64,000 bases of DNA, from assembly GCA_030710605.1 (NCBI GenBank), contig CP092874.1:20468611-20532610 (forward strand), in the 5' to 3' direction. Below the pieces are notes generated by a model. The model was not told where the DNA came from and searched no databases. It was given only the letters and a program-made list of their open reading frames with translations. Shown here piece after piece: positions 1-64,000 of this stretch. How positions within the stretch are numbered: the first letter of the stretch is position 1; each line of letters opens with the position of its first letter. The stretch is from Cordylochernes scorpioides (lineage: Eukaryota > Arthropoda > Arachnida > Pseudoscorpiones > Chernetidae). The position numbers and the translations under genes were made by a program.

Positions 1-269
1 GTTTTGTTCAGCTTTATTATTTTTAATATTTGAAGAGCAGTGGGTGGAAATTCTTTTTGATAGTGTTTTTATAACGGATATTTTATGATCAATGGGGTCA
101 AATGAATTAAAATTGAGATATTTGCCTGTGTGCGTTGGTTTTCTATATATACTGGTTTCTATTTTGCTATTTATTCTGGTGAGCTTGATGTCTAAGAATG
201 CCAAAGTATATATATTATATACAATGAGATAATAAAAAAAAACAATCATACAGGATTAATTTCGAAAAT
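1..269. other. AT-rich flank outside the palindrome
   Basis: This stretch has no counterpart in the sequence beyond the outer end of the right arm (after about 23.70 kb), so it marks the left boundary of the giant palindrome. I see no open reading frame, RNA gene or named repeat in it. Confidence 0.5.
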
Positions 270-344
270 GTAATTTTACATTTTCAAAATTCGTGTTTAC
301 TGCCGATATTCAAAAGGAATGTTGAGGATTGATGATGGATTGTC

Positions 345-690
345 ATACACCGTCGAATTCAACAACAACGCCCGAGTCGAATCCCACTTTTAGACTCTTT
401 TTATTTTTTTTTTTGTGGGAAAATTTCTTCAACGACTCCCCGATTCTTGCAAAAGTCCAACTTCATAAAGTAAGTGCAAATATCCAAATGGGGCTCTGAC
501 ACATTTGTAAGTTCAAAAGTCGAACTATTTTCTACATGTGTAAACACGCAGTGCACTTACAGTAAAAGCAGTCGCCAACTACCCACCATGATTATCATGG
601 CCTGTACTACATATACTAGAGATAATAAAAAACCTTCCACTTTCAATTAGACACCAAAGCAGTCACTAACTAGTACCCACCATGATATAA
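345..690 (+). repeat. tRNA-derived SINE, old copy, left arm
   Basis: A degraded copy of the SINE seen best at 21791-22104. A B-box-like segment (GAGTCGAATCCC) lies near 374. It is followed by the shared body (CCCCGATTCTTGCAAAAGTCC, then a region with CTTACAGTAAAAGCAGTCG and CCCACCATGATTATCATGG). The end is partly duplicated, because CCCACCATGAT recurs near 677. The partner in the right arm is split by a 229-bp hairpin insertion that this copy lacks. Confidence 0.75.
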
Positions 691-1319
691 AAAAGAATAT
701 TTGCATATTTTTCGCTCCAATGAAGCTAATAATTTGTAAAAAAAAAAAAAGTTTTAACTATCTTAACTATTTTAAAGCCAAAATTGAGGGCCAATCAACC
801 ATACGGATCAATACAAAATAACTAATTGACCTCCTTCCCAAAGAAAAAATATTTTTAATTGGTAATTATGACAAGTGGCTCCATCTTCATTTTAACTTAA
901 TAACTATTTCCCCGCTAACTAATATTGCTAGTTAGTGGTGAGAGGGGGATAAAAACTACTTCAACTTCCACCATCAGTTCACTTGTCGACATTCTTACTT
1001 TTTGTTCAATCTCTTTAGCTCTATTTGCATAAATGCTGTCATTGTGGAGTGTTTAGTCTTCCTCTCTCTCTCTAGATTTGCATAGCTATGTGTCAGTTTT
1101 ATTTAAAATAGCATAACTTTATATATATTCACAAAAATTAAATTCACAAAAATTCGTAATAAAAAAATTGTATATGTAATAAATTATATTTTCATATAAC
1201 ACCAAATTATTTTCTTTCTCATCTCTTTGAATGATAAAAAAAGATTGAACAATCCATAATTAAAAATATATTCAACAAATATGCATATATTGGATTTATA
1301 ATTATTTTATTGTTCCAAT

Positions 1320-1445
1320 ATATCATTGGCCTTGTAGAACGAGAGTGGTGTACGCGTGATCGCATGTTTTAGTAAAAAAACACAAACATCCTCGATAAAG
1401 AGAGGCGAGTTGCCCCTCGAAATATTGGAACAATAAAATATTTAT
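1320..1445 (+). repeat. Foldback repeat with hammerhead-like motif (AUAU type)
   Basis: Near 1385-1430 the plus strand reads a degenerate core (CTCGATAA), a 7-bp stem with one mismatch (GAGAGGC with GCCCCTC), then GAAATATTGG. That is the layout of a hammerhead core with a self-complementary AUAU stem III. The core bases are altered, so activity is unlikely. The repeat is bounded by inverted copies of ATATTGGAACAATAAAATA-like sequence. The mirror copy in the right arm is near 22270-22410. Confidence 0.5.
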
Positions 1446-3175
1446 AAATCCATTATATGCATATTTGTTGAATATATATATATGTGATACATTAGCGCGC
1501 CATCTTTTATAAGAAATATAAACTATTTTGACGTGTGTATGATTCTTTATGAATTGAAGCAATATATTCCACACCCCAGTATAATGATTCATACAAAGTT
1601 ACATATTGTACTAAGTTTATATGCAAATGTTTAAAAATATTAACACTTAGTATATGTGTAATTCTGAAGTAAATAAAACTAATCTACAGATATGTAGCTT
1701 AAATTCAAACGTAAAAATTTGCATTTCATTTACTTACGGACATAAATTACCATATTTACAAAATACATTTTCATACGAAAGCGCTTTGTAGATAAACATC
1801 CGAGAAAGATTTTCTCTGTGCGTGAAAGCTTATCATTTTGATGCTCTCGAAACTAAACTTTGTTTTCGAACACGTAAACTTTAATGACTTAGTAAAAATA
1901 CCATTTATTTATCTTATACATAAAATATACGTTTTTTTCACAAACCATCACGAAATTACAAAATTAATCATTAAAATAATAATATGAAGTAAATGGAAAA
2001 ATATTATACTGTTAAATGGTGAAAAAAGAATCCACTGATCATTCAACTGTGCCTTTATTCCGATAGATGGCGTACAGTCATCAGCAACTTTAAGAATTTC
2101 TTTTTTTTTTCATCACATTATGTAATACTCTCTTTAGAATTTAACATCTTATTCAGATTACAAGACCACACTACACATACAGTTTTATAATTTTTCTAAG
2201 AGATCTTCAAAAAATACAATTGGGAGATATTTTTCAAAATAAAACTTGAAGAAGATCTAAATAAGAGAAAAAAGGAAAACCGTAAGTAATATATTGAAAC
2301 AAAAAATTATTTAAACGCTTAATTCTTTTATTGTATGTTTTTAAGCTTTTGGAATATTCTCGTGCGATTAACCTACATACACTCTTTAGGTAATTAATAA
2401 ATCGAGTGTAAGTTTAGTTTGTGATATGAACAAAAAGGTATATTTGCATATATTATTTAGAATAGAATAGCCAATACATTCCTATAACTATTTTATGCAA
2501 ATATCTTATATAAATGTTAGTGTGGACACCGCTATAATTACGTTAATTAAAGTTAGAGACGATCCGATATTCAGGTGGGAATATGTAAATTAGGATGGAT
2601 GGTTTAATGATTTGCATAACTCCCCGATATACCAATATGTCTATCGATGGAATGAGAAATATTCAGAAATTCTAGGGATTCTATTGTCAGTCTTTGAGTT
2701 TGACATTCTGTTCCTGGATTGTAGCAGATTGGAAATGGTTGTGCCCACAATTTGCATATGCGCTCTCTTTAACCAGACATGGAGCAGAAGGCAGTTAAAT
2801 AACTATTCAAACTACCATAACGTAATTTAACCATTGCAACTATTTGTTTGTAGAATGGCCGTCGTGTAGTGAAAATAAGTAAAAAAAACGACGCGCAATA
2901 TTTAGGGGAATCCTCCACTCAGCTACTCCGGAATAAGCAAATTTTGAAGACACGCAACACACGAAATCCTTTTTCTTTAAATTGATTCTTTTTTATCTCT
3001 ATACATATTCTCCAACTTTCCTTAAAGTATTTCTTTGTTTTACCGAAAATACGAAATATAAATTGAATGGGGGTTTATTTGAAATTTATTAAAATAAATA
3101 TATATATATGAAAAAATGAAAGAAAAAATAAAAAGATAAAATGTTGTTTTCTGAACTCTTAGAAACAAAAAAAAA

Positions 3176-3700
3176 GTGTCATAATTCCGCTTATGCAAAT
3201 TGGACTTCCATCATTCCCATCGGTCTCCCCTAACGTATAACTTGGGTGTGTCGATATTGTGAGCATATTTACAAGTTTCCAGACACCAGATGCATTTATT
3301 TAATATTCAAATTTGTATAAACTTCGGTACACTTAACTTACATATACGATATATGCATATATGTTTATAATAGATTTGAAAATAACATGAGTATTATATA
3401 GGAATTTATTTGCTTAAGCCAAACAATAATATAAATTAATATGCTTAAATAAATTTATTTATGCAATTTCTATTAATAATTATATGCGTATAGTCTAGCC
3501 CTATGTAAATAGGTTTTACATAACGACACATAACACAGTAATAAACCGAAGTTTATGCAAATTTGAATAATATATAAATGCATCTGGTGTCTGGAAACTT
3601 GTAAATATGCTTACAATATTGACACACCCAAGTTATACGTTAGGGGAGACCGATGGGAATGATGGAATTCCAATTTGCATAAGCGGAATTATGACACTTT
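3176..3700. repeat. Long-TIR palindromic element (family H), left arm
   Basis: About 165-bp inverted ends, 3180-3345 and 3535-3700, surround a short AT-rich core. The ends begin GTGTCATAATTCCGC, then CTTATGCAAATTGG, and contain CAGACACCAGATGC. Each end carries octamer ATGCAAAT sites. No transposase is inside, so it looks like a non-autonomous foldback element. It is a palindrome nested in the giant palindrome; the mirror copy is 19590-20210. Confidence 0.75.
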
Positions 3701-4561
3701 GTTTTGTTTATAAGTTTTCAGAAAACAACATTTTGCCGTTCATTTGAAGACCGACATATAGAGATTGTGTCAATAGTATCCCATCAAGAGAATTACTCAA
3801 AACACACCGCAGAGAAACAAACCACGGAATAATAAATTCGCAATAGTCGACCGAGACCCTTTTTTTCTGAAAATGTTTCGATTGTCCACGATTTTTAAAG
3901 AACAAACCTAACAGTGAGTGCAGAGATAAAAACACTGGACTCTAACAACTTCTCTATTTGGATAAAGAGAATGTCTGTCGCTGATGATATCAAATAGATT
4001 TAATTTTTTGTAGCGATTGTGTGTTTTTAGGGCCTGAAATGAGAAAAATAAAATTTCTAGTTACTATCTCAAACTTCCTTGGAGTTAAAAAGGTAGGAGA
4101 AGTTAAAGTATTCTTCCTATAAAGATTATTCATTCTTATTCATTAATATGTTTCAAAAAATTCCATACATATATCTATTTGCATAAATAGCATATATAAC
4201 TGTTATGCAAAATATCAACTATAATAAATGAGTTACAGTAACTTTCTAATCAGTTTCTCTCCACATTAAGTTCCAATGAGTTAAAAATGTAGATAAAATA
4301 GACAATATCACATATTTTATCACTCATCTTCATTTTGGATAAACCTCGATACTGTTTAGGATTCGATATCACTTAAAACTTGAAAAAACTGGCTTATGAT
4401 CTAGTGCATGATAAGTCGAATTGCTCTCTACATGTGAGATGTGTATTGAGTTTTATTTTTAATATGCAGTAAATATATATACATATTAAAAATAAAGAAG
4501 GCATCTCCTGACCACGAGCACATGTGTTTTTTTTTTCAATTGTTTTTTCATATATACATAT

Positions 4562-4959
4562 TTAATTCTATATTAATTAATATTTAATCTATAATATTTA
4601 ATACATATTAATACATATATACATTGAATAAAACAAAGCATCAAGGGCTGCGTATCTTTATTAGAACAAATATATACGAGCTTTCGGGCACATACGCCCT
4701 TCTACAAGAATTAATGAAACAATAATCCAACTAGTTTGAAATAAGATTTATATATAATTTTAAATTTAACGTGCATATCCACGATACATTTAAATTATAT
4801 ATAAATCTTATTTCAAACTAGTTGGATCATTGTTTCATTAATTCCTGTAGAAGGGCGTATGTGCCCGAAAGCTCGTATATATTTGTTCTAATAAAGATAC
4901 GCAGCCCTTGATGCTTTGTTTTATTCAATTATAAATCGTACAGGGCTTTTTCAATTGAC
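4562..4959. mobile_element. Foldback hairpin element with 12-bp TSD (left arm only)
   Basis: A near-perfect inverted repeat: 4630-4775 pairs with 4785-4930. It is flanked by a direct repeat ATATATACATAT at 4550-4561 and 4960-4971. The right arm has a single copy of that 12-mer (17323-17334) and no insert, which gives an empty site. Each arm carries a hammerhead-like motif: minus strand near 4677-4706 and plus strand 4844-4874, with CTGTAGA, a GGGC/GCCC stem and GAAAGCT. The core has U at position 6, so it is probably inactive. A 12-bp duplication fits target-primed reverse transcription, as for Penelope-like elements, better than cut-and-paste. Confidence 0.8.
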
Positions 4960-4974
4960 ATATATACATATGTA

Positions 4975-5305
4975 CACCAAAAAATGCACCTCTCCCTTTA
5001 ATTATGAATCATAACGATGCACTGTACATCATCCTAGTAAATAAACCATTACTTATAATGGTGAAGAATAAGCTACAACACTAGTTTTGGAAAATTCAGA
5101 CAAAAGTCAACAACCAGTATACCCTGGTTTCTGGCTATGTCCCTCATCAGTACAGGGACGGCTTCTATTTCATAACATACTACGAGAAGGGTGATAAAAT
5201 CGGTCGAATTTATCAAACAAGTGTTTAAGCTGGTGAAGTATTAAGGGCCGGTTTTCAACAAATTTTAAAGGGAGAGGTGCCTTTTCTGGTACATGAATTT
5301 GATCC
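4975..5305 (-). repeat. Family D ribozyme-bearing repeat, left arm copy
   Basis: The ends are inverted relative to each other (GCACCTCTCCCTTTAA near 4986 and its complement near 5270). The element carries a hammerhead on the minus strand at 5114-5156. The better-preserved partner is at 17005-17322 in the right arm. Fragments of the same family occur at 34745-34930, 46800-47040 and 53100-53310. No protein is encoded. Confidence 0.75.
5114..5156 (-). ncRNA. Hammerhead ribozyme, slightly decayed copy
   Basis: On the minus strand: stem I CCTGTA with TACTGG (one mismatch), core CTGATGA, a weakened stem II around loop CATA, GAAA, stem III ACC/GGT closed by a 2-nt loop, and A at the cleavage position. 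The intact partner at 17138-17180 differs at only a few bases, and those changes break pairs in stems I and II. It was probably active once; present activity is doubtful. Confidence 0.65.
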
Positions 5306-5638
5306 TCCTGCAATTTGTTAAATATATATGTCTACAATATTTTTATATTTCCCATAGTTTCGTTAAACAGCATCGCTAGGAATAAACCTATATATATACA
5401 GATATCAATATGCAAAAATTGTAGCGATCTAATGAATCAATTTGACAATATCACTGGAAAGGTTCACCACGGATAAACCAAACCATCCCAATTCTTTTTC
5501 ATATTCAGTTCACTAATTGCATGAATTTGTCCTTTATTTTGAAAGAAAAAAAAATCAATAGCACTGAATATTTCCATACTCTAAATAAATTTTATATTCA
5601 ATTTGATCATTGACTAATCATATTGTTGCATATTTGTA

Positions 5639-5856
5639 CACTCATGGACAAAACTTAAGTAGATGGAAAGTCTTTGATGTCACCAGTCGTTTATATATAT
5701 ATATATTTTTTTCTCTAGATAGAGGCAATTTTGTTCACGCTTGGTTTTCTCATATGTCTTCAATAAAGGTCACTGTAATATCTTTCAGAGTTATTGTCTA
5801 AATTCCGATATATACATGGTAAAAGGTACAACTTCCTTAAGTTTTGTCCATGAGTG
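5639..5856. mobile_element. Tc1/mariner-type MITE (family E), left arm
   Basis: About 20-bp terminal inverted repeats (CACTCATGGACAAAACTTAA) flanked by TA, total about 218 bp, with no transposase inside. Other copies are 16436-16656 (mirror), 52784-52999 and 55558-55784. The TIR sequence and TA target fit the Tc1/mariner superfamily. Confidence 0.8.
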
Positions 5857-6079
5857 TATGTAGATGGTTTTACAGGATAAACATAGAGTTGACTTGTCCA
5901 TACAAGGCATGATAGCTTTCATTATATCGAGCTCTTTTATATCGCTAAAACCTTTAATGCCAAATTAAAAAAATATAAATTAACTATAATAAATCTTAAA
6001 ATTCTCTTCTCCAGAGGGAAGAAAAAACAATAAATATCATAGCCATATGAATAATCGAAATAAGTAGGATACAATAAGG

Positions 6080-6640
6080 TTTTAAGAAAAAAAAGGCATC
6101 TCCTTATCGTGCAACTGAAAGTTGCTGACGGCTTGCGCCATCTATCGGAATAAATTCAGTTGCACGATAAGGAGATGCCTTTTTTGTCTTAATTTATACA
6201 CCTTATCCCAGTACAATATCACATTTGTACTATTATTTCACAACAAGATTTTTGTTCTATTTAATCTACAAAAAAATAATAAAACAAAAGTGAATTTGTA
6301 CTGGGATCGGGTGGATAAATTAAGAGAAAATAAAATTCATCTTGATAGTACAACTAAAAGTTGCTGATGGAGGGGGGCCATCTATCAGAATAAATATCAA
6401 TTGTTCGTTGCTTTTTTAATTATTCCAGAATTGGCCAAATACCCATTCTTAATTAATCAAGGGCCAACAGCCCGAAACCCGTACCTGGTTAGTATTTCTT
6501 GGTTAATAAAAATGGGTATTTGTGGCCAATTCTGGAATAATTAAAAATCAACGAATAGTTGAGATATTTATTCCGATAGATGGCGCAAGCCATCAGCAAC
6601 TTTTATTTGCACGTTCGGGAGATGTCTTTTTTATTTTTCC
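6080..6640. repeat. Family A repeats, left arm cluster 1
   Basis: Family A units run from GGCATCTCCTTATCGTGCAA through TTGCTGATGGCTTGCGCCAT to AATTGGCCAAATACCCATTC. Here several are arranged head to head. 6085-6190 is a compact hairpin in which two family A ends meet. 6345-6640 holds an inverted pair around a remnant hammerhead half (GGGCCAACAGCCCGAAAC near 6461) whose CTGATGA half is lost. The counterpart is 15440-16195. Confidence 0.75.
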
Positions 6641-7289
6641 TGAATGTATGATGTTATTTCATGGTAGTGTGTTTTTCATGGATGGTTAGCAATGTACTTT
6701 CCTTCTAGAGAGTTAAAAACAATTTTTAAAAATAACATTTTAAAAGAAAGTTTTCTATCATTATATTTTAATACGCAACAACAATATATTTTTTAAAAGG
6801 AAATTGTTTCCTTTTCCCCCTAAATATTTCATAGAGGAAAGCAACTTTTAAAGAAATTGTTCGATAAAAAATCTATAATGTAAACAAAAAGTTTTTTTTT
6901 TCCCTCTATTCTCTCAACAGAAATAATAATTTCGCATATAGAAAATTTTCTTTGAAATCATTTTTTTTTGATGGAAATCAATAAAAAAATATATCTTTTG
7001 TTTTTTTTTTCCGTTAAAATATTTATTTTCTTAAACAATTCGAATTATAGATCGATTAAAGAGAGAAATAAATTCGCAGAATAAATATGAAAAATAAAAT
7101 AACTTGGGTACCACTGTATTTCAATAAACACTATAAAATAGGATTTTTATATTGTCTCTCTCTCTATCTTATATATTATATTATATTTATGTTATAGTTT
7201 TTTAATGTTTCAGACATTTTTTAAACTGGATTTTACATTATGGATCCATTAAAGCATTTAATATATATATATATATACTAAAAAATTAT
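6641..7289. other. AT-rich stretch without gene
   Basis: Long A and T runs and short TA repeats, with no open frame and no recognisable element. It is conserved with 14800-15440 in the right arm. Confidence 0.4.
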
Positions 7290-7650
7290 ATTACTCGTAC
7301 GATGCACTAGCGCGCCATCTGTTATCAAATTACAAAACTATTTTAGACGCGTAATATTATTTTTTAAAAAATAAAAAATATATATATTTATAATAATATG
7401 TAATTCTGCTGCTGTCCTCAAAGCTTATGTCCATAGTTCATCTAAAATACCCATTCCAAGAGTCTACCAACAGTATCACTATAAAAGGAAGTTCCAAAAA
7501 TGCAATATAACAGCGGTATGGCGAAACCGCTGGGAGGGTTCACCACTGATGAGCCAGGCCCTCCCTTTAATTTTTCCATTGCAGTAAGGGCAGTAGAAAT
7601 TGTTTTATTTTAAAAAGAATATTACGCGTCTAAAATAGTTTCGTATTTTG
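7290..7650 (+). repeat. Family B repeat, left arm
   Basis: The ends carry GATGCACTAGCGCGCCATCT and ATTACGCGTCTAAAATAG, with GCAGTAAGGGCAGTAGAAAT between them. It includes the permuted hammerhead motif at 7511-7583, which here has a 12-nt internal deletion. Other copies are 13860-14215, 25150-25362, 48340-48500 and 48595-48880. Confidence 0.75.
7511..7569 (+). ncRNA. Reverse-order hammerhead motif, truncated copy
   Basis: It contains CAGCGGT-A, then CGAAACCGCTG, then CACCACTGATGAGCCAGG, as in the complete copy at 13933-14000. The linker and part of the stem I and stem II strands between the first two blocks are missing (about 12 nt), so stems I and II cannot both form. The GGGAGGG/CCCTCCC stem is intact. 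Confidence 0.5.
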
Positions 7651-7735
7651 ATACTAAAAAAATGCATTAAATATTGTATATATACTATAAATGTATTAAA
7701 ATATATTGTTTACTATATATATATATATATATATA

Positions 7736-7916
7736 CAGTAGAACTACCTCCCTGTAAAAGACAACACCTAATTACAGAGCCAAAGTGTCCTCTAGGGAGA
7801 GTTGTCTTCTTACTGGAGAGTTGCAAAAAGGTAAAAATGGTAATTTTGCAAATGAAAACTGTCCTTTATAGAGAAGTGTCTTCTAGAGTGAGTGTCCTCT
7901 CATGGAGGTTCTACTG
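7736..7916. mobile_element. pogo/Tigger-like MITE, left arm
   Basis: Ends CAGTAGAACTACCTCC and GGAGGTTCTACTG, flanked by TA, 181 bp, rich in short repeats of the GTGTCCTCT type. No coding capacity. The ends resemble those of pogo-like elements. The mirror copy is 13592-13772. Confidence 0.7.
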
Positions 7917-7999
7917 CATATTAAATACATTGTATAATATACATGTATACTATAAATGTATTAAAGATTGTAAATATTACATCGAATAAATACTTTTAA

Positions 8000-8765
8000 A
8001 TGTGAAAAAAGAAAGAAAAATGGGCAAGTGTTGATATTTTAAGAAAGAAAAAAAAAGGCATCTCCTTATCGTGCAACTGAAAGTTACTGATGACTTGCAA
8101 AATTTTGGTATAATTAAAAAAGCAACGAATAGTTTATATTTATTCCGATAGATGGCGCAAGCCATCAGCAAATTTTATTTGCACGATAAGGAGATGCCTT
8201 TTTTTTTTTCTTTCATAATTTATGCACCTTATCCCAGTACAATATCACATTTGTACTATTTTTCATAGGTGTTTATATTAAAAAAACAAAATTGTCATTT
8301 CTTTACCGCTATCTAAAATGGTCATATGAGAGGTCAGGAAATGCCCCCAATTTTGTTTTTAATACTTTCAAATATTATAAATATATTATCAAAAACTTCT
8401 AATTTACATATAACCTTATTTTACTACGGGAGACTATCACGAGAAAACGCGAGCTTCGAACAGAAAAGTCTATCTAGCATGTTTTTTTTTTTTTTTTACT
8501 ACTGAAAGTTGCTGATGGCTTACGCCATCTATCGGAATAAACATCAACTATTCGTTGGTTTTTAATAATTCCAGAATTGGCCAAATACCCATTCTTGATT
8601 AATCAAGAAAAACTAACCGCATACGCGTTCCGGGCTGTTGGCCCTCATCAGCGTGGTGGCGCAAGCCATCAGCAACTTTCAATTGCACGATAAGGAGATT
8701 CCTTTTTTTATTTCTTAATTTATACATCTTATCCCAGTACAATATCACATTTGTACTATTTTTTT
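8000..8765. repeat. Family A repeats, left arm cluster 2
   Basis: Two inverted pairs of family A ends (8050-8260 and 8500-8760). The second encloses a hammerhead-like motif on the minus strand at 8600-8655: CTGATGA core, perfect GGGC/GCCC stem, but GGAA in place of GAAA and a weak stem I. The counterpart in the right arm is 12735-13470. Confidence 0.7.
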
Positions 8766-9136
8766 AAACTTTATTTACTACGTTTAAAATTAAATACATA
8801 ATCTTACGAGTCGCCCTCACTGTCTGTTTAACCTTTTCTTACAACATAAACCTTAGATTATTAAAATATTGGATCAGTAAACATGAGGGCAACCATTTCT
8901 CTTAATTTTTCCTTACTTTATTTTTCATATAACACTTTTGTAAAAACAAAAAAAGGTGATAATGATAAATTCAATGAATATTTACACAATCATAGAAAAA
9001 TTATATTAAACCTTTATATAAACATAAATATTCTAACTAAATTAAACACTGTCGTTTATTTTGGTAAACAACTCTTCTTCAAGCCGTAAATTATTTACAT
9101 TAACCTTTATAATATTACACCTTTATAACATATAAC

Positions 9137-9177
9137 ACCTTGATAAAGGTTGGCGTTCAGCCAACTGAAATATTGGT
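9137..9177 (+). ncRNA. Hammerhead-like motif with UUGAUAA core
   Basis: Order: ACC (stem I), TTGATAA, a GTTGGC/GCCAAC stem II, GAAA, TAT, T, then GGT (stem I). Relative to the canonical CUGAUGA, positions 3 and 8 are both changed (C to U, G to A), which preserves a possible 3-8 base pair. Stem III is the self-complementary AUAU with no loop, so only a dimer could close it. Confidence 0.5.
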
Positions 9178-9528
9178 AAAATAAATGATATTTTGATCCA
9201 ATATATGCCTTTTTAATTAAATATCAACCTTTCTTTACCACTTTATTTCCAACATATCAACGTTACCCTTTCGTACTTTTCAAGGAATTATTTATCTACT
9301 GTTTTACTTCTTCAGAAATTCTGATATTTTCAAAGTGTCTTGATATTCAAAAGCCACTGTTAACCATTTTGTAGATATTGTAACGTGTTTGTTAGTTGAC
9401 GTTAAACAGCATTTGGAAGATTAAAAGAAAAGTCTTTATTTTCTTTTAGGCTAACATCAGACATAAGTTTACATGTCAATATATATTTAATAAAAAGGAA
9501 TATATTGGATCAAAATATCATTTATTTT

Positions 9529-9569
9529 ACCAATATTTCAGTTGGCTGAACGCCAACCTTTATCAAGGT
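9529..9569 (-). ncRNA. Hammerhead-like motif with UUGAUAA core, second copy
   Basis: On the minus strand it repeats the motif at 9137-9177 exactly through core, stem II, GAAA and TATT. Stem I is one pair longer (TACC with GGTA). The two copies sit in inverted orientation about 390 bp apart. Confidence 0.5.
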
Positions 9570-9839
9570 ATTATAACATATTAAAGTGTGTCAACAACAA
9601 ACTCAGCGCCACATAACGTCAACAGCATATTAGTAAAATAAATGATATTTTGATCTGATATATGCCTTCTTATAAAGTAATACTTAAAGCCTCCCCGCAT
9701 AAGTTTCTTTTTTGTGAAAAATTAACATTATTTTTTAAAGAGAAATATGTACTATTTCTTATGTACTATATGAGAGAAATATGTACTAATATGCCTTCTT
9801 AATTAAAGATTTATTTATGGATTGCTCTATTTTCAAAAT

Positions 9840-10130
9840 GTGGATATATATATTACAATAAGTCAAAAAGACACAGAGTATTATCAGTGATAATGTGCTC
9901 ACTGATAATTTACCATATATCCTGTAGGCATGCCAGCTGCTGTTACAGATATATTTTGAAACAGCCCGACAGCCCTGCCCCTACTTCCTGACTCCCTGCC
10001 GGCCTGGAACTACCTGGTTACCTGGTTCACCTCAGTAATGACTAGACTTCTCCTCTAGACTGTAGCTGTACAGCCCGGGTAGTTGGCGTTTTACGCTCCA
10101 GGAGCCCAGGTTATCTCTATTTTCTCTCTC
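9840..10130. other. GC-richer insertion in left arm
   Basis: A segment of about 150 bp (9950-10110) is much richer in G+C than its surroundings and has no counterpart at the matching place in the right arm. It has no open frame. It could be a fragment of an LTR, but no paired ends are visible. Confidence 0.35.
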
Positions 10131-10139
10131 TATATTTCA

Positions 10140-10440
10140 CAATTTTGTTAATTTCATTATCTATGTCTCGTTGTTTGAAGCATCGAGGATCTGCACACCA
10201 TAAATATCTGAACTTTCAGAATTTGCATAAAAGTAAACAGTGTTTCTTGTAAAAAGATACTTCGGCCAGTAAAAATCTTTTTATTACCTCGACGTTTCGA
10301 CAAAAAACTTTTGTCCTCGTCAGAAGAAAACAAAAATAAAAACATTTAGCAAGGCGTTAAAAATTATTCTAAGGCTCCAAGGGCATTCTCACGCGAATAT
10401 CGGCCAGGCAGCCTCTATCTTCACGATAAGTAAACAGTGG
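10140..10440. repeat. Family G ribozyme repeat, left arm
   Basis: Ends resemble AAGATACTTCGGCCAGTAAA. The repeat carries a hammerhead motif on the minus strand at 10287-10327 and the inverted partner end near 10380-10440. Related copies are 12230-12600 and 49083-49430. Confidence 0.65.
10287..10327 (-). ncRNA. Hammerhead motif, family G
   Basis: The minus strand has TCTT (stem I, with wobbles to GAGG), CTGACGA, a GACAAAA/TTTTGTC stem II offset by one G, GAAA, then CGTC. Stem III is the loop-less self-complementary ACGU and the cleavage triplet is GUC. All core bases are intact. Stem I is weak as a monomer. Confidence 0.55.
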
Positions 10441-10519
10441 TCAAATAAGACAACGATATCTCCACATTCGCAGAAGACAAAAAGAAACACAAATCGTGGA
10501 GAATAGATTCTTTATATAC

Positions 10520-10690
10520 GTGAACGATCAACAAGCTTTCGGGCAAAACCTCCTTTCTACGGGTACTAAATGACACGAGTAGCAATATTTTATTTTGTAC
10601 CCGTAGACAATTGATAATTAAAATAATATTATTGACATCTTGTCAATACATGCAAAAGTGCACAGTCTGTACTATTTTTTTAAAAAAAGA
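10520..10690. repeat. Remnant of AGCU-type hammerhead repeat
   Basis: The minus strand near 10530-10565 reads CCGTAGAAAGGAGGTTTTGCC, then CGAAAGCTTGTT: the hammerhead-like layout with degenerate core and self-complementary AGCU. It is adjacent to an AT-rich tail with CTTGTCAATACATGC. The mirror is near 11850-11995, and a similar tail lies at 62800-62840. Confidence 0.45.
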
Positions 10691-10700
10691 TAATTATATA

Positions 10701-10988
10701 CACCTATCCCACGATTTACACGGTAGATACGTTCCTGAGAAAAACGTGTAAATCGAAAATTAAAAATTTTCGCGAAATTTTTATGCGAAGAAATACAGAC
10801 ACAATGTGCGTGTGCAGCAAGTCAGCACATAAGCTCGGGATTCCTCGTGAGATGTGTACACAGCGCATGTGTTCAATCACAGTAGCATTTAGTATAGTGC
10901 GATTAAAACAAAAAAAAAAACTTATTTGGAAAACCGTGTAAAAGCGAAAACGTGTAAAACAAGTACCGTGTAAATCGGGGGATAGGTG
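10701..10988. mobile_element. MITE with CACCTATCCC ends, left arm
   Basis: Terminal inverted repeats of about 25 bp (CACCTATCCC, CGATTTACACGGTA) flanked by TA, 288 bp, no coding capacity. Any open frames here are by-products. The mirror copy is 11524-11811. These two MITEs flank the centre of the palindrome. Confidence 0.75.
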
Positions 10989-10994
10989 TATATA

Positions 10995-11203
10995 CATCAT
11001 ACTATGTACAATGTACATGGCACCACCGCTGCTGAGTTTGGTGGAGAATCACCAGCGGGTCTCCAGCCACACCACGTATATCAACATCTACGAAGAATAC
11101 GTAGATCACGTACTTCGCCGCAGAGGAGATGGTGATGGCGTGGTCCTCGAGACCAACTGGAAAGATTGTACCCATAGAAAGACATCTTGTCAGAAAGCTT
11201 GTA
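10995..11203. repeat. Family F repeat, left half at palindrome centre
   Basis: It contains GAGTTTGGTGGAGAATCACC, CGTAGATCACGTACTTCGCC and GTGGTCCTCGAGACCAACTGG, and ends at the assembly gap with a hammerhead-like remnant (CATAGAAAGACATCTTGTC, then AGAAAGCTTGT). The inverted half is 11304-11515. Single copies of the family lie at 46637-46810 and 62583-62849. Confidence 0.7.
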
Positions 11204-11303
11204 NNNNNNNNNNNNNNNNNNNNNNNNNNNNNNNNNNNNNNNNNNNNNNNNNNNNNNNNNNNNNNNNNNNNNNNNNNNNNNNNNNNNNNNNNNNNNNNNN
11301 NNN
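11204..11303. other. Assembly gap of exactly 100 N
   Basis: One hundred N, a conventional placeholder for a gap of unknown size. It lies at the axis of the giant palindrome, where hairpin formation hinders sequencing and where a scaffolder could also have joined two contigs wrongly. Open frames spanning it are meaningless. Confidence 0.99.
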
Positions 11304-11515
11304 GAATAAGCTTTTGGATAAGACGTCCTTTCACGGGTACAATCTTTCCAGTTGGTCTCGAGGACCACGCCATCACCATCTCCTCAGCAGCGAAGTACGT
11401 GATCTACGTATTCTTCGTAGATCACGAAATACGTGGTGTCGCTGGAGACCTGCTGGTAATTCTCCACCAAACTCTGCAGCGGTGGCAGACACCATGTTCT
11501 TTGTACATAGTATGA
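11304..11515. repeat. Family F repeat, right half at palindrome centre
   Basis: The inverted counterpart of 10995-11203 with about 90% identity. The gap-proximal end keeps AAGCTTTTGGATAAGACGTC, a decayed AGCU-type hammerhead half. Confidence 0.7.
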
Positions 11516-11523
11516 TGCATATA

Positions 11524-11811
11524 CACCTATCCCCCGATTTACACGGTACTTGTTTTAAACGTTTTCGCTTTTACACGGTTTTCCAAATAAGTTTTTTTGT
11601 TTGTTTTTATCGCACTATACTAAATGCTACTGTGATTGAACACATGCGCTGTGTACATATCTCACGAGGAATCCCGAGCTTATGTGCTGACTTGCTGCAC
11701 ACGCACACTGTGTCTGTATTTCTTCGCATAAAAATTTCGCGAACATTTTTAATTTTCGATTTACACGTTTTACTCAGGAACGTATATACCGTGAGAATCG
11801 GGGGATAGGTG
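11524..11811. mobile_element. MITE with CACCTATCCC ends, right arm
   Basis: The mirror of 10701-10988: same ends, same length and TA flanks, a few percent diverged. Confidence 0.75.
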
Positions 11812-12229
11812 TATATAATTATCTTTTTCAAAAAATAGTACAGACTGTGCACTTTTGCATGTATTGACAAGATGTCAATAAAATTATTTTATTTATCAAT
11901 TGTCTACGGGTACAAAATATAAACTATTGCCACTCGTGTCATTTAGTACCCCTAGAAGAACATCTTGCCAGTAGCTTTTATGATCGTTCATTTATTTAAA
12001 TCTCTACGACTTGTGTTTCTTCTTGGCTTTTGCGAATGGGGAGATTATTGTTGTCTTATTTTACCACTGTTTACTTTTATGCAAATTCTGAAAGATCCGA
12101 TATTTATGGCGTACAGTGCTTCGATATCTCAAACAACAAGATATACATAATGAAATTAACAAAATTGTGAAATATATCTACAAACATGGTTTAAACTAAC
12201 AGTAGATCCTTTTAATAACGAGGATCTTT

Positions 12230-12600
12230 ACACTTTTAAAACACAAGATCATTCAGAATTTGTATATAAAAGTAGAACAGTAATCAAATATTTATATGAA
12301 AAATAGACACTTCGACCAGTTAAGAGAATTTTATTTATTTTCTCAACGTTTCAACAAAAATATTTTGTCGTAGTCAGGAGAAGTATAATAAAAATAAAGC
12401 ATTAGGCAACAAAATTGTTCTTTCAACGCCTTGCCAAATGCTTTATTTTTATTTATTTCTCCTGACGAAGACAAAAGAATTTTGTCGAAACGTTGAGAAA
12501 AATAAAAAAACTCTAACTGACCGAAGTGTCTATTTGTCATAGAACTATGAATGGCGGCCAGACAACCTCTATCTTCAGAGTAGTCAAATAGTTCCACGAA
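12230..12600. repeat. Family G foldback repeat with ribozyme, right arm
   Basis: The inverted ends GACACTTCGACCAGTTAAGA (near 12308) and its complement near 12510 enclose two opposed hammerhead motifs. The plus-strand one (12456-12500) is intact. The minus-strand one near 12345-12390 has a degraded core (CTGACTA) but keeps GAAACGTTGAGA. Confidence 0.7.
12456..12500 (+). ncRNA. Hammerhead ribozyme with loop-less stem III
   Basis: Stem I TTTCTC/GAGAAA (6 bp), core CTGACGA, one extra A, stem II GACAAAA/TTTTGTC (7 bp, loop GAA), GAAA, then CGTT. Stem III is only the self-complementary ACGU with no loop, so two RNAs must pair to complete it. This fits dimeric hammerheads described for Penelope-like elements. 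The cleavage triplet is GUU. All core residues are present. Confidence 0.7.
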
Positions 12601-12734
12601 AACAGAAGGTCGTTGATATGTTGGAAGTGAAGTATTAAAGAAAAGTTAACGTAGATTTTTACGGCTTGAAGTGTTGTTTACCAAAATAAAGTCAGTAAGG
12701 GTGAGTCATAAGATTATGTATTTAATTTTAAACG

Positions 12735-13470
12735 TAGTAAATAAGTGAAAAAATAGTACAAATGTGATATTATACTGGGATATGATGCATTAATTAAGAA
12801 AGAAAAAAAAAGGAATCTCCTTATCGTGCAACTGAAAGTTGCTGATGGCTTGCGCCACCACGCTGACGAAGACCAACAGCCCGAAACGCGTACGTGATTA
12901 GCTTTTCTTGATTAATCAAGAATGGGTATTTGGCCAATTCTGGAATAATTAAAAATCAACGATTAGTTGATGTTTATTCCGATAGATGGCGTAAGCCATC
13001 AGCAACTTTCAGTAGTAAAAAAAGTTAACAAACATGCTAGATAGACTTTTCTGTTCGAAGCTCGCGTTCTCGTGATCAGCTCCCCGTAGTGAAATAAGGG
13101 GTTATATGTAAATTAGAAGTTTTTGATAATATTTTATAATATTTGAAAGTATTTAAAACAAAATTGGGGGAATTACATAAACATGAGCATTTTAGATACC
13201 TGTAAGGAAATGAAAATTTTGTTTTTAATATAAACACCTATGAAAAATAGTACAAATGTGATATTGTACTGGGATAAGGTGCATAAATTAAGAAAGAAAA
13301 AAAAAGGCATCTCCTTATTGTGTAACTGAAAGTTGCTGATGGCTTGCGCCATCTATCGGAATAAATATCAACTATTCTCGTTGATTTTTAATTATTCCAA
13401 AATGTTGCAAGCCATCAGTAACTTTCAGTTGCACGATAAGGAGATGCCTTTTTTATTTTTTTTTAAATAT
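12735..13470. repeat. Family A repeats, right arm cluster
   Basis: The counterpart of 8000-8765. 12735-13020 encloses a plus-strand hammerhead-like motif (12846-12895) with core CTGACGA and GAAA but a weak stem II. 13245-13470 is a collapsed inverted pair. The ends share GATATTGTACTGGGATAAGG. Confidence 0.7.
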
Positions 13471-13591
13471 CAACACCTGTCCAATTTTCTTTCTTTTTTT
13501 TTTCACATTTTAAAGTATTTATTCGATGTAATATTTACAATCTTTAATACGTTTATAGTATACATGTATATTATACAATGTATTTAATATG

Positions 13592-13772
13592 CAGTAGAAA
13601 CTCCATAAGAGGACACTCACTCTAGAGAACACCTCTCTATAAAGGACAGTTTTCATTTGCAAAATTACCATTTTTACCTTTTTGCAACTCTACAGTAAGA
13701 AGACAACTCTCCCTAAAGGACACTTTGGCTTTGTAACTCGGTATTGTCCTTTACAGGGAGGTAGTTCTACTG
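13592..13772. mobile_element. pogo/Tigger-like MITE, right arm
   Basis: The mirror of 7736-7916 with the same CAGTAGAA-type ends and TA flanks. No coding capacity. Confidence 0.7.
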
Positions 13773-13859
13773 TATATATATATATAGTAAACAACAGATT
13801 TAATACATTTATAGTATATATACAATATTTAATGCATTTTTTAGTATCAAAATACGAAA

Positions 13860-14215
13860 CTATTTTAGACGCGTAATATTCTTTTTAAAATAAAACAATT
13901 TCTACTGCCCTTACTGCAATGGAAAAATTAATGGGAGGGCCTGGCTCATCAGTGGTGAACCCTCCCAGCGGTTTCGCCAGTTTAATCTACCATACCGCTG
14001 TTATATTGCATTTTTGGGACTTCCTTTTATAGTGATACTGATTCTTGACTTTTCGAATGGGTATTTTAGATGAACTATGGACATAAGCTTTTAGGACAGC
14101 ATAATTACATATAATTATAAATATATATTGTTTTATTTTAAAAGAATATTACGCGTCTAAAATAGTTTTGTAATTTGATAACAGATGGCGCGCTAGTGCA
14201 TCGTAATATAATTTT
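13860..14215 (-). repeat. Family B repeat, right arm (best copy)
   Basis: The counterpart of 7290-7650, with both end motifs (CTATTTTAGACGCGTAAT near 13859 and ATGGCGCGCTAGTGCATCG near 14185). It contains the complete reverse-order hammerhead at 13933-14000. Confidence 0.75.
13933..14000 (-). ncRNA. Hammerhead with reversed strand order (family B)
   Basis: Read on the minus strand in order. (1) CAGCGGT, A, TGGT: stem III 3' strand, cleavage-site A, stem I 5' strand. (2) An 8-nt linker. (3) CTGGC, GAAA, CCGCTG: stem II 3' strand, conserved GAAA, stem III 5' strand. (4) GGAGGGTTC. (5) ACCA, CTGATGA, GCCAG: stem I 3' strand, core, stem II 5' strand. Stem I is 4 bp, stem II 5 bp and stem III 7 bp including A15.1-U16.1. 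Every conserved base sits in the right place beside its stems. The three strands occur in the reverse of the canonical cyclic order, so all three stems cross. GGGAGGG/CCCTCCC adds a fourth stem. Confidence 0.65.
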
Positions 14216-14231
14216 TTAGTATATATATATG

Positions 14232-14455
14232 TAAAACGAAAATTGCAAATATACCGCGAATGTTTCTTTTATAAAAATCGAAATTTATTTTCAAAGAGAA
14301 ATCTTCATGTTTCACCTTTCCATACTTCATCCTCAAAGTTAGAAATGTCGCTATTTCTCTTTGAAAATAAATTTCGATTTTTATAAAAGAAACATTCGCG
14401 GTATATTTGCAATTTTCGTTTTACAATCATCAGCCGCGTTATATTGTATTTTAAA
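14232..14455. mobile_element. Foldback hairpin insertion (right arm only)
   Basis: Arms of about 75 bp (TAAAACGAAAATTGCAAATA and complement) surround a central TTTCACCTTTCCATACTTCA segment. The flanks share GTATATATATG, a likely target duplication in TA-rich sequence. The left arm has no insert at this place. The central part resembles the outer part of the large hairpin at 41699-42071, so the two are related. Confidence 0.7.
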
Positions 14456-15439
14456 GTATATATATGTGATGTGATGTTGAGGTCTGAAATTCTACTGGCG
14501 CCGTGGCAGTTTCCATTTTTAGACCTTGTTGTGGGAATTCTAAATCTATCTCGATTTTAGACGTTATGACTTCTATCTCTTGCTTAGCTCAACTCTTAAT
14601 CTATTACAGAGTTTTATTTATTTATCCTCAGTTTGTACAAAGTACATTACATATGATGATGTAATGACACATGTCAATCATGCGTATAATCATTTACAGA
14701 TGGGTTTCTATTATACAACATGAAAATCTTGTTATAAGTTATATACAATATGGGGTTGTTGGCTTAAATTACCATATATATTTTAAATGCATGAATGGAT
14801 CCATTATATAATGTAAAATTTAGTTTAAAAAATCTCTAAAACATAAAAAAACTATAACATAAATATAATAAAATATATATAGGTTATTGATAGAGAGAGA
14901 GACAATATAAAAATCGTATTTTATTATGTTTATTGAAATACTATATACAGTGGTACCCCAGTTATTTTATTTTTCATATTTATTCTGCGAATTTATTTCT
15001 CTCTTTAATCGATCTATAATTCGAATTGTTTAAAAAAATAAATATTTTAACGAAAAAAAAACAAAAGATTTTTTTTTATTGATTTCCATAAAAAAAAAAA
15101 AATTATTTCAAAGAAAATTTTCTATATGCGAAATTATTATTTCTGTTGAGAGAATAGAGGGGGAAAAAAAAACCTTTTTGTTTACATTATAGATTTTTTA
15201 TCGAACAATTTCTTTAAAAGTTGCTTTCCTCTATGAAATATTTAGGGGGAAAAGGAAACAATTTCCTTTTAAAAAATATATTGTTGTTGCGTATTAAAAT
15301 ATAATGATAGAAAACTTTCTTTTAAAATGTTTATTTTTTAAAAATTGTTTTTAACTCTCTAGAAGGAAAGTACATTGCTAACCATCCATGAAAAATACAC
15401 TACCATGAAATAACATCATACATTCAGGGAAAAACAAAA
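14456..15439. other. AT-rich stretch without gene
   Basis: Right-arm sequence matching 6640-7290 in part. 14480-14760 has no left-arm match that I can see. No open frame, RNA gene or element ends are recognisable. Confidence 0.35.
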
Positions 15440-16195
15440 AAAGTCTCCGAACGTGCAAATAAAAGTTGCTGATGGCTTGCGCCATCTATCGGAATAAATA
15501 TATCAACTATTCTTTGATTTCTATTTATTCCAGAATTGGCCACAAATACCCATTCTTTATTAACCAAGAAATACTAACTAGGTACGCGTTTCGGGCTGTT
15601 GGCCCTTGATTAATCAAGAATGGGTATTTAGCTAATTCTGGGATAATTAAAAATCAACGAACAATTGATATTTATTCTGATAGATGGCCCCCCTCCATCA
15701 GCAACTTTTAGTTGTTGTTGAAAAAAAAAAGGAAGGAGAAGGCCGGGAAATGGTTCTTAAAGAAAGAAAGTTTAATTAGTTATGCTCAAATTTACATAAA
15801 CTTAAAGCAGCTTACTTTACATACTCAAACACAACAATGGTAGCAATTATTATATACAGCGGTCAATTGGTCAAAAAAATAAAAGAAGAGTAAAATGTTG
15901 AAATTGATTATTCCAACAGTTGTACTATCAAGATGAATTTTATTTTTTCTTTATTTATCCAACCGATCCCAGTACAATTTCACTTTTGTTTTTATTTTAT
16001 TTATTTTTTGTTGATTAAATAGAACAAAAATCTTGTTGTGAAATAATAGTACAAATGTGATATTGTACTGGGATAAGGTGTATAAATTAAGACAAAAAAA
16101 GGCATCTACTTATCGTGCAACTGAATTTATTCCGATAGATGGCGCAAGCCGTCAGCAACTTTCAGTTGCACGATAAGGAGATGCCTTTTCTTTTC
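15440..16195. repeat. Family A repeats, right arm cluster with decayed ribozyme half
   Basis: The counterpart of 6080-6640, with inverted family A ends at 15440-15720 and a compact hairpin at 16085-16195. The minus strand near 15578-15610 keeps GGGCCAACAGCCCGAAACG but has lost CTGATGA. Confidence 0.7.
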
Positions 16196-16435
16196 TTCTT
16201 AAAAACCTTATTGTATCTTACTTATTTCGATTATTCATGGCTATGATATTTATTGTTTTTTTCCCCTTTTAAATGGTCTGGAGAAGATAATTCTAAGATA
16301 TATTTTAGTTAATTGAAATTCTTTTTATTTGACATTGAAGATTTGAGCGATATAAAAGATCTCGAGATAATGAAAGCTATCATGCCTTGTTTGGACAAGT
16401 CAACTCTATGTTTATCCTGTAAAACCATCTACATA

Positions 16436-16656
16436 CACTCATGGACAAAACTTAAGGAAGTTGTACCTTTTACCATGTATATATCGGAATTTAGACAATA
16501 ATTCTGAAAGATATTACAGTGACCTTTATTGAAGACATAGGAGATAAGCAAGTGTGAACAAAATTGCCTCTTTCTACATAAAAAAAAAAAAAAAAAAAAA
16601 ACAGACGACCGGTGACATCAAAGACTTTCCATCCCCTTAAGTTTTGTCCATGAGTG
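16436..16656. mobile_element. Tc1/mariner-type MITE (family E), right arm
   Basis: The mirror of 5639-5856, with TA-flanked CACTCATGGACAAAACTTAA ends. It contains the CAGACGACCGG segment shared with the copies at 52.8 and 55.6 kb. Confidence 0.8.
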
Positions 16657-17004
16657 TACAAATATGCAACAATATGATTAGTCAATGATCAAATTGAATA
16701 TAAAATGTATTTAGAGTATGGAAATATTCAGTGCTATTGATTTTTTTTCTTTCAAAATAAAAGACAAATTCATACAATTATTGAACTGAATATGAAAAAG
16801 AATTGGGATGGTTTGGTTTATCCGTGGTGAACCTTTCCAGTGATATTGTCAATTTGATTCATTAGATCGCCACAATTTTTGCATATTGATATCTGTATAT
16901 ATATAGGTTTATTCCTAGCGATGTTGTTTAACGAAACTATGGGAAATATGGGAATATTGTAAACATATATATTTAACAAATTGCAGGAGGATCAAATTCA
17001 TATA

Positions 17005-17322
17005 CCAAAAAAGGCACCTCTCCCTTTAAAATTTGTTGAAAACCGGCCCTTAATACTTCACCAGCTTAAACATTTGTTTGGTAAATTAGACCGATTCCAT
17101 AGCTCCTGTCGTAGAATGTTATAAAATAGAAGCCGCCCCTGTACTGATGAGGGCCATAGCCAGAAACCATGGTATACAGGTTGTTGGCTTTTGTCTGAAT
17201 TTTCCTAAACTGGTGTTGTGGTTTATTCTTTATCAATATTAGTAAAGGTTTATTTACTAGGATGATGTACAATGCATCGTTATGATTCATAATTAAAGAA
17301 AGAGGTGCATTTTTTGGTGTAC
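17005..17322 (+). repeat. Family D ribozyme-bearing repeat, right arm
   Basis: About 318 bp with imperfect inverted ends (GGCACCTCTCCCTTTAAA and its near complement at 17290-17320). A complete hammerhead lies at 17138-17180. Cleavage would leave a 3' product starting TACAGGTTGTTGGC. The fragments at 34745, 46880 and elsewhere are best conserved from this point onward. No protein is encoded, so it is a candidate non-autonomous, ribozyme-processed retroelement. Confidence 0.75.
17138..17180 (+). ncRNA. Intact minimal hammerhead ribozyme
   Basis: Stem I CCTGTA (17138-17143) pairs perfectly with TACAGG (17175-17180). Core CTGATGA is 17144-17150. Stem II is GGC/GCC plus a G-A pair around loop CATA (17151-17162). 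GAAA is 17163-17166. Stem III is ACC/GGT with a 2-nt loop. The predicted cleavage follows A17174 in a GUA triplet. All catalytic residues (C3, G5, G8, G12, A-U at 15.1/16.1) are present. It is a canonical, circularly unpermuted form, closed by stem I. Confidence 0.85.
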
Positions 17323-17422
17323 ATATGTATATATGAAAAAACAATTGAAAAAAAAAAACACATGTGCTCGTGGTCAGGTGATGCCTTCTTTATTTTTAAT
17401 ATGTATATATATTTACTGCATA

Positions 17423-18837
17423 TCTCTCTATATATATAAAAGTCAATGTCTGTTGTCTGTTTCGCGATAAACTCAAAAACTACTGAACCAATTGGTACCA
17501 AACTTTGCATGTCGCTTTTTATAAACCTGAGGAATATTTTCGGCTACATTTTGATTAGTATTTTTGGCTATTTCTTTTTATCATTTGAAGAACTTTTTTT
17601 TTTACGCGGAGTAATTACGAGGCGAAGTAACAACACCAGGCCAATTAAGCGACCAATGAGCGTTCTGCATTTCTTTTCAAGTTGCTTGCGTACTTTTTTA
17701 AAATATCTTTTTAAACGAGTGTCACTTTTTTTTACAAAAGTATTGAGAGAGAAATTTATATTACTAAGTTACGGTAAGTGCACACAATGCAATTTAAAAA
17801 AAAAACTTTACAAAATTAGCGTTACTGTATGTAAACAATGGCTTTCGTATTTTTTATTAATTTTTGTTCTGGCCTTTTTTTTTTAAAATATCTTCTAATA
17901 TATAAAAGTCAATGTCTGTTGTCTATTTCGCGATAAACTCAAAAACTACTGAACCAATTGGTACCAGATTTTGCATGTCGCTTTTTATAAACCTGAAGAA
18001 AATATTCGGCTACATTTTGATTAGTATTTTTAGTTATTTATTTTTTCATTTGAAGATTTTTTTACACAGAGTAAATACGAGGCGAAGTAACAACACCAGG
18101 CCAATTAAGCAACCAATGAGTGTCTGCATTTTTTAAAAGTTGCTTGCGTATTTTTTTGAAATATCTTTTTATACGAGTGTTATTTTTTAACAAAAGTATT
18201 GAGAGAGAAATTTATATTACTAAGTTACAGTAAGTGCATTCAATGCAATTTTTAAAATAACTTTACAAAATTAGCGTCACTGTATGTAAATAATGACTTT
18301 CGTTTTTTTTTGTTTTGTTTTGATCTTTATTTTTTCATCTCTTCAAAAAAAAAAATCGTTTAAAATGCAGTTGCACTCATTAGCAAACACATATGTTTGC
18401 CTAATTTCCATGTGCTATTTTATTTTTTACAGAAAAATATTTACATGCCAGTATTTTGGATTATCTTTTTTTATAAACCTATTTGTTCTTATTCTTACTG
18501 AGAAGATGGGCATCGCAGTCATACACTCAACTCAGGAAATTTCAAGGGTTAAAGTGCTGGAGCGGGTACCTCGGGGGTTGGGTGTAAAAGCTGCCATCTA
18601 TTTAAACTATATTGATTTTGAAACAACTAAATGAATTGCAAAAAAATAATTAGATCAAATACCAAAACACTAATATAATACAATTTTTGCCATCACACAC
18701 ACTTTTTGCCTGAACTTTATGTGTTACTTCTGTATTGCTATTCTATGACACTTCTACTTTTTATTATTGATGTACTTTCAGTATGAAGGAAATTGCACTC
18801 GAGGGAATTCTCGGGCGAAGCCGGGTCATTCGTCTAG
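17423..18837 (+). mobile_element. Non-autonomous Helitron with tandem 5' segment
   Basis: It starts TCTCTCTATATATA and ends with a GC hairpin (GGGCGAAGCCGGG) then CTAG. It sits between A and T with no target duplication. The left arm of the palindrome has the uninterrupted site between 4462 and 4463, which proves both ends. The first about 466 bp is repeated in tandem from about 17890, with AAACTCAAAAACTACTGAAC in each unit. No Rep/helicase is encoded; the open frames inside the repeat units are not credible proteins. Confidence 0.9.
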
Positions 18838-19589
18838 TTAAAAATAAAACTCAATACACATCTCATGTAGCGAGCAATTCGACTTATCATGCACTAGATC
18901 ATAAGTCAGTTTTTTCAAGTTTTAAGTGATATCGAATCCTAAACAGTATCGAGGTTTATCCAAAATGAAGGTGAGTGATAAAGTATGTGATATTGTCTTT
19001 TTTATCTACATTTTTAACTCATTGGAACTTAATGTGGAGAGAAACTGATTAGAAAGTTACTGTAACTGATTTAGTATAGTTGATATTTTGCATAACACAC
19101 ATATGCTATTTATGCAAATAGATATATGTATGGATTTATTTGAAACATATTAATTAATAAGAATGAATAATCTTTATAGAAAGAATACTTTAACTTCTCC
19201 TACCTTTTTAACTCCAAGGAAGTTTGAGATAGTAACTAGATATTTTATTTTTCTCATTTCAGGCCCTAAAAACACACAATCGCTACAATAAAATTAAATC
19301 TATTTGAAATCATCAGCGACAGACATGCTCGTTATGCAAATATAGAAGTTGCTTGAGTCCAGTGTTTTTATCTCTGCACTTTTTGTTAGGCTGGACTTGA
19401 GGAAAATCGTGGACAATCGAAACATATTCAGAAAAAAGGGTCGCAGTCGACTATTGCGAATTTATTATTCCGTGGTTTGTTTCTCTGCAGTGTTTTTTTT
19501 TTTTTTAGTTATTCTCTTGATGGGATACTATTGACACAACTTCTATGTGTGGGTCTTCACATAAACGTCAAAATGTTTTTTGAACAAAG
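18838..19589. other. Arm sequence without gene
   Basis: Matches 3700-4460 in the left arm. It has octamer ATGCAAAT sites near 19115 and 19334. No element ends and no credible reading frame. Confidence 0.4.
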
Positions 19590-20210
19590 CAAAGTGTCAT
19601 AATTCCGCTTATGCAAATTGGACTTCCATCATTCCCATCGGTCTCCCCTAACGTATAACTTTGGTGTGTCGATATTGTGAGCATATTTTACAAGTTTCCA
19701 GACACCAGATGCATTTATATATTATTCAAATTTGCATAAACCTCGATTTATTACTGTGTTGTGTGTCGTTATGTAAAACCTATTTACATAGGACTAGACT
19801 ATACGCATATAATTATTAATAGAAATTGCATAAATAAATTTATTTTAGCATATTAATTCGTATTATTGTTTGGCTTAAGCAAATAATTACCTCTATATAA
19901 TACTCGTGTTATTTTCTATATCTATTATAAACATATATGCACATATCGTATATGTAAGTTAAGTGTACCGAAGTTTATGCAAATTTGAATAATATATAAA
20001 TGCATCTGGTGTCTGGAAACTTGTAAATATGCTCACAATATCGACACACCCAAGTTATACGTTAGGAGAGTATGACATTATTGCAATTTCTCATGTATTG
20101 TAATGTTTGAATACATGTACAATAGTATAATACCAACACTATACCCAAATATACAATACATAGTGATGGAAGTTCAATTTGCATAAGCGGAATTATGACA
20201 CTTTTTTTTT
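19590..20210. repeat. Long-TIR palindromic element (family H), right arm
   Basis: The mirror of 3176-3700. One inverted end is interrupted near 20069-20160 by about 90 bp absent from the left arm, replacing about 17 bp of the end. Octamers lie in each TIR. Confidence 0.7.
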
Positions 20211-21778
20211 TTTGTTTCTAAGGGTTCAGAAAACAACATTTCATATTTTATTTTTTCTTTCATTTTTTCATATATATATGTATTATAATAAATTTCAAAT
20301 AAACCCCCATTCAATTTATATTTCGTATTTTCGGTAAAACAAAGAAATACTTTAAGGAAAGTTGAAGAAAATATATATAGAGGAAAAAAAGAATCAATTT
20401 AAAGAAAAAGAATTTCGTGTGTTGCGTGTCTTCAAAATTTGCTTATTCCGGAGTAGCTGAGTGGAGGATTCCCCTAAATATTGCGCGTCGTTTTTTTTAC
20501 TTATTTCACTACACGACGGCCATTCTACAAACAAATAGTTGCAATGGTTAAATTACGTTATGGTAGTTTGAATAGTTATTTAACTGCCTTCTGCTCCATG
20601 TCTGGTTAAAGAGAGCGCATATGCAAATTGTGGGCACAACCATTTCCAATCTGCTACAATCCCGGAACAGAATGTCAAACTCAAAGACTGACAATAGAAG
20701 CCCTAGAATTTCTGAATATTTCTCATTCCATCGATAGACATATTGGTATATCGGAGAGTTATGCAAATCATTAAACCATCCATCCTAATTTACATATTCC
20801 CACCTGAATATCGGATCGTCTCTAACTTTAATTAAGGTAATTATAGCGGTGTCCACACTAACATTTATATAAGATATTTGCATAAAATAGTTATGGAAAT
20901 GTATATTGACTATTCTATTCTAAATAATATATGCAAATATATATTTTTGTTCATATCACAAAATAAACTTCCACTCGATTTATTAATTACCTAAAGAGTG
21001 TATGTAGGTTAATCTTACGAGAACATTCCGAAAGCTTAAAAACATACAATAAAAGAATTAAGCGTTTAAAAAATTATTTGTTTTTAACATATATTACTTA
21101 CGGTTTTCCTATTTTCTCTTATTTAGATCTTCTTCAAGTTTTATTTTGAAAAATATCTCGCAATTGTATTTTGAAAGCTCTCCTGGAGAAAAGTTATTAA
21201 ACTGTATGTGTAGTGTGGTCTTGTAATCTGAATAAGATGTTAAATTCTATAGAGAGTATTACATAATGTGATGAAAAAAAAAAGAAATTCTGAAAGTTGC
21301 TGATAGCTGTACGCCATCTATCGGAATAAATAAAGTCACAGCTGAATGATCAGTGGATTCTTCTTTCACCATTTACAGTATAATATTTTTCCATTTACTT
21401 CATATTTCTTATTTTAATGATTATTTTTTTGTAATTTCGTGGTGGTTTGTGAAAATACTGTCTTTTTATATATAAGATAAATAAATGGTATTTTTACTAA
21501 GTCATTAAAGTTTACGTGTTCGAAAACAAGGTTTAGTTTTGAGAGCATCAAAATTATGATTTAAGCTTTCACGCACAGAGAAAATCTTTCTCGGATGTTT
21601 ATCTACAAAACGCTTTCGTATGAAAATGTATTTTGTAAATATGGTAATTTATATCCGTAAGTAAATGGAATGCAAATTTTTACGTTTGAATTTAAGCTAC
21701 ATATCGTGTAGCTTGGTTTTATTTACTTCAGAATTATACTAAGTGTTAATATTTTAAACATTTCCATATAAACTTATT
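20211..21778. other. Arm sequence without gene, octamer-rich
   Basis: Matches 1610-3176. At least six ATGCAAAT/ATTTGCAT sites lie between 20620 and 21680. 20530-20810 is about 99% identical to 2560-2840, the best-conserved patch of the two arms. A 72-codon frame there begins at TTG rather than ATG, and I do not call it a gene. Confidence 0.4.
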
Positions 21779-21790
21779 ACAATATGTAAC

Positions 21791-22104
21791 GGGGGTCGGT
21801 GGAAGGCTGGTTAAACCATTTGGTTTTCGACCACTAGGACCCGGGTTCGATTCCCGCATTGGACACTTTTTTCTGTTTAAAAAAAAAAATGCTCCAATGG
21901 CCCCCGATTCTTGCAAAAGTCCAACCCCACCAGCGAGTGCAAGTAACCAAACGGGGCTCTGGCATTTGTAAGTGCAAAGTCGAACTGCTTTTCACATGTG
22001 TAGACATGTGGTGCGCTTACAGTAAAAAGCAGTCGCTAACTACCCACCATGATTATCATGGCCTGTACCACGTGTACTAGGGATAAGCAAAAAAAAAAAA
22101 AAAA
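21791..22104 (+). mobile_element. tRNA-derived SINE, full length with TSD
   Basis: A 5' tRNA-like head of about 72 nt includes a B box (GGGTTCGATTCCC near 21844). A body follows (CCCGATTCTTGCAAAAGTCC; CGCTTACAGTAAAAAGCAG; CCCACCATGATTATCATGG), then a poly(A) tail. It is flanked by the 12-bp direct repeat ACAATATGTAAC at 21779-21790 and 22105-22116. The left arm has this 12-mer once (1598-1609) and no SINE, so this is a retrotransposition after the arms separated. Pol III transcription and LINE-driven insertion are inferred. Confidence 0.9.
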
Positions 22105-22249
22105 ACAATATGTAACTTTGTATGAATCATTATACTGGGGTGTGGAATATATTGTTTCAATTCATAAAGAATCATACGCGTCAAAATAGTTTATATTTAT
22201 TATAACAGATGGAGGGCTAATGTATCACATATATATATTTATATACATA

Positions 22250-22430
22250 TTCAACAAATATGCATATATTGGATTTATAATTATTTTATTGTTCCGATAT
22301 TTCGAGGGGCAACTCGCCTCTCTTTATCGAGGATTTTTGTGTTTTTTTACTAAAACATGCGATCACGCGTACACCACTCTCGTTCTACAAGGCCAATGAT
22401 ATATTGGAACAATAAAATAATTATAAATCC
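22250..22430 (-). repeat. Foldback repeat with hammerhead-like motif, right arm
   Basis: The mirror of 1320-1445: GAAATATCGG beside the GAGAGGC/GCCCCTC stem on the minus strand, core degenerate, and inverted ATATTGGAACAATAAAATAA ends. Confidence 0.5.
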
Positions 22431-23039
22431 AATATATACATATTTGTTGAATATGTTTTTAATTATGGATTGCTCAATCTTTTTTATCATTCAAATAGAT
22501 GAGAAAGAAAATAATTTGGTGTTATATGAATATATAATTTATTACATATACAATTTTTTATTACGAATTTTTGTGAATTTAATTTTTGTGAATATATAAA
22601 GTTATGCTGTTTAAAATAAAACTGACACACGCTATGCAAATCTAGAGAGAGAGAGAGAGAAGACTGAACACTCCACAATGACAGCATTTATGCAAATAGA
22701 ACTAAAGAGATTGAACAAAAAGTAAGAACGTCGACAAGTGAACTGATGGTGGAAGTTGAAGTAGTTTTTATCCCCCTCTCACCACTAACTAGCAATATTA
22801 GTTAGCGGGGAAATAGTTATTAAGTTAAAATGAAGATGGAGCCACTTGTCATAATTACCAATTAAAAAGATTTTTTTCTTGGGAAGGAGGTCAATTAGTT
22901 ATTTTGTATCGATCTGTATGGTTGATTGGCCCTCAATTCTGCTGCCTTTAAAATGGTTAAGATAGTTAAAACTTTTTTTTTACAAATTATTAGCTTCATT
23001 GGAGCGAAAAATATGCAAATATTCCTTTTTTATATCATG

Positions 23040-23640
23040 ATGGGTACTAGTTAGTGACTGCTTTGGTGTCTAATTGAAAGTGGAAAGTTTTTTTTATTAT
23101 CTCTAGTAATGTGGTACAGGCCATGATAATCATGGTGGGTAGTTGGCGACTGCTTTTACTGTAAGTGCACCACGTGTCTAGACATGTAGAAAGCAGTTCG
23201 ACTTTTGAACTTACAAGTGTACCAGAACCCCAGTTTGGATATTTGCACTTACTTGTGAAGTTGGACTTTTGCAAGAATCGGGGGATCGTTGAAGAATTTT
23301 TTCCAAAAAAAAAAAGTATATCAATTAAGAAGTTTCAGAAGATGAGTTTCTTTTAATTGTAAAAACGTTACAAGCTTTCGGACAAAAGCCCTTCGACAGG
23401 CAAAATATAATATAATATAATAGTGTAGTTATATTTTGCCTGTCGAAGGGCTTTTGCCCGAAAGCTTGTAACGTTTTTACAATTAAAAGAAACTCATCTT
23501 CTGAAACTTCTTAATTGATATACCTTACTGGAAGAGTCTTTAACCTTTAAAAAAAAGTATAAATGCGGGATTCGATCCCGGGTTGTTGTGGTCGAATTCG
23601 ACGGTGTACGGCAATCCATCATCAACCCTCAATATTTCTT
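23040..23640 (-). repeat. Old SINE copy split by a hairpin, right arm
   Basis: The SINE body is 23040-23305 and its tRNA-like head (GGGATTCGATCCCGGG) is near 23566-23582, both on the minus strand. The hairpin at 23320-23548 separates them. The left-arm partner at 345-690 is uninterrupted. Confidence 0.75.
23320..23548. mobile_element. Foldback hairpin element with 12-bp TSD (right arm only)
   Basis: Arms of about 95 bp (ATCAATTAAGAAGTTTCAGA ... and complement) meet at an AT loop near 23415. It is flanked by AAAAAAAAGTAT at 23308-23319 and 23549-23560. Each arm carries an AGCU-type hammerhead-like motif, plus strand 23440-23470: CTGTCGA, GGGC/GCCC stem, GAAAGCTTGT. The core has U at position 6, so it is probably inactive. 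The left arm lacks the insertion. Confidence 0.8.
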
Positions 23641-23695
23641 TTGAATATCGCCAATAAATACTAATTTAAAATTTTTATAATTTAATTTTACGAAA

Positions 23696-24319
23696 CTTTA
23701 TGAATATAAATAATCTAAAATAAATCATATATTTATATTAAAAAAAAAAAACATATCGTTAAAATAAAAAATATATTTTATAATGAAAAAGTTATGCATG
23801 TGCGTGTGTGTACTTGGGGGGGGAAAGGAATTTACAAATACTATTAATAAATATAAAAATTGCGGAAGATATGTAAAAAGGGAATAAAACATATAAAATC
23901 AGACGACAATATAGTTAGGTAAGGCAGACGACGGCAGTGTGTGCGGGCAGACGACGCAGGATCGATTTACCTGCAGACGACCAACAGCACGTGGTAGACA
24001 CACGCGCGGCATTTATTTCCCTGTCCGTTCATCATGTCTTCTTTCTCTCGATTCCGTCAGACGAGCTATTACAGAATGATTGGTGTCACACATGTGGGAC
24101 ATATAAACACTGAGAGTCTTGGTCAAATGTCGTTATTTTGATTAACCTATCAATGATTATGTGTATATTTTTCTCGAAAGAATATTTGCGAAAAGTGTTA
24201 TTATTATTGTCACAAATAAGCGTGGTTCAGGCCATGGTATTTATGGTGGGTAGTAAGCGACTGCTTTTAATTGCAAGTATTAGTGGTCAGGATAAGTCTT
24301 TTTTATTTTTAATATCATT
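23696..24319. other. Flank right of palindrome, CAGACGAC cluster
   Basis: No gene found. Four copies of CAGACGAC lie within about 80 bp (near 23900, 23925, 23948, 23974) in a GC-richer patch. A fragment of the SINE body is near 24228-24290 on the minus strand. A G run lies near 23817. Confidence 0.4.
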
Positions 24320-24450
24320 GGCCAAATATCACGGAGAAAGCTAAATAAACGTATAGTTTATTTTTGCTCCACTAGATGGCGCTCTGCCATCTAAAAAGCA
24401 CATGTGCTCGTGGTCAGGAGATGCCTTCTTTATTTTTAATATCAACACCT
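24320..24450 (+). repeat. Family C repeat, partial copy
   Basis: Runs from TTGGCCAAATATCACGG through CTCCACTAGATGGCGC to CATGTGCTCGTGGTCAGG and GATGCCTTCTTTATTTTTAA. It is the same 3' segment as in the fuller copy at 24500-24790. Confidence 0.75.
24369..24382 (+). promoter_or_regulatory. CTCF-consensus site in family C
   Basis: CCACTAGATGGCGC matches the published CTCF core consensus CCASYAGRKGGCRS at all 14 positions. Binding is inferred only from the match. Confidence 0.5.
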
Positions 24451-24591
24451 GACCCACTTATCTTTTTTTTTCTATTGTTTTTTCATGTGTTAAGCGTCTT
24501 TACGCAAATTTGGCCTTAAATACCCATTTCTTGATTTTTCGGGAAGCCATTAGGACCAAAAATCTTTTTGGTCGCAGTGGTTACAGTCTTC

Positions 24592-24633
24592 TCCACGCTG
24601 ACGAGCGTCAACAGCGCGAAACGCGTTCGTGGA
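24592..24633 (+). ncRNA. Intact hammerhead ribozyme, family C
   Basis: Stem I TCCACG (24592-24597) pairs with CGTGGA (24628-24633), 6 bp. Core CTGACGA is 24598-24604. Stem II is GCGT/GCGC (one U-G wobble) around CAACA. GAAA is 24618-24621. Stem III is AC/GT with only a 2-nt GC loop, and the predicted cleavage follows T24627 (GUU triplet). All core residues are intact. The very short stem III suggests dimer-assisted folding. Confidence 0.8.
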
Positions 24634-24714
24634 TGGCTTTTCTTGATAAATCAAGAAATTGGGTTGGCCAAATATCACGGAGCAAGCTAAATAAACGTTT
24701 AGTTTATTTTTGCT

Positions 24715-24728
24715 CCACTAGATGGCGC
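24715..24728 (+). promoter_or_regulatory. CTCF-consensus site in family C
   Basis: A second exact CCACTAGATGGCGC match to the CTCF core consensus, at the same place in the repeat. Confidence 0.5.
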
Positions 24729-24790
24729 TCTGCCATCTAAAAAGCACATGTGCTCGTGGTCAGGAGATGCCTTTTTTATTTTTAATATAT

Positions 24791-25149
24791 ATATGTTATA
24801 GATTAGAATTTTTTTGTGTGTTTGATTGTTGAAAAGAGGTGCAGTCGTGGAAAAGTGAAGATAATTATTTACCTTTCAAGCAGATTTTTATTTTGAATCT
24901 CTTGAAGTAAAAATATACATAAAATTATTTATATCACAGTAATATAAAATTTAGAAAATGAATTCTATATTCGTGATTTTCATTAGAAAAGGTAGGGTTC
25001 ACTTTACATATTCACAACAACAATAATTAAAAGTGATATTTTTTTGAATATATGGTCAAAAATGCAGAACAGTCAATGAATGAAAAAATAAAATATATGT
25101 TTTTAAAAAAAATAAAATATTTGTATTTTAGATTATATAATATATATAT
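24791..25149. other. AT-rich stretch without gene
   Basis: No element ends, RNA gene or credible reading frame seen. Confidence 0.35.
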
Positions 25150-25362
25150 GTATGTATTACGATGCACTAGCGCGCCATCTGTTATACAAATTAGAAACGA
25201 ATTTAGACGCGTAAGATTCCTTTTGAAATTAAACAATTTTTACTGCACTTACTGCAATATGGAAAAATTCCCATTAATTTTTCCATTGCAGTAAGGGCAG
25301 TAGAAATTGTTTAATTTCAAAAAAGAATCTTACGCGTCTAAAATAGTTTCTAATTTTCATAT
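25150..25362. repeat. Family B repeat, collapsed inverted pair
   Basis: GATGCACTAGCGCGCCATCT and TTTAGACGCGTAAGATTC end motifs occur twice in inverted orientation around CTGCAATATGG. The hammerhead part is deleted. Confidence 0.65.
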
Positions 25363-25363
25363 A

Positions 25364-25770
25364 CAGGGTGATCCAAAAGTCCCGCACAACTTTAAAAATT
25401 AATAACTCCGCGAATATTTGCGCTAGAGCAATGCGGTAAACACCATTGTGTTCAGGATGCAATGGGATTTTTTATGGCAAATAATGAAAAATTCGAAATT
25501 GATTTTAGTTACAACTTTATTCGCTAGATGGCGCCCTACCAGAATCAGCGATTCAGCGGCCAAATTGTTTGATAAATTGAAAAATATAACTGAACGACAC
25601 GTATTTTTACTTTTTGAATACCAGGAAATAACCCTTATAATATCAAATGATAAATTAATAAAACACCATTTCGCCAAAAGTTAGAAGAAATGGTTAACGA
25701 TTTTTAAATACAATCTGAGATATGTAAAATAGGTATATGCAAATTTAAACATGTAGCCAAAAAAAAAAAG
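25364..25770. repeat. Left inverted end of mariner-type element
   Basis: It matches 34340-34740 and 58810-59200. It contains CTAGATGGCGCCCTACCAG, a near match to the CTCF-type core. Any open frames within are end sequence and not genes. Confidence 0.8.
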
Positions 25771-25938
25771 ATATTTTAGATGCGGTTTGCTGGAATCCTC
25801 TCAGCTTTTTAAATTTCAAAAATAATAATTCTCTATTTTTTTTAATTCAACTTTCTCTCAGTATCGATTATATTTATTTTAATTCACTTGAAAAATATTT
25901 ATCTAGCTCTGATGATTTATTTTACTCTGGAATGCCGT

Positions 25939-26081
25939 TGTTGTATTTGTCGTGTCCAATAAAGAGCCTCAGATTCTTTTCGTTTGGCCAACAAAAAATG
26001 TCCAATTTATATACACATATATTCTTACATAATGAGACTTTAAAGAATGCAAATAATCTTCATCTATTTACATACACAACA
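25939..26081 (-). repeat. 3' LTR of Ty3/gypsy element
   Basis: Starts TGTTGTGTATG at 26081 and ends ATACAACA at 25939 (minus strand), about 143 bp. It resembles the 5' LTR at 30222-30360. A polypurine tract (AAGAGGGGAGA) lies just upstream at about 26084-26094. It contains a TATA-like segment and AATAAA (TTTATT near 25961 on the plus strand). Confidence 0.8.
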
Positions 26082-26096
26082 CATCTCCCCTCTTAA

Positions 26097-26330
26097 TAAT
26101 ACTCCAGTCGGTCTAGGGGTTTCCTGGCTCTCTGAGGTCTAGGACTGCGGATGGGCACTTGCACAGCGGCAGCCTCCGGTTTAGGAGTGCAAGAGGGCAC
26201 GTGCACAGCAACAGGCCCTGGTCTAGGAGTGCAAGAGGGTACGTGCACAGAAGCAGACTCCTCCTTGTTTCCTGATGTAACCTCTGGAACCTCCTCTTCA
26301 CTTTATTTCTGACTTCCACCTACAGGCTTC
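26097..26330 (-). pseudogene. Ty3 pol C-terminal proline-rich tail
   Basis: In the frame upstream of the polypurine tract, three imperfect repeats of about 48-51 bp (26130-26275) encode VHVPSCTPRPG-like units. The tail ends with RKPLDRLEYY just before the tract. This kind of basic, proline-rich end is common in gypsy Pol proteins. The joint to the integrase is broken. Confidence 0.6.
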
Positions 26331-26479
26331 TCTCCTGATGTTCGAGGAAGTATCAAATTTCTTGTCTCCACTTGTTTCTTTCTCACAGGTCGCAATTGAT
26401 TGATATGCCTCTTATACACGACGCCCTCGCAACTTATAAGGTAGTGACGGTAGCTCAATAATTCCAAAATGGTACATTT

Positions 26480-27380
26480 TTACCGTTTAGGTCCAGTTGC
26501 ATAGTTGCGGAAATAAACCTCGCAACCTGTAGTAAACTGCTCCTGCCTTCTTACGGCCTCATAAAATACCTCTCGCGGATTTCTCATATTGGTATTAAAT
26601 TCGAGAATCTTGATCTTAAACTTCTCTACATTAGCAGTTCCGCCGGGGAATTCCTTTATTACAGTTTGGGGGAATGCTCTATGAGCAAATAGGAAACTTT
26701 GTAGATTCGTCTCTAAATTATCCTTCCCATTATTCTTTCTCAAAAGGTTTTTAAACTCTCTTACATATCTCTCAGCTAAACCATTTGTACTAGGATTATA
26801 CGGACTGGTCTTAGTGATACCATTCCTTTTGGTAAATTGCTCGAATTCACCGGAGACAAACTGTCTTCCGTTATCTGTAAAAAAATATTAGGGAATTCCA
26901 ATTCTGGCGAGAATTTCTCTAAGATGACTTATAATCGTTTTTCTGGTAATATCTTTGATGGTAAAAATTTCTATCCACTTTGAGTATACGTCCACGAGAA
27001 CCAAAAACATTCTTCCCATGAACGAACCCGCTAGATCAAGATGAAGTCGATGCCACGGTTTTTCGGGCCAAGTCCATTCCGAGATGGTAGCCGGGGGCAT
27101 GCTTGCCGATTCTTGGCATACTCTACATTCTCTAGTTAACTCCTCGATGTTACTGTCTATGCCTGGCCACCAGAAAATACCGTCTGGCAATCATCTTCAT
27201 TTTAACAATACCCATGTGTATTTCATGCAAGTCATTTAAAATTAAAGATCTTAATTTTTGGGGAATTACCACTCTTTCACGCCATTGAAAACAATCAAAC
27301 TCCAAACTTAATTCCTCATTGATCTTATAATAAGGAGCTAGTGGGTTTTCCCTCAGTACCCTTGTGAATTTCCACACACA
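26480..27380 (-). pseudogene. Ty3/gypsy integrase, broken
   Basis: Zinc-binding HHCC residues are seen in LHEIHMG and CRVCQES. The catalytic triad is recognisable: D in HLDLAGSF, D in FTDNGRQF, E in GLAERYVREF. The linker includes FLVLVDVYSKW. The domain order and spacing are those of gypsy-type integrases. The reading frame shifts at least near 27160-27190 and 26740-26890. It would insert the cDNA; here it is dead. Confidence 0.8.
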
Positions 27381-27597
27381 CAGTTGCCTTCTCTAACATT
27401 CCTTAATACTATAGACAGTATATCTCGGGACGTCTCATATGCCACCTCCCTGAAAGAGATCGGTACCTCATTCAACTTCCTGAGAAGAAGTACCTGGTCT
27501 TCATCAAGAGACTCCCTGACACTCGAATCTAAAGGAAGACGTGACAATGCGTCAACATTGGAATTATCACTAGTTTTTTGGAAATTCCACAGTATAA

Positions 27598-27903
27598 TTA
27601 AATGCAGCTAATTTCAAGGACCATCAGGACCATTTTAATTCTGGATGACGCACATATGGGAATTGGTTTCTGAGGTGAAAATATATGAATTAAGGGTCGG
27701 TTGTCTGTGACCAATACAAATTTTCGTTCCAGTAAGTATTGTCTGAATTTCTCAACGCAATAAGTTATGCTCAACGCTTTCTTTTCTAGTTGAGAGAAAC
27801 GTTTTTTCGCTTCAGTTAATGTTCTAGAGGCAAAAGCTATAGGGCATTCTTCCTTTCTATCATTTCTATGACTCAGAATTACGCCTAGTCCATAATAGTC
27901 CAT
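27598..27903 (-). pseudogene. Ty3/gypsy RNase H region, broken
   Basis: ASRTLTEAKKRFSQLEKKAL and FVLVTDNRPL are typical of gypsy RNase H (the E and D active-site positions). It follows the reverse transcriptase and is separated from it by a frame break near 27870-27905. The connection to the integrase near 27350-27550 is also shifted. Confidence 0.8.
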
Positions 27904-29240
27904 AGTCCATTAATAATGATTTACATTTTTTAAATAACATACGATATTCTTTCGTCCAATTCAATCTACAATTTTTATTCAAAAGTTGATAGAATAGCGC
28001 TAAAATGTTGGCTATATTCTTTATGAATCTATAATAATAAATTAAGAGTCCTATGAAAGATCTCAATTGCGAAACATTCTTTAGGTTCAGGCGCCTCTAT
28101 CACTGCTTTAATTTTATTTTATAAGGGATGCAGTCCATATTTATCCATTTTAAACCCTAAAAATTCCACCGATTACTTTTTAAATTTACATTTATATCTG
28201 TTTAACTTTGAACCTTTTTCTAGCAATCATCTAAACACTAGATCCAACTTTTGTTCATGATCTTCAAAATCTTTTCCTGCAACCAAAATATCTTCTATGT
28301 AGCAGGCCACACCTGGCAAATCAGAAAATAGGCCTTCCATAATCCTCTGAAATTTATTTGGTGCTACCGCTACGTCATATGGTAGTCTTTTATAAGAAAG
28401 CAACCTCTTTTTTGTGTTTATATCAACAACAGCTTTGGCTTCTTCCGCTAACATTACTTGTAAGTAAGCCTGTGATAGGTCTAGAGTCGAAAGTACGGTG
28501 CTTGTAGATAATTTTGAAAAGATCTCATCGATCGATGGAATGGAATACCTATCTAATTATATTGCTTTATTAGCTGTACATCTAGAATCACCACATATCC
28601 TTACACTACCATCCTTTTTTGATGCCGGTACTATTGGAGCGGTCCAATATGCATCAACTATAGGTTATAAAATGCAATAATTCATTAAACGATCAATTTC
28701 ATTCTCTACTTTGTTTTTTTGGAGAGAAAGGTAAACTTCTGGCCTTTACAAAACACAGGAGTCACATCCTTTTTTAAATTAAAATTTATTCCAACGTCCT
28801 TTAGACAGCCCAAATCTTTGTTAAACAAATCTGCATACCTACCATCAAATTTTTATATATTTAAATATATTTCTATTATATTCATTATTTAAAATTTTAA
28901 TGCTAAACAATATAGAATAATCAAGTTTCAACTGTTTAAGCCATTCTCTTCCTAATAAAATTACCTGGATTTTTTCATTTACAACTATTAATCGTAAATA
29001 TTGGTTGGTTTCTTTTACAAAAACATTTCTTTGATCTATAATCTCTATTGATTTACCACAAAAGGATTTTAATCTTATATTTGTTGGAAATAATTTTTAC
29101 CTTGCCAATAATTCTTATAAATGTCTTTGGGTATTAACGTAACTGGACTTCCTGTATCTATTGTAAAGCACAAAGAATAATCATCTACTGTTAAATTTAT
29201 TGTGGCATCAGTTTTGTCCTATACAGAATATATAGAGTCC
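27866..29240 (-). pseudogene. Ty3/gypsy protease and reverse transcriptase, broken
   Basis: Protease: an active-site DTGSPVTLIP near 29125-29165. Reverse transcriptase: TLDLSQAYLQV (metal-binding D, near 28450-28490), LPYDVAVAPNKFQ, then CYIEDILVAG, where the usual YxDD is YIED, so one catalytic aspartate is replaced. The thumb-like FIGLLIYYYRFI follows at 27866-28066. Multiple stops and frameshifts are present. Confidence 0.8.
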
Positions 29241-29259
29241 TCTTGTACAAATTTACATC

Positions 29260-30026
29260 CCCACATTCTTTTACTAGCTTTGCAGACCCTACTTAAATGA
29301 CCCGGTTTATTACATTTTAAAACAAGTCTTTGTTCTATGAGGTAAAACAGATGCCACGTGTGAATGTCTTTCACCACATCTATAACACACTATTTTGCCT
29401 TTGCCACTTTACCTGAAAGGCCTATACTGCGCCGTACTATTTTTGTACTCGCCCTTTTTATCCTTTCAATTCACAGGGGATATCTTGGCCACTAATTTAT
29501 CTTGTAATTCTCTTGTATTTATCTCCGCCAATTCGAACGAGATCGCCACTGCAAAAAACTTTATCCGGGGTGACATCGTCATTCTCTTGTAGTAGCTTCT
29601 TTTGCAGGATTTCCGACTTGATTCCAGCCACAAAACGGTCTCGCATCATGGTTCCCAACATATCGACGAAATTACAATTTATTGCCAAATGTTTCAATTC
29701 TCTGAGATATTCCGAAATTGATTCTCCTTCCTGTTGAATACTCTTTAAAAATCTGCATCGCTGTGGTATCACTTTCTTCTTTGGATCCAAATGCAGCTTA
29801 ATTCTTTGAATGATAGTATCATAGGGTTGATCATTCATTGGACCAGGAAGAAAATGACGTTTCCCTGCTTCAAAGTTTCAGAATCTGGTAGCGAGGTAAA
29901 AATCAGCACTTTAATCTCCTCCTTCAGATGCCAAAAAGAAAGCCTCAAATTTTTGTACAAAAAGATCGAAGTGTCCTCCACTGGGCTATAGCATCTAAAA
30001 GGTATTATTAACTTTGAACTTGTCAT
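29260..30026 (-). pseudogene. Ty3/gypsy gag, broken
   Basis: A capsid-like segment (GESISEYLRELKHLA, RDRFVAGIKSEI) spans 29497-29838. Zinc-knuckle remnants follow (CYRCGERHSH and LKCNKPGHLSRVCK, in different frames near 29280-29400). The N-terminal part (29835-30026) is in another frame. This is the structural protein of the element. Confidence 0.75.
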
Positions 30027-30199
30027 GCTGATCTTTTCTACTCCTTTGTTTTCTTGATTCAGATAGTTAAAAAGATGTAATCTTAACCCATTTTCCTATT
30101 TTTCCTCTCCATAATCCGAGAGTCAGATTTGTTTAAAAGATGTAGCTGTTATACTTGCATAGACACCGTTTTCCTCAGCTTTTTACTGGCTCTGTAGAT

Positions 30200-30221
30200 C
30201 GCGCATCCTCGTCGCCACTTT
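30200..30221 (-). other. Ty3 primer binding site
   Basis: Right after the 5' LTR the minus strand reads AAAAG, then TGGCGACGAGGATGCG. The TGG start fits pairing to the CCA end of a tRNA primer. I have not assigned the tRNA. Confidence 0.6.
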
Positions 30222-30360
30222 TGTTGTGTCGTAATTAGACATACAAGAGCTCAAACTTGACCATGGCCAACAACAAATGTCCAATTTATATACACATATA
30301 TTTTTACATAATGAGGCTTCAAATAATACAAATAATATTCATCTATTTACATAAACAACA
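30222..30360 (-). repeat. 5' LTR of Ty3/gypsy element
   Basis: About 139 bp, starts TGTTGTTTATG at 30360 and ends CACAACA at 30222. It is similar to the 3' LTR, with a short indel near its end. Confidence 0.8.
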
Positions 30361-32405
30361 GTTAATATATAGCGAGAAGAGTAGAGGACTGAGCACAGAT
30401 CCCTGAGGTACACCAGCCCATGTTCTTCGGTCCTTGGAAAATGTTCTATTGACCCGAACCTTTATCCTTCTTCCCCTTAAGAAGTCTGCCATCCAGATTA
30501 AGGTTTTTCCTCTTACTCCGATGTTGTGAAGCCTTTCAAATAATTTCTACACTCGAACAAAAGCTGAGGTCATATCCAGGAATACGGCCGTTGTCTTCTT
30601 TGGCGGTTTTTCCTAGAAATCTATTATTGATTGACAGAAGTAGAACAGTTTATCAGTTGTACAGTGTCTGGATCTTTAGGCAGTTTGGTAGAAGTTTATT
30701 TTATTATTGTTAGTGAGCCAGACTATGAGCCTAGAGTGGATAATTCATTCTGTTATTTTACAAAGTATGCTGGTAAGAGCAATTGGCCGATAGTTCTTGC
30801 ATTCCTTAGCATCTTTGTTTGGTTTCAGTATTGGCACTACAATTGATATCTTCCAATACTTTGGTAGTTTACCAGTTTGCGATGAAATGTTCAGTATTCG
30901 TAGGAGTTGATTTTTAGCTTCGTCTCCAAAGTGTTTAATCATTTGACCAAAGATTAGATAATCTCCAGGTGACATCTTGGATTTAACTTTCCTATTGATG
31001 AATTTAGCTCTTTCAGTGTGAAGTCTCTCGAGTAAATATCTTGTTGATGGTAATTTATTGCTTGTTAACTAACTTGTTTATATTATTTTTTAGAGTCCTG
31101 CCTTCATTCGTATAGCTGAGTCTGGAAGTGCTTAAAGATATTCAGAAATTATGTCAGCCATCTGTTTGTTCGTTTTCGCTGTTCATATCGGTTAGAGTAT
31201 TGGAGGATTAGTGTTGGTTTTGAGTTTAATAACACTAATTATATTCCAGTGATGGCTTTCTTTTTTTGGATCCATTTTCTTCGCAGAATTCTGCCCATTT
31301 TTCTTGTTTGAATATCCAAATTTCTTGTTCTATTTTGTGACAAAATCAATGAGTTCTTTATGATTTCTTCTGTTTTATTTGTTTTAAGAAGTTCATTTTT
31401 ATTGTCTCTCTCTGCAATCATTGCCTCGATATTGTGGTCCTTCCAGTAAAGTATTCACAGGTCTTTACGTCTACCTCTAAGTATCGATACTTTTGCAGCT
31501 TTGCATATGTTCAAAGATAATTTTTCCAAGTTTTTGTCAATCGTTCTGTGATTTAATTCATCGTTGCACAGTTCTTCAAGCTTTTCTGTGAATTTTTTTC
31601 CAGTGTTTTTTTATTCTGTTGGAAATTCTCAATTTTGAAATTCAGGGTTGTTAAAATTGGTCTGTGGTCACTGATTGCACTTTTCAGAATTTTCCATTGT
31701 GTTGTGGGTGCGATGTTGTAATTTATCTCTGTGATGTCTATTGCGGATTCTGTGCCTGAGGACTTGGATAGATAGGTGTTATTTTCGTTATTTAACGGTG
31801 TAAAGTCGAGGTCGGTTAGCATGTCCTCAACCTGCTGACCTTTGTTATCCTGGACAGGTGATCCCCAAATTGGTCTTTCGGCGTTAAAATCACCAAGTAT
31901 GATTGCGATATCCGAAGACGCTTCACTTAATGTCTCTATCAGGCCTGTATTGATGCTAGTATTATCGTGGTGATAAACATTTATGATTGGAATTGTTTTA
32001 TCTGTAAGATAGATTTCTATTGCCTGAGCTTCTGTCGTGCTTTCTCTAGGCTTACTCTGATTATAGGCGATTTCCTTAAATTTGATTTCTAGAGTTTTAA
32101 TCAAAACGGCAAGTCCTCCTCCGAATTTTCCCGGTCTGTCCATTCGTAGTTTTGTATAATCTTTGATATTGAATCTCAGATTCTGATTCAATTTTGTCTC
32201 CTGAGGACAATTAATATGTACATTGTTGCCACAGAGAAGACAAGTCAGCTCTTTATTTTTCTCTGGGTACCATTTATATTGAGTTGTAGTAGATTGAAAT
32301 GTGTCCTCGTAGTAGATTTCTCATCATGAGCTCGAGCTGCAGCTCCTGACGCGGCGGTTACCCCGGACGCGGTAGCATTACTGGAGATATCAGTTTTGTT
32401 CTTCA
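30361..32405 (-). pseudogene. Jockey-like LINE ORF2 fragment (endonuclease and RT), copy 1
   Basis: Minus strand: endonuclease start LQLNINGTQRKI and QETKLNQNLRF near 32170-32250, then IILGDFNAERPIWGSP and SDHRPILTTLNF (endonuclease D/N and DH residues) in an open stretch 31553-32191. The RT begins near 30975 (ILKPNKDAKECKNYRPIALT) and reaches PQGSVLSPLL and LYIN at 30361, where the Ty3 element cuts it off before the catalytic YADD. Stops and frameshifts occur between 30975 and 31553. Upstream, 32195-32400 keeps the end of ORF1 or the start of ORF2 in decayed form. Confidence 0.8.
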
Positions 32406-32529
32406 TTTGAAAATGGGTGCCGTTGCAACGTTAGTCATCTTGGAAACGAACCAGAATTTGGTCAAATATTCCAAGGGTCCAGGGGGGACCGCAAGGAGGT
32501 GTGGTCGAACTTCTCCCCTTCCCTCTGGA

Positions 32530-33706
32530 ATGCCGTCACTACAGGATAAAGCACTCTTGGTGAATTTTTTAAATTGTGATTCAGAATCTGCCACTGAATT
32601 TTTACGAGCGTTTCGTTCCTTTAAAGATATTCGAAGCGGTAAAGGACCAATGAGTTGCTACTCTCTAAAGCGATTGATTAAAAGTTTTGAGGATACTGGA
32701 TCTCTGGAAGCAAAACCTCGGAGTGGAAGACCATCGACATGCAAGTCAGTGGCTGTTACGGTTTTGCAGAATGCTGAAGCTATTGAAACGTTATCCACGT
32801 ATGGAGAAGTAAGTGCTAAACAAGTTTCTCGACAAACGGGGATTTCGTATGGAACAGTTTGGAGAAAACACACATTTAGAATTTTTCTATAAAAATATCC
32901 TATCAAAATTCAAAGTTTTCACGAGTTGAAAGTCAGCGATTTTGAGAAGCGTCAAGAATTCGCTGCATGGGTTTTCCGGCAAATTGATATTGATGAAAAC
33001 TGGCTGTCAAATGTTCTAAGAACAGATGATGCTCACTTTTATCTAAAGGAGGAATTTAACATTCAAAACTGCCTCATTTTGGTAACAGAAAACCCTAGGA
33101 TTTTTACAGAAATACCACTTCATCAGCACAGAGTTACAGTTTTGTGTGGGTTCACTTCTTCTTTTATTATTGGGCCATTTTTCTTTTAAAAAATCAATGG
33201 AAAAAATTTCAAAACCGTTTTTGTAACTGGTGAACGTTATGTTCAACTTTTGAGAGAAAAGGTTATTCCCATATTGCAGGACAGACAAGCACTAAGCGAA
33301 ATAACATCCATGCAAGATGGAGGACCTCCTCATATCTCCCGAGGTGCCAAACAATTGCTGAAGGATACGTTCGGTGAAATTCGTTGATAAGTCGCCACTT
33401 TATATACCAGTGGCCCCCAATATCACCAGATTTGACGCCTTACAATTTCGGTTATGGGGGTACATTAACTCGCGTTTTTATCGATGCTGGCCTAACACAT
33501 TGGCCATGTTGAAGGCTTCTATCAGATGGCACGTTTTTATAAATTTCAACTATTTAATTGTGACCATTCTGTCATCTATCGTCTGCAGGCGGTGTTTGAG
33601 AATGAAGGGCGCCACATTGAGCAAGGATTGTGACCTAATACAAGAGAGAAGGCAGTTACCTCATGTGTTATATTTTGCAGCTCTTTGTTTTGGGTTATGG
33701 GAATAA
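32530..33706 (+). pseudogene. Mariner/IS630-type transposase, broken, copy 1
   Basis: Starts MPSLQDKALLVNFLNCD at 32530. A helix-turn-helix region follows (SLKRLIKSFEDTGSLEAKPR, GRPST; RQTGISYGTVWR). The DDE part keeps TDDAHFYL (first D), a decayed DGGPPHIS (second D) and LWGYINSRFYRCWP. The third D position is disrupted (ITRFDALQFRLWG). Frame breaks lie near 32890, 33190 and 33380. The better-preserved catalytic half is the copy at 59796-60686. It would cut and join the TIRs; it is inactive. Confidence 0.8.
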
Positions 33707-34339
33707 TAAATGCTGTCCTCACAACTTGACTCTTTTTTTCTGTAAGCAGTAATTTTTTTGTTTGTCATTTGCCCACATCTTATATTATGTCGTGCAGGCC
33801 AAAGTGTTATAACTTCTCGAATAACACTGGTATACACAATTTTACCCCTTATGTTTAATTTATCGCTTTTTGCTCATTAGAAGAAATAGCATAAGGAATA
33901 ATCTCTGTATCTCCCCCCCAAATTTAGATGTTTTGCGCAAAAAATATTACAAAATGATTTTACTACCACGTTTTTCAACGCAAAAGGTCGATTTAAAAAT
34001 TATTTTTTTAGGGGATACATTTTCAAAATAATGTGCAGTATAATAAACAATGATAACATTTGACAAACCCATAGGATATTTGGAATAAAGTACGACAAAT
34101 ATATTTTGTCACTGCCCTCTATATTTCATTTGTTGGATCATGACAAATATCCAGTTAAATAGTCAAGTGTCGACAATTAGTCAAGAAACTATACATTCCT
34201 TATAGCACGAAATCCTATTAGTAGTGCCATCATAATTATTAATACTATATTAACATTTCAAAAATCGTGTATTGATATCAGTAGTTATTTTCAAACATTC
34301 AATTTATTTCACAAAACTCCATCTAAATATTTTATAAAT
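33707..34339. other. Internal non-coding part of mariner-type element
   Basis: It lies between the transposase remnant and the right inverted end and matches 59200-59800 in inverted orientation. No separate gene seen. Confidence 0.6.
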
Positions 34340-34740
34340 ATTTTTTGCTACATGTTTTAATTTGCATATACCTATTTTACATATCTCAGATTGTATTTAA
34401 AAATCGTCAACCAATTCTTCTAACTTTTGGCGAAATGGTGTTTTATTAATTTATCATTTGATATTATTAGGGTTCTTTCCTGGTATTCAAAAAGGAAAAA
34501 TACGTGTCGTTCAGTTATATTTTTCAATTTATCAAACAATTTTGCCGCTGAATATCTGATTCTGGTAGAGCGCCATCTAGCGAATAAAGTTGTAACTAAA
34601 ATCAATTTCGAATTTTTCATTATTTGCCATAAAAAATCCCATTGCAACCTGAACACAATGGTGTTTACCGCATTGCTCTAGCGCAAATATTCGCGGAGTT
34701 ATTAATTTTTAAAGTTGTGCGGGACTTTTGGATCACCCTG
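34340..34740. repeat. Right inverted end of mariner-type element
   Basis: The reverse complement of 25364-25770, ending with the complement of CAGGGTGATCC and TA. Confidence 0.8.
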
Positions 34741-34744
34741 TATA

Positions 34745-34930
34745 TATGTGTAATATATATTTAATATATATATGGTGTACAGGTTGGATTTTTGTCTGAA
34801 TTTGCCAGAATTGGTGTGTTGTGGCTCATTTTTTATCATCATTAGTAAAGTTTTTACTAGGCTGATGCAAAGTATCATTGTTCTGATGTACAATTGAAGC
34901 GAGAGGTATCTGTCGTGATAAAAAAAAAGA
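34745..34930. repeat. Family D fragment
   Basis: Begins GTGTACAGGTTGGATTTTTG, equivalent to the sequence just 3' of the ribozyme cleavage site in the copy at 17005-17322, and ends with the GAGAGGTATC-like terminus. The hammerhead itself is absent. Confidence 0.6.
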
Positions 34931-35224
34931 TAATTATTTACCATCAAGTAGCTTTTATTTTCAATTACTTGAGGAAATATTACACATTAGTTAGTTTCAC
35001 ATTATATAGAATTTATAAAGTTAATCCTATATTAGTGGTTTAAAAAGATAGATATGTTAACTACGCATATTTACAACAAAACTGAAAGTCATTCTAAAAA
35101 ACGATGATAACAAAAGTAAAATTATCAATGAATAAAATAATATATATATTTTTTTAAATATAGAAATATTTGAGTTTTTAGATTATATAATATTATATAA
35201 AAATTTATATATCTGTGTATTATC
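34931..35224. other. AT-rich stretch without gene
   Basis: Nothing recognisable. It resembles 24850-25140 loosely in its AT-rich words. Confidence 0.3.
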
Positions 35225-35500
35225 GCTAGTACACATGATCCATAAGCCATTATAACCATGGTGAGGGGTTAGCGACTGAATTTACTGTAAGTACACCACA
35301 TGTCTACATATGTAGAAAGCAATTTGACTTTTGTACTTAGAGTGTGCTAGAGTTCCGTTTGGTTACTTGCACTTACAGGTGGGATTTGAATTTTGCTAGA
35401 ATCGGGGGTCCCATTAGAGCAATCCTTTATTCAGAATAAAATTATCCAAGGCGGGATTCGATCCTGAGTCGAAAAACAAAGGTCTATAGCGCTCATTGTG
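35225..35500 (-). repeat. SINE copy, minus strand, decayed
   Basis: Body with CCATAATGG-like and AAGTCAAATTGCTTTC words. The tRNA-like head with GGGATTCGATCC near 35453-35465 is at the right end. It faces the copy at 35521-35820 head to head. Confidence 0.75.
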
Positions 35501-35520
35501 ATTGTTCAAATTTAGTAATA

Positions 35521-35820
35521 GGTACGCGGTTCGGCGGAAAGGTGGTCTAACTATTGGGTTTCGAACTCTACGAACCGGGATCGAATCCCGCATTGGGCAC
35601 TTTAATTTTTTAAAAAATGCTCCAGTGGTTCCCGATTCTTGCAAAAATCCAACCCCACCAGCGAATGCAAGTAACCAAACGGGGCTCTGGCACATTTGTA
35701 AGTGCAAACGTAGAACTGCTTTCCAATATGTGTAGACATGTGGTGTACTTACAGTAAAAGCAGTCGCTAACTACACACTTGATTATCATGGCCTATACCA
35801 CGTGTACTTGAGATAATTTT
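35521..35820 (+). repeat. SINE copy, plus strand
   Basis: tRNA-like head with ACCGGGATCGAATCCCG (B box) near 35575-35591, then the standard body (GATTCTTGCAAAAATCC; ACTTACAGTAAAAGCAG). The tail is T-rich rather than a clean poly(A). With 35225-35500 it forms an inverted SINE pair. Confidence 0.8.
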
Positions 35821-36059
35821 TTTAAAAAGTATTAGACACACACGTATTATAATAAAAGACATAGCAGGAAATAAACATTGTGAACCGTGGTCAAAATTTA
35901 ATATTTGATATTATTTATAAATTATTGTGTATTTTTCACTTTTATTTGATATTAGACATATTTATGACACAAATGAATTGCTTCTGTCAGAAGTATACAT
36001 TAAGAGAACTGTGATTAAAATTGATTGAAAGAGTTTTTAACAATGAAAATGTACTATGT
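35821..36059. other. AT-rich stretch without gene
   Basis: No gene or repeat recognised. Confidence 0.3.
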
Positions 36060-36250
36060 ATACGAGCGTCAACAGCGCGAAAGGCGTTCGTGGATGGCTT
36101 TTCTTGATTTATCAAGAAATTGGGTTGGCCAAATATCAGGGAACAGGCTAAAATCAATGTTTAGTTGATTTCTGTTCCACCAGATGGCGCTCTGCTTTCT
36201 GAAAAGCATATTTGCCCCTGATCAGGATATGCCTTTTATATTTTTAATAT
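36060..36250 (+). repeat. Family C repeat with broken ribozyme
   Basis: It keeps ACGAGCGTCAACAGCGCGAA of the hammerhead but has lost the CTG of the core, and it has GAAAG in place of GAAAC. It continues through the family C body to a GGATATGCCTTTTATATTT tail. Confidence 0.65.
36177..36190 (+). promoter_or_regulatory. CTCF-consensus site in family C
   Basis: CCACCAGATGGCGC fits CCASYAGRKGGCRS at every position. Compared with the other copies it uses C instead of T at the Y position, a change that keeps the consensus. Confidence 0.5.
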
Positions 36251-36474
36251 TATACTATTTATCAATGATTGATCGTAAAAAAGGTAATTTTGAACAAAAG
36301 AACATAAAGTAAACTTTTTGATGGTAATGTCAGAGAGTAATTTTGCCCTTCTTTTCCAATACTCTACTATCTAGGGGATATAAAGCCATAACGCACACTC
36401 GGCAAATGTAGTTTGAAACTTTCACTTTGAGAACCGAAAAAATAACTTTCTATGTCCTTTCTGGGATGAAAAAA

Positions 36475-36605
36475 ATACTAGGAGGGCTTGGCTCATTAGT
36501 GGTGAACCCTTCCAGCGGTTTCAACAGTTTAAACTGGCGGTTACCTATAGGAGTGTTCGCCACTGATGAGCCAGGTATATTCCCAATTATAGTCATCGCC
36601 AAATG
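36475..36605. repeat. Family B fragment, scrambled inverted pair
   Basis: Two opposed copies of the CTGATGAGCCAGG block (minus near 36490, plus near 36574) surround a rearranged CCAGCGGTTTC and AAACTGGCGG core. The hammerhead is not complete in either direction. Confidence 0.55.
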
Positions 36606-36814
36606 CAGTAAAGATTTGTTTATTTCTAATAGAAAAAAATACGTACTTATATAATATAGTAGATTCAATTTACATATATCTTTTATTTAGTAAAATAGCA
36701 AAAAGGGACTAATATCTCTCTATTTTGTTTGATAACCAAGTTTCTTAGGTTCAGAAATTTGCATAGCGACATCCTTTTTGTGTATATAGAGGGGGGACCT
36801 ATATATATTTATTT
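36606..36814. other. Stretch without gene
   Basis: AT-rich, one octamer site near 36756, nothing else recognised. Confidence 0.3.
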
Positions 36815-36945
36815 GGGTTGGCCAAATATCACGGAGCAAGCTAAATAAACGTTTAGTTTATTTTTGCTCCACTAGATGGCGCTCTGCCATCTAAAAAGCA
36901 CATGTGCTCCTGGTCAGGAGATGCCTTCTTTATTTTTAATATATT
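36815..36945 (+). repeat. Family C repeat, partial copy
   Basis: Nearly identical to 24660-24790, from TTGGGTTGGCCAAATATC to GATGCCTTCTTTATTTTTAA. Confidence 0.75.
36869..36882 (+). promoter_or_regulatory. CTCF-consensus site in family C
   Basis: Exact CCACTAGATGGCGC, third occurrence at the same place in the repeat. Confidence 0.5.
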
Positions 36946-37537
36946 TATTTATAAAAAGAACTAATTATTTTATTCTAATTAGAATACTACATTAATCAAT
37001 ACACATTCTAATATTATATCTCAAAATATGAACCGAGGAAAAATATATCTCTAACTACGTGTGAATATTACCTAAACCAAATTTACATATTTCCAAGTTT
37101 TAGGGCACATATAATAAAGTGAGATGTAGATAATTCTCCGCGCAAGGCGCCAGCTCACCGGAAATCGTTTGCGCTACATTAGGCCTAAGGTTATATAAAC
37201 TTTAGGGAGTTGAATTTCGTTTGGGGGGGAGGTTGGCAAACATCTTCTAGATTAACTTGAGCGAAATCAATTATTAAATATGACCAGCTTTCGATACTCC
37301 CCTCTACTGCTATCGATTTAGTACAAATATAGCAATCATTTTTATTAAATAATGGATTTTAGCTGAATTACTGTTTAAAATGTAAACAGATTTATCATCG
37401 AAACTATACATATATGTATGTTTTGTTTATAAATATTTAATATACTCTTTTTTTTTATATATATGATTTAAAAATAGTAGTAAATCAGTTATAAAATTAC
37501 TTTTATAGTTGTGTGTGTGATTTTTTATATAGATTTT
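36946..37537. other. Stretch without gene
   Basis: Mostly AT-rich. 37130-37230 is somewhat GC-richer but has no open frame or recognised motif. Confidence 0.35.
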
Positions 37538-37846
37538 TTTTTTTTTGCTTATCCCTAGTACACGTGGTGCAGGCCATGATAATCATGGTGGGTAGTTAGC
37601 GACTGCTTTTTACTGTAAGCGCACCACATGTCTACACATGTGAAAGCAGTTCGACTTTGCACTTACAAATGTGCCAGAGCCCCGTTTGGTTACTTGCACT
37701 CGCTGGTGGGGTTGGACTTTTGCAAGAATCGGGGGGGCCATTGGAGCATTTTTTTTTAACAGAAAAAAGTGTCCAATGCGGGGATCGAACCCGGGTCGTA
37801 GTGGTCGTAAACCAAACGGTTTAACCAGCGCCTTCCACCGACCCCC
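37538..37846 (-). mobile_element. SINE copy, minus strand, well preserved
   Basis: Poly(A) tail (plus-strand T run at 37538-37547), body, and tRNA-like head with GATCGAACCCGGG on the plus strand near 37784-37796. The flanks share ATATAG, a possible short target duplication. Confidence 0.85.
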
Positions 37847-38509
37847 ATATAGGTTTTTAAAAAGTAAGAATTTACGCCTCAAAAGTTATGCAAATCGAAA
37901 TGTTTGAAATCTCAAAATATTTTGAGAAAACCTTTTTTTCTTTGACAGATCCACGTATGCATTTTTATATAAATAAATCGAAATGTTAGCGCAGTTTATT
38001 GTAATTCTTATACCATATATTTCGAACAGGTAAATACTATATCTATTTTGCATATACACCTCAGAAACCTCTTTGATAGCATATAGTTTTCTTTAAACGG
38101 GGAGATTAACAAGTATCAAATAGAACAGAATGGTTGTAAATAATTTGTTTATAGTTGTATATATAGATTTCCGTTTTAACAGCGTCATTTGCATATTTTC
38201 ACCCCCATCGTCTTAATTATATAATCGATAGGTATGCAAATCAGATTGTTTTTAGAGCAGCATGTGTTCCAAGGTAATCACAAGACTCAATTTTCCCCTA
38301 AAAAAATCAAGATATTTTTTAAAGGTTTAAGAAGTGTACTTTTTGAGGTATTTCTATAAGAAACGACATGATGCGGTGTATTTGCATCACATGTTTTTTA
38401 AACTGGATTGGCATATATCCGGTATATTGTCGAGAAGAAAAATAATTAAATAGGCTTCCGAATTACTTTAAATATTTATTTAATTAGTTATAGGAAAGAT
38501 TTTAAATAT
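37847..38509. other. Octamer-rich stretch without gene
   Basis: Four octamer sites (near 37887, 38188, 38235, 38380) in otherwise featureless AT-rich DNA. Confidence 0.4.
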
Positions 38510-38935
38510 AAAATAAAAGTTACTATGTACATGAGAGAGCCAAATCGACTCAGCAGTTAGAACAAGAAGGGAGAACTGAGTTATCTCTACCTTCCATGTG
38601 GCGCCACTGTTTTCCCCGACCTGTCCGTCCAGTAAAGATAAGAGAGAATACCCCGGGAAACTCTGTCCTCCTGACAATATGCAAATATTCTGTTAAAAAC
38701 ACTTACGGTCAGGGGTCGAGCTAAGACTGCTATAAAAGAAAGTCCCAATCGCTAGATCAACACTAGCCATAGACTCTATAGAGAGAAGGAATGAAGGTCA
38801 CTCGAGGGGTCTGCCAGAGATATCCATTACCCACACTGCGTGACGTGTCAAAGAGTCGACGTGGAGGGAATCCTAGCTGCTGGGGAGTAATTAGGTAACA
38901 GACCGCCATGTTGGAAGATACTTTGTCTCTCTTGA
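38510..38935 (+). promoter_or_regulatory. GC-richer island with TATA box, promoter- or LTR-like
   Basis: A sharply GC-richer block with TATAAAAG at about 38731 and TCAACAC about 25 bp downstream, in the position of an initiator. No long open frame follows. It may be a solo LTR or a promoter fragment. I could not find matching ends or a target duplication. Confidence 0.35.
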
Positions 38936-39104
38936 TTACATTTAGTTGCCTGCTTTTTTACCTTTGTTGCATACTGTATACATATTCCTGATTTAATATT
39001 GAATTGTTATGTAAATATGTTCGTTTCTTTTTTCAAAACACGATTTTTTTTTATTAGATAGCTTATTGGAGAAAACTTTTGATACTTTCACATTTATTAT
39101 CTCA

Positions 39105-39615
39105 TTTTCATATTCGGTAGATTTGCATATACATTTATATAGATGTTTAATTCTTATTTTCATATTGTAGTTGCATATGTGTCCATTTTCTTTTAAAACG
39201 AAATTTTCAGTAGAAATATGTAGGTTTGTGAAAGCTTCTGGTGCTTTTTTACCTATATATTATTTCAGTTGCATATTCGGTAGATTTGCATATACATTTA
39301 TATATGTTTCATTCTTATTTTCATATTGTAGTTGCATATGTGTCCATTTTATTTTTAAAACAAAATTTTCAGTAGAAATATGTAGGTTTGTGAAAGCTTC
39401 TGGTGCTTTTTTACCTATATATTATTTCAGTTGCATATTCGGTAGATTTGCATATACATTTATATATGTTTCATTCTTATTTTCATATTGTAGTTGCATA
39501 TGTGTCCATTTTATTTTTGAAACAAAATTTTCAGTAGAAATATATAGGTTTGTTAAAGCTTCAGGTGCTTTTTACCTATATATTATTTCAGTTGCATATT
39601 CGTTAAATGTACATA
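39105..39615. repeat. 162-bp tandem repeat, about three copies
   Basis: The unit includes CGGTAGATTTGCATATACAT, TTCAGTAGAAATATGTAGG and TTTTTACCTATATATTATTT. Copies start near 39117, 39278 and 39440, with a partial fourth copy. The period is a multiple of three, so a 171-codon frame stays open by chance. Each unit has one ATTTGCAT octamer. Confidence 0.85.
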
Positions 39616-39699
39616 TTAGTTTGTTTATAAGCTTTATATTTTTTCCCACAGTTATATATTCGGTCAATGTACTGATATATGTTTGAATACACAAGTTAT

Positions 39700-40060
39700 A
39701 ACATTCTAGGATCTATTGTGTAGATACCTGCGCCTACAACAATATTTGGCACTGAACCAAAGAAGAGCAATGTTGCGTTAAGAATAAAAGTTGAATGAGA
39801 GAGGGAGGGAGTCCGTGATTTCTGACGTGGGACTTGCCAATATCGAGCAGGGGGGTCCTCGGGGACCTATAGTCTAAATGGCTCTTGCAGTCCGCGGGGA
39901 CATCCAGTCGATAGCTGCATCGGCCGTCCGTAGCCTGGACCGTCCTATCTATCTCACTTATATGCATTTAGGCTGTGCAGACGCGCATATGCAAATCAAC
40001 CCAGCTATATATTTACAAGCAGATATATTTATATACATTCTTTCATTTATATGCATCTTC
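39700..40060. other. GC-richer stretch, possible LTR end
   Basis: Contains CAACAATATTTGGCACTGAA near 39738, which resembles an LTR 3' end followed by a TGG-type primer site, and a GC-rich patch at 39820-39940. No paired LTR or coding region is seen, so I leave it unresolved. Confidence 0.25.
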
Positions 40061-40156
40061 ACCTAAATATAATGATAATAAACCTATTTTCGTGTATTGA
40101 TAAAAAGTCATTCTATAATCATATATTTTGAAATGAGTTATTATATTTATTCAATA

Positions 40157-41065
40157 CTAGCGGACGTACCCGGCTTCGCCCGGGTTTTACCCGAATAAAA
40201 GTTTGTCTAACGAATCTCTCGATAAAGTGAACATTTTTTTCCCGGTCCCTTGAAAAATACTCGATAAGTTGAATAAAATCAATATTAATTGGTTCCCTCG
40301 GTAATTGGAAGTTAAAGGAATAGTATCTTGCCTTGGAATTGTATCATTATTCTTGTATGGATGTACCCGGCTTCGCCCGGGTTTTACCCGAGTAAAGGTT
40401 TGTTTAACGAATCTCTCGATAAAGAGAACATTTTTTCCCGGTCCCTTGAAAAATACTCGATAAGTTGAATAAAATCAATATTAATTGGTTCCCTCGGTAA
40501 TTGGAAGTTAAAGGAATAGTATCTTGCCTTGGAATTGTATCATTATTCTTGTATGGATGTACCCGGCTTCGCCCGGGTTTTACCCGAGTAAAGGTTTGTT
40601 TAACGAATCTCTCGATAAAGTGAACATTTTTCCCCGGTCCCTTGAAAAATACTCGATAAGTTGAATAAAATCAATATTAATTGGTTCCCTCGGTAATTGG
40701 AAGTTAAAGGAATAGTATCTTGCCTTTGAATTGTATCATTATTCTTGTCTCAAATAAATTGCCGTGTCATCCTGAATTTTGTCTTTCCTAATTTTCTACA
40801 TTACAAAATCATCGTATCATCATGATAATATTTAGAGCAGATTGTTGAATTATAACAGATAAATTAGAATATTTATCTTGATTATTTCTAGGCGAAAAGT
40901 TATTTCAAAAATTTTATTTGCTAGAAACCTTCCCAGTACTATACTAAATAACTTCCCAAAGTTTCATGGCGATCCAATGAGTGGTTTGGTCAGGCATAAA
41001 GGACAAACAAACAAACAAACAAACAAACAAACAGACACACATACATTCATTTTTATATATATAGA
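40157..41065 (-). mobile_element. Non-autonomous Helitron with tripled 3' end
   Basis: On the minus strand it starts TCTATATATATAAAAATG at 41065, preceded by A, and ends with the CCCGGGCGAAGCCGGG hairpin and CTAG at 40157, followed by T. The terminal about 196 bp, including the hairpin, is present three times in tandem (hairpins near 40170, 40367, 40563). An (AAAC)n run lies near 41007. No Rep/helicase. Confidence 0.85.
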
Positions 41066-41698
41066 TAAACACACCTAAACACATGGTAAAAAAAGGAATA
41101 TACCCTCCTTGTATGTTTTATATAGAATTCGTTTATACACATGTTGAGAAATGAGCAGAGAGACATTTATAGAAAGTCCACGATATAAAAGAATAATTTA
41201 TAGAAAATGTAGTCAATTATTACTTTATGTGATATTTATTTACATATCTACATCATATAGTTGCAGGAGGATGATGTAGGTGAAGAGGAAACTCTTTCTT
41301 TAATAATGCATCAAAACGATACATAATTAATGTGAGAGAGGTGCCTCTATAGATACATACAAGTATATGTATATATATATATGTATACATACTTGTATAT
41401 TTATTTATATATATATTGTTGCACAAGGTTGCGGCTTGGCAGACTCTTCAAACTTGGTCCTCTCCTGTGCTGGGTCTTGTATCTTACCAGAGCGTGTTTC
41501 AACCATCCTACAAATTTATATAAGGGAATAATGAGATAACTTTAAGTAGCCTCCAGAATTATTTATTTATTTCTCACATCAAAGAGAGCAGTGAAGTCAC
41601 ACGTGTATATAAATACAAATGATGATTCTATAATACATATATTCTGTTTATAATACATATATATTCTACATTATAAAGGACTGCGGCGTATGATTATA
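41066..41698. other. Stretch without gene
   Basis: AT-rich, with a TA-repeat near 41365-41420 and a small GC-richer block at 41420-41515 lacking open frames. A short inverted word pair (ATACATACAAGTATATG and complement) surrounds 41380. Confidence 0.3.
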
Positions 41699-42071
41699 AA
41701 ACAACACTTAAAGTTTCACCGCATAAGTTTCTTTTTTGTGAAAAATCAATATTTATTTCAAAGAGAAATATTTACTATTTCTAACTTTTTTGGATGAAGT
41801 ATGAAAGGGTGAAAATATGAAGAGTAATGGCGAACGGAAAAATAAAAGTGTCCAGGGGCGGGAATCGAACCCACAACGTTCCGCCGGAAGGTTGTGGGTT
41901 CGATTCCCGCCCCTGGACACTTTTATTTTTCCGTTCGCCATTACTCTTCATATTTTCACCCTTTCATACTTCATCCAAAAAAGTTAGAAATAGTAAATAT
42001 TTCTCTTTGAAATAAATATTGATTTTTCACAAAAAGAAACTTATGCGGTGAAACTTTAAGTGTTGTTTTAC
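41699..42071. mobile_element. Near-perfect 370-bp hairpin with tRNA-like B boxes
   Basis: Two arms of about 180 bp are inverted copies meeting at GTTCCGCCGGAAG near 41885. Each arm contains a B-box-like GGGTTCGATTCCCGCCC followed by CTGGACACTTTTATTTTTCC. The outer part (CCGCATAAGTTTCTTTTTTG, AAAGAGAAATATTTACTA) recurs near 9700-9790 and, diverged, in the hairpin at 14232-14455. It looks like an inverted pair of a tRNA-derived SINE. Identical peptides readable on both strands are by-products of the palindrome. Confidence 0.85.
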
Positions 42072-42714
42072 ATATATATTCTGTTTAATAAAATAAATAA
42101 ATATAATATATGAAAAATATAATATATGAAAAAATATTACAAATTAAAATAAAATAGGTTCATTAGCCATGATGCAACAATATATGTGTGTATATATATA
42201 TATGTGTGTGATAAAATTATAATAAGAAAAGAGTCCTATAATAGAATGCATTAAAAAATAGAACAAAATTCAATTTCTCTCTTTATTCCGAAACCTTTCT
42301 ATACACAAAAAGAAAGTGTTAAGTCCATTCAGTTTCTTTGAAGAACTTTCAAAGGCTACAAATAAAAGTTTTCATTTTGTGCCTTTTACGATAGTCAAAA
42401 AGATTATATTAATGGATTTTTTTAAATGCACTCACCTTCTGTATATACATATTTTCATGCTGTGTAAAAACAACTAATAATTTTATGAATATTTTCTTTG
42501 AAATAAAGAATAAAATATATATTCAATAGGTCAAAGAGGTTTCTGAATTTGAGAAAAAAAAACTTAAATATATGTCGAAATATTACAATTAGCAAGTTAA
42601 TGCGGGTATACGATGAAAATTGGTACTAATTTTAATACTTTTGGAGAATGCTGCATATAATTAAAACTATCTCTACACACGGCTTATACATTACAATATA
42701 GGCATAAGACGCGG
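42072..42714. other. Stretch without gene
   Basis: AT-rich. No repeat ends or reading frames recognised. Confidence 0.3.
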
Positions 42715-42930
42715 CAACTTATTTTATTAACTTGATTAAAGGAAGCTTTCGGACAAGCCTTTTCTTCACCTAACTAAAATGTATAAACAAGGTATTGGAG
42801 AGAGTATTTATATCTTATCATACATAGTCTCTTATAATCACCTTGTTTATACATTTTAGTTAACTGAAGAAGGGGTTGTGCCCAAAGGTTTCCTTAAATT
42901 AAGTAAATAAAAATAGTTGCGCAGTGTCTT
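42715..42930. repeat. Foldback hairpin with AGCU-type hammerhead-like motifs
   Basis: Arms of about 75 bp (AACTAAAATGTATAAACAAGG and complement as its core) carry opposed motifs. Plus strand 42862-42895 has CTGAAGA with AAGG where GAAAG is expected. Minus strand near 42740-42775 has GTGAAGA with intact GAAAGCTTCC. Together they suggest an ancestor with CUGAAGA, which fits CUGANGA, and GAAAGCUU. Confidence 0.55.
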
Positions 42931-43015
42931 ATGCTCTTTGTAATTTGTCGAAAACCGTAATTCTGTGAAAATAAAGACCTTATAAAGTAATAAATAAAAA
43001 TTGAAAAGGGGGAGA

Positions 43016-44835
43016 CATGATTATCATGGTCTGGTACTACATGTGTAAACATGTGGTGTACTTACAGTACAAGCTGTCACAACCCTCTACCCACCATGTT
43101 ATCATGGCCTGGTACTACATGTGTAGACATGTGGTGTACTTACAGTACAAGCTGTCACAACCCTCTACCCACCATAGTTATCATGGCCTGGTACTTCACG
43201 TGTAAACATGTGGTGTACTTACAGTACAAGCTGTCACAACCCTCTACCCACCATGGTTATCATGGCCTGGTACTACATATGTAGACATGTGGTGTACTTA
43301 CAGTACAAGCTGTCACAACCCTCTACCCACCATGGTTATCATGGCCTGGTACTACACGTGTAAACATGCGGTGTACTTACAGTACAAGCTGTATTTCTAC
43401 CCACCATGATTATCATGGCCTGGTACTACATGTGTAGACATGTGGTGTACTTACAGTACAAGCTGTCACAACCCTCTATCCACCATGTTATCATGGCCTG
43501 GTACTACATATGTAGACATGTGGTGTACTTACAGTACAAGCTGTCACAACCCTCTACCCACCATGTTATCATGGCCTGGTACTACACGTGTAAACATGTG
43601 GTGTACTTACAGTACAAGCTGTCACAACCCTCTACCCACCATGGTTATCATGGCCTGGTACTACATGTGTAGACATGTGGTGTACTTACAGTACAAACTG
43701 TCACAACCCTCTACCCACCATGGTTATCATGGCCTGGTACTACATGTGTAGACATGTGGTGTACTTACAGTACAAGCTGTCACAACCCTCTACCCACCAT
43801 GGTTATCATGGCCTGGTACTACATGTGTAGACATGTGGTGTACTTACAGTACAAGCTGTCACAACCCTCTACCCACCATGGTTATCATGGCCTGGTACTA
43901 CATGTGTAGACATGTGGTGTACTTACAGTACAAGCTATCACAACCCTCTACCCACCATGGTTATCATGGCCTGGTACTACATGTGTAGACATGTGGTGTA
44001 CTTACAGTACAAGCTGTCACAACCCTCTACCCACCATGGTTATCATGGCCTGGTACTACATGTGTAGACATGTGGTGTACTTACAGTACAAGCTGTCACA
44101 ACCCTCTACCCACCATGTTATCATGGCCTGGTACTACATATGTAGACATGTGGTGTACTTACAGTACAAGCTGTCACAACCCTCTACCCACCATGTTATC
44201 ATGGCCTGGTACTACATGTGTAGACATGTGGTGTACTTACAGTACAAGCTGTCACAACCCTCTACCCACCATGGTTATCATGGCCTGGTACTACACGTGT
44301 AAACATGTGGTGTACTTACAGTACAAGCTGTTACAACCCTCTACCCACCATGGTTATCATGGCCTGGTACTACACGTGTAAACATGCGGTGTACTTACAG
44401 TACAAGCTGTCACAACCCTCTACCCACCATGGTTATCATGGCCTGGTACTACATGTGTAGACATGTGGTGTACTTACAGTACAAGCTGTCACAACCCTCT
44501 ACCCACCATGGTTATCATGGCCTGGTACTACATGTGTAGACATGTGGTGTACTTACAGTACAAGCTGTCACAACCCTCTACCCACCATGTTATCATGGCC
44601 TGGTACTACATGTGTAGACATATGGTGTACTTACAGTACAAGCTGTCACAACCCTCTACCCACCATGGTTATCATGGCCTGGTACTACATGTGTAGACAT
44701 ATGGTGTACTTACAGTACAAGCTGTCACAACCCTCTACCCACCATGGTTATCATGGCCTGGTACTACATGTGTAGACATGTGGTGTACTTACAATACAAG
44801 CTGTCTTTCTACCCACCATGATTATCATGGCCTGA
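43016..44835. repeat. 79-bp satellite array, about 23 units
   Basis: The unit reads ATCATGGCCTGGTACTACAT, GTGTAGACATGTGGTGTACT, TACAGTACAAGCTGTCACAA, CCCTCTACCCACCATGGTT. Units are 79 bp or 78 bp when one G is lost; two units near 43390 and 44805 carry an internal deletion. The unit corresponds to one stretch of the SINE 3' half (about 21998-22076), so it probably arose from a SINE tail. Open frames across it result from the absence of stops in the unit. Confidence 0.95.
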
Positions 44836-45489
44836 AGAAAGAAATATGGAATTGTTTTAAATAATAAACGAAAGTACTCTATTCTAAAAAATTATCTCCA
44901 TTTCTTTTTCTCTAATTTAAAAACATATATATGCAAATAAATATACACTTTATAATCCTTTTAGCATATACGCTTAATATATATATTTACATATGCCGAT
45001 ATAAAACAAAAACTGAAACAAAAACCAATCGCACAAATACATTCTCAATTATCCATACTGGTATGTGTAGCTTTCAACCCGTCTTTTGAATATCTATCAA
45101 GTATTACATCTCTCTCTCTCTCTATGTCTATAAAAGAGACCCCCGGTTTCAGAAATCAAATAAAGTTTCTCCCATCTTTGTTTAATCCCCAGCAGAACAA
45201 ATCATCCAGAAAATAAGCGAAAAAAACATAGATCAAGCATAGATTGCCCCCACCTTCAATGATTTATTTTTCCTTAAAGAGTAATTCATTTTTCAAAAGA
45301 GAAAAAAATGAGATATTTTGTTTCCTTGTGCTTTCTTAAAATCATTATTTTTACCTTTTTTCTACTTCTCTTGGTTATATAAAGTTTTCCAGTGATTATT
45401 TCCCGTTGTTTATTGATGATTATTTTCGTTTTTTTAAGACCAATATTTACCTATTGGTTTCGCTCATTAAAAAAATTAATATAAAGAAA
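44836..45489. other. Stretch with a promoter-like segment
   Basis: Mostly AT-rich. At 45110-45170 a CT repeat is followed by TATAAAAG (45129-45136) and AATAAAG about 30 bp later, a compact promoter-plus-polyadenylation layout typical of an LTR R region. I could not define LTR ends. Confidence 0.35.
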
Positions 45490-45910
45490 TAATACGCCAT
45501 ATATATATGTTATATAAAAATATTATTTTATTTAAAATTATAATTTCATAGATTAAAATACTCTGCTTAAATCGACCGCCAGAGGTCATGCTTCCCCTAT
45601 AAAATCTCGTTGTTGTTCTTCCCCGTTGGCCGACCCAAAACTTTGTAATTATGTAAATAATATTTTGTTTCATTTATTCTTACGCCTTAAGCCAGGCCGT
45701 ACTTGTACAAAATTATGTTTTTCATCTGAATTCATACCTCAGCTCAAATAAAACAATATCTGATCAAAACCATTTTTATTATTATTCTTTCAAAATTTTA
45801 ACCACGACTGCACCACTATAGCATAATCATCAATATGATCTAAATTCAAACAGAAAATCTTATCTTTTTTATTTAAATATAATATATATATATAAGAAAA
45901 TATAGCATTA
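45490..45910. repeat. Dispersed repeat, copy 1
   Basis: Matches 57970-58440 in the same orientation: TGTTATATAAAAATATTATT, CATAGATTAAAATA, CTTAAGCCAGGC, CACGACTGCA and AAAATCT words occur in order. It contains CCCTATAAAA, so an LTR-like origin is possible. No protein. Confidence 0.7.
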
Positions 45911-45949
45911 TAAAGCATGAATCTTTCTTTTAAATATAAAACAAACTTT

Positions 45950-46110
45950 TACTGTCCTTACTGCGATGAAAAAATATCGGGAGAGCTTGGCTCATCAGTG
46001 GGGGAGAAGCGGGGGAATTCATTCTATCGTGGAGACCGAACCTCTTGCACCACGATGATTTTTTTCTTTTCTAACAAACCTGTATAAAAATCCATAAACA
46101 GTCGTCTGCA
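45950..46110. repeat. Inverted repeat arm paired with 47625-47740
   Basis: GGGGGAGAAGCGGGGGAATT, the CATTCTATCGTGG segment and CAAACCTGTATA recur in reverse complement at 47650-47735. The left edge is a family B remnant (CTTGGCTCATCAGTGG). The arms enclose about 1.5 kb. Confidence 0.7.
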
Positions 46111-46299
46111 GGAAAAAAAAAGAAGATATGAAAGAAAAAGATTAAATTGTTTTTATACGTTTTAAATAACAAACCGAAAATGCACTATTTTAAAAAATTA
46201 TCTCCATTTCTTCTTCTCTCATTTTAAAATATATACATGCAAAAATAAATAACCACTTTATAATCATTACAGCTAAAATATATACACAATATGTACCAA

Positions 46300-46440
46300 A
46301 CGAGGTACCCAGTGGTATCGCCAGCGGTCTGGTAGATTAAATTAGCGAAACCACTGGGAGGGTTAACCAATGATGAGCCAAGCCCTCCCAATATTTTTCA
46401 TCGCAGTAAGGACAGTAGAAGTTTGATTTATGTTTAAAAG
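46300..46440 (+). repeat. Family B fragment with compensatory stem change
   Basis: Reverse-order hammerhead remnant: CAGTGGT-A near 46310, a second CAGCGGT-C-TGGT at 46323-46334, GCGAAACCACTG, then ACCAATGATGAGCCAAG. The C of CTGATGA is A here, so it is inactive. CAGTGGT pairs perfectly with ACCACTG, a two-sided change relative to CAGCGGT/ACCGCTG. Confidence 0.55.
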
Positions 46441-46475
46441 ATATGTTTGTGCTTTACTGATTTCATATACTAGAA

Positions 46476-46612
46476 TAAATATTTTGTCTTCTCTTCTTCT
46501 TCTTCTTCTCTTCTTCTTCTCTTCTTCTTCTTCTCTCTTCTCTTCTTCTCTTCTCTTCTTCTTCTTCTTCTCTTCTTCTTCTTCTTTTTTTCTTCTTCTT
46601 TTTTTATCTAAA
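46476..46612 (+). repeat. Polypyrimidine (CTT)n tract
   Basis: About 130 bp of C and T only, mostly CTT and CTCTT units. Such mirror-like tracts can form triplex (H-) DNA. The hydrophobic open frame across it is not a gene. Confidence 0.9.
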
Positions 46613-46636
46613 ATAAAGTTGCGGGAATATGATATT

Positions 46637-46810
46637 CATATATACATCATACTATGTACAAAGAACATGGCGCCTCTACCATCGCTGCAGAGTTTGGTAG
46701 AGAATCACCAGCGGGTCTCCAGCGATACCACGTATTTCGACATCTACGAAGAATACGTATATCAAATGCTTCGCTGCTGAGGCGATGGCGTGGTCCTCGA
46801 GATCTACTGG
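46637..46810 (+). repeat. Family F repeat
   Basis: Shares CATCATACTATGTACAAAG, GAGAATCACCAGCGGGTCTC and CGATGGCGTGGTCCTCGAGA with 10995-11203. It ends at a family D fragment. Confidence 0.75.
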
Positions 46811-47040
46811 AAAGATCCATTATGCATCAGAACAATGCATTGTGCATCACCCTAGTAAAAAAAAACAACTTTATTAATGATGAAAAATAATGATATACAG
46901 GTTGTTGGCTTTTTGTCTGAATTTTCCAACACTGGTGTTATGTGACTCGTTATTTATCATCACAAGTAAAATGTTTTACTCTGTTGATGTACAATGCATC
47001 GTTCTGATGTATATTTGAAGGGAGAGGTGCCTCGTTTAGT
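46811..47040. repeat. Family D foldback fragment
   Basis: Inverted ends (TGCATCAGAACAATGCATTG and GTACAATGCATCGTTCTGAT) surround GATATACAGGTTGTTGGC, the sequence just downstream of the family D ribozyme cleavage site. The ribozyme 5' half is absent. Confidence 0.65.
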
Positions 47041-47239
47041 ACATATTGTGTATATATTTTAGCTAAAATGATTATAAATTGGATATTTATTTTTGCATGT
47101 ATATACGAGTATTTTAAAATGAGAAAATAAGAAATGGATATAATGTTTTAAAATATATAGTGTATTTTTGGTTATTATTTACCACACGTATAAAAACAAA
47201 TTTAATCTTTTTTTCTTTAATATGTATATATATATATAT

Positions 47240-47365
47240 GGAAGAAATGGTCGCCTCTCCCGTCAAAATTAACGTCAGAATCCGACGCCATCTAGATGGC
47301 CATAAATAGATGGCGTCGGATTCTGACGTTAATTTTGACGGGAGAGGCGACCATTGCTTCCATGG
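47240..47365. mobile_element. Near-perfect short hairpin (MITE-like)
   Basis: Arms of about 50 bp (GGTCGCCTCTCCCGTCAAAA, TTAACGTCAGAATCCGACG and complement) with a 15-nt spacer. The tips contain CGCCATCTAGATGGC. It is unusually GC-rich for this region. A stable RNA hairpin would form if transcribed. Confidence 0.8.
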
Positions 47366-47428
47366 ATTAATTTCCTCCTGGCAAATTTTCCATATATATA
47401 TATAACAGTTGTCTGCAATATATAGATA

Positions 47429-47606
47429 CAGTTAAACCTGTCTATAACGCCCCCTCTTGGGACTCACCAAAATAGGGTGCTATAGAGAGAGGGTGCTATA
47501 GACAGGTCACTTTTAATGTAAATCGCATCGTACTACGTATTTAAAATCGGGCGCTATAGAGAGGGAGGCGCTATTTAGAGGGGACGCTATAGACAGGTGT
47601 AACTAT
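47429..47606. mobile_element. pogo-like MITE
   Basis: Ends CAGTTAAACCTGTCTATA and TATAGACAGGTGTAACT near TA. The interior has repeated GCTATAGAGAGGG words. No coding capacity. Confidence 0.75.
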
Positions 47607-47624
47607 ATATATATATTTCAGTCG

Positions 47625-47740
47625 ACTATTTTTTATATCTCTATACAGGTTTGTTAGACAAGAAAAACAAAATCCGTGTGGTGCAAGAGGTTTGTTCCCC
47701 ACGATAGAATGAATTCCCCCGCTTCTCCCCCACTCCGGTT
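47625..47740. repeat. Inverted repeat arm paired with 45950-46110
   Basis: The reverse complement of the CATTCTATCGTGG and GGGGGAGAAGC segment at 45995-46110, about 90% identical. Confidence 0.7.
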
Positions 47741-48339
47741 TGTTCCGTCTACTTACTTAGTACGTTTGAAAGTATATACATAATGTTACCCACTCTTTCT
47801 TGGTTAAACAGGCAAAACCGCTGAATCGTTGATGTACAAATCTCTACAAATATATTTTCATTGCAAAAAGGGCAGTAGAAAGTGTTGACTTTGTTTAGAC
47901 TTTTTTATAAAGATACTGATTCCAATAAAATTGATCAAACATCATTTTTATTGTTTTACAGGAGTAATAACATATGAAAGAAGAACTTATAACAATAGTA
48001 AACAAAGAAAGACTTATATTTTTACAGTTAACGCCTATTTTCTTGTGGTCTTACATACATAGAATCTGTGGGTAAAATTAATTAATTAAACCTAAAATAC
48101 ATATACAATAGGAACTTTTTTTTAATAACATTAAATTGTTTATATTCTAATACCCATTGTAATATACCATATAATAATATTATAATATACTCTGTTTATT
48201 AGAGAAACTTGTCTTCTTTCATTTTATTGAATCGCTACATATCTTACTGAGAAGAATCTTCTATATCTAATACTCTGTTTAATTAATTTATTTTTGATTG
48301 TTTGGATTTAGCAGCATTCTAATTGTTGTTATGAATATA
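47741..48339. other. Stretch without gene
   Basis: AT-rich. A family B remnant (GGGCAGTAGAAAGTG) is near 47870. Nothing else recognised. Confidence 0.35.
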
Positions 48340-48500
48340 TTCAAACTGGCGAAACCGCTGGGAGGGTTCACCACTGATGAGCCAGGCCCTCCCATTGCAG
48401 TAAGGGCAGTAGAAATTGTTTAATATCAAAAAGAATCTTACGCCTCTAAAATAATTTCGAATTTTGATAATAGATGGCGCGCTAGTGCATCATATTTAAA
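48340..48500 (+). repeat. Family B repeat, 5'-truncated
   Basis: Starts AACTGGCGAAACCGCTGGG and keeps CACCACTGATGAGCCAGG and both family B ends, but lacks the CAGCGGT-A-TGGT strand, so the hammerhead lacks its cleavage strand. Confidence 0.7.
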
Positions 48501-48594
48501 GGTGTATATATAACATTAAAAATATATATAATTAAAAATTTGTTTCTTAATTTGGTAAAGCATATTTATATATTTAATCGAAGGAACATTACAC

Positions 48595-48880
48595 CCATAA
48601 ACACTCAAAAATATTACGATGCACTAGCGCGCCATCTGTTATCAAATTACGCCCTTACTGCAATAGAAAAATTAAAGGGAGGTCCTGGCTCATCAGTGGT
48701 GAATATAAATGCAATATAAACAGTGGTATGGTAGATTAAACTGGCTAAACCGCTGGGAGGGTTCACCACTGATGAGCCAGGCCATCCCTTTAATTTTTTC
48801 CTTTGCAGTAAGGGCAGTAGAAATTGTTTTATTTTAAAAAGAATATTACGCGTCTAAAATAGTTTCGTAATTTGACTCAA
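48595..48880 (+). repeat. Family B repeat, near full length
   Basis: Inverted family B ends at 48618-48640 and 48830-48880. It contains the reverse-order hammerhead at 48721-48788 and a minus-strand remnant at 48675-48705. Confidence 0.7.
48721..48788 (+). ncRNA. Reverse-order hammerhead motif, one core change
   Basis: CAGTGGT-A-TGGT, linker, CTGGC, TAAA, CCGCTG, then ACCACTGATGAGCCAGG. The order and stems are as at 13933-14000, with one U-G wobble in stem III. GAAA is TAAA here, so this copy should be inactive. Confidence 0.55.
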
Positions 48881-49082
48881 AAATATATTAAGATTTTAAA
48901 AAGATTTTAACACACAGACCAATAGTTTGTATAACTCTAGTAAAATATATTGTATATTCTAATATACCCCTACACACTCAAAAAATAAATTAAGATTTTA
49001 AAAATTATTTTAGCACACAAACCAATAGTTTGTATAACTAATATTATCGTAAAGATTGAGGCTGCCTGGCCGGCATTCATAT

Positions 49083-49430
49083 TTCTTGAAAATAAAGATA
49101 CTTCAGCCAGTAAATCTTTTTATATTGTCAAGAAGCTCCTTCCAGATGGGACACCTGTCAATCATCCCTGGACCCCGGGGGGGACCACAGGTGTGAGGGG
49201 TTCTCGGAAGCTGATCTGTAAATAAGGAAAACGGGACGGTGGCTGACGACGCTCATTAGGATTGTCTTTAACTTGGGGTAAGTTGTACACTCTCTCTCTC
49301 TCCCTATAAATACCCCTTATAATAAATTAATTATTCCCAAATTTGCCCTTGCTTTATTTATCTCCGCGACAATATTGATAAAACAGTAAAGATTTACTGA
49401 CCGAAGTATCTTTATTTTCAAGAAACTAAA
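49083..49430. repeat. Family G repeat split by a solo LTR
   Basis: Inverted ends TTCTTGAAAATAAAGATACTT and its complement near 49405-49427, with CAGCCAGTAAATCTTT inside each. The element at 49126-49371 separates them. Confidence 0.7.
49126..49371 (+). mobile_element. Solo LTR, 246 bp, with 4-bp TSD
   Basis: Starts TGTCAAGAAG and ends CCGCGACA (TGTC/GACA ends). It is flanked by ATAT at 49122-49125 and 49372-49375. Inside are a CT-repeat, CCCTATAAATACCCC (TATA box near 49301) and AATAAA near 49320, in LTR order. It sits inside a family G repeat. The orientation follows the TATA box. Confidence 0.75.
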
Positions 49431-50574
49431 ATTCTCTTAAAATATATTGTTGCAAAGTTTTTATTTTATCAACAGATTGTAAATTTTTATATTTTTATAT
49501 TTTGCTACTCTCTGTAAACTTCCATCATTGCTTATCTTCTATTTTATAAATTTTAAAATTGTTCTTGTGTCTTAAATAAATTGCTGTTTCATCCTGAAGT
49601 TTATCTTTCCAAATTTTCTAAGTGACAATATTGAAGATATCCATTTGTGTGTGTGTGTCAAATAATATTTTTTGCATGTTTTATAGTATCAATTGGTGAA
49701 AAATGAATTTGCGCGGGAAAATATTTTTAAAAAGTCGTCTGCAATTGGCGTTTAACAAACAGCAAACTCTTTTAAAAATTTATTTACATAAAAATATATC
49801 TTTTTATACATGCTATACTAAGTTATATTAAGTGTTTATATATATTAAGCGTTGCTTAAAATTTAATTAGTTTTAGGCCTAACAGATTTTTTCAGAGAAT
49901 TTGTGTCAAACAATTTATAAATTAAATTTTTAAAAGACTCTCACACATAAAAGATTAATTTTTCTCACAAATATATCTTAACAATTTTTTTAAATTAATT
50001 GTGCAAATTCTCTTATTTGCATATATTTGTTTGCATAAGAAATACACTTGTCGAAAAATGACTTTTAAACTCGTAAAATAAAATCTATGTTAAAAATCCC
50101 GCGGATCAATTTTTTTTTTTTCATCCCATCGTCAATTTCAAGCCCTTTTTTTTTTAACTCACAATCGGAATAAAATACGATATTTTTTAAAAAATCAAAA
50201 CGGTTAGGAAAACTATAAAAAAAATTAAATCATAACTTCGTTTTTTCTTTTAACTTGGTGAAAAGTCACAAAAACTGAAGAGAGAGTAGATAAAATTATA
50301 TTCTTCCAAAATGTCCTCCATATTGGAAATCAATGTGACCAACTCTAAAATGGAAGTTGTTTTTTTTTTTTTGTTCAGTGATATCATTTCCTTTGAAAGT
50401 TATATACAATGCTTTTAAAGATAATTTTTGACCATGGACACTTATTGCCAAATTCTGTTAACGTAAAAAAAAGAGTAAATTCCATAATTTTATGAACTCC
50501 TAACAATATCTCTCTCTAAAAATAAAAAATCACAACTTTGAGTATAAAAAACTTACAATATATATATTTTTTAA
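49431..50574. other. Stretch without gene
   Basis: AT-rich. 49560-49630 resembles the segment of the Helitron at 40740-40800 (AATTGCTGTTTCATCCTGAA), so a Helitron fragment may lie here. An octamer is near 50024. No gene. Confidence 0.35.
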
Positions 50575-50845
50575 GGAAAAAAGGCATCTCTATCGTGCAA
50601 CTGAAAGTTGTTGATGGCTTGCACCATCTATCGTAATAAATATCAACTATTCTTTGATTTTTAAATATTCCAGAATTGGAAAAATACCCATTTTAATTAA
50701 TCAAGAATGGGTATTTGGCCAATTCTGGAATAATTAAAATTCAACGAGAATAGTTGATATTTATTCCGATTCCGAAGGAGATGCCTTTTTTTCTTAATAT
50801 ATGCACCTTATCCCAGTACAATATCACATTTGTACTATTTTGCAT
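50575..50845. repeat. Family A inverted pair
   Basis: Family A ends face each other with CCAGAATTGG and CCAATTCTGG arms and a short AATTAATCAAG centre. The hammerhead core between them is missing. Confidence 0.75.
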
Positions 50846-51783
50846 ATATACTTCAGTCACAACATGTGCAGAAAACAATATATATTGTTTACTTATACAC
50901 TATAGGTCAATACACAATATTTTATACAACACCTTCATTTATATAAGATATAATCTTGTATAAGATCGTTTTCAAAGCTTTAAGCCAATGGAGGCCATAT
51001 ATATATTATAATTTGCATAATTCTCATATACATTAACTAACTGTTTGAATAGTTTACATTTTTAGATACTCTGTCTTTATCATTTTCCTTTATTTATATA
51101 TTTTGAAATGGTGGTAAATATATCAATGAATATCTTACTATAGTCAAAAAGTATATACAAATATGTATATATGTAAATAAGGGTAGATACAGTATGTAAT
51201 TTTTCATGAATACTATATTGAAAATATTGTAATTAACTATATCCATCAATAAATTATGAAAATAAACATTATAATTAATAAAATAAATTCAATGCACCAA
51301 AAGGTAACACAAAATATCCATTAAAATATTTGGCTTAACATTCTTTTTCAATTTATATTTAAAAAAAAAAGAATTTAAACATTTTTTTGACATTCAAAAG
51401 AAGTTTCGAGCCATTAATTTTTATTAGGGAAAATGCATTTATCTAATATATATGCATATATCTGAATACACAAGCTCTTAGATTTTTTGTAAATTGTAAG
51501 AATGATGTAATTTGTGGTTATTTAATTTATTTAAAATTGACTCTATATAACATGGTGTTATAGGAAAACTTAATATAGGAAAATAAAGAAAACAAAAAAT
51601 ATACAGATGGGAAATTCTGTAGTACAGATACAAATTTAAAACTACAAGATTATATGTAAATTTAGCCCCAGACTGCAACCCCTTATATTACTGTGTATGT
51701 GGCGTTGTTAAGAGAAAGCTCCCCTCAACACCAAACAGTCTGTAAATGGATAATATTCAAACTGTAATATATAATATGTATAT
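50846..51783. other. Stretch without gene
   Basis: AT-rich, octamer near 51011, no repeat ends recognised. Confidence 0.3.
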
Positions 51784-51930
51784 ATGGTTTTGACCAAGGA
51801 CTTCATATTCTCATGCCCAGCAATGGCCGCAGCCTTGCAGAAAATTGACATAGACCCAGAACAGCAGCTTTACACACCCAAGATAGTGGACATTGCTGCT
51901 GCTGTGATAGAGATGTATGGAGACATCTGA
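51784..51930 (+). CDS. Possible 3'-terminal exon or small ORF, unknown
   Basis: A 48-residue frame ends ...VIEMYGDI before TGA at 51928-51930. Its composition (AMAAALQKIDIDPEQQLYTP) and higher GC content are unlike the surrounding AT-rich DNA. A splice-acceptor-like TTTTGACCAAG lies at 51788-51798, which would make 51799-51930 a terminal exon. The frame also has an ATG at 51784. I do not recognise the protein family. It may be a host exon, a processed fragment or chance. Confidence 0.35.
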   Translation: MVLTKDFIFSCPAMAAALQKIDIDPEQQLYTPKIVDIAAAVIEMYGDI

Positions 51931-52554
51931 GGCTCTTCTTTGGACACAACAATAACAAAAACCAAAGACTTGGTTGTTGTTATGTGATGTAATCAATATA
52001 TAGCGTGAGATGTTTTTAGTTCTTATGATAATTCTGTAATAATAAAATATTATACAAATATATAACAGTAGCATACAATATCTTTTAATAGAAACTACAC
52101 TACCTAAGTTTAATGAATATTAGGTAGAAGAGTAACATAACAATAAAGAAAGCAAATTAAAAACTACAAGATTGTAATATGTTTTGTTTATGTTTATTAT
52201 TGATGAAAGATATATTTTTATATAAAAGACTTATTTTATTTATCTTAAGTGAACAACGTGCAACATACTATTAATGTAAAGTTAGATGTATATTACATAT
52301 TTATAAAAACAACAATGTTGGTCGATGGTCAAATATATTTAAACATATTATATTATATTACAAAGATTATATGTAAATAGGTATTTTATTTACCAGATAT
52401 TTCGGTTGCCTCATTATTGACCCTATCAAATGCTCTCTGGTCTAATTATGGAAACAATTTCTACCATCAGAAAGACATACTTGGTTTGTTTATAAACACT
52501 TTAGGGCTTTGTTACTTTTTAGCAGAGAGATTATATTATAAAAAAATAAATAAA
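51931..52554. other. Stretch without gene
   Basis: AT-rich. A short remnant of a ribozyme repeat (CAGATATTTCGGTTGCC) is near 52393. No gene. Confidence 0.3.
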
Positions 52555-52745
52555 AGAGGCATTTCCTCTGACCACTTACACGAACATGGCATAGCGCTAT
52601 CTACTTGAACAAATATGAACTAAACGTTAATTTAGACTTGTTCCATATATTTGGTCGACCCATTTTCTTGATGAATCAAGAAAAACCAGATATCTACGCG
52701 TTTCGGGCTGTTGGGTCCTCATCAGCGTGGTGCAGGCTGTACTTC
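52555..52745 (-). repeat. Family C/A-type repeat with hammerhead remnant
   Basis: The left end resembles family C (GAGGCATTTCCTCTGACC). The right end carries, on the minus strand near 52690-52735, CACGCTGATGAGGACCCAAC and GCCCGAAACGCGTA. The core bases are intact, but stem II has a mismatch and stem I does not pair downstream. Confidence 0.6.
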
Positions 52746-52783
52746 AACGAATATTATTTAAAATCAAAATAGATATATATATA

Positions 52784-52999
52784 CACTCATGGACAAAACT
52801 TGAGGAAATTGTATCTTTTAGCATGTATATATAGAGATTCAGATAATAACTTTGGAAGATATTTGATACACAGTGGCATTTATTAAAGACACACGAGATA
52901 ACAAATGTGAACAAATTTGCCTCTATCTCCAAAAAAAAAAAAAGCAGACGACCGACGACATCAAAGATTTTCAACTTAAGTTTTGTCCATGTGTGCGAG
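52784..52999. mobile_element. Tc1/mariner-type MITE (family E)
   Basis: Ends CACTCATGGACAAAACTTGA and the decayed complement (TTTTGTCCATGTGTGCGAGTG), TA flanks, and internal CAGACGACCGACGACATC. Confidence 0.75.
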
Positions 53000-53454
53000 T
53001 GTATATATTTATATATAAGTGTTTTACATACTAGAATTGCATCTAGGGTTCAAATCAGCCCTATATAAAACGTTACATGCTAAAGTAGCTTTTCTTTGTT
53101 AGATTTCTGATCTTTTTTTTATGGTACACCATACGTAGGATGTTATAAAATCGAAGCAGCACCTATCTAGAATCTCTGATTTACAGGTTTTGATTTTTAA
53201 ATATAAATTACTTATGTTCTTTCTGGCATCGATCGTGCTTGTCTGAACACCAGGAAGAACTATTAAATAAACTATTTGAAGGGAGAGGTGCCCCTTATCT
53301 TCCCACATATTGAAAATTTTCAAAATTATTTTTTTAAAATGCTTACGACAAAGAGTGTAAATTTTTAATCTTAAAAATGATATAAATACCTAAGTTCAGA
53401 TTATCACGATTTTTTTTCAAATTCTGTTTATATAACTTTGTAATACTAATAATG
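53000..53454. other. Stretch with a family D remnant
   Basis: 53100-53310 has words of family D (ATGTTATAAAATCGAAGCAGC, GATTTACAGGTT, GGGAGAGGTGCC) with the ribozyme lost. The rest is AT-rich. Confidence 0.4.
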
Positions 53455-53950
53455 TATTTGGCCAATTCTGGAATAATAAAAAAAAATTAACGAGAATGGT
53501 TGATATTTATTCCGATAGATGGTGCAAGCCATCAGCAACTTTCAGTTACACGATAAGGAGATGCCTTTTTAATAATTTATGCACCTTATTCCAGTACAAC
53601 ATCAGTCGGTGGAAGGCTGGTTAAACCGTTTGGTTTTCGACCACTACGACCCAGGTTCGATTCCCGTATTGGACACTTTTTTCTGTTAAAAAAAAATGCT
53701 CCAATGGCCCCCGATTCTTGCAAAAGTCCAACCCCACCAGCAAGTGCAAGTAACCAAACGGGGCTCTGGCACATTTGTAAGTGCAAAGTCGAACTGCTTT
53801 TCACATGTGTAGACATGTGATGCGCTTACAGTAAAAGCAGTCGCTAACTACCCACCATGATTATCATGGCCTGTACCAAGTGTACTAGGGATAAGCAAAA
53901 AAAAAAATACAATATCACTTTTGTACAATTTTTTCATTAATAATGTAATA
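53455..53950. repeat. Family A repeat interrupted by a SINE
   Basis: The family A 3' part (53455-53604) continues after the SINE with ACAATATCACTTTTGTAC at 53910. The interruption lies within GTACAATATCAC of the family A end. Confidence 0.8.
53605..53907 (+). mobile_element. tRNA-derived SINE with TSD
   Basis: tRNA-like head with CCCAGGTTCGATTCCCG, standard body, and poly(A) tail. The flanks TACAACATCA (53595-53604) and TACAATATCA (53908-53917) are a 10-bp target duplication with one mismatch. The host family A sequence is continuous across it. Confidence 0.85.
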
Positions 53951-54489
53951 CTAAAAATCCTATTATAAAAACAATGTATATACAAGTAGATAAAAACTGT
54001 AAAATAGACTATTATATTCCCATGAAAAGAAAACATTTAAAATAGAGTTAAAATGCTAGAGTAAAATGTGTGCGGTTTAGATTAATGAGGATTGGTAATC
54101 CCAACCGACATTTCAACCAATCACAAACCGTCTAATGAATGGCAGACGACCCAAGTGGTGGAAAACTTAATTGAGTTTAAAATTGACCTCACATCGTCTC
54201 TAATTGGATTAAATAGCTACATTTTTATTGGCTGTATTGCTTAGTCGCAAGTTTTATAGTTTGGACATTACTTTCTGACTCTCGCTTTTACTGGTTAGAA
54301 AAATGTTAATATAATGTTATTATATATATTTTGTGTGAAAATTATATATAATATTATTTATTATATGGATTTAAATAGTGTTATAGAGAAGATATAGCAT
54401 ATTCATATATTTACATATACATATATTTGCATATTCATATATTTACATATACATATATTTGCATATACATATATTTACATATACATATA
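53951..54489. other. Stretch without gene, ends in a TATG/CATA repeat
   Basis: One CAGACGAC near 54143. At 54400-54489 a simple repeat of CATATATTTGCATATA units includes two octamers. No gene. Confidence 0.35.
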
Positions 54490-55301
54490 TGTGATGATTT
54501 AAGACCATGGAATTGTTGTAAATAGTCTAAATATCCACTACCACATGTTCCACCCCATGACTGTATATAACTTCTTATGTACTGCACATAGAAAGCCTCA
54601 ACTAACATCAATCTGTACCGCGTAAGAATCTAATAAAGTATTGCAACTGTACAGATAGAAGGAATGGAGAGAGACAGGAGAAAGTTAAGGTTAAAACAAA
54701 TCAGGCTTAGAGGATCGTAGAAGTCAAACCTAAGAGGTAGGCCTAGAAGAGAACATAATTATTAATAACGCCACAGTTAACCTTCTGACCCCGGACACCC
54801 TGCGAGCTAAGTTTAAACCAATATTTCCGGACAAGACAGGACGTATCTTGTGACCAGAAGTTATAAAAGTTTGAGAGACGCCCAATTTCCGGAACAAGAC
54901 CGGACGTATTCTTCCGTCAAAGAGATAAGCCAGGCCCAATCAGAAGACAACACCTAAGTAGGTCAACCAATAGCCCACTACCACGTGAAAAAGTCCCACC
55001 AATTAGGAAAGAATCACCTAAATAGGTCAGCCAATTAGAAAGCAGCAAGGTCGTGGTGTTAAATCGAGGCCCTAGAATTGTCAGTCTTCACTTGGATCCC
55101 AACGGTAACACTTGCTCTAAAATCCCCCTCTCTCCTCATCCCATTCCTTCTTGACGTCAGACGCTTTTAGTGGAATCTCTGTTTGTTTATTTCACCTTTG
55201 GCCCAGCTGTGTCGCCTTCCACCACGACTGCACGGGAGAGTTGACATCGAGGTTCGTCTAGCATCAGGTAACACTGGTCCCAGAGGTCCCAAGATATCAC
55301 A
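54490..55301. mobile_element. Possible solo LTR-like element, 812 bp
   Basis: Starts TGTGAT and ends ATCACA, flanked by TATA on both sides, though the local sequence is a TA-rich repeat, so this is weak support. The interior is much GC-richer than its surroundings, with CTGTATATAAC near 54561 and AATAAAG near 54633. CCGGACAAGACAGGACGTAT and GGAACAAGACCGGACGTATT form a direct repeat (near 54830 and 54892), as do two CCTAAATAGGTCAGCCAAT-like words near 54950 and 55018. No protein. Confidence 0.45.
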
Positions 55302-55557
55302 TATATTTACATATATTAATATTTAAATATATATATATTTGCATATATACATATAGTTCTGGTAGAGACTGTAAAGATAGAAGTTAGAAAGATAAGGTAA
55401 AAAAAAAACATGAAAATATATTGATCTTACTTTTTAAAAGTACATGTACGAAATTGACAAATTTGCATAATTACATATGGTCTATGAAAAATATGTCAAC
55501 ATAGCATATAGTGCCTTCTATATGTCAAAAATGGAAACCTTTTAATTTTTCTTCAAT
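55302..55557. other. Stretch without gene
   Basis: AT-rich, two octamers (near 55338 and 55461). Confidence 0.3.
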
Positions 55558-55694
55558 ACATATGGACAAAACTTAAGGAAGTTGTACCTTTTATCATGTA
55601 TATCGTGATTCAGACAATAACTGAAATATATTACAGTGGCCTTTAACTGAAGACACAGGAGATAATCAAGTGTAAACAAAATTGCTTTCGTCTC

Positions 55695-55728
<34 letters not shown>

Positions 55729-55784
55729 AGACGACCGGCAACAACAAAAACATTTCACTTCGTTGAGTTTTGTCCATGAGAGTG
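55558..55784. mobile_element. Tc1/mariner-type MITE (family E), decayed ends
   Basis: CATATGGACAAAACTTAAGG at one end and GAGTTTTGTCCATGAGAGTG at the other, a 31-nt A run, and internal ACAGACGACCGG. Confidence 0.7.
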
Positions 55785-55913
55785 TACGAGTATAAATGAT
55801 GTATTTCTGGTGTATAGGGGAGAAATTTAATTATATTTTTATATAAAATTAGTTTATTGCCCCCGCCCCCCGATTTCTTTCTATTTTGTTGTTGTTTTTA
55901 AGCTAATGAAGTA

Positions 55914-56376
55914 CAGTATACTCTCCTATAACGCGAGTTTTTACAACGCGATTTCGTACAACGCGATAAAAAAAAAATTGCGACAAATTTATTTATACAA
56001 CGTGAATTTTCGTATAACGCCTTATAAAATAAAATGCGGAAATTTCTATATTGACAACTGTACAATACATTTAATTTTTATGCACACGCGTTTTTCTTTT
56101 TTTTTTTTTTTGTTTTTGAACGAAGTATTGATGAATAAAGTTGGAAAAAAAATAAAAATTGAAAAGGAGATATACTGTATCATGTAAAAATGTATTGTAT
56201 AAAATGATGTATATAGGAAAAATAATTATATACTAAAACAAAACTAAATGTTATATTATTTTATATGCAAATGTATATATAAAAAAAGCAAATTACGTAG
56301 TGAATAAACTTTAATTCCTATAACGCGATTTCATACAACACGGAACACATTAATCGCGCTATAGGAGAGTCTACTG
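55914..56376. mobile_element. pogo/Tigger-like MITE with CAGTATACTCTCC ends
   Basis: CAGTATACTCTCCTATAACG and its near complement ending CTACTG, TA flanks, 463 bp. ACAACGCGAT words repeat near both ends. No transposase. Confidence 0.75.
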
Positions 56377-57037
56377 TATCGCGATATAAAAAAATATATT
56401 GAGAGGCATTTATATTCAACAGTATTGGGAGAATAAGTAGAGACTTATTTACATACATCATTCAATACTACATATTTTCAAAACAACATACATATATAAA
56501 ATGATATTTAATACATCTCTATTAACTCCCTATATTCACATCTCCCATATATAGAGTGTAGTTGATTTAAATTCTAACACCGAGGACCCTAAATTACATA
56601 TTGGACCATTTTCTATGCAAATTAACTTGTCCTGTCTATTACCGGGTAATTATGTGTCTAGAGGGGAGTGATTAAGTAGACTTCCTCCTCTCCTATCCAA
56701 CGTACTATAAACTGATTTGCATATTTAAATACATATTCTCAACGTCATCTATTGTCTAGAAATAGAAATACTTTCGATATAAAAGTTATGAATATATTTG
56801 TTACGAATTATCCCATAGACTACATAAAGGTAGTACAAACTGATACAGTAGTTGTTGTGTGCTCGTAAAGCTAGCAGGGTTTACAACTGATGAGCCAGGC
56901 TAACTTTTATAGGTACAATTACTTATATATATGTTATATACAGTCATCAGCGTCATAATCAATTCTTTCTTAATCAATTCTGTCACCGTTTGCTTTTGTG
57001 AATGGAATAAATACCCAAATATGGCCATTTCTCATAA
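56377..57037. other. Stretch without protein gene, upstream of tRNA
   Basis: Octamers near 56615 and 56719. A family B remnant (ACAACTGATGAGCCAGGCT) is near 56885. Nothing else. Confidence 0.4.
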
Positions 57038-57108
57038 CCATCGGTGGTTCAGTGGTAGAATGCTCGCCTGCCACGCGGGCGGCCCGGGTTCGATTCCCGG
57101 CCGATGCA
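57038..57108 (+). tRNA. tRNA-Gly (GCC anticodon)
   Basis: A 71-nt cloverleaf: D-arm with GGTTCAGTGGTAGAAT (A box), anticodon stem CTCGC/GCGGG around TGCCACG with anticodon GCC, T-arm CCGGGTTCGATTCCCGG (B box), acceptor 3' strand CCGATGC and discriminator A. A run of 12 T follows at once, a Pol III terminator. The first acceptor pair is C-C instead of G-C because base 1 is C; the other pairs form. It decodes GGC/GGU. It is probably functional or very recently so. Confidence 0.88.
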
Positions 57109-57120
57109 TTTTTTTTTTTT
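57109..57120 (+). terminator. Pol III terminator of tRNA-Gly
   Basis: A T run directly after the discriminator base, the standard RNA polymerase III stop. Confidence 0.8.
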
Positions 57121-57148
57121 ACAATTTTTAAAACTCATTTATATATTA

Positions 57149-57966
57149 CTAGCGGATGTACCCGGCTTCGCCCAGGTTTTTCTCGAGGGAATGTTTGTAG
57201 TCTAGTAATAAGAAAATATACTACACCTAAAAACTATCAGAGAAAAGAGAAACCACGGAAGGTGAACAGAAAAATGCTTACAATGGATGTTATGTTTACG
57301 ATATATCAAGTTAAATAAAAACAAAGATAAAATTTGCATATGTTGGTCACTATAAATTTGTATATTTGTTAGGCGAAATTAGAAACATGATAAAACAATT
57401 AGATATTTAAAAACAAATGTAGAAATAAAAGTTGAAGTATAATAAACAATGTTAAAGATTAGTTTTAATTATTAATCAAGATTGTGTGTGAATATGTGAG
57501 AAAGATGTAATATCGTTGTTGTTTTCTTGGCCGACTGTTTTACATATGGTGTTATCTTAAAATTGCTTGTTTTGAATATTTTTTAGATTGAGATTATTAG
57601 CTAGTATGTAAAAAAATTAACTCTGTTGAAATTTAATTTTGTATTTATATATAAATAAAATTAACTCTGTTGATTTTTTTTGTATTTAATCGATAACAGC
57701 GAAGTTACGCATGTTAATGTTAGGAAATATATTTTGATGTTAAGCAAAACCTGCTCCATCTCGTTTTACATAAATGTTGAAAATTTGGTTGAAATTGATG
57801 CATTGTAACGAAAGTTTTTAGTGATGTCCACTTATGAAATTTCCATTTTATTAATATAGATACAAGATTGACATCCACGGCGCCAATTTATACTTGTAAC
57901 GAATACTATTTGAATAAAAGCATTTAATCGGGTAAAACCCGGGCGTTGTCCGGGTCATTCGGCTAG
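57149..57966. mobile_element. Helitron-like element with two 3' ends
   Basis: The left end (minus strand) is the CCTGGGCGAAGCCGGG hairpin and CTAG. The right end (plus strand) is CCCGGGCGTTGTCCGGG and CTAG at 57963-57966. Both are Helitron 3'-type ends pointing outwards; no TC-type 5' end is seen. It may be two Helitron fragments inserted or fused in opposite directions. No helicase. Confidence 0.6.
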
Positions 57967-57969
57967 TAT

Positions 57970-58440
57970 ATGTTATATAAAAATATTATTTTATTTAGGG
58001 TTATATTTCATAGATTAAAATATTCTGTTTATATCTACCATCAGATGACGGGACTTTCCCTATATAAAACAGATGGTTGTTGTTTCTTTGTCTTTGGTTA
58101 GTAGCCCCGTAAATAAAGATATTTCCGTTTCCCGATGGCCGGCTCAAACCTTTTGTACATTATGTAAATAAGTTTTTCATTTTTTAGATTCTTAAGCCAG
58201 GCAGTACTTTTATCAAATTAAGAAACTTAACCCTGGAAGCTTTATTTATTTTATAATATATTACTTTAGTTCAATTATATAAAGCAATCTCTGATCAAAA
58301 CTATTTTTACTATTATACTTTAAATATTTTTGCCACGACTGCATTACCATCCTCAAAATAATCAAAAATCAGCAGAAAATCTCATTTTTTAAATAAGATA
58401 TATATAGTTAGAAAACAGAGCAACCCTTAAATAGATCTTT
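57970..58440. repeat. Dispersed repeat, copy 2
   Basis: Matches 45490-45910 in order and orientation. It starts right after the CTAG of the Helitron-like element. Confidence 0.7.
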
Positions 58441-58544
58441 AATTATAAAGTCACATATATTGGATCATTTTTTGGAACTTTTAGATAACTTATCCAATAT
58501 ATGCCTTTTTAATTAAAAACTAAATATATATTTAGTAGGGGAAA

Positions 58545-58805
58545 AATAATACAAATGTGATATTGTACTGGGATAAGGTGCATAAATTATGAAAAAAGGC
58601 ATCTCCTTATCGTGCAACTGAAAGTTGCTGATGGCTTGCGCCATCTATCGGAATAAATATCAACTATTCTCGTTGATTTTTTTTTTTATTATTATTCTGG
58701 GGAATAATTAAAAATCAACGAGAATAGTTAATATTTATTCCGATAGAAGGCGCAAGCCATCAGCAACTTTCAGTTACACGATAAGGAGATGCCTTTTTTA
58801 TTCAT
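58545..58805. repeat. Family A inverted pair
   Basis: Family A ends, AAAGTTGCTGATGGCTTGCG near 58619 and its complement near 58750, enclose a collapsed centre. It abuts the mariner-type element. Confidence 0.75.
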
Positions 58806-58966
58806 AATACAGGGTGATCCAAAAGTCCCGCACAACTTTAAAAATTAATAACTCCGCGAATATTTGCGTTAGAGCAATGCGGTAAACACCATTGTGTTCA
58901 GGATGCAATGGGATTTTTTATGGCAAATAATGAAAAATTCGAAATTGATTTTAGTTACAATTTTAT

Positions 58967-58980
58967 TCACCAGATGGCGC
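58967..58980 (+). promoter_or_regulatory. Near-CTCF site in mariner end
   Basis: TCACCAGATGGCGC matches the CTCF core consensus at 13 of 14 positions (the first base differs). The other mariner ends have related CTAGATGGCGC words. Confidence 0.3.
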
Positions 58981-59795
58981 TCTACCAGATTCAGATATTC
59001 AGCGGCCAAATTGTTTGATAAATTGAAAAATATAATTGAACGACACGTATTTTTCCTTTTTGAATACCAGGAAAGAACCCTAATAATATCAAATAACAAA
59101 TTAATAAAACACCACTTCGCCAAAAGTATGAAGAATTGGTTAACGATTTTCAAATACAATCAGAGATATGTAAAATAGGTAAATGCAAATTAAAACATGT
59201 AGCAAAAATATTTATATTTTATATGGGGTTTTGTGAAATAGATTGAATGTTTGAAAAATACTGCTGATATCAATACACGAAATTTTGATATGTTAATATA
59301 GTACCAACAATTATGATGGCACTACTAATAGGATTTCTTGCTATAAGAAATGTGTAGTTTCTTGACTAATTGGAGACCCTTGACTATTTAACTGGATATT
59401 TGTCATGATCCAACAAATGAAATATAGAGGGGAGTGACAAAATATATTTGTCGTACTTTATTCCAAATATCCTATGGGCTTGTCAAATGTTATCATTGTT
59501 TATTATACTGTACACAATTTTTAAAAATGTTTCCCCTCAAATAAAAATAATTTTTAAATCGACCTTTTGCGTTGAAAAACGTGGTAGTAAAATCATTTTG
59601 TATTATTTTTGTTCACAAAATTTCTAAAGTTATTGGTATACAGAAAATATTCCTTATGCTATTTCTTCTAATGAGCGAAAAGCGAAAACTAAACATAAGG
59701 GGAAAAATTGTGTGTACCAGTGTTATTCGAGAAGTTATAACACTCTGGTTTGCACGACATAATATGTGAGCAAATGACAAACAAAAAATTACTGT

Positions 59796-60686
59796 TCACA
59801 AATAAAAAAAGATAGTCAAGATGTGAGGACAGCATTTATTATCCCCATATCCCAACACAAAGAGCTGCAAAATATTGGTAGATAATATAATACATGGCGG
59901 CTTATATAACACATGAGGTAACTGCCTTCTCTCTTGTATTAGGTCACAATCCTTGCTCAACGTGGCACCCTTCATTCTCAATCACCGCCTGCAGACGATA
60001 AATGACAGAATGGACAGCATTAAATAACATATCTGTTGAAATTGATAAAACGTGCCATCTGATAGAAGCCTTCAACATGGCCAATGTGGTAGGCCAGCAT
60101 CGATAAACACACGATTTAATGTACCCCCATAAACAAAAATCGCAAGGCGTCAAGTCTGGTGATCTTGGAGGCCACTGGTATATAAAGTGGCGACTTATCA
60201 CACGATTTTCACAGAACGTATCCTTCAGCAATTGTTTGGCACCTCGGGAGATATGAGGAGGTCCTCCATCTTTCATGAATGTTATTTCGCTTAGTGCTTT
60301 TGCCCTGCAATATGGAATACCCTTTTCTCTCAAAAGTTGGACATAACGTTCATCAGTTACAAAAACGGTTTTAAAAGTTCTTCCATTGATTTTTCAAAGA
60401 AAAATGGCCCAATAATAAAAGAAGTGAACCCAAACAAAACTGTAAATCTAGGCTGGTAAAGTGGCATTTCTGTAAAAATCCTAGGGTTGTCTGTTGCCCA
60501 AATGCGGCTGTTTTGAATGTTAAATTCTCCGTTTAGAGAAAAGTGAGCATCATCTGTCCACAGAACATTCGACAGCCAGTTTTCATCAATATCAATTCGC
60601 CGGAAAACCCATGCAGCGAATTCTTGACGCATCTCAAAATCGCCAACTTTCAGCTCGTGAAATCTTTGAATTTTGTATGGGTACAC
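59796..60686 (-). pseudogene. Mariner/IS630-type transposase, truncated, copy 2
   Basis: The catalytic half is well preserved: TDDAHFSL (first D, 60357-60686 frame), KDGGPPHISRG (second D) and WPPRSPDLTPCDFCLWGYIK (third D), ending IENEGCHVEQGL. One frame break lies near 60340-60360. The N-terminal DNA-binding region is missing because of the deletion at 60687. The motif layout fits mariner-like DDD transposases widespread in arthropods. Confidence 0.82.
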
Positions 60687-62582
60687 ACAATAGAGACATT
60701 AAGTAAAGCGTCTTCGGATATCACAATCATACTCGGCGAATTTAACTCCAAAAGTTCAATTTGGGGATCACCTGTCCAGGATAACAAAAGTCAGCAGGTT
60801 GAGAACATGCTAACCGACCTCGACCTTACACCGTTAAATAACGGAGAGAACACCTATCTAAGTCCACAGGCACAGAATCCGCAATAGACATCACAGCGAT
60901 AAATTACAACATCGCACCCACAACACAATGGAAAATCCTGAGAGGTGCAATCAGTGACCACAGACCAATTTTAACAACCCTAAACTTCAAAATTGAGAAC
61001 GTCCATTAGAATAAAAGAACATGGAACTTTAGGAAAGCCGAAAAAAATTCACAGAAAAGCTTGAAGAACTGTGCAACGAAAAATTGAATTACAGAACCCT
61101 TGACAAAAACTTGGAAAAATTCTCTTCGAACATTTCAAAATCTGCAAAAGCATCGATACCTAGAGGTAGACGTAAAGACCTGTGGATACTTTACTGGAAG
61201 GACCACAACATCGAGGCAATAATTTCAGAGAGAGAGAGACAATATCAATGAACTTCTTAAAAAAATAAAACAGAAGAAAACAGAAAGAACTCATTGAAAT
61301 TAGTCACAAAATAGAACAAGAAATTTGGATATGCAAACAAGAAAAATGGCAGAATTCTGCGAAAAAATGGATCCAAAAAAGGACAGCCAACACTGGAATA
61401 TGATTAGAGTGTTAGAGAACAATCAACACCAACACCAATCCTCCAATACTCTAACCGATATGAATAGAACAGCGCGAACGAGAACAAACAGATGGCTGAC
61501 ATAATTCCTGAATATCTTTCAAGCACTTCCATACTCAACTATACGAATGAAGACAGGACTCTAAAAATAATATAAACCGGTTTGTTAAACAAGCAAGAAA
61601 CTTCCATCAACAAGATATTTTCTCGAGAGACTTCACACTGAATGAGCTAAACTTATCAATAAAAAAATCCAAGAGGTCACCAAGAGATAATCTAATCTTT
61701 GGTTAAATGATCAAACACTTTGAAGACAAAGCTAATAATCAACTCCTACGAATACTGAACATTTCATGGCAAACTGGTAAACTACCAAAGAATTGGAAGA
61801 TATCAATTATAGTGCCAATACTGAAGCCAAACAAAGATGCCAAGGAATACAAGAACTATCGGCCAATTGCTTTCACCAGCAAACTTTGTAAAATACCAGA
61901 ACGAATTATCCACTCTAGGCTCATAGTCTGGCTCACTAACAATAATAAAATAAACCTCTACCAAACTGCCTATAGATCCCAGCACTGTACGACTGATCAA
62001 CTGTTTTACTTCTGTCAATCAATAATAAATTCTTTCCAGGAAAAACCGCCAAAGAAGACCACGGCTATATTCCTTGATATGACCTCAGCTTTTGATCGAG
62101 TGTGGAGGGAGAAATTACGTGTAAAGCTGCACAACATCGGAGTAAGAGAAAAACCTTAATCTGGATTACAGACTTCTTAAGGGGAAGAAGGTTAAAGGTT
62201 CGGGTCAATGGAGAATTTTCCAAGGAAGGAAGAACATGGGCTGGTGTAACTCAGGGATCTGTGCTCAGTCCTCTACTCTATCTGCTATATATTAACGACA
62301 TCTATCCTTACCTCACTGAAGACACAAAGGTTGTCTGTTATGCAGATGATATAGCCATATGGCACACAAGTAGCAGCATAGAAAAATCGTAAAAAATACT
62401 GAACACATCAATGAGAGGACTGGAGAAGTGGGCAATGGAACTCCAAATGACCATAAACCCAATAAAACCAAACCTATGCGTCTTCTCCACTCACAGAGAA
62501 AAAGGCATAAATATAACAAAAAAATAAGCATAAACAAACAAATGATTGATAAAATTAGAAATCCATAATACCTAGGTGTGAT
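60687..62582 (+). pseudogene. Jockey-like LINE ORF2 (endonuclease and RT), copy 2
   Basis: Starts inside the endonuclease (ITIILGEFNSKSSIWGSP, LTDLDLTPLNNGENT) and continues through KYKNYRPIAFT-like RT sequence: LKPNKDAKEYKNYRPIAFTS, AIFLDMTSAFDRVW (motif A), TQGSVLSPLLYLLYIND and VVCYADDIAIW (YADD active site at about 62335-62365). Several frame breaks (near 60880, 61700, 62150, 62390). It reverse-transcribes LINE RNA at the target site; this copy is dead. Confidence 0.85.
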
Positions 62583-62849
62583 ACTGCAGTCCTGGATCTT
62601 TCCAGTTGGTCTCGAGGACCACGCCATCACCATCTCCTAAGCGGCAAAGTACGCGATCTACGTATTCATCGTAGATCGCAAAATGCGTGGTGTCGCTGGA
62701 GACCCACTGGCGATTCTCCACAAACTCTGCAGCGCTGGAAGAGGCGCCATATTCATTGTACATATTGTATATAATGCATATTATCTTTTTTTAATAGTGC
62801 AGACTGTGCATGTATTGACAAGATGTCAACAAAATTATTTTAATTATTA
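62583..62849 (-). repeat. Family F repeat inserted in the LINE
   Basis: TTTCCAGTTGGTCTCGAGGA, CCACGCCATCACCATCTCC and CGCTGGAGACCCACTGGCG match the elements at the palindrome centre. The tail TGCATGTATTGACAAGATGT matches 10630-10670 and 11855-11875. LINE coding resumes after it. Confidence 0.75.
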
Positions 62850-63122
62850 TTGATGAGGAATTGGAATTTTCAGAACACATAATTAGCACCTCAAATAGAA
62901 CTATCAGAAAACTAAACATTCTGAGAAGGCTATCTGAGAATTCTCAGAACAACATATACCACCTTAATAAGGCCGATAATGGAATATGCAACACCGGTCT
63001 GGGCTCCCTCAAGCTCATCACTAAAAGTAAGACTAGACAGTGTTCAAGCAAATGCGGCCAAAATAATCACTGGTGCTGTTTCATCCACCAACAATGAGAA
63101 AATTCAGAGAGAATGTGTTCTA
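62850..63122 (+). pseudogene. Jockey-like LINE ORF2, C-terminal part
   Basis: Continues copy 2 after the inserted repeat: LEFSEHIISTSNRTIRKLN and then, in another frame, IQRECVLDLLARKQK near the end. This is the post-RT region of Jockey-type ORF2 proteins. It is cut off by the R1-like element. Confidence 0.65.
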
Positions 63123-63123
63123 G

Positions 63124-64000
63124 ACCTACTCGCTCGAAAGCAGAAGACAAAATAAAAACAACTTGGATCGGCACTTCGGAAACGAGGAACCAAAGGACGA
63201 GATCTCTCTGACCACTTGTGGTTTGGTAGATCCGCCCTTTTCTGAGAATGAGGTGAAACTGACGGCTTTCAAGTTCGGGAAAAGGAAATCTCCTGGTCCC
63301 GAAGGGATCGATAACACGGTCGTGAAAGCCCTGGTAAGGATGCACCCATCGCTTCTTTCCAGGTTATTCAATAGGTGCCTGGACACTGGTACTTTTCCTG
63401 AGGCATGGAAGGTTGCCCGAGTAGTGCTTCTCGAAAGGTCTGGTAGAAAGGGTAATTCTCCTAATGATTATCGTATGCTTTCTTTACAAGCGTGTCTAGG
63501 TAAGGTCCTGGATAGCCTACTAGCTCAGCGACTGAAGCACTGGCTAGAAAGTAATGAGCTCCTTTCCTCTTTCCAACATGGTTTTAGGGAAGGGAAGTCC
63601 ACAACCACAGCTCTGAACGAGGTGTTAGAGGGGGTTGAGATGGGCTTAAATAAGGGTGCTTGGGTTCTTTTCGTGGCCCTGAACATTGATGGCGCGTTCA
63701 ACTCCATGAACTGGAACAAGCTGATGAGAAATTTGATGGACATGGGTTGTCCTGATAATTTGTGCAGCTTGGTTCGTGACTTCCTGAGGGATAGACGGAT
63801 TAGCCTCAGTTTTGGTGGGCGGAAGTTGGAAAGAAAGTGTGCTAGGGGTTGCCCCCAGGGCTCTTGCTGCGGACCTATTCTGTGGAATATCCTGGTAAAC
63901 ACCGTTTTCCAGGAGGAGCTCCCTGAGGGAGCCAGGCTGGTTCTCTATGCTGACGACCAGTTCCTCATTGTTGAGGCTGCTTCGAGAGCGAAGGCTGAGA
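63124..64000 (+). CDS. R1-like LINE reverse transcriptase, partial
   Basis: One open frame without stops from 63124 to the window end; the element itself probably starts near 63150. Motifs in order: GKRKSPGPEGIDN, NDYRMLSLQACLGKVLD, SSFQHGFREGKSTTTALNEV, motif A ALNIDGAFNSMNW, CARGCPQGSCCGPILWNIL, and YADD at 63948-63959. The GCPQGS..GP.LWN pattern suits the R1/I group of LINEs. In motif A the expected catalytic aspartate is asparagine (codon 63682-63684), so the enzyme may be inactive despite the open frame. Its GC content is higher than its neighbours, which suggests a recent insertion. Confidence 0.85.

What the first reader, a model, noticed from the sequence alone, without database searches (positions are those of the whole stretch)
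13933..14000. A hammerhead ribozyme with its three strands in reverse cyclic order
Seen: the minus strand holds, in order, (stem III 3', U16.1, A17, stem I 5'), (stem II 3', GAAA, stem III 5') and (stem I 3', CUGAUGA, stem II 5'). All stems pair (4, 5 and 7 bp) and all core bases are adjacent to the correct stems. Known hammerheads of types I to III are cyclic permutations of one order; this is the opposite order, so in one molecule all three stems cross. The linker between the stem I and stem II strands joins their outer ends, which lie close together in natural hammerheads, so that part is sterically plausible. The link from stem III to stem I through GGAGGG is harder and may favour assembly in trans. 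The CAGCGGT/ACCGCTG pair is CAGTGGT/ACCACTG near 46310, with a wobble intermediate at 48721, which supports selection on pairing. A scrambled relic is the alternative.
Basis: partly seen in the sequence, partly recalled or inferred. Interest (0 to 1): 0.9.

Follow-up and report, generated by a model that had tools for sequence, protein, structure and literature searches.

The report
Scrambled hammerhead ribozyme in mobile repeats
This genome holds many thousands of copies of a small mobile DNA repeat that seems to encode a self-cutting RNA (hammerhead) whose three pieces come in an unusual order, a kind described in 2023 from environmental RNA.

Summary
On the minus strand of 13933-14000 the hammerhead core bases and three stems stand in the order S-G-C, the reverse of the classic cyclic order. 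First, this permutation is published: 'type-SGC' hammerheads (Eckert et al. 2023, PMC10085705), five shown to cleave in vitro, 583 predicted, none from the genome of a known organism. Second, GGAGGG is not an awkward linker; it pairs with CCCTCC, the fourth helix of that class. Here the motif sits in a 371/372-bp low-GC tandem element; its G-C part has 13,344 and 16,950 exact 40-nt matches in two subfamilies. Copies form tandem and head-to-head arrays, with 12-15 bp target duplications and the one-sided tail of Penelope-like insertions. Between the subfamilies the ribozyme is 63/68 identical, the rest 54/97 and 144/222; the five differences include an allowed A17C and a compensatory stem II pair. 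I read it as a retrozyme-like element with a type-SGC instead of a type I hammerhead, probably moved by Penelope-like machinery. Cleavage and transcription are untested; a canonical hammerhead assembled across adjacent units is the main rival.

The parts
13933..14000 (-). type-SGC hammerhead ribozyme, 68 nt
13989..14000 (-). block S: stem III 3' strand CAGCGGT (14000-13994, U16.1 at 13994), A17 at 13993, stem I 5' strand TGGT (13992-13989); predicted cut between 13993 and 13992
   Evidence: cut site by analogy with PMC10085705, not tested
13981..13988 (-). linker AGATTAAA joining stem I to stem II
13966..13980 (-). block G: stem II 3' strand CTGGC (13980-13976), GAAA (13975-13972), stem III 5' strand CCGCTG (13971-13966)
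13960..13965 (-). fourth helix, 5' strand GGAGGG
   Evidence: fourth helix of type-SGC in PMC10085705
13941..13956 (-). block C: stem I 3' strand ACCA (13956-13953), CTGATGA (13952-13946), stem II 5' strand GCCAG (13945-13941)
13934..13939 (-). fourth helix, 3' strand CCCTCC
13848..14210 (.). whole insertion: minus-strand copy (13848-14127) head to head with a plus-strand fragment (14127-14210)
14180..14210 (+). 'tail' AACAGATGGCGCGCTAGTGCATCGTAATATA, present at one outer end only
   Evidence: compare the PLE tail
13836..13847 (.). target-site duplication, left, ATTTTTTAGTAT
14211..14222 (.). target-site duplication, right, ATTTTTTAGTAT
48721..48789 (+). second nearly complete copy (subfamily S0)
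46322..46389 (+). copy of subfamily S1, decayed
7512..7566 (+). copy with 13 nt deleted between blocks S and G
48341..48395 (+). copy lacking block S
36480..36536 (-). diverged copy lacking block S
16805..16872 (-). old subfamily X, hammerhead core lost
5422..5489 (+). old subfamily X, hammerhead core lost

Best explanation
A type-SGC (non-circularly permuted) hammerhead ribozyme carried by a 371/372-bp tandem element without a long ORF. Proposed cycle: multimeric transcripts fold, in each unit, two hairpins (stem III and the fourth helix) whose loops pair as stems I and II and complete the hammerhead core; the RNA is cut after A17 (or C17) in each unit, giving 371-nt monomers that may be circularised; Penelope-like (PLE) reverse transcriptase/endonuclease copies monomers, circles or uncut multimers into DNA, starting at two sites about 85 and 120 nt downstream of the ribozyme, which gives tandem and head-to-head copies, the one-sided tail and 9-15 bp target duplications. 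Shown here: sequence, fold compatibility, conservation, compensatory changes, tandem and head-to-head structure, duplications, tail, copy number, an RT plus GIY-YIG ORF in the same genome. Inferred: cleavage, transcription, circularisation, helper identity.
For: Order and core. Order and fourth helix match type-SGC, which cleaves in vitro (PMC10085705). Subfamilies S0 and S1: ribozyme 63/68 identical, upstream 54/97, downstream 144/222 alignment columns; the five differences are the outermost stem III base, A17C (allowed), an A to G that lengthens stem I to UGGUGGA/UUCACCA, and a C-G to U-A exchange closing stem II. Exact 40-mers for that pair genome-wide: C-G 13,344, U-A 16,950, U.G 356, C.A 333. 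S2 adds G-C to A-U at the end of the fourth helix (AU in 3 rows; 247 exact places) and, read by eye in L038, UAG/CUA in stem I. On 34 unselected copies 82.3% of pair cells pair, shuffles 80.2% (0/500 reach it), slid versions 34-51%; both-side changes 28 cells against 12.6. Core letters changed 34/356, paired/other 248/1381, H17 20/29. Period 371 and 372. Repeats of 8 bp or more flank 17 of 51 copy clusters, 26 of 908 random pairs. Tail at one end and a shorter other end in 8 of 13 bounded insertions, as in PLEs. RT plus GIY-YIG ORF in L047.
Against: No RNA or cleavage data. Nested folding favours other pairs inside the two hairpin loops: MFE -28.0 for S0 and -27.8 for S1, against -16.2 for stem III plus fourth helix, to which stems I and II would add about -2.5 and -6.8 (S0) or -7.4 and -5.2 (S1) before any pseudoknot cost. 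Stem I of S0 is only 4 bp. The outermost stem III pair is lost in S1 and S2 (14 of 23 cells unpaired). Many copies have broken pairs; subfamily X has lost the core. Further pair types are only weakly above shuffles (28 against 24.8, 39/500). The stem II exchange is probably one ancestral event; S2 rests on few fetched copies and S3 on one. The single-sided states of the fourth-helix pair were not counted. No PLE with this ribozyme in its own terminal repeat was seen in the loci at hand. Markov sequence can yield a 15-pair hit (1 in 32.5 Mb, order CGS).
Confidence: 0.8

Rival explanations
1. A canonical-order hammerhead assembled across neighbouring units: in a multimer, block G of one unit with S and C of the next gives the type II order, and S and C of one unit with G of the next gives the type III order. 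The ribozyme would then work only in multimers and be silent in monomers and circles.
For: Units do occur in tandem; the descriptor scan on a doubled unit lists GSC and SCG combinations.
Against: Needs one loop of more than 300 nt while the same stems can pair locally; the fourth helix, the 0-nt join of stem III to it and the compact 68-nt block match type-SGC molecules that cleave as single short transcripts (PMC10085705). Sequence alone cannot exclude it, because the same letters serve both.
Confidence: 0.12
2. A ribozyme-derived but catalytically dead RNA structure, kept as a binding site for the reverse transcriptase or another protein.
For: Nested MFE is two strong hairpins (z -3.18); the sequence just downstream is also fairly conserved; a PLE hammerhead is dispensable for insertion in vitro (PMC11167929 passages).
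Against: The unpaired core letters are kept in S0, S1, the few S2 copies and the one S3 copy while position 17 varies among allowed letters; stem II, which covaries, is not part of the nested hairpin fold.
Confidence: 0.07
3. Chance resemblance in a repeat.
For: ACCGCTG and ACCACTG are similar words, so stems I and III are not fully independent; a 15-pair hit can arise in random sequence (1 in 32.5 Mb).
Against: Expected about 0.004 times in the window; conservation and compensation between subfamilies.
Confidence: 0.01

Closest known systems
Type-SGC hammerhead ribozymes / HRIMA-1 motif (Eckert et al. 2023, PMC10085705)
   Same: Block order S-G-C; CUGAnGA, GAAA, A15.1-U16.1 and H17; stems I, II, III; a fourth helix joining the other sides of stems I and II; direct join of stem III to the fourth helix is said to occur in a few published cases.
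   Different: The paper reports its motifs as almost all exclusive to metatranscriptomes and none from genomes of known organisms save a GCS candidate; here it is encoded in a 2.6-Gb eukaryotic genome in a mobile repeat. Linker I-II is 8 nt (5 in S1) instead of typically 3.
Metazoan non-LTR retrozymes (PMC7229834, passages; authors not shown in the call)
   Same: Tandem units of a few hundred bp, dimers to multimers, low GC, target duplications longer than 4 bp.
   Different: They carry type I hammerheads; this carries type-SGC. The same genome also holds type I ones (L049, 319-bp unit).
Penelope-like elements with hammerheads (PMC3846280, PMC11167929, passages)
   Same: Tandem and head-to-head inverted copies, target duplications of similar kind (8-10 bp in the passages), optional 30-40 bp tail at one end, a hammerhead upstream of the reverse transcription start.
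   Different: No long ORF in the 371-bp unit; PLE hammerheads are minimal type I (PMC7229834). A preference for AT-rich targets was not tested here.

Membership tests
type-SGC hammerhead | blocks in the order S-G-C | tested here: met
type-SGC hammerhead | CUGAnGA, GAAA, A15.1-U16.1, H17 present and next to their stems | tested here: met
   kept in S0, S1, S2 (few copies) and S3 (one copy), lost in old subfamily X
type-SGC hammerhead | stems I, II, III supported by covariation | tested here: met
   stem II strong at its outer pair (16 CG, 13 UA of 33), stems I and III weak
type-SGC hammerhead | fourth helix joining the other sides of stems I and II | tested here: met
   GGAGGG/CCCTCC, 82.8% of cells paired, G-C to A-U in S2
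type-SGC hammerhead | short linker I-II (typically 3 nt) | tested here: inconclusive
   8 nt in S0, 5 in S1 after stem I extension
type-SGC hammerhead | site-specific self-cleavage after H17 | not testable with these tools
   needs a bench assay
metazoan non-LTR retrozyme | tandem repeats, 150-450 bp, low GC | tested here: met
   371/372 bp, GC 0.34
metazoan non-LTR retrozyme | target duplications longer than 4 bp | tested here: met
   12-15 bp in 11 of 51 clusters
metazoan non-LTR retrozyme | type I hammerhead | tested here: not met
   order is SGC
metazoan non-LTR retrozyme | abundant linear and circular RNA | not testable with these tools
   no transcript data held
Penelope-like element insertion | tail of 30-40 bp at one end and head-to-head inverted copies | tested here: met
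   8 of 13 duplication-bounded insertions; the other 5 do not show the pair of ends
Penelope-like element (autonomous) | RT plus GIY-YIG ORF in the element | tested here: not met
   no ORF of 150 aa or more in array loci L031-L035; such an ORF exists elsewhere (L047)
hammerhead types I, II, III | strands in one cyclic order | tested here: not met
   met only if blocks of two adjacent units are combined

The most novel reading that the evidence does not exclude
An animal-type genome has a separate lineage of retrozymes in which an active, non-circularly permuted (SGC) hammerhead has taken the place of the type I ribozyme, sharing the same PLE machinery and tail motif (AGATGGCG) with type I retrozymes of the same genome. 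Such DNA-borne copies would be a reservoir and possible origin of the SGC ribozymes described from environmental RNAs, and would show in one genome how a non-circular permutation can arise and be kept.
Probability: 0.35. Interest if true: 0.87.

Novelty: new variant of a known kind. Interest (0 to 1): 0.75.

Why it matters
Non-circular permutation of an RNA fold was reported in 2023 from sequences of unknown hosts. Many thousands of diverging copies in one eukaryotic genome would give a natural mutational series for the fold, a host in which cleavage and circularisation can be tested, and a place to ask how the permutation evolved beside ordinary type I retrozymes.

Tried and rejected
Rfam at gathering scores finds only a tRNA in the window, and in four array loci nothing of the hammerhead kind up to E 1; its pseudoknot-free models cannot express this order (recalled). 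RF00163 over the whole genome found nothing, but also nothing in the 14 control genomes, so it shows nothing. A LINE joined to the element in L001-L003 looked like a ribozyme in a LINE 5' UTR; of 7 matches with up to 2 mismatches to the junction only those 3 are exact, all within 350 kb on C1, so I take it for a local duplication. Near the PLE pieces in L001 and L047 a search for CTGA.GA...GAAA found nothing of the kind; in L054 it found one string on both sides of the PLE piece that fails the stem rules (not followed up). CpG decay was considered for stem III and is the likely cause of the 48721 wobble; the stem II and fourth-helix exchanges are not at CpG. A 36-mer of the G-C part has no exact match in viral contigs or genome contigs; the latter holds prokaryotes, and records near this genome may be left out. 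The A.C count for the fourth-helix pair met a busy machine and the G.U count was not sent. A DNA search with the 82-bp core returned nothing, probably because common words are skipped. The scans counted palindromic stem III pairs twice, which inflated the type I hits (115 gave 10 CGS, 2 SGC); one search is the mended scan. My notebook says 21 of the listed S2 places lie in one array; a recount gives 20.

Full report
What is there. The minus strand of 14000-13933 holds CAGCGGT A TGGT, AGATTAAA, CTGGC GAAA CCGCTG, GGAGGG, TTC, ACCA CTGATGA GCCAG, G, CCCTCC. Stems are 7, 4 and 5 bp.

Chance. A first order-blind scan gave, in 46 Mb of Markov sequence made from the window, one hit with 13 Watson-Crick pairs and none with 15. 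It counted palindromic stems twice, so I repeated it mended and looser (stems I and II at least 4, III at least 2, 12 pairs or more): 4 hits in 32.5 Mb of Markov sequence (CSG 14, CGS 13, CGS 15, SGC 13), and in 254 kb of real sequence, both strands (window plus 19 arbitrary 10-kb stretches), 10 hits, 8 CGS and 2 SGC, none of the other four orders. Scaled, about 0.06 hits are expected there, and about 0.004 of 15 pairs in the window. Six of the CGS hits are one array in L049.

What carries it. The window lies in a 2.62-Gb genome of 24 contigs. The 35-nt S-G half occurs at 29,031 places with up to two mismatches, its backward control at none. Copies stand in tandem with a period of 371 or, in subfamily S1, 372. 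The unit has 34% GC; no ORF of 150 aa or more was found in array loci L031-L035, shorter ones were not examined. Several arrays are head to head, a minus run followed by a plus run (for example L006, L017, L032-L035; C1:7156396-7161964). Flanking direct repeats of at least 8 bp were found for 17 of 51 copy clusters and for 26 of 908 random boundary pairs; 12-15 bp for 11 of 51, without a control at that length (one of these, L013, is a compound of two copies). The window's own insertion is 13848-14210, 363 bp, with ATTTTTTAGTAT on both sides. Of 13 insertions bounded by repeats of at least 9 bp (12, L031 by eye), 8 carry AACAGATGGCGC...CATC or a close form of it at one outer end and stop roughly 30-45 nt earlier at the other; of the other 5, L013 has tails at both ends, L031 is a direct tandem with one tail, L025, L011 and L034 lack it. 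[quoted passage not shown] PMC11167929). An ORF with reverse transcriptase (PF00078, 1.7e-11) and GIY-YIG (PF01541, 1.5e-4, 22.4 bits, just under the cut-off of 22.6) is present in L047.

Selection on the fold. Young copies are alike, so I compared subfamilies. S0 (unit from L031) and S1 (unit from L055) share 63 of 68 ribozyme positions, 54 of 97 upstream and 144 of 222 downstream columns, gaps counted as differences. The five differences: the outermost stem III base (pair lost), A17 to C (allowed), the linker A to G that lengthens stem I to UGGUGGA/UUCACCA, and C to U with G to A closing stem II. Exact 40-mers of that pair count 13,344 C-G, 16,950 U-A, 356 U.G and 333 C.A, 30,983 in all. This is likely one ancestral exchange, so the counts show how completely it is fixed, not how often it happened. 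Subfamily S2 (L038, L009) adds G-C to A-U at the end of the fourth helix (247 exact places, of which 20 of the 100 listed lie in one array) and, read by eye in L038, a UAG/CUA stem I. Among S0, S1, S2 (L038) and two X copies the ribozyme is better conserved than 100 nt on each side in 9 of 10 pairs at Fisher p of 0.00034 or less; the exception is X with X (0.53). Columns are not independent, so these are guides. Eleven further pairs with L009 and L011 also pass 0.003, but there an inverted copy stands upstream, so they are not fair tests (S0-S1 counts 78 columns there because an insertion at the edge falls inside).

Pair counts. Of 110 distinct hits, 43 had been picked by exact match and were left out; 37 of the other 67 covered the ribozyme with fewer than 12 gaps; 3 inverted chimeras were dropped; 34 (33 distinct) were aligned. 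Of 651 cells 82.3% pair; shuffles give 80.2% (0 of 500 reach it), slid partners 34-51%; 12 pairs have a change on both sides (shuffled mean 6.8, 2 of 500 reach it) and 28 cells (12.6, 0 of 500); further pair types 28 against 24.8 (39 of 500), which is weak. Against the window copy, core letters are changed in 34 of 356 cells, paired and other positions in 248 of 1381, the I-II linker in 35 of 264, H17 in 20 of 29. Old subfamily X (5422, 16805) has lost the core.

How it most likely works. Stem III and the fourth helix form two adjoining hairpins; their loops pair as stems I and II and build the core. Nested folding alone prefers other loop pairs (-28.0 for S0) to the bare scaffold (-16.2), with -2.5 and -6.8 to come from stems I and II before pseudoknot cost, so the active fold is plausible but not predicted to dominate. 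Each unit of a multimeric transcript would be cut after position 17, giving 371-nt monomers. A PLE enzyme would copy the RNA into DNA from two start sites downstream of the ribozyme. In the one PLE whose in vitro study I saw, hammerhead mutants did not affect insertion, so the ribozyme may serve monomer or circle production rather than insertion itself.

What is known. I read parts 1-6 of 8 of PMC10085705: type-SGC hammerheads, 583 predicted, five tested ones cleaving, four helices tested by mutation in one; [quoted passage not shown] Searches for type-SGC, non-circular permutation and the paper's title words list that paper and two structure-tool papers, of which I saw only the listings; searches with permuted, insect, retrozyme list 3 and 4 papers, of which I read passages of PMC7229834. 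The library lacks most subscription journals. From those passages: metazoan retrozymes are tandem units of 150-450 bp with type I hammerheads, low GC and larger target duplications.

Verdict. Ribozyme class: known since 2023. Setting: new as far as these searches go. As a retrozyme it fails one defining feature (type I), so I call it a retrozyme-like element with a type-SGC ribozyme, a new variant. That the host is an animal is an inference from GIY-YIG PLEs and genome make-up; no call names it.

Noticed in passing
window 24590-24640 (+): Looks like a canonical minimal type I hammerhead (TCCACG CTGACGA GCG..CGC GAAA C..G UU CGTGGA), PLE-like; Rfam HH9 20.3 bits, below gathering 52. With stem III of 2 bp it falls below the 12-pair mark.
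   Followed up: partly
L049 7246-9137: Tandem 319-bp units with a canonical type I hammerhead, minus run then plus run head to head; further type I hits in L040 and L053.
   Followed up: partly
window 14180-14210, 24720-24730, L049 about 8760 and 9080: AGATGGCG occurs downstream in the SGC unit, the type I unit and the PLE-like element; a shared start signal for one reverse transcriptase is possible.
   Followed up: partly
window 6142, 6579, 8151, 13353, 15486, 16138, 58645: Another repeat family, TTTATTCCGATAGATGGCGCAAGCC.TCAGCAA, some copies in a palindromic setting, sharing AGATGGCGC.
   Followed up: no
L054 near 1701 (-) and 2693 (+): The same CTGAAGA..GAAA string in inverted positions on either side of a PLE piece; it fails the stem rules of the scans.
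   Followed up: no
genome C3:55990926-56001594 (not fetched): 20 of the 100 listed exact S2 matches lie here, mostly at multiples of about 80 bp: perhaps a satellite made of little more than the ribozyme.
   Followed up: no
window 14230-14302 and 14353-14425: 73-nt perfect inverted repeat with 50 nt between, next to the insertion.
   Followed up: no
window 43016-44834: 79-bp satellite, 23 copies; also 196-bp x3 at 40162 and 162-bp x3.2 at 39095.
   Followed up: no
window 31553-32191 (-), 60543-60887 (+), 61707-62159 (+): LINE-like endonuclease and reverse transcriptase pieces, PF14529 and PF00078.
   Followed up: no
L001, L002, L003: SGC copy joined to a LINE ORF1 (PRE_C2HC); three exact junctions within 350 kb on C1, taken for a local duplication.
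   Followed up: yes
L033 1087-1186: Head-to-head junction scores 43 bits for MIR1120 (cut-off 86): such junction hairpins could be miscalled as miRNA.
   Followed up: no
window 57038-57108 (+): tRNA gene.
   Followed up: no
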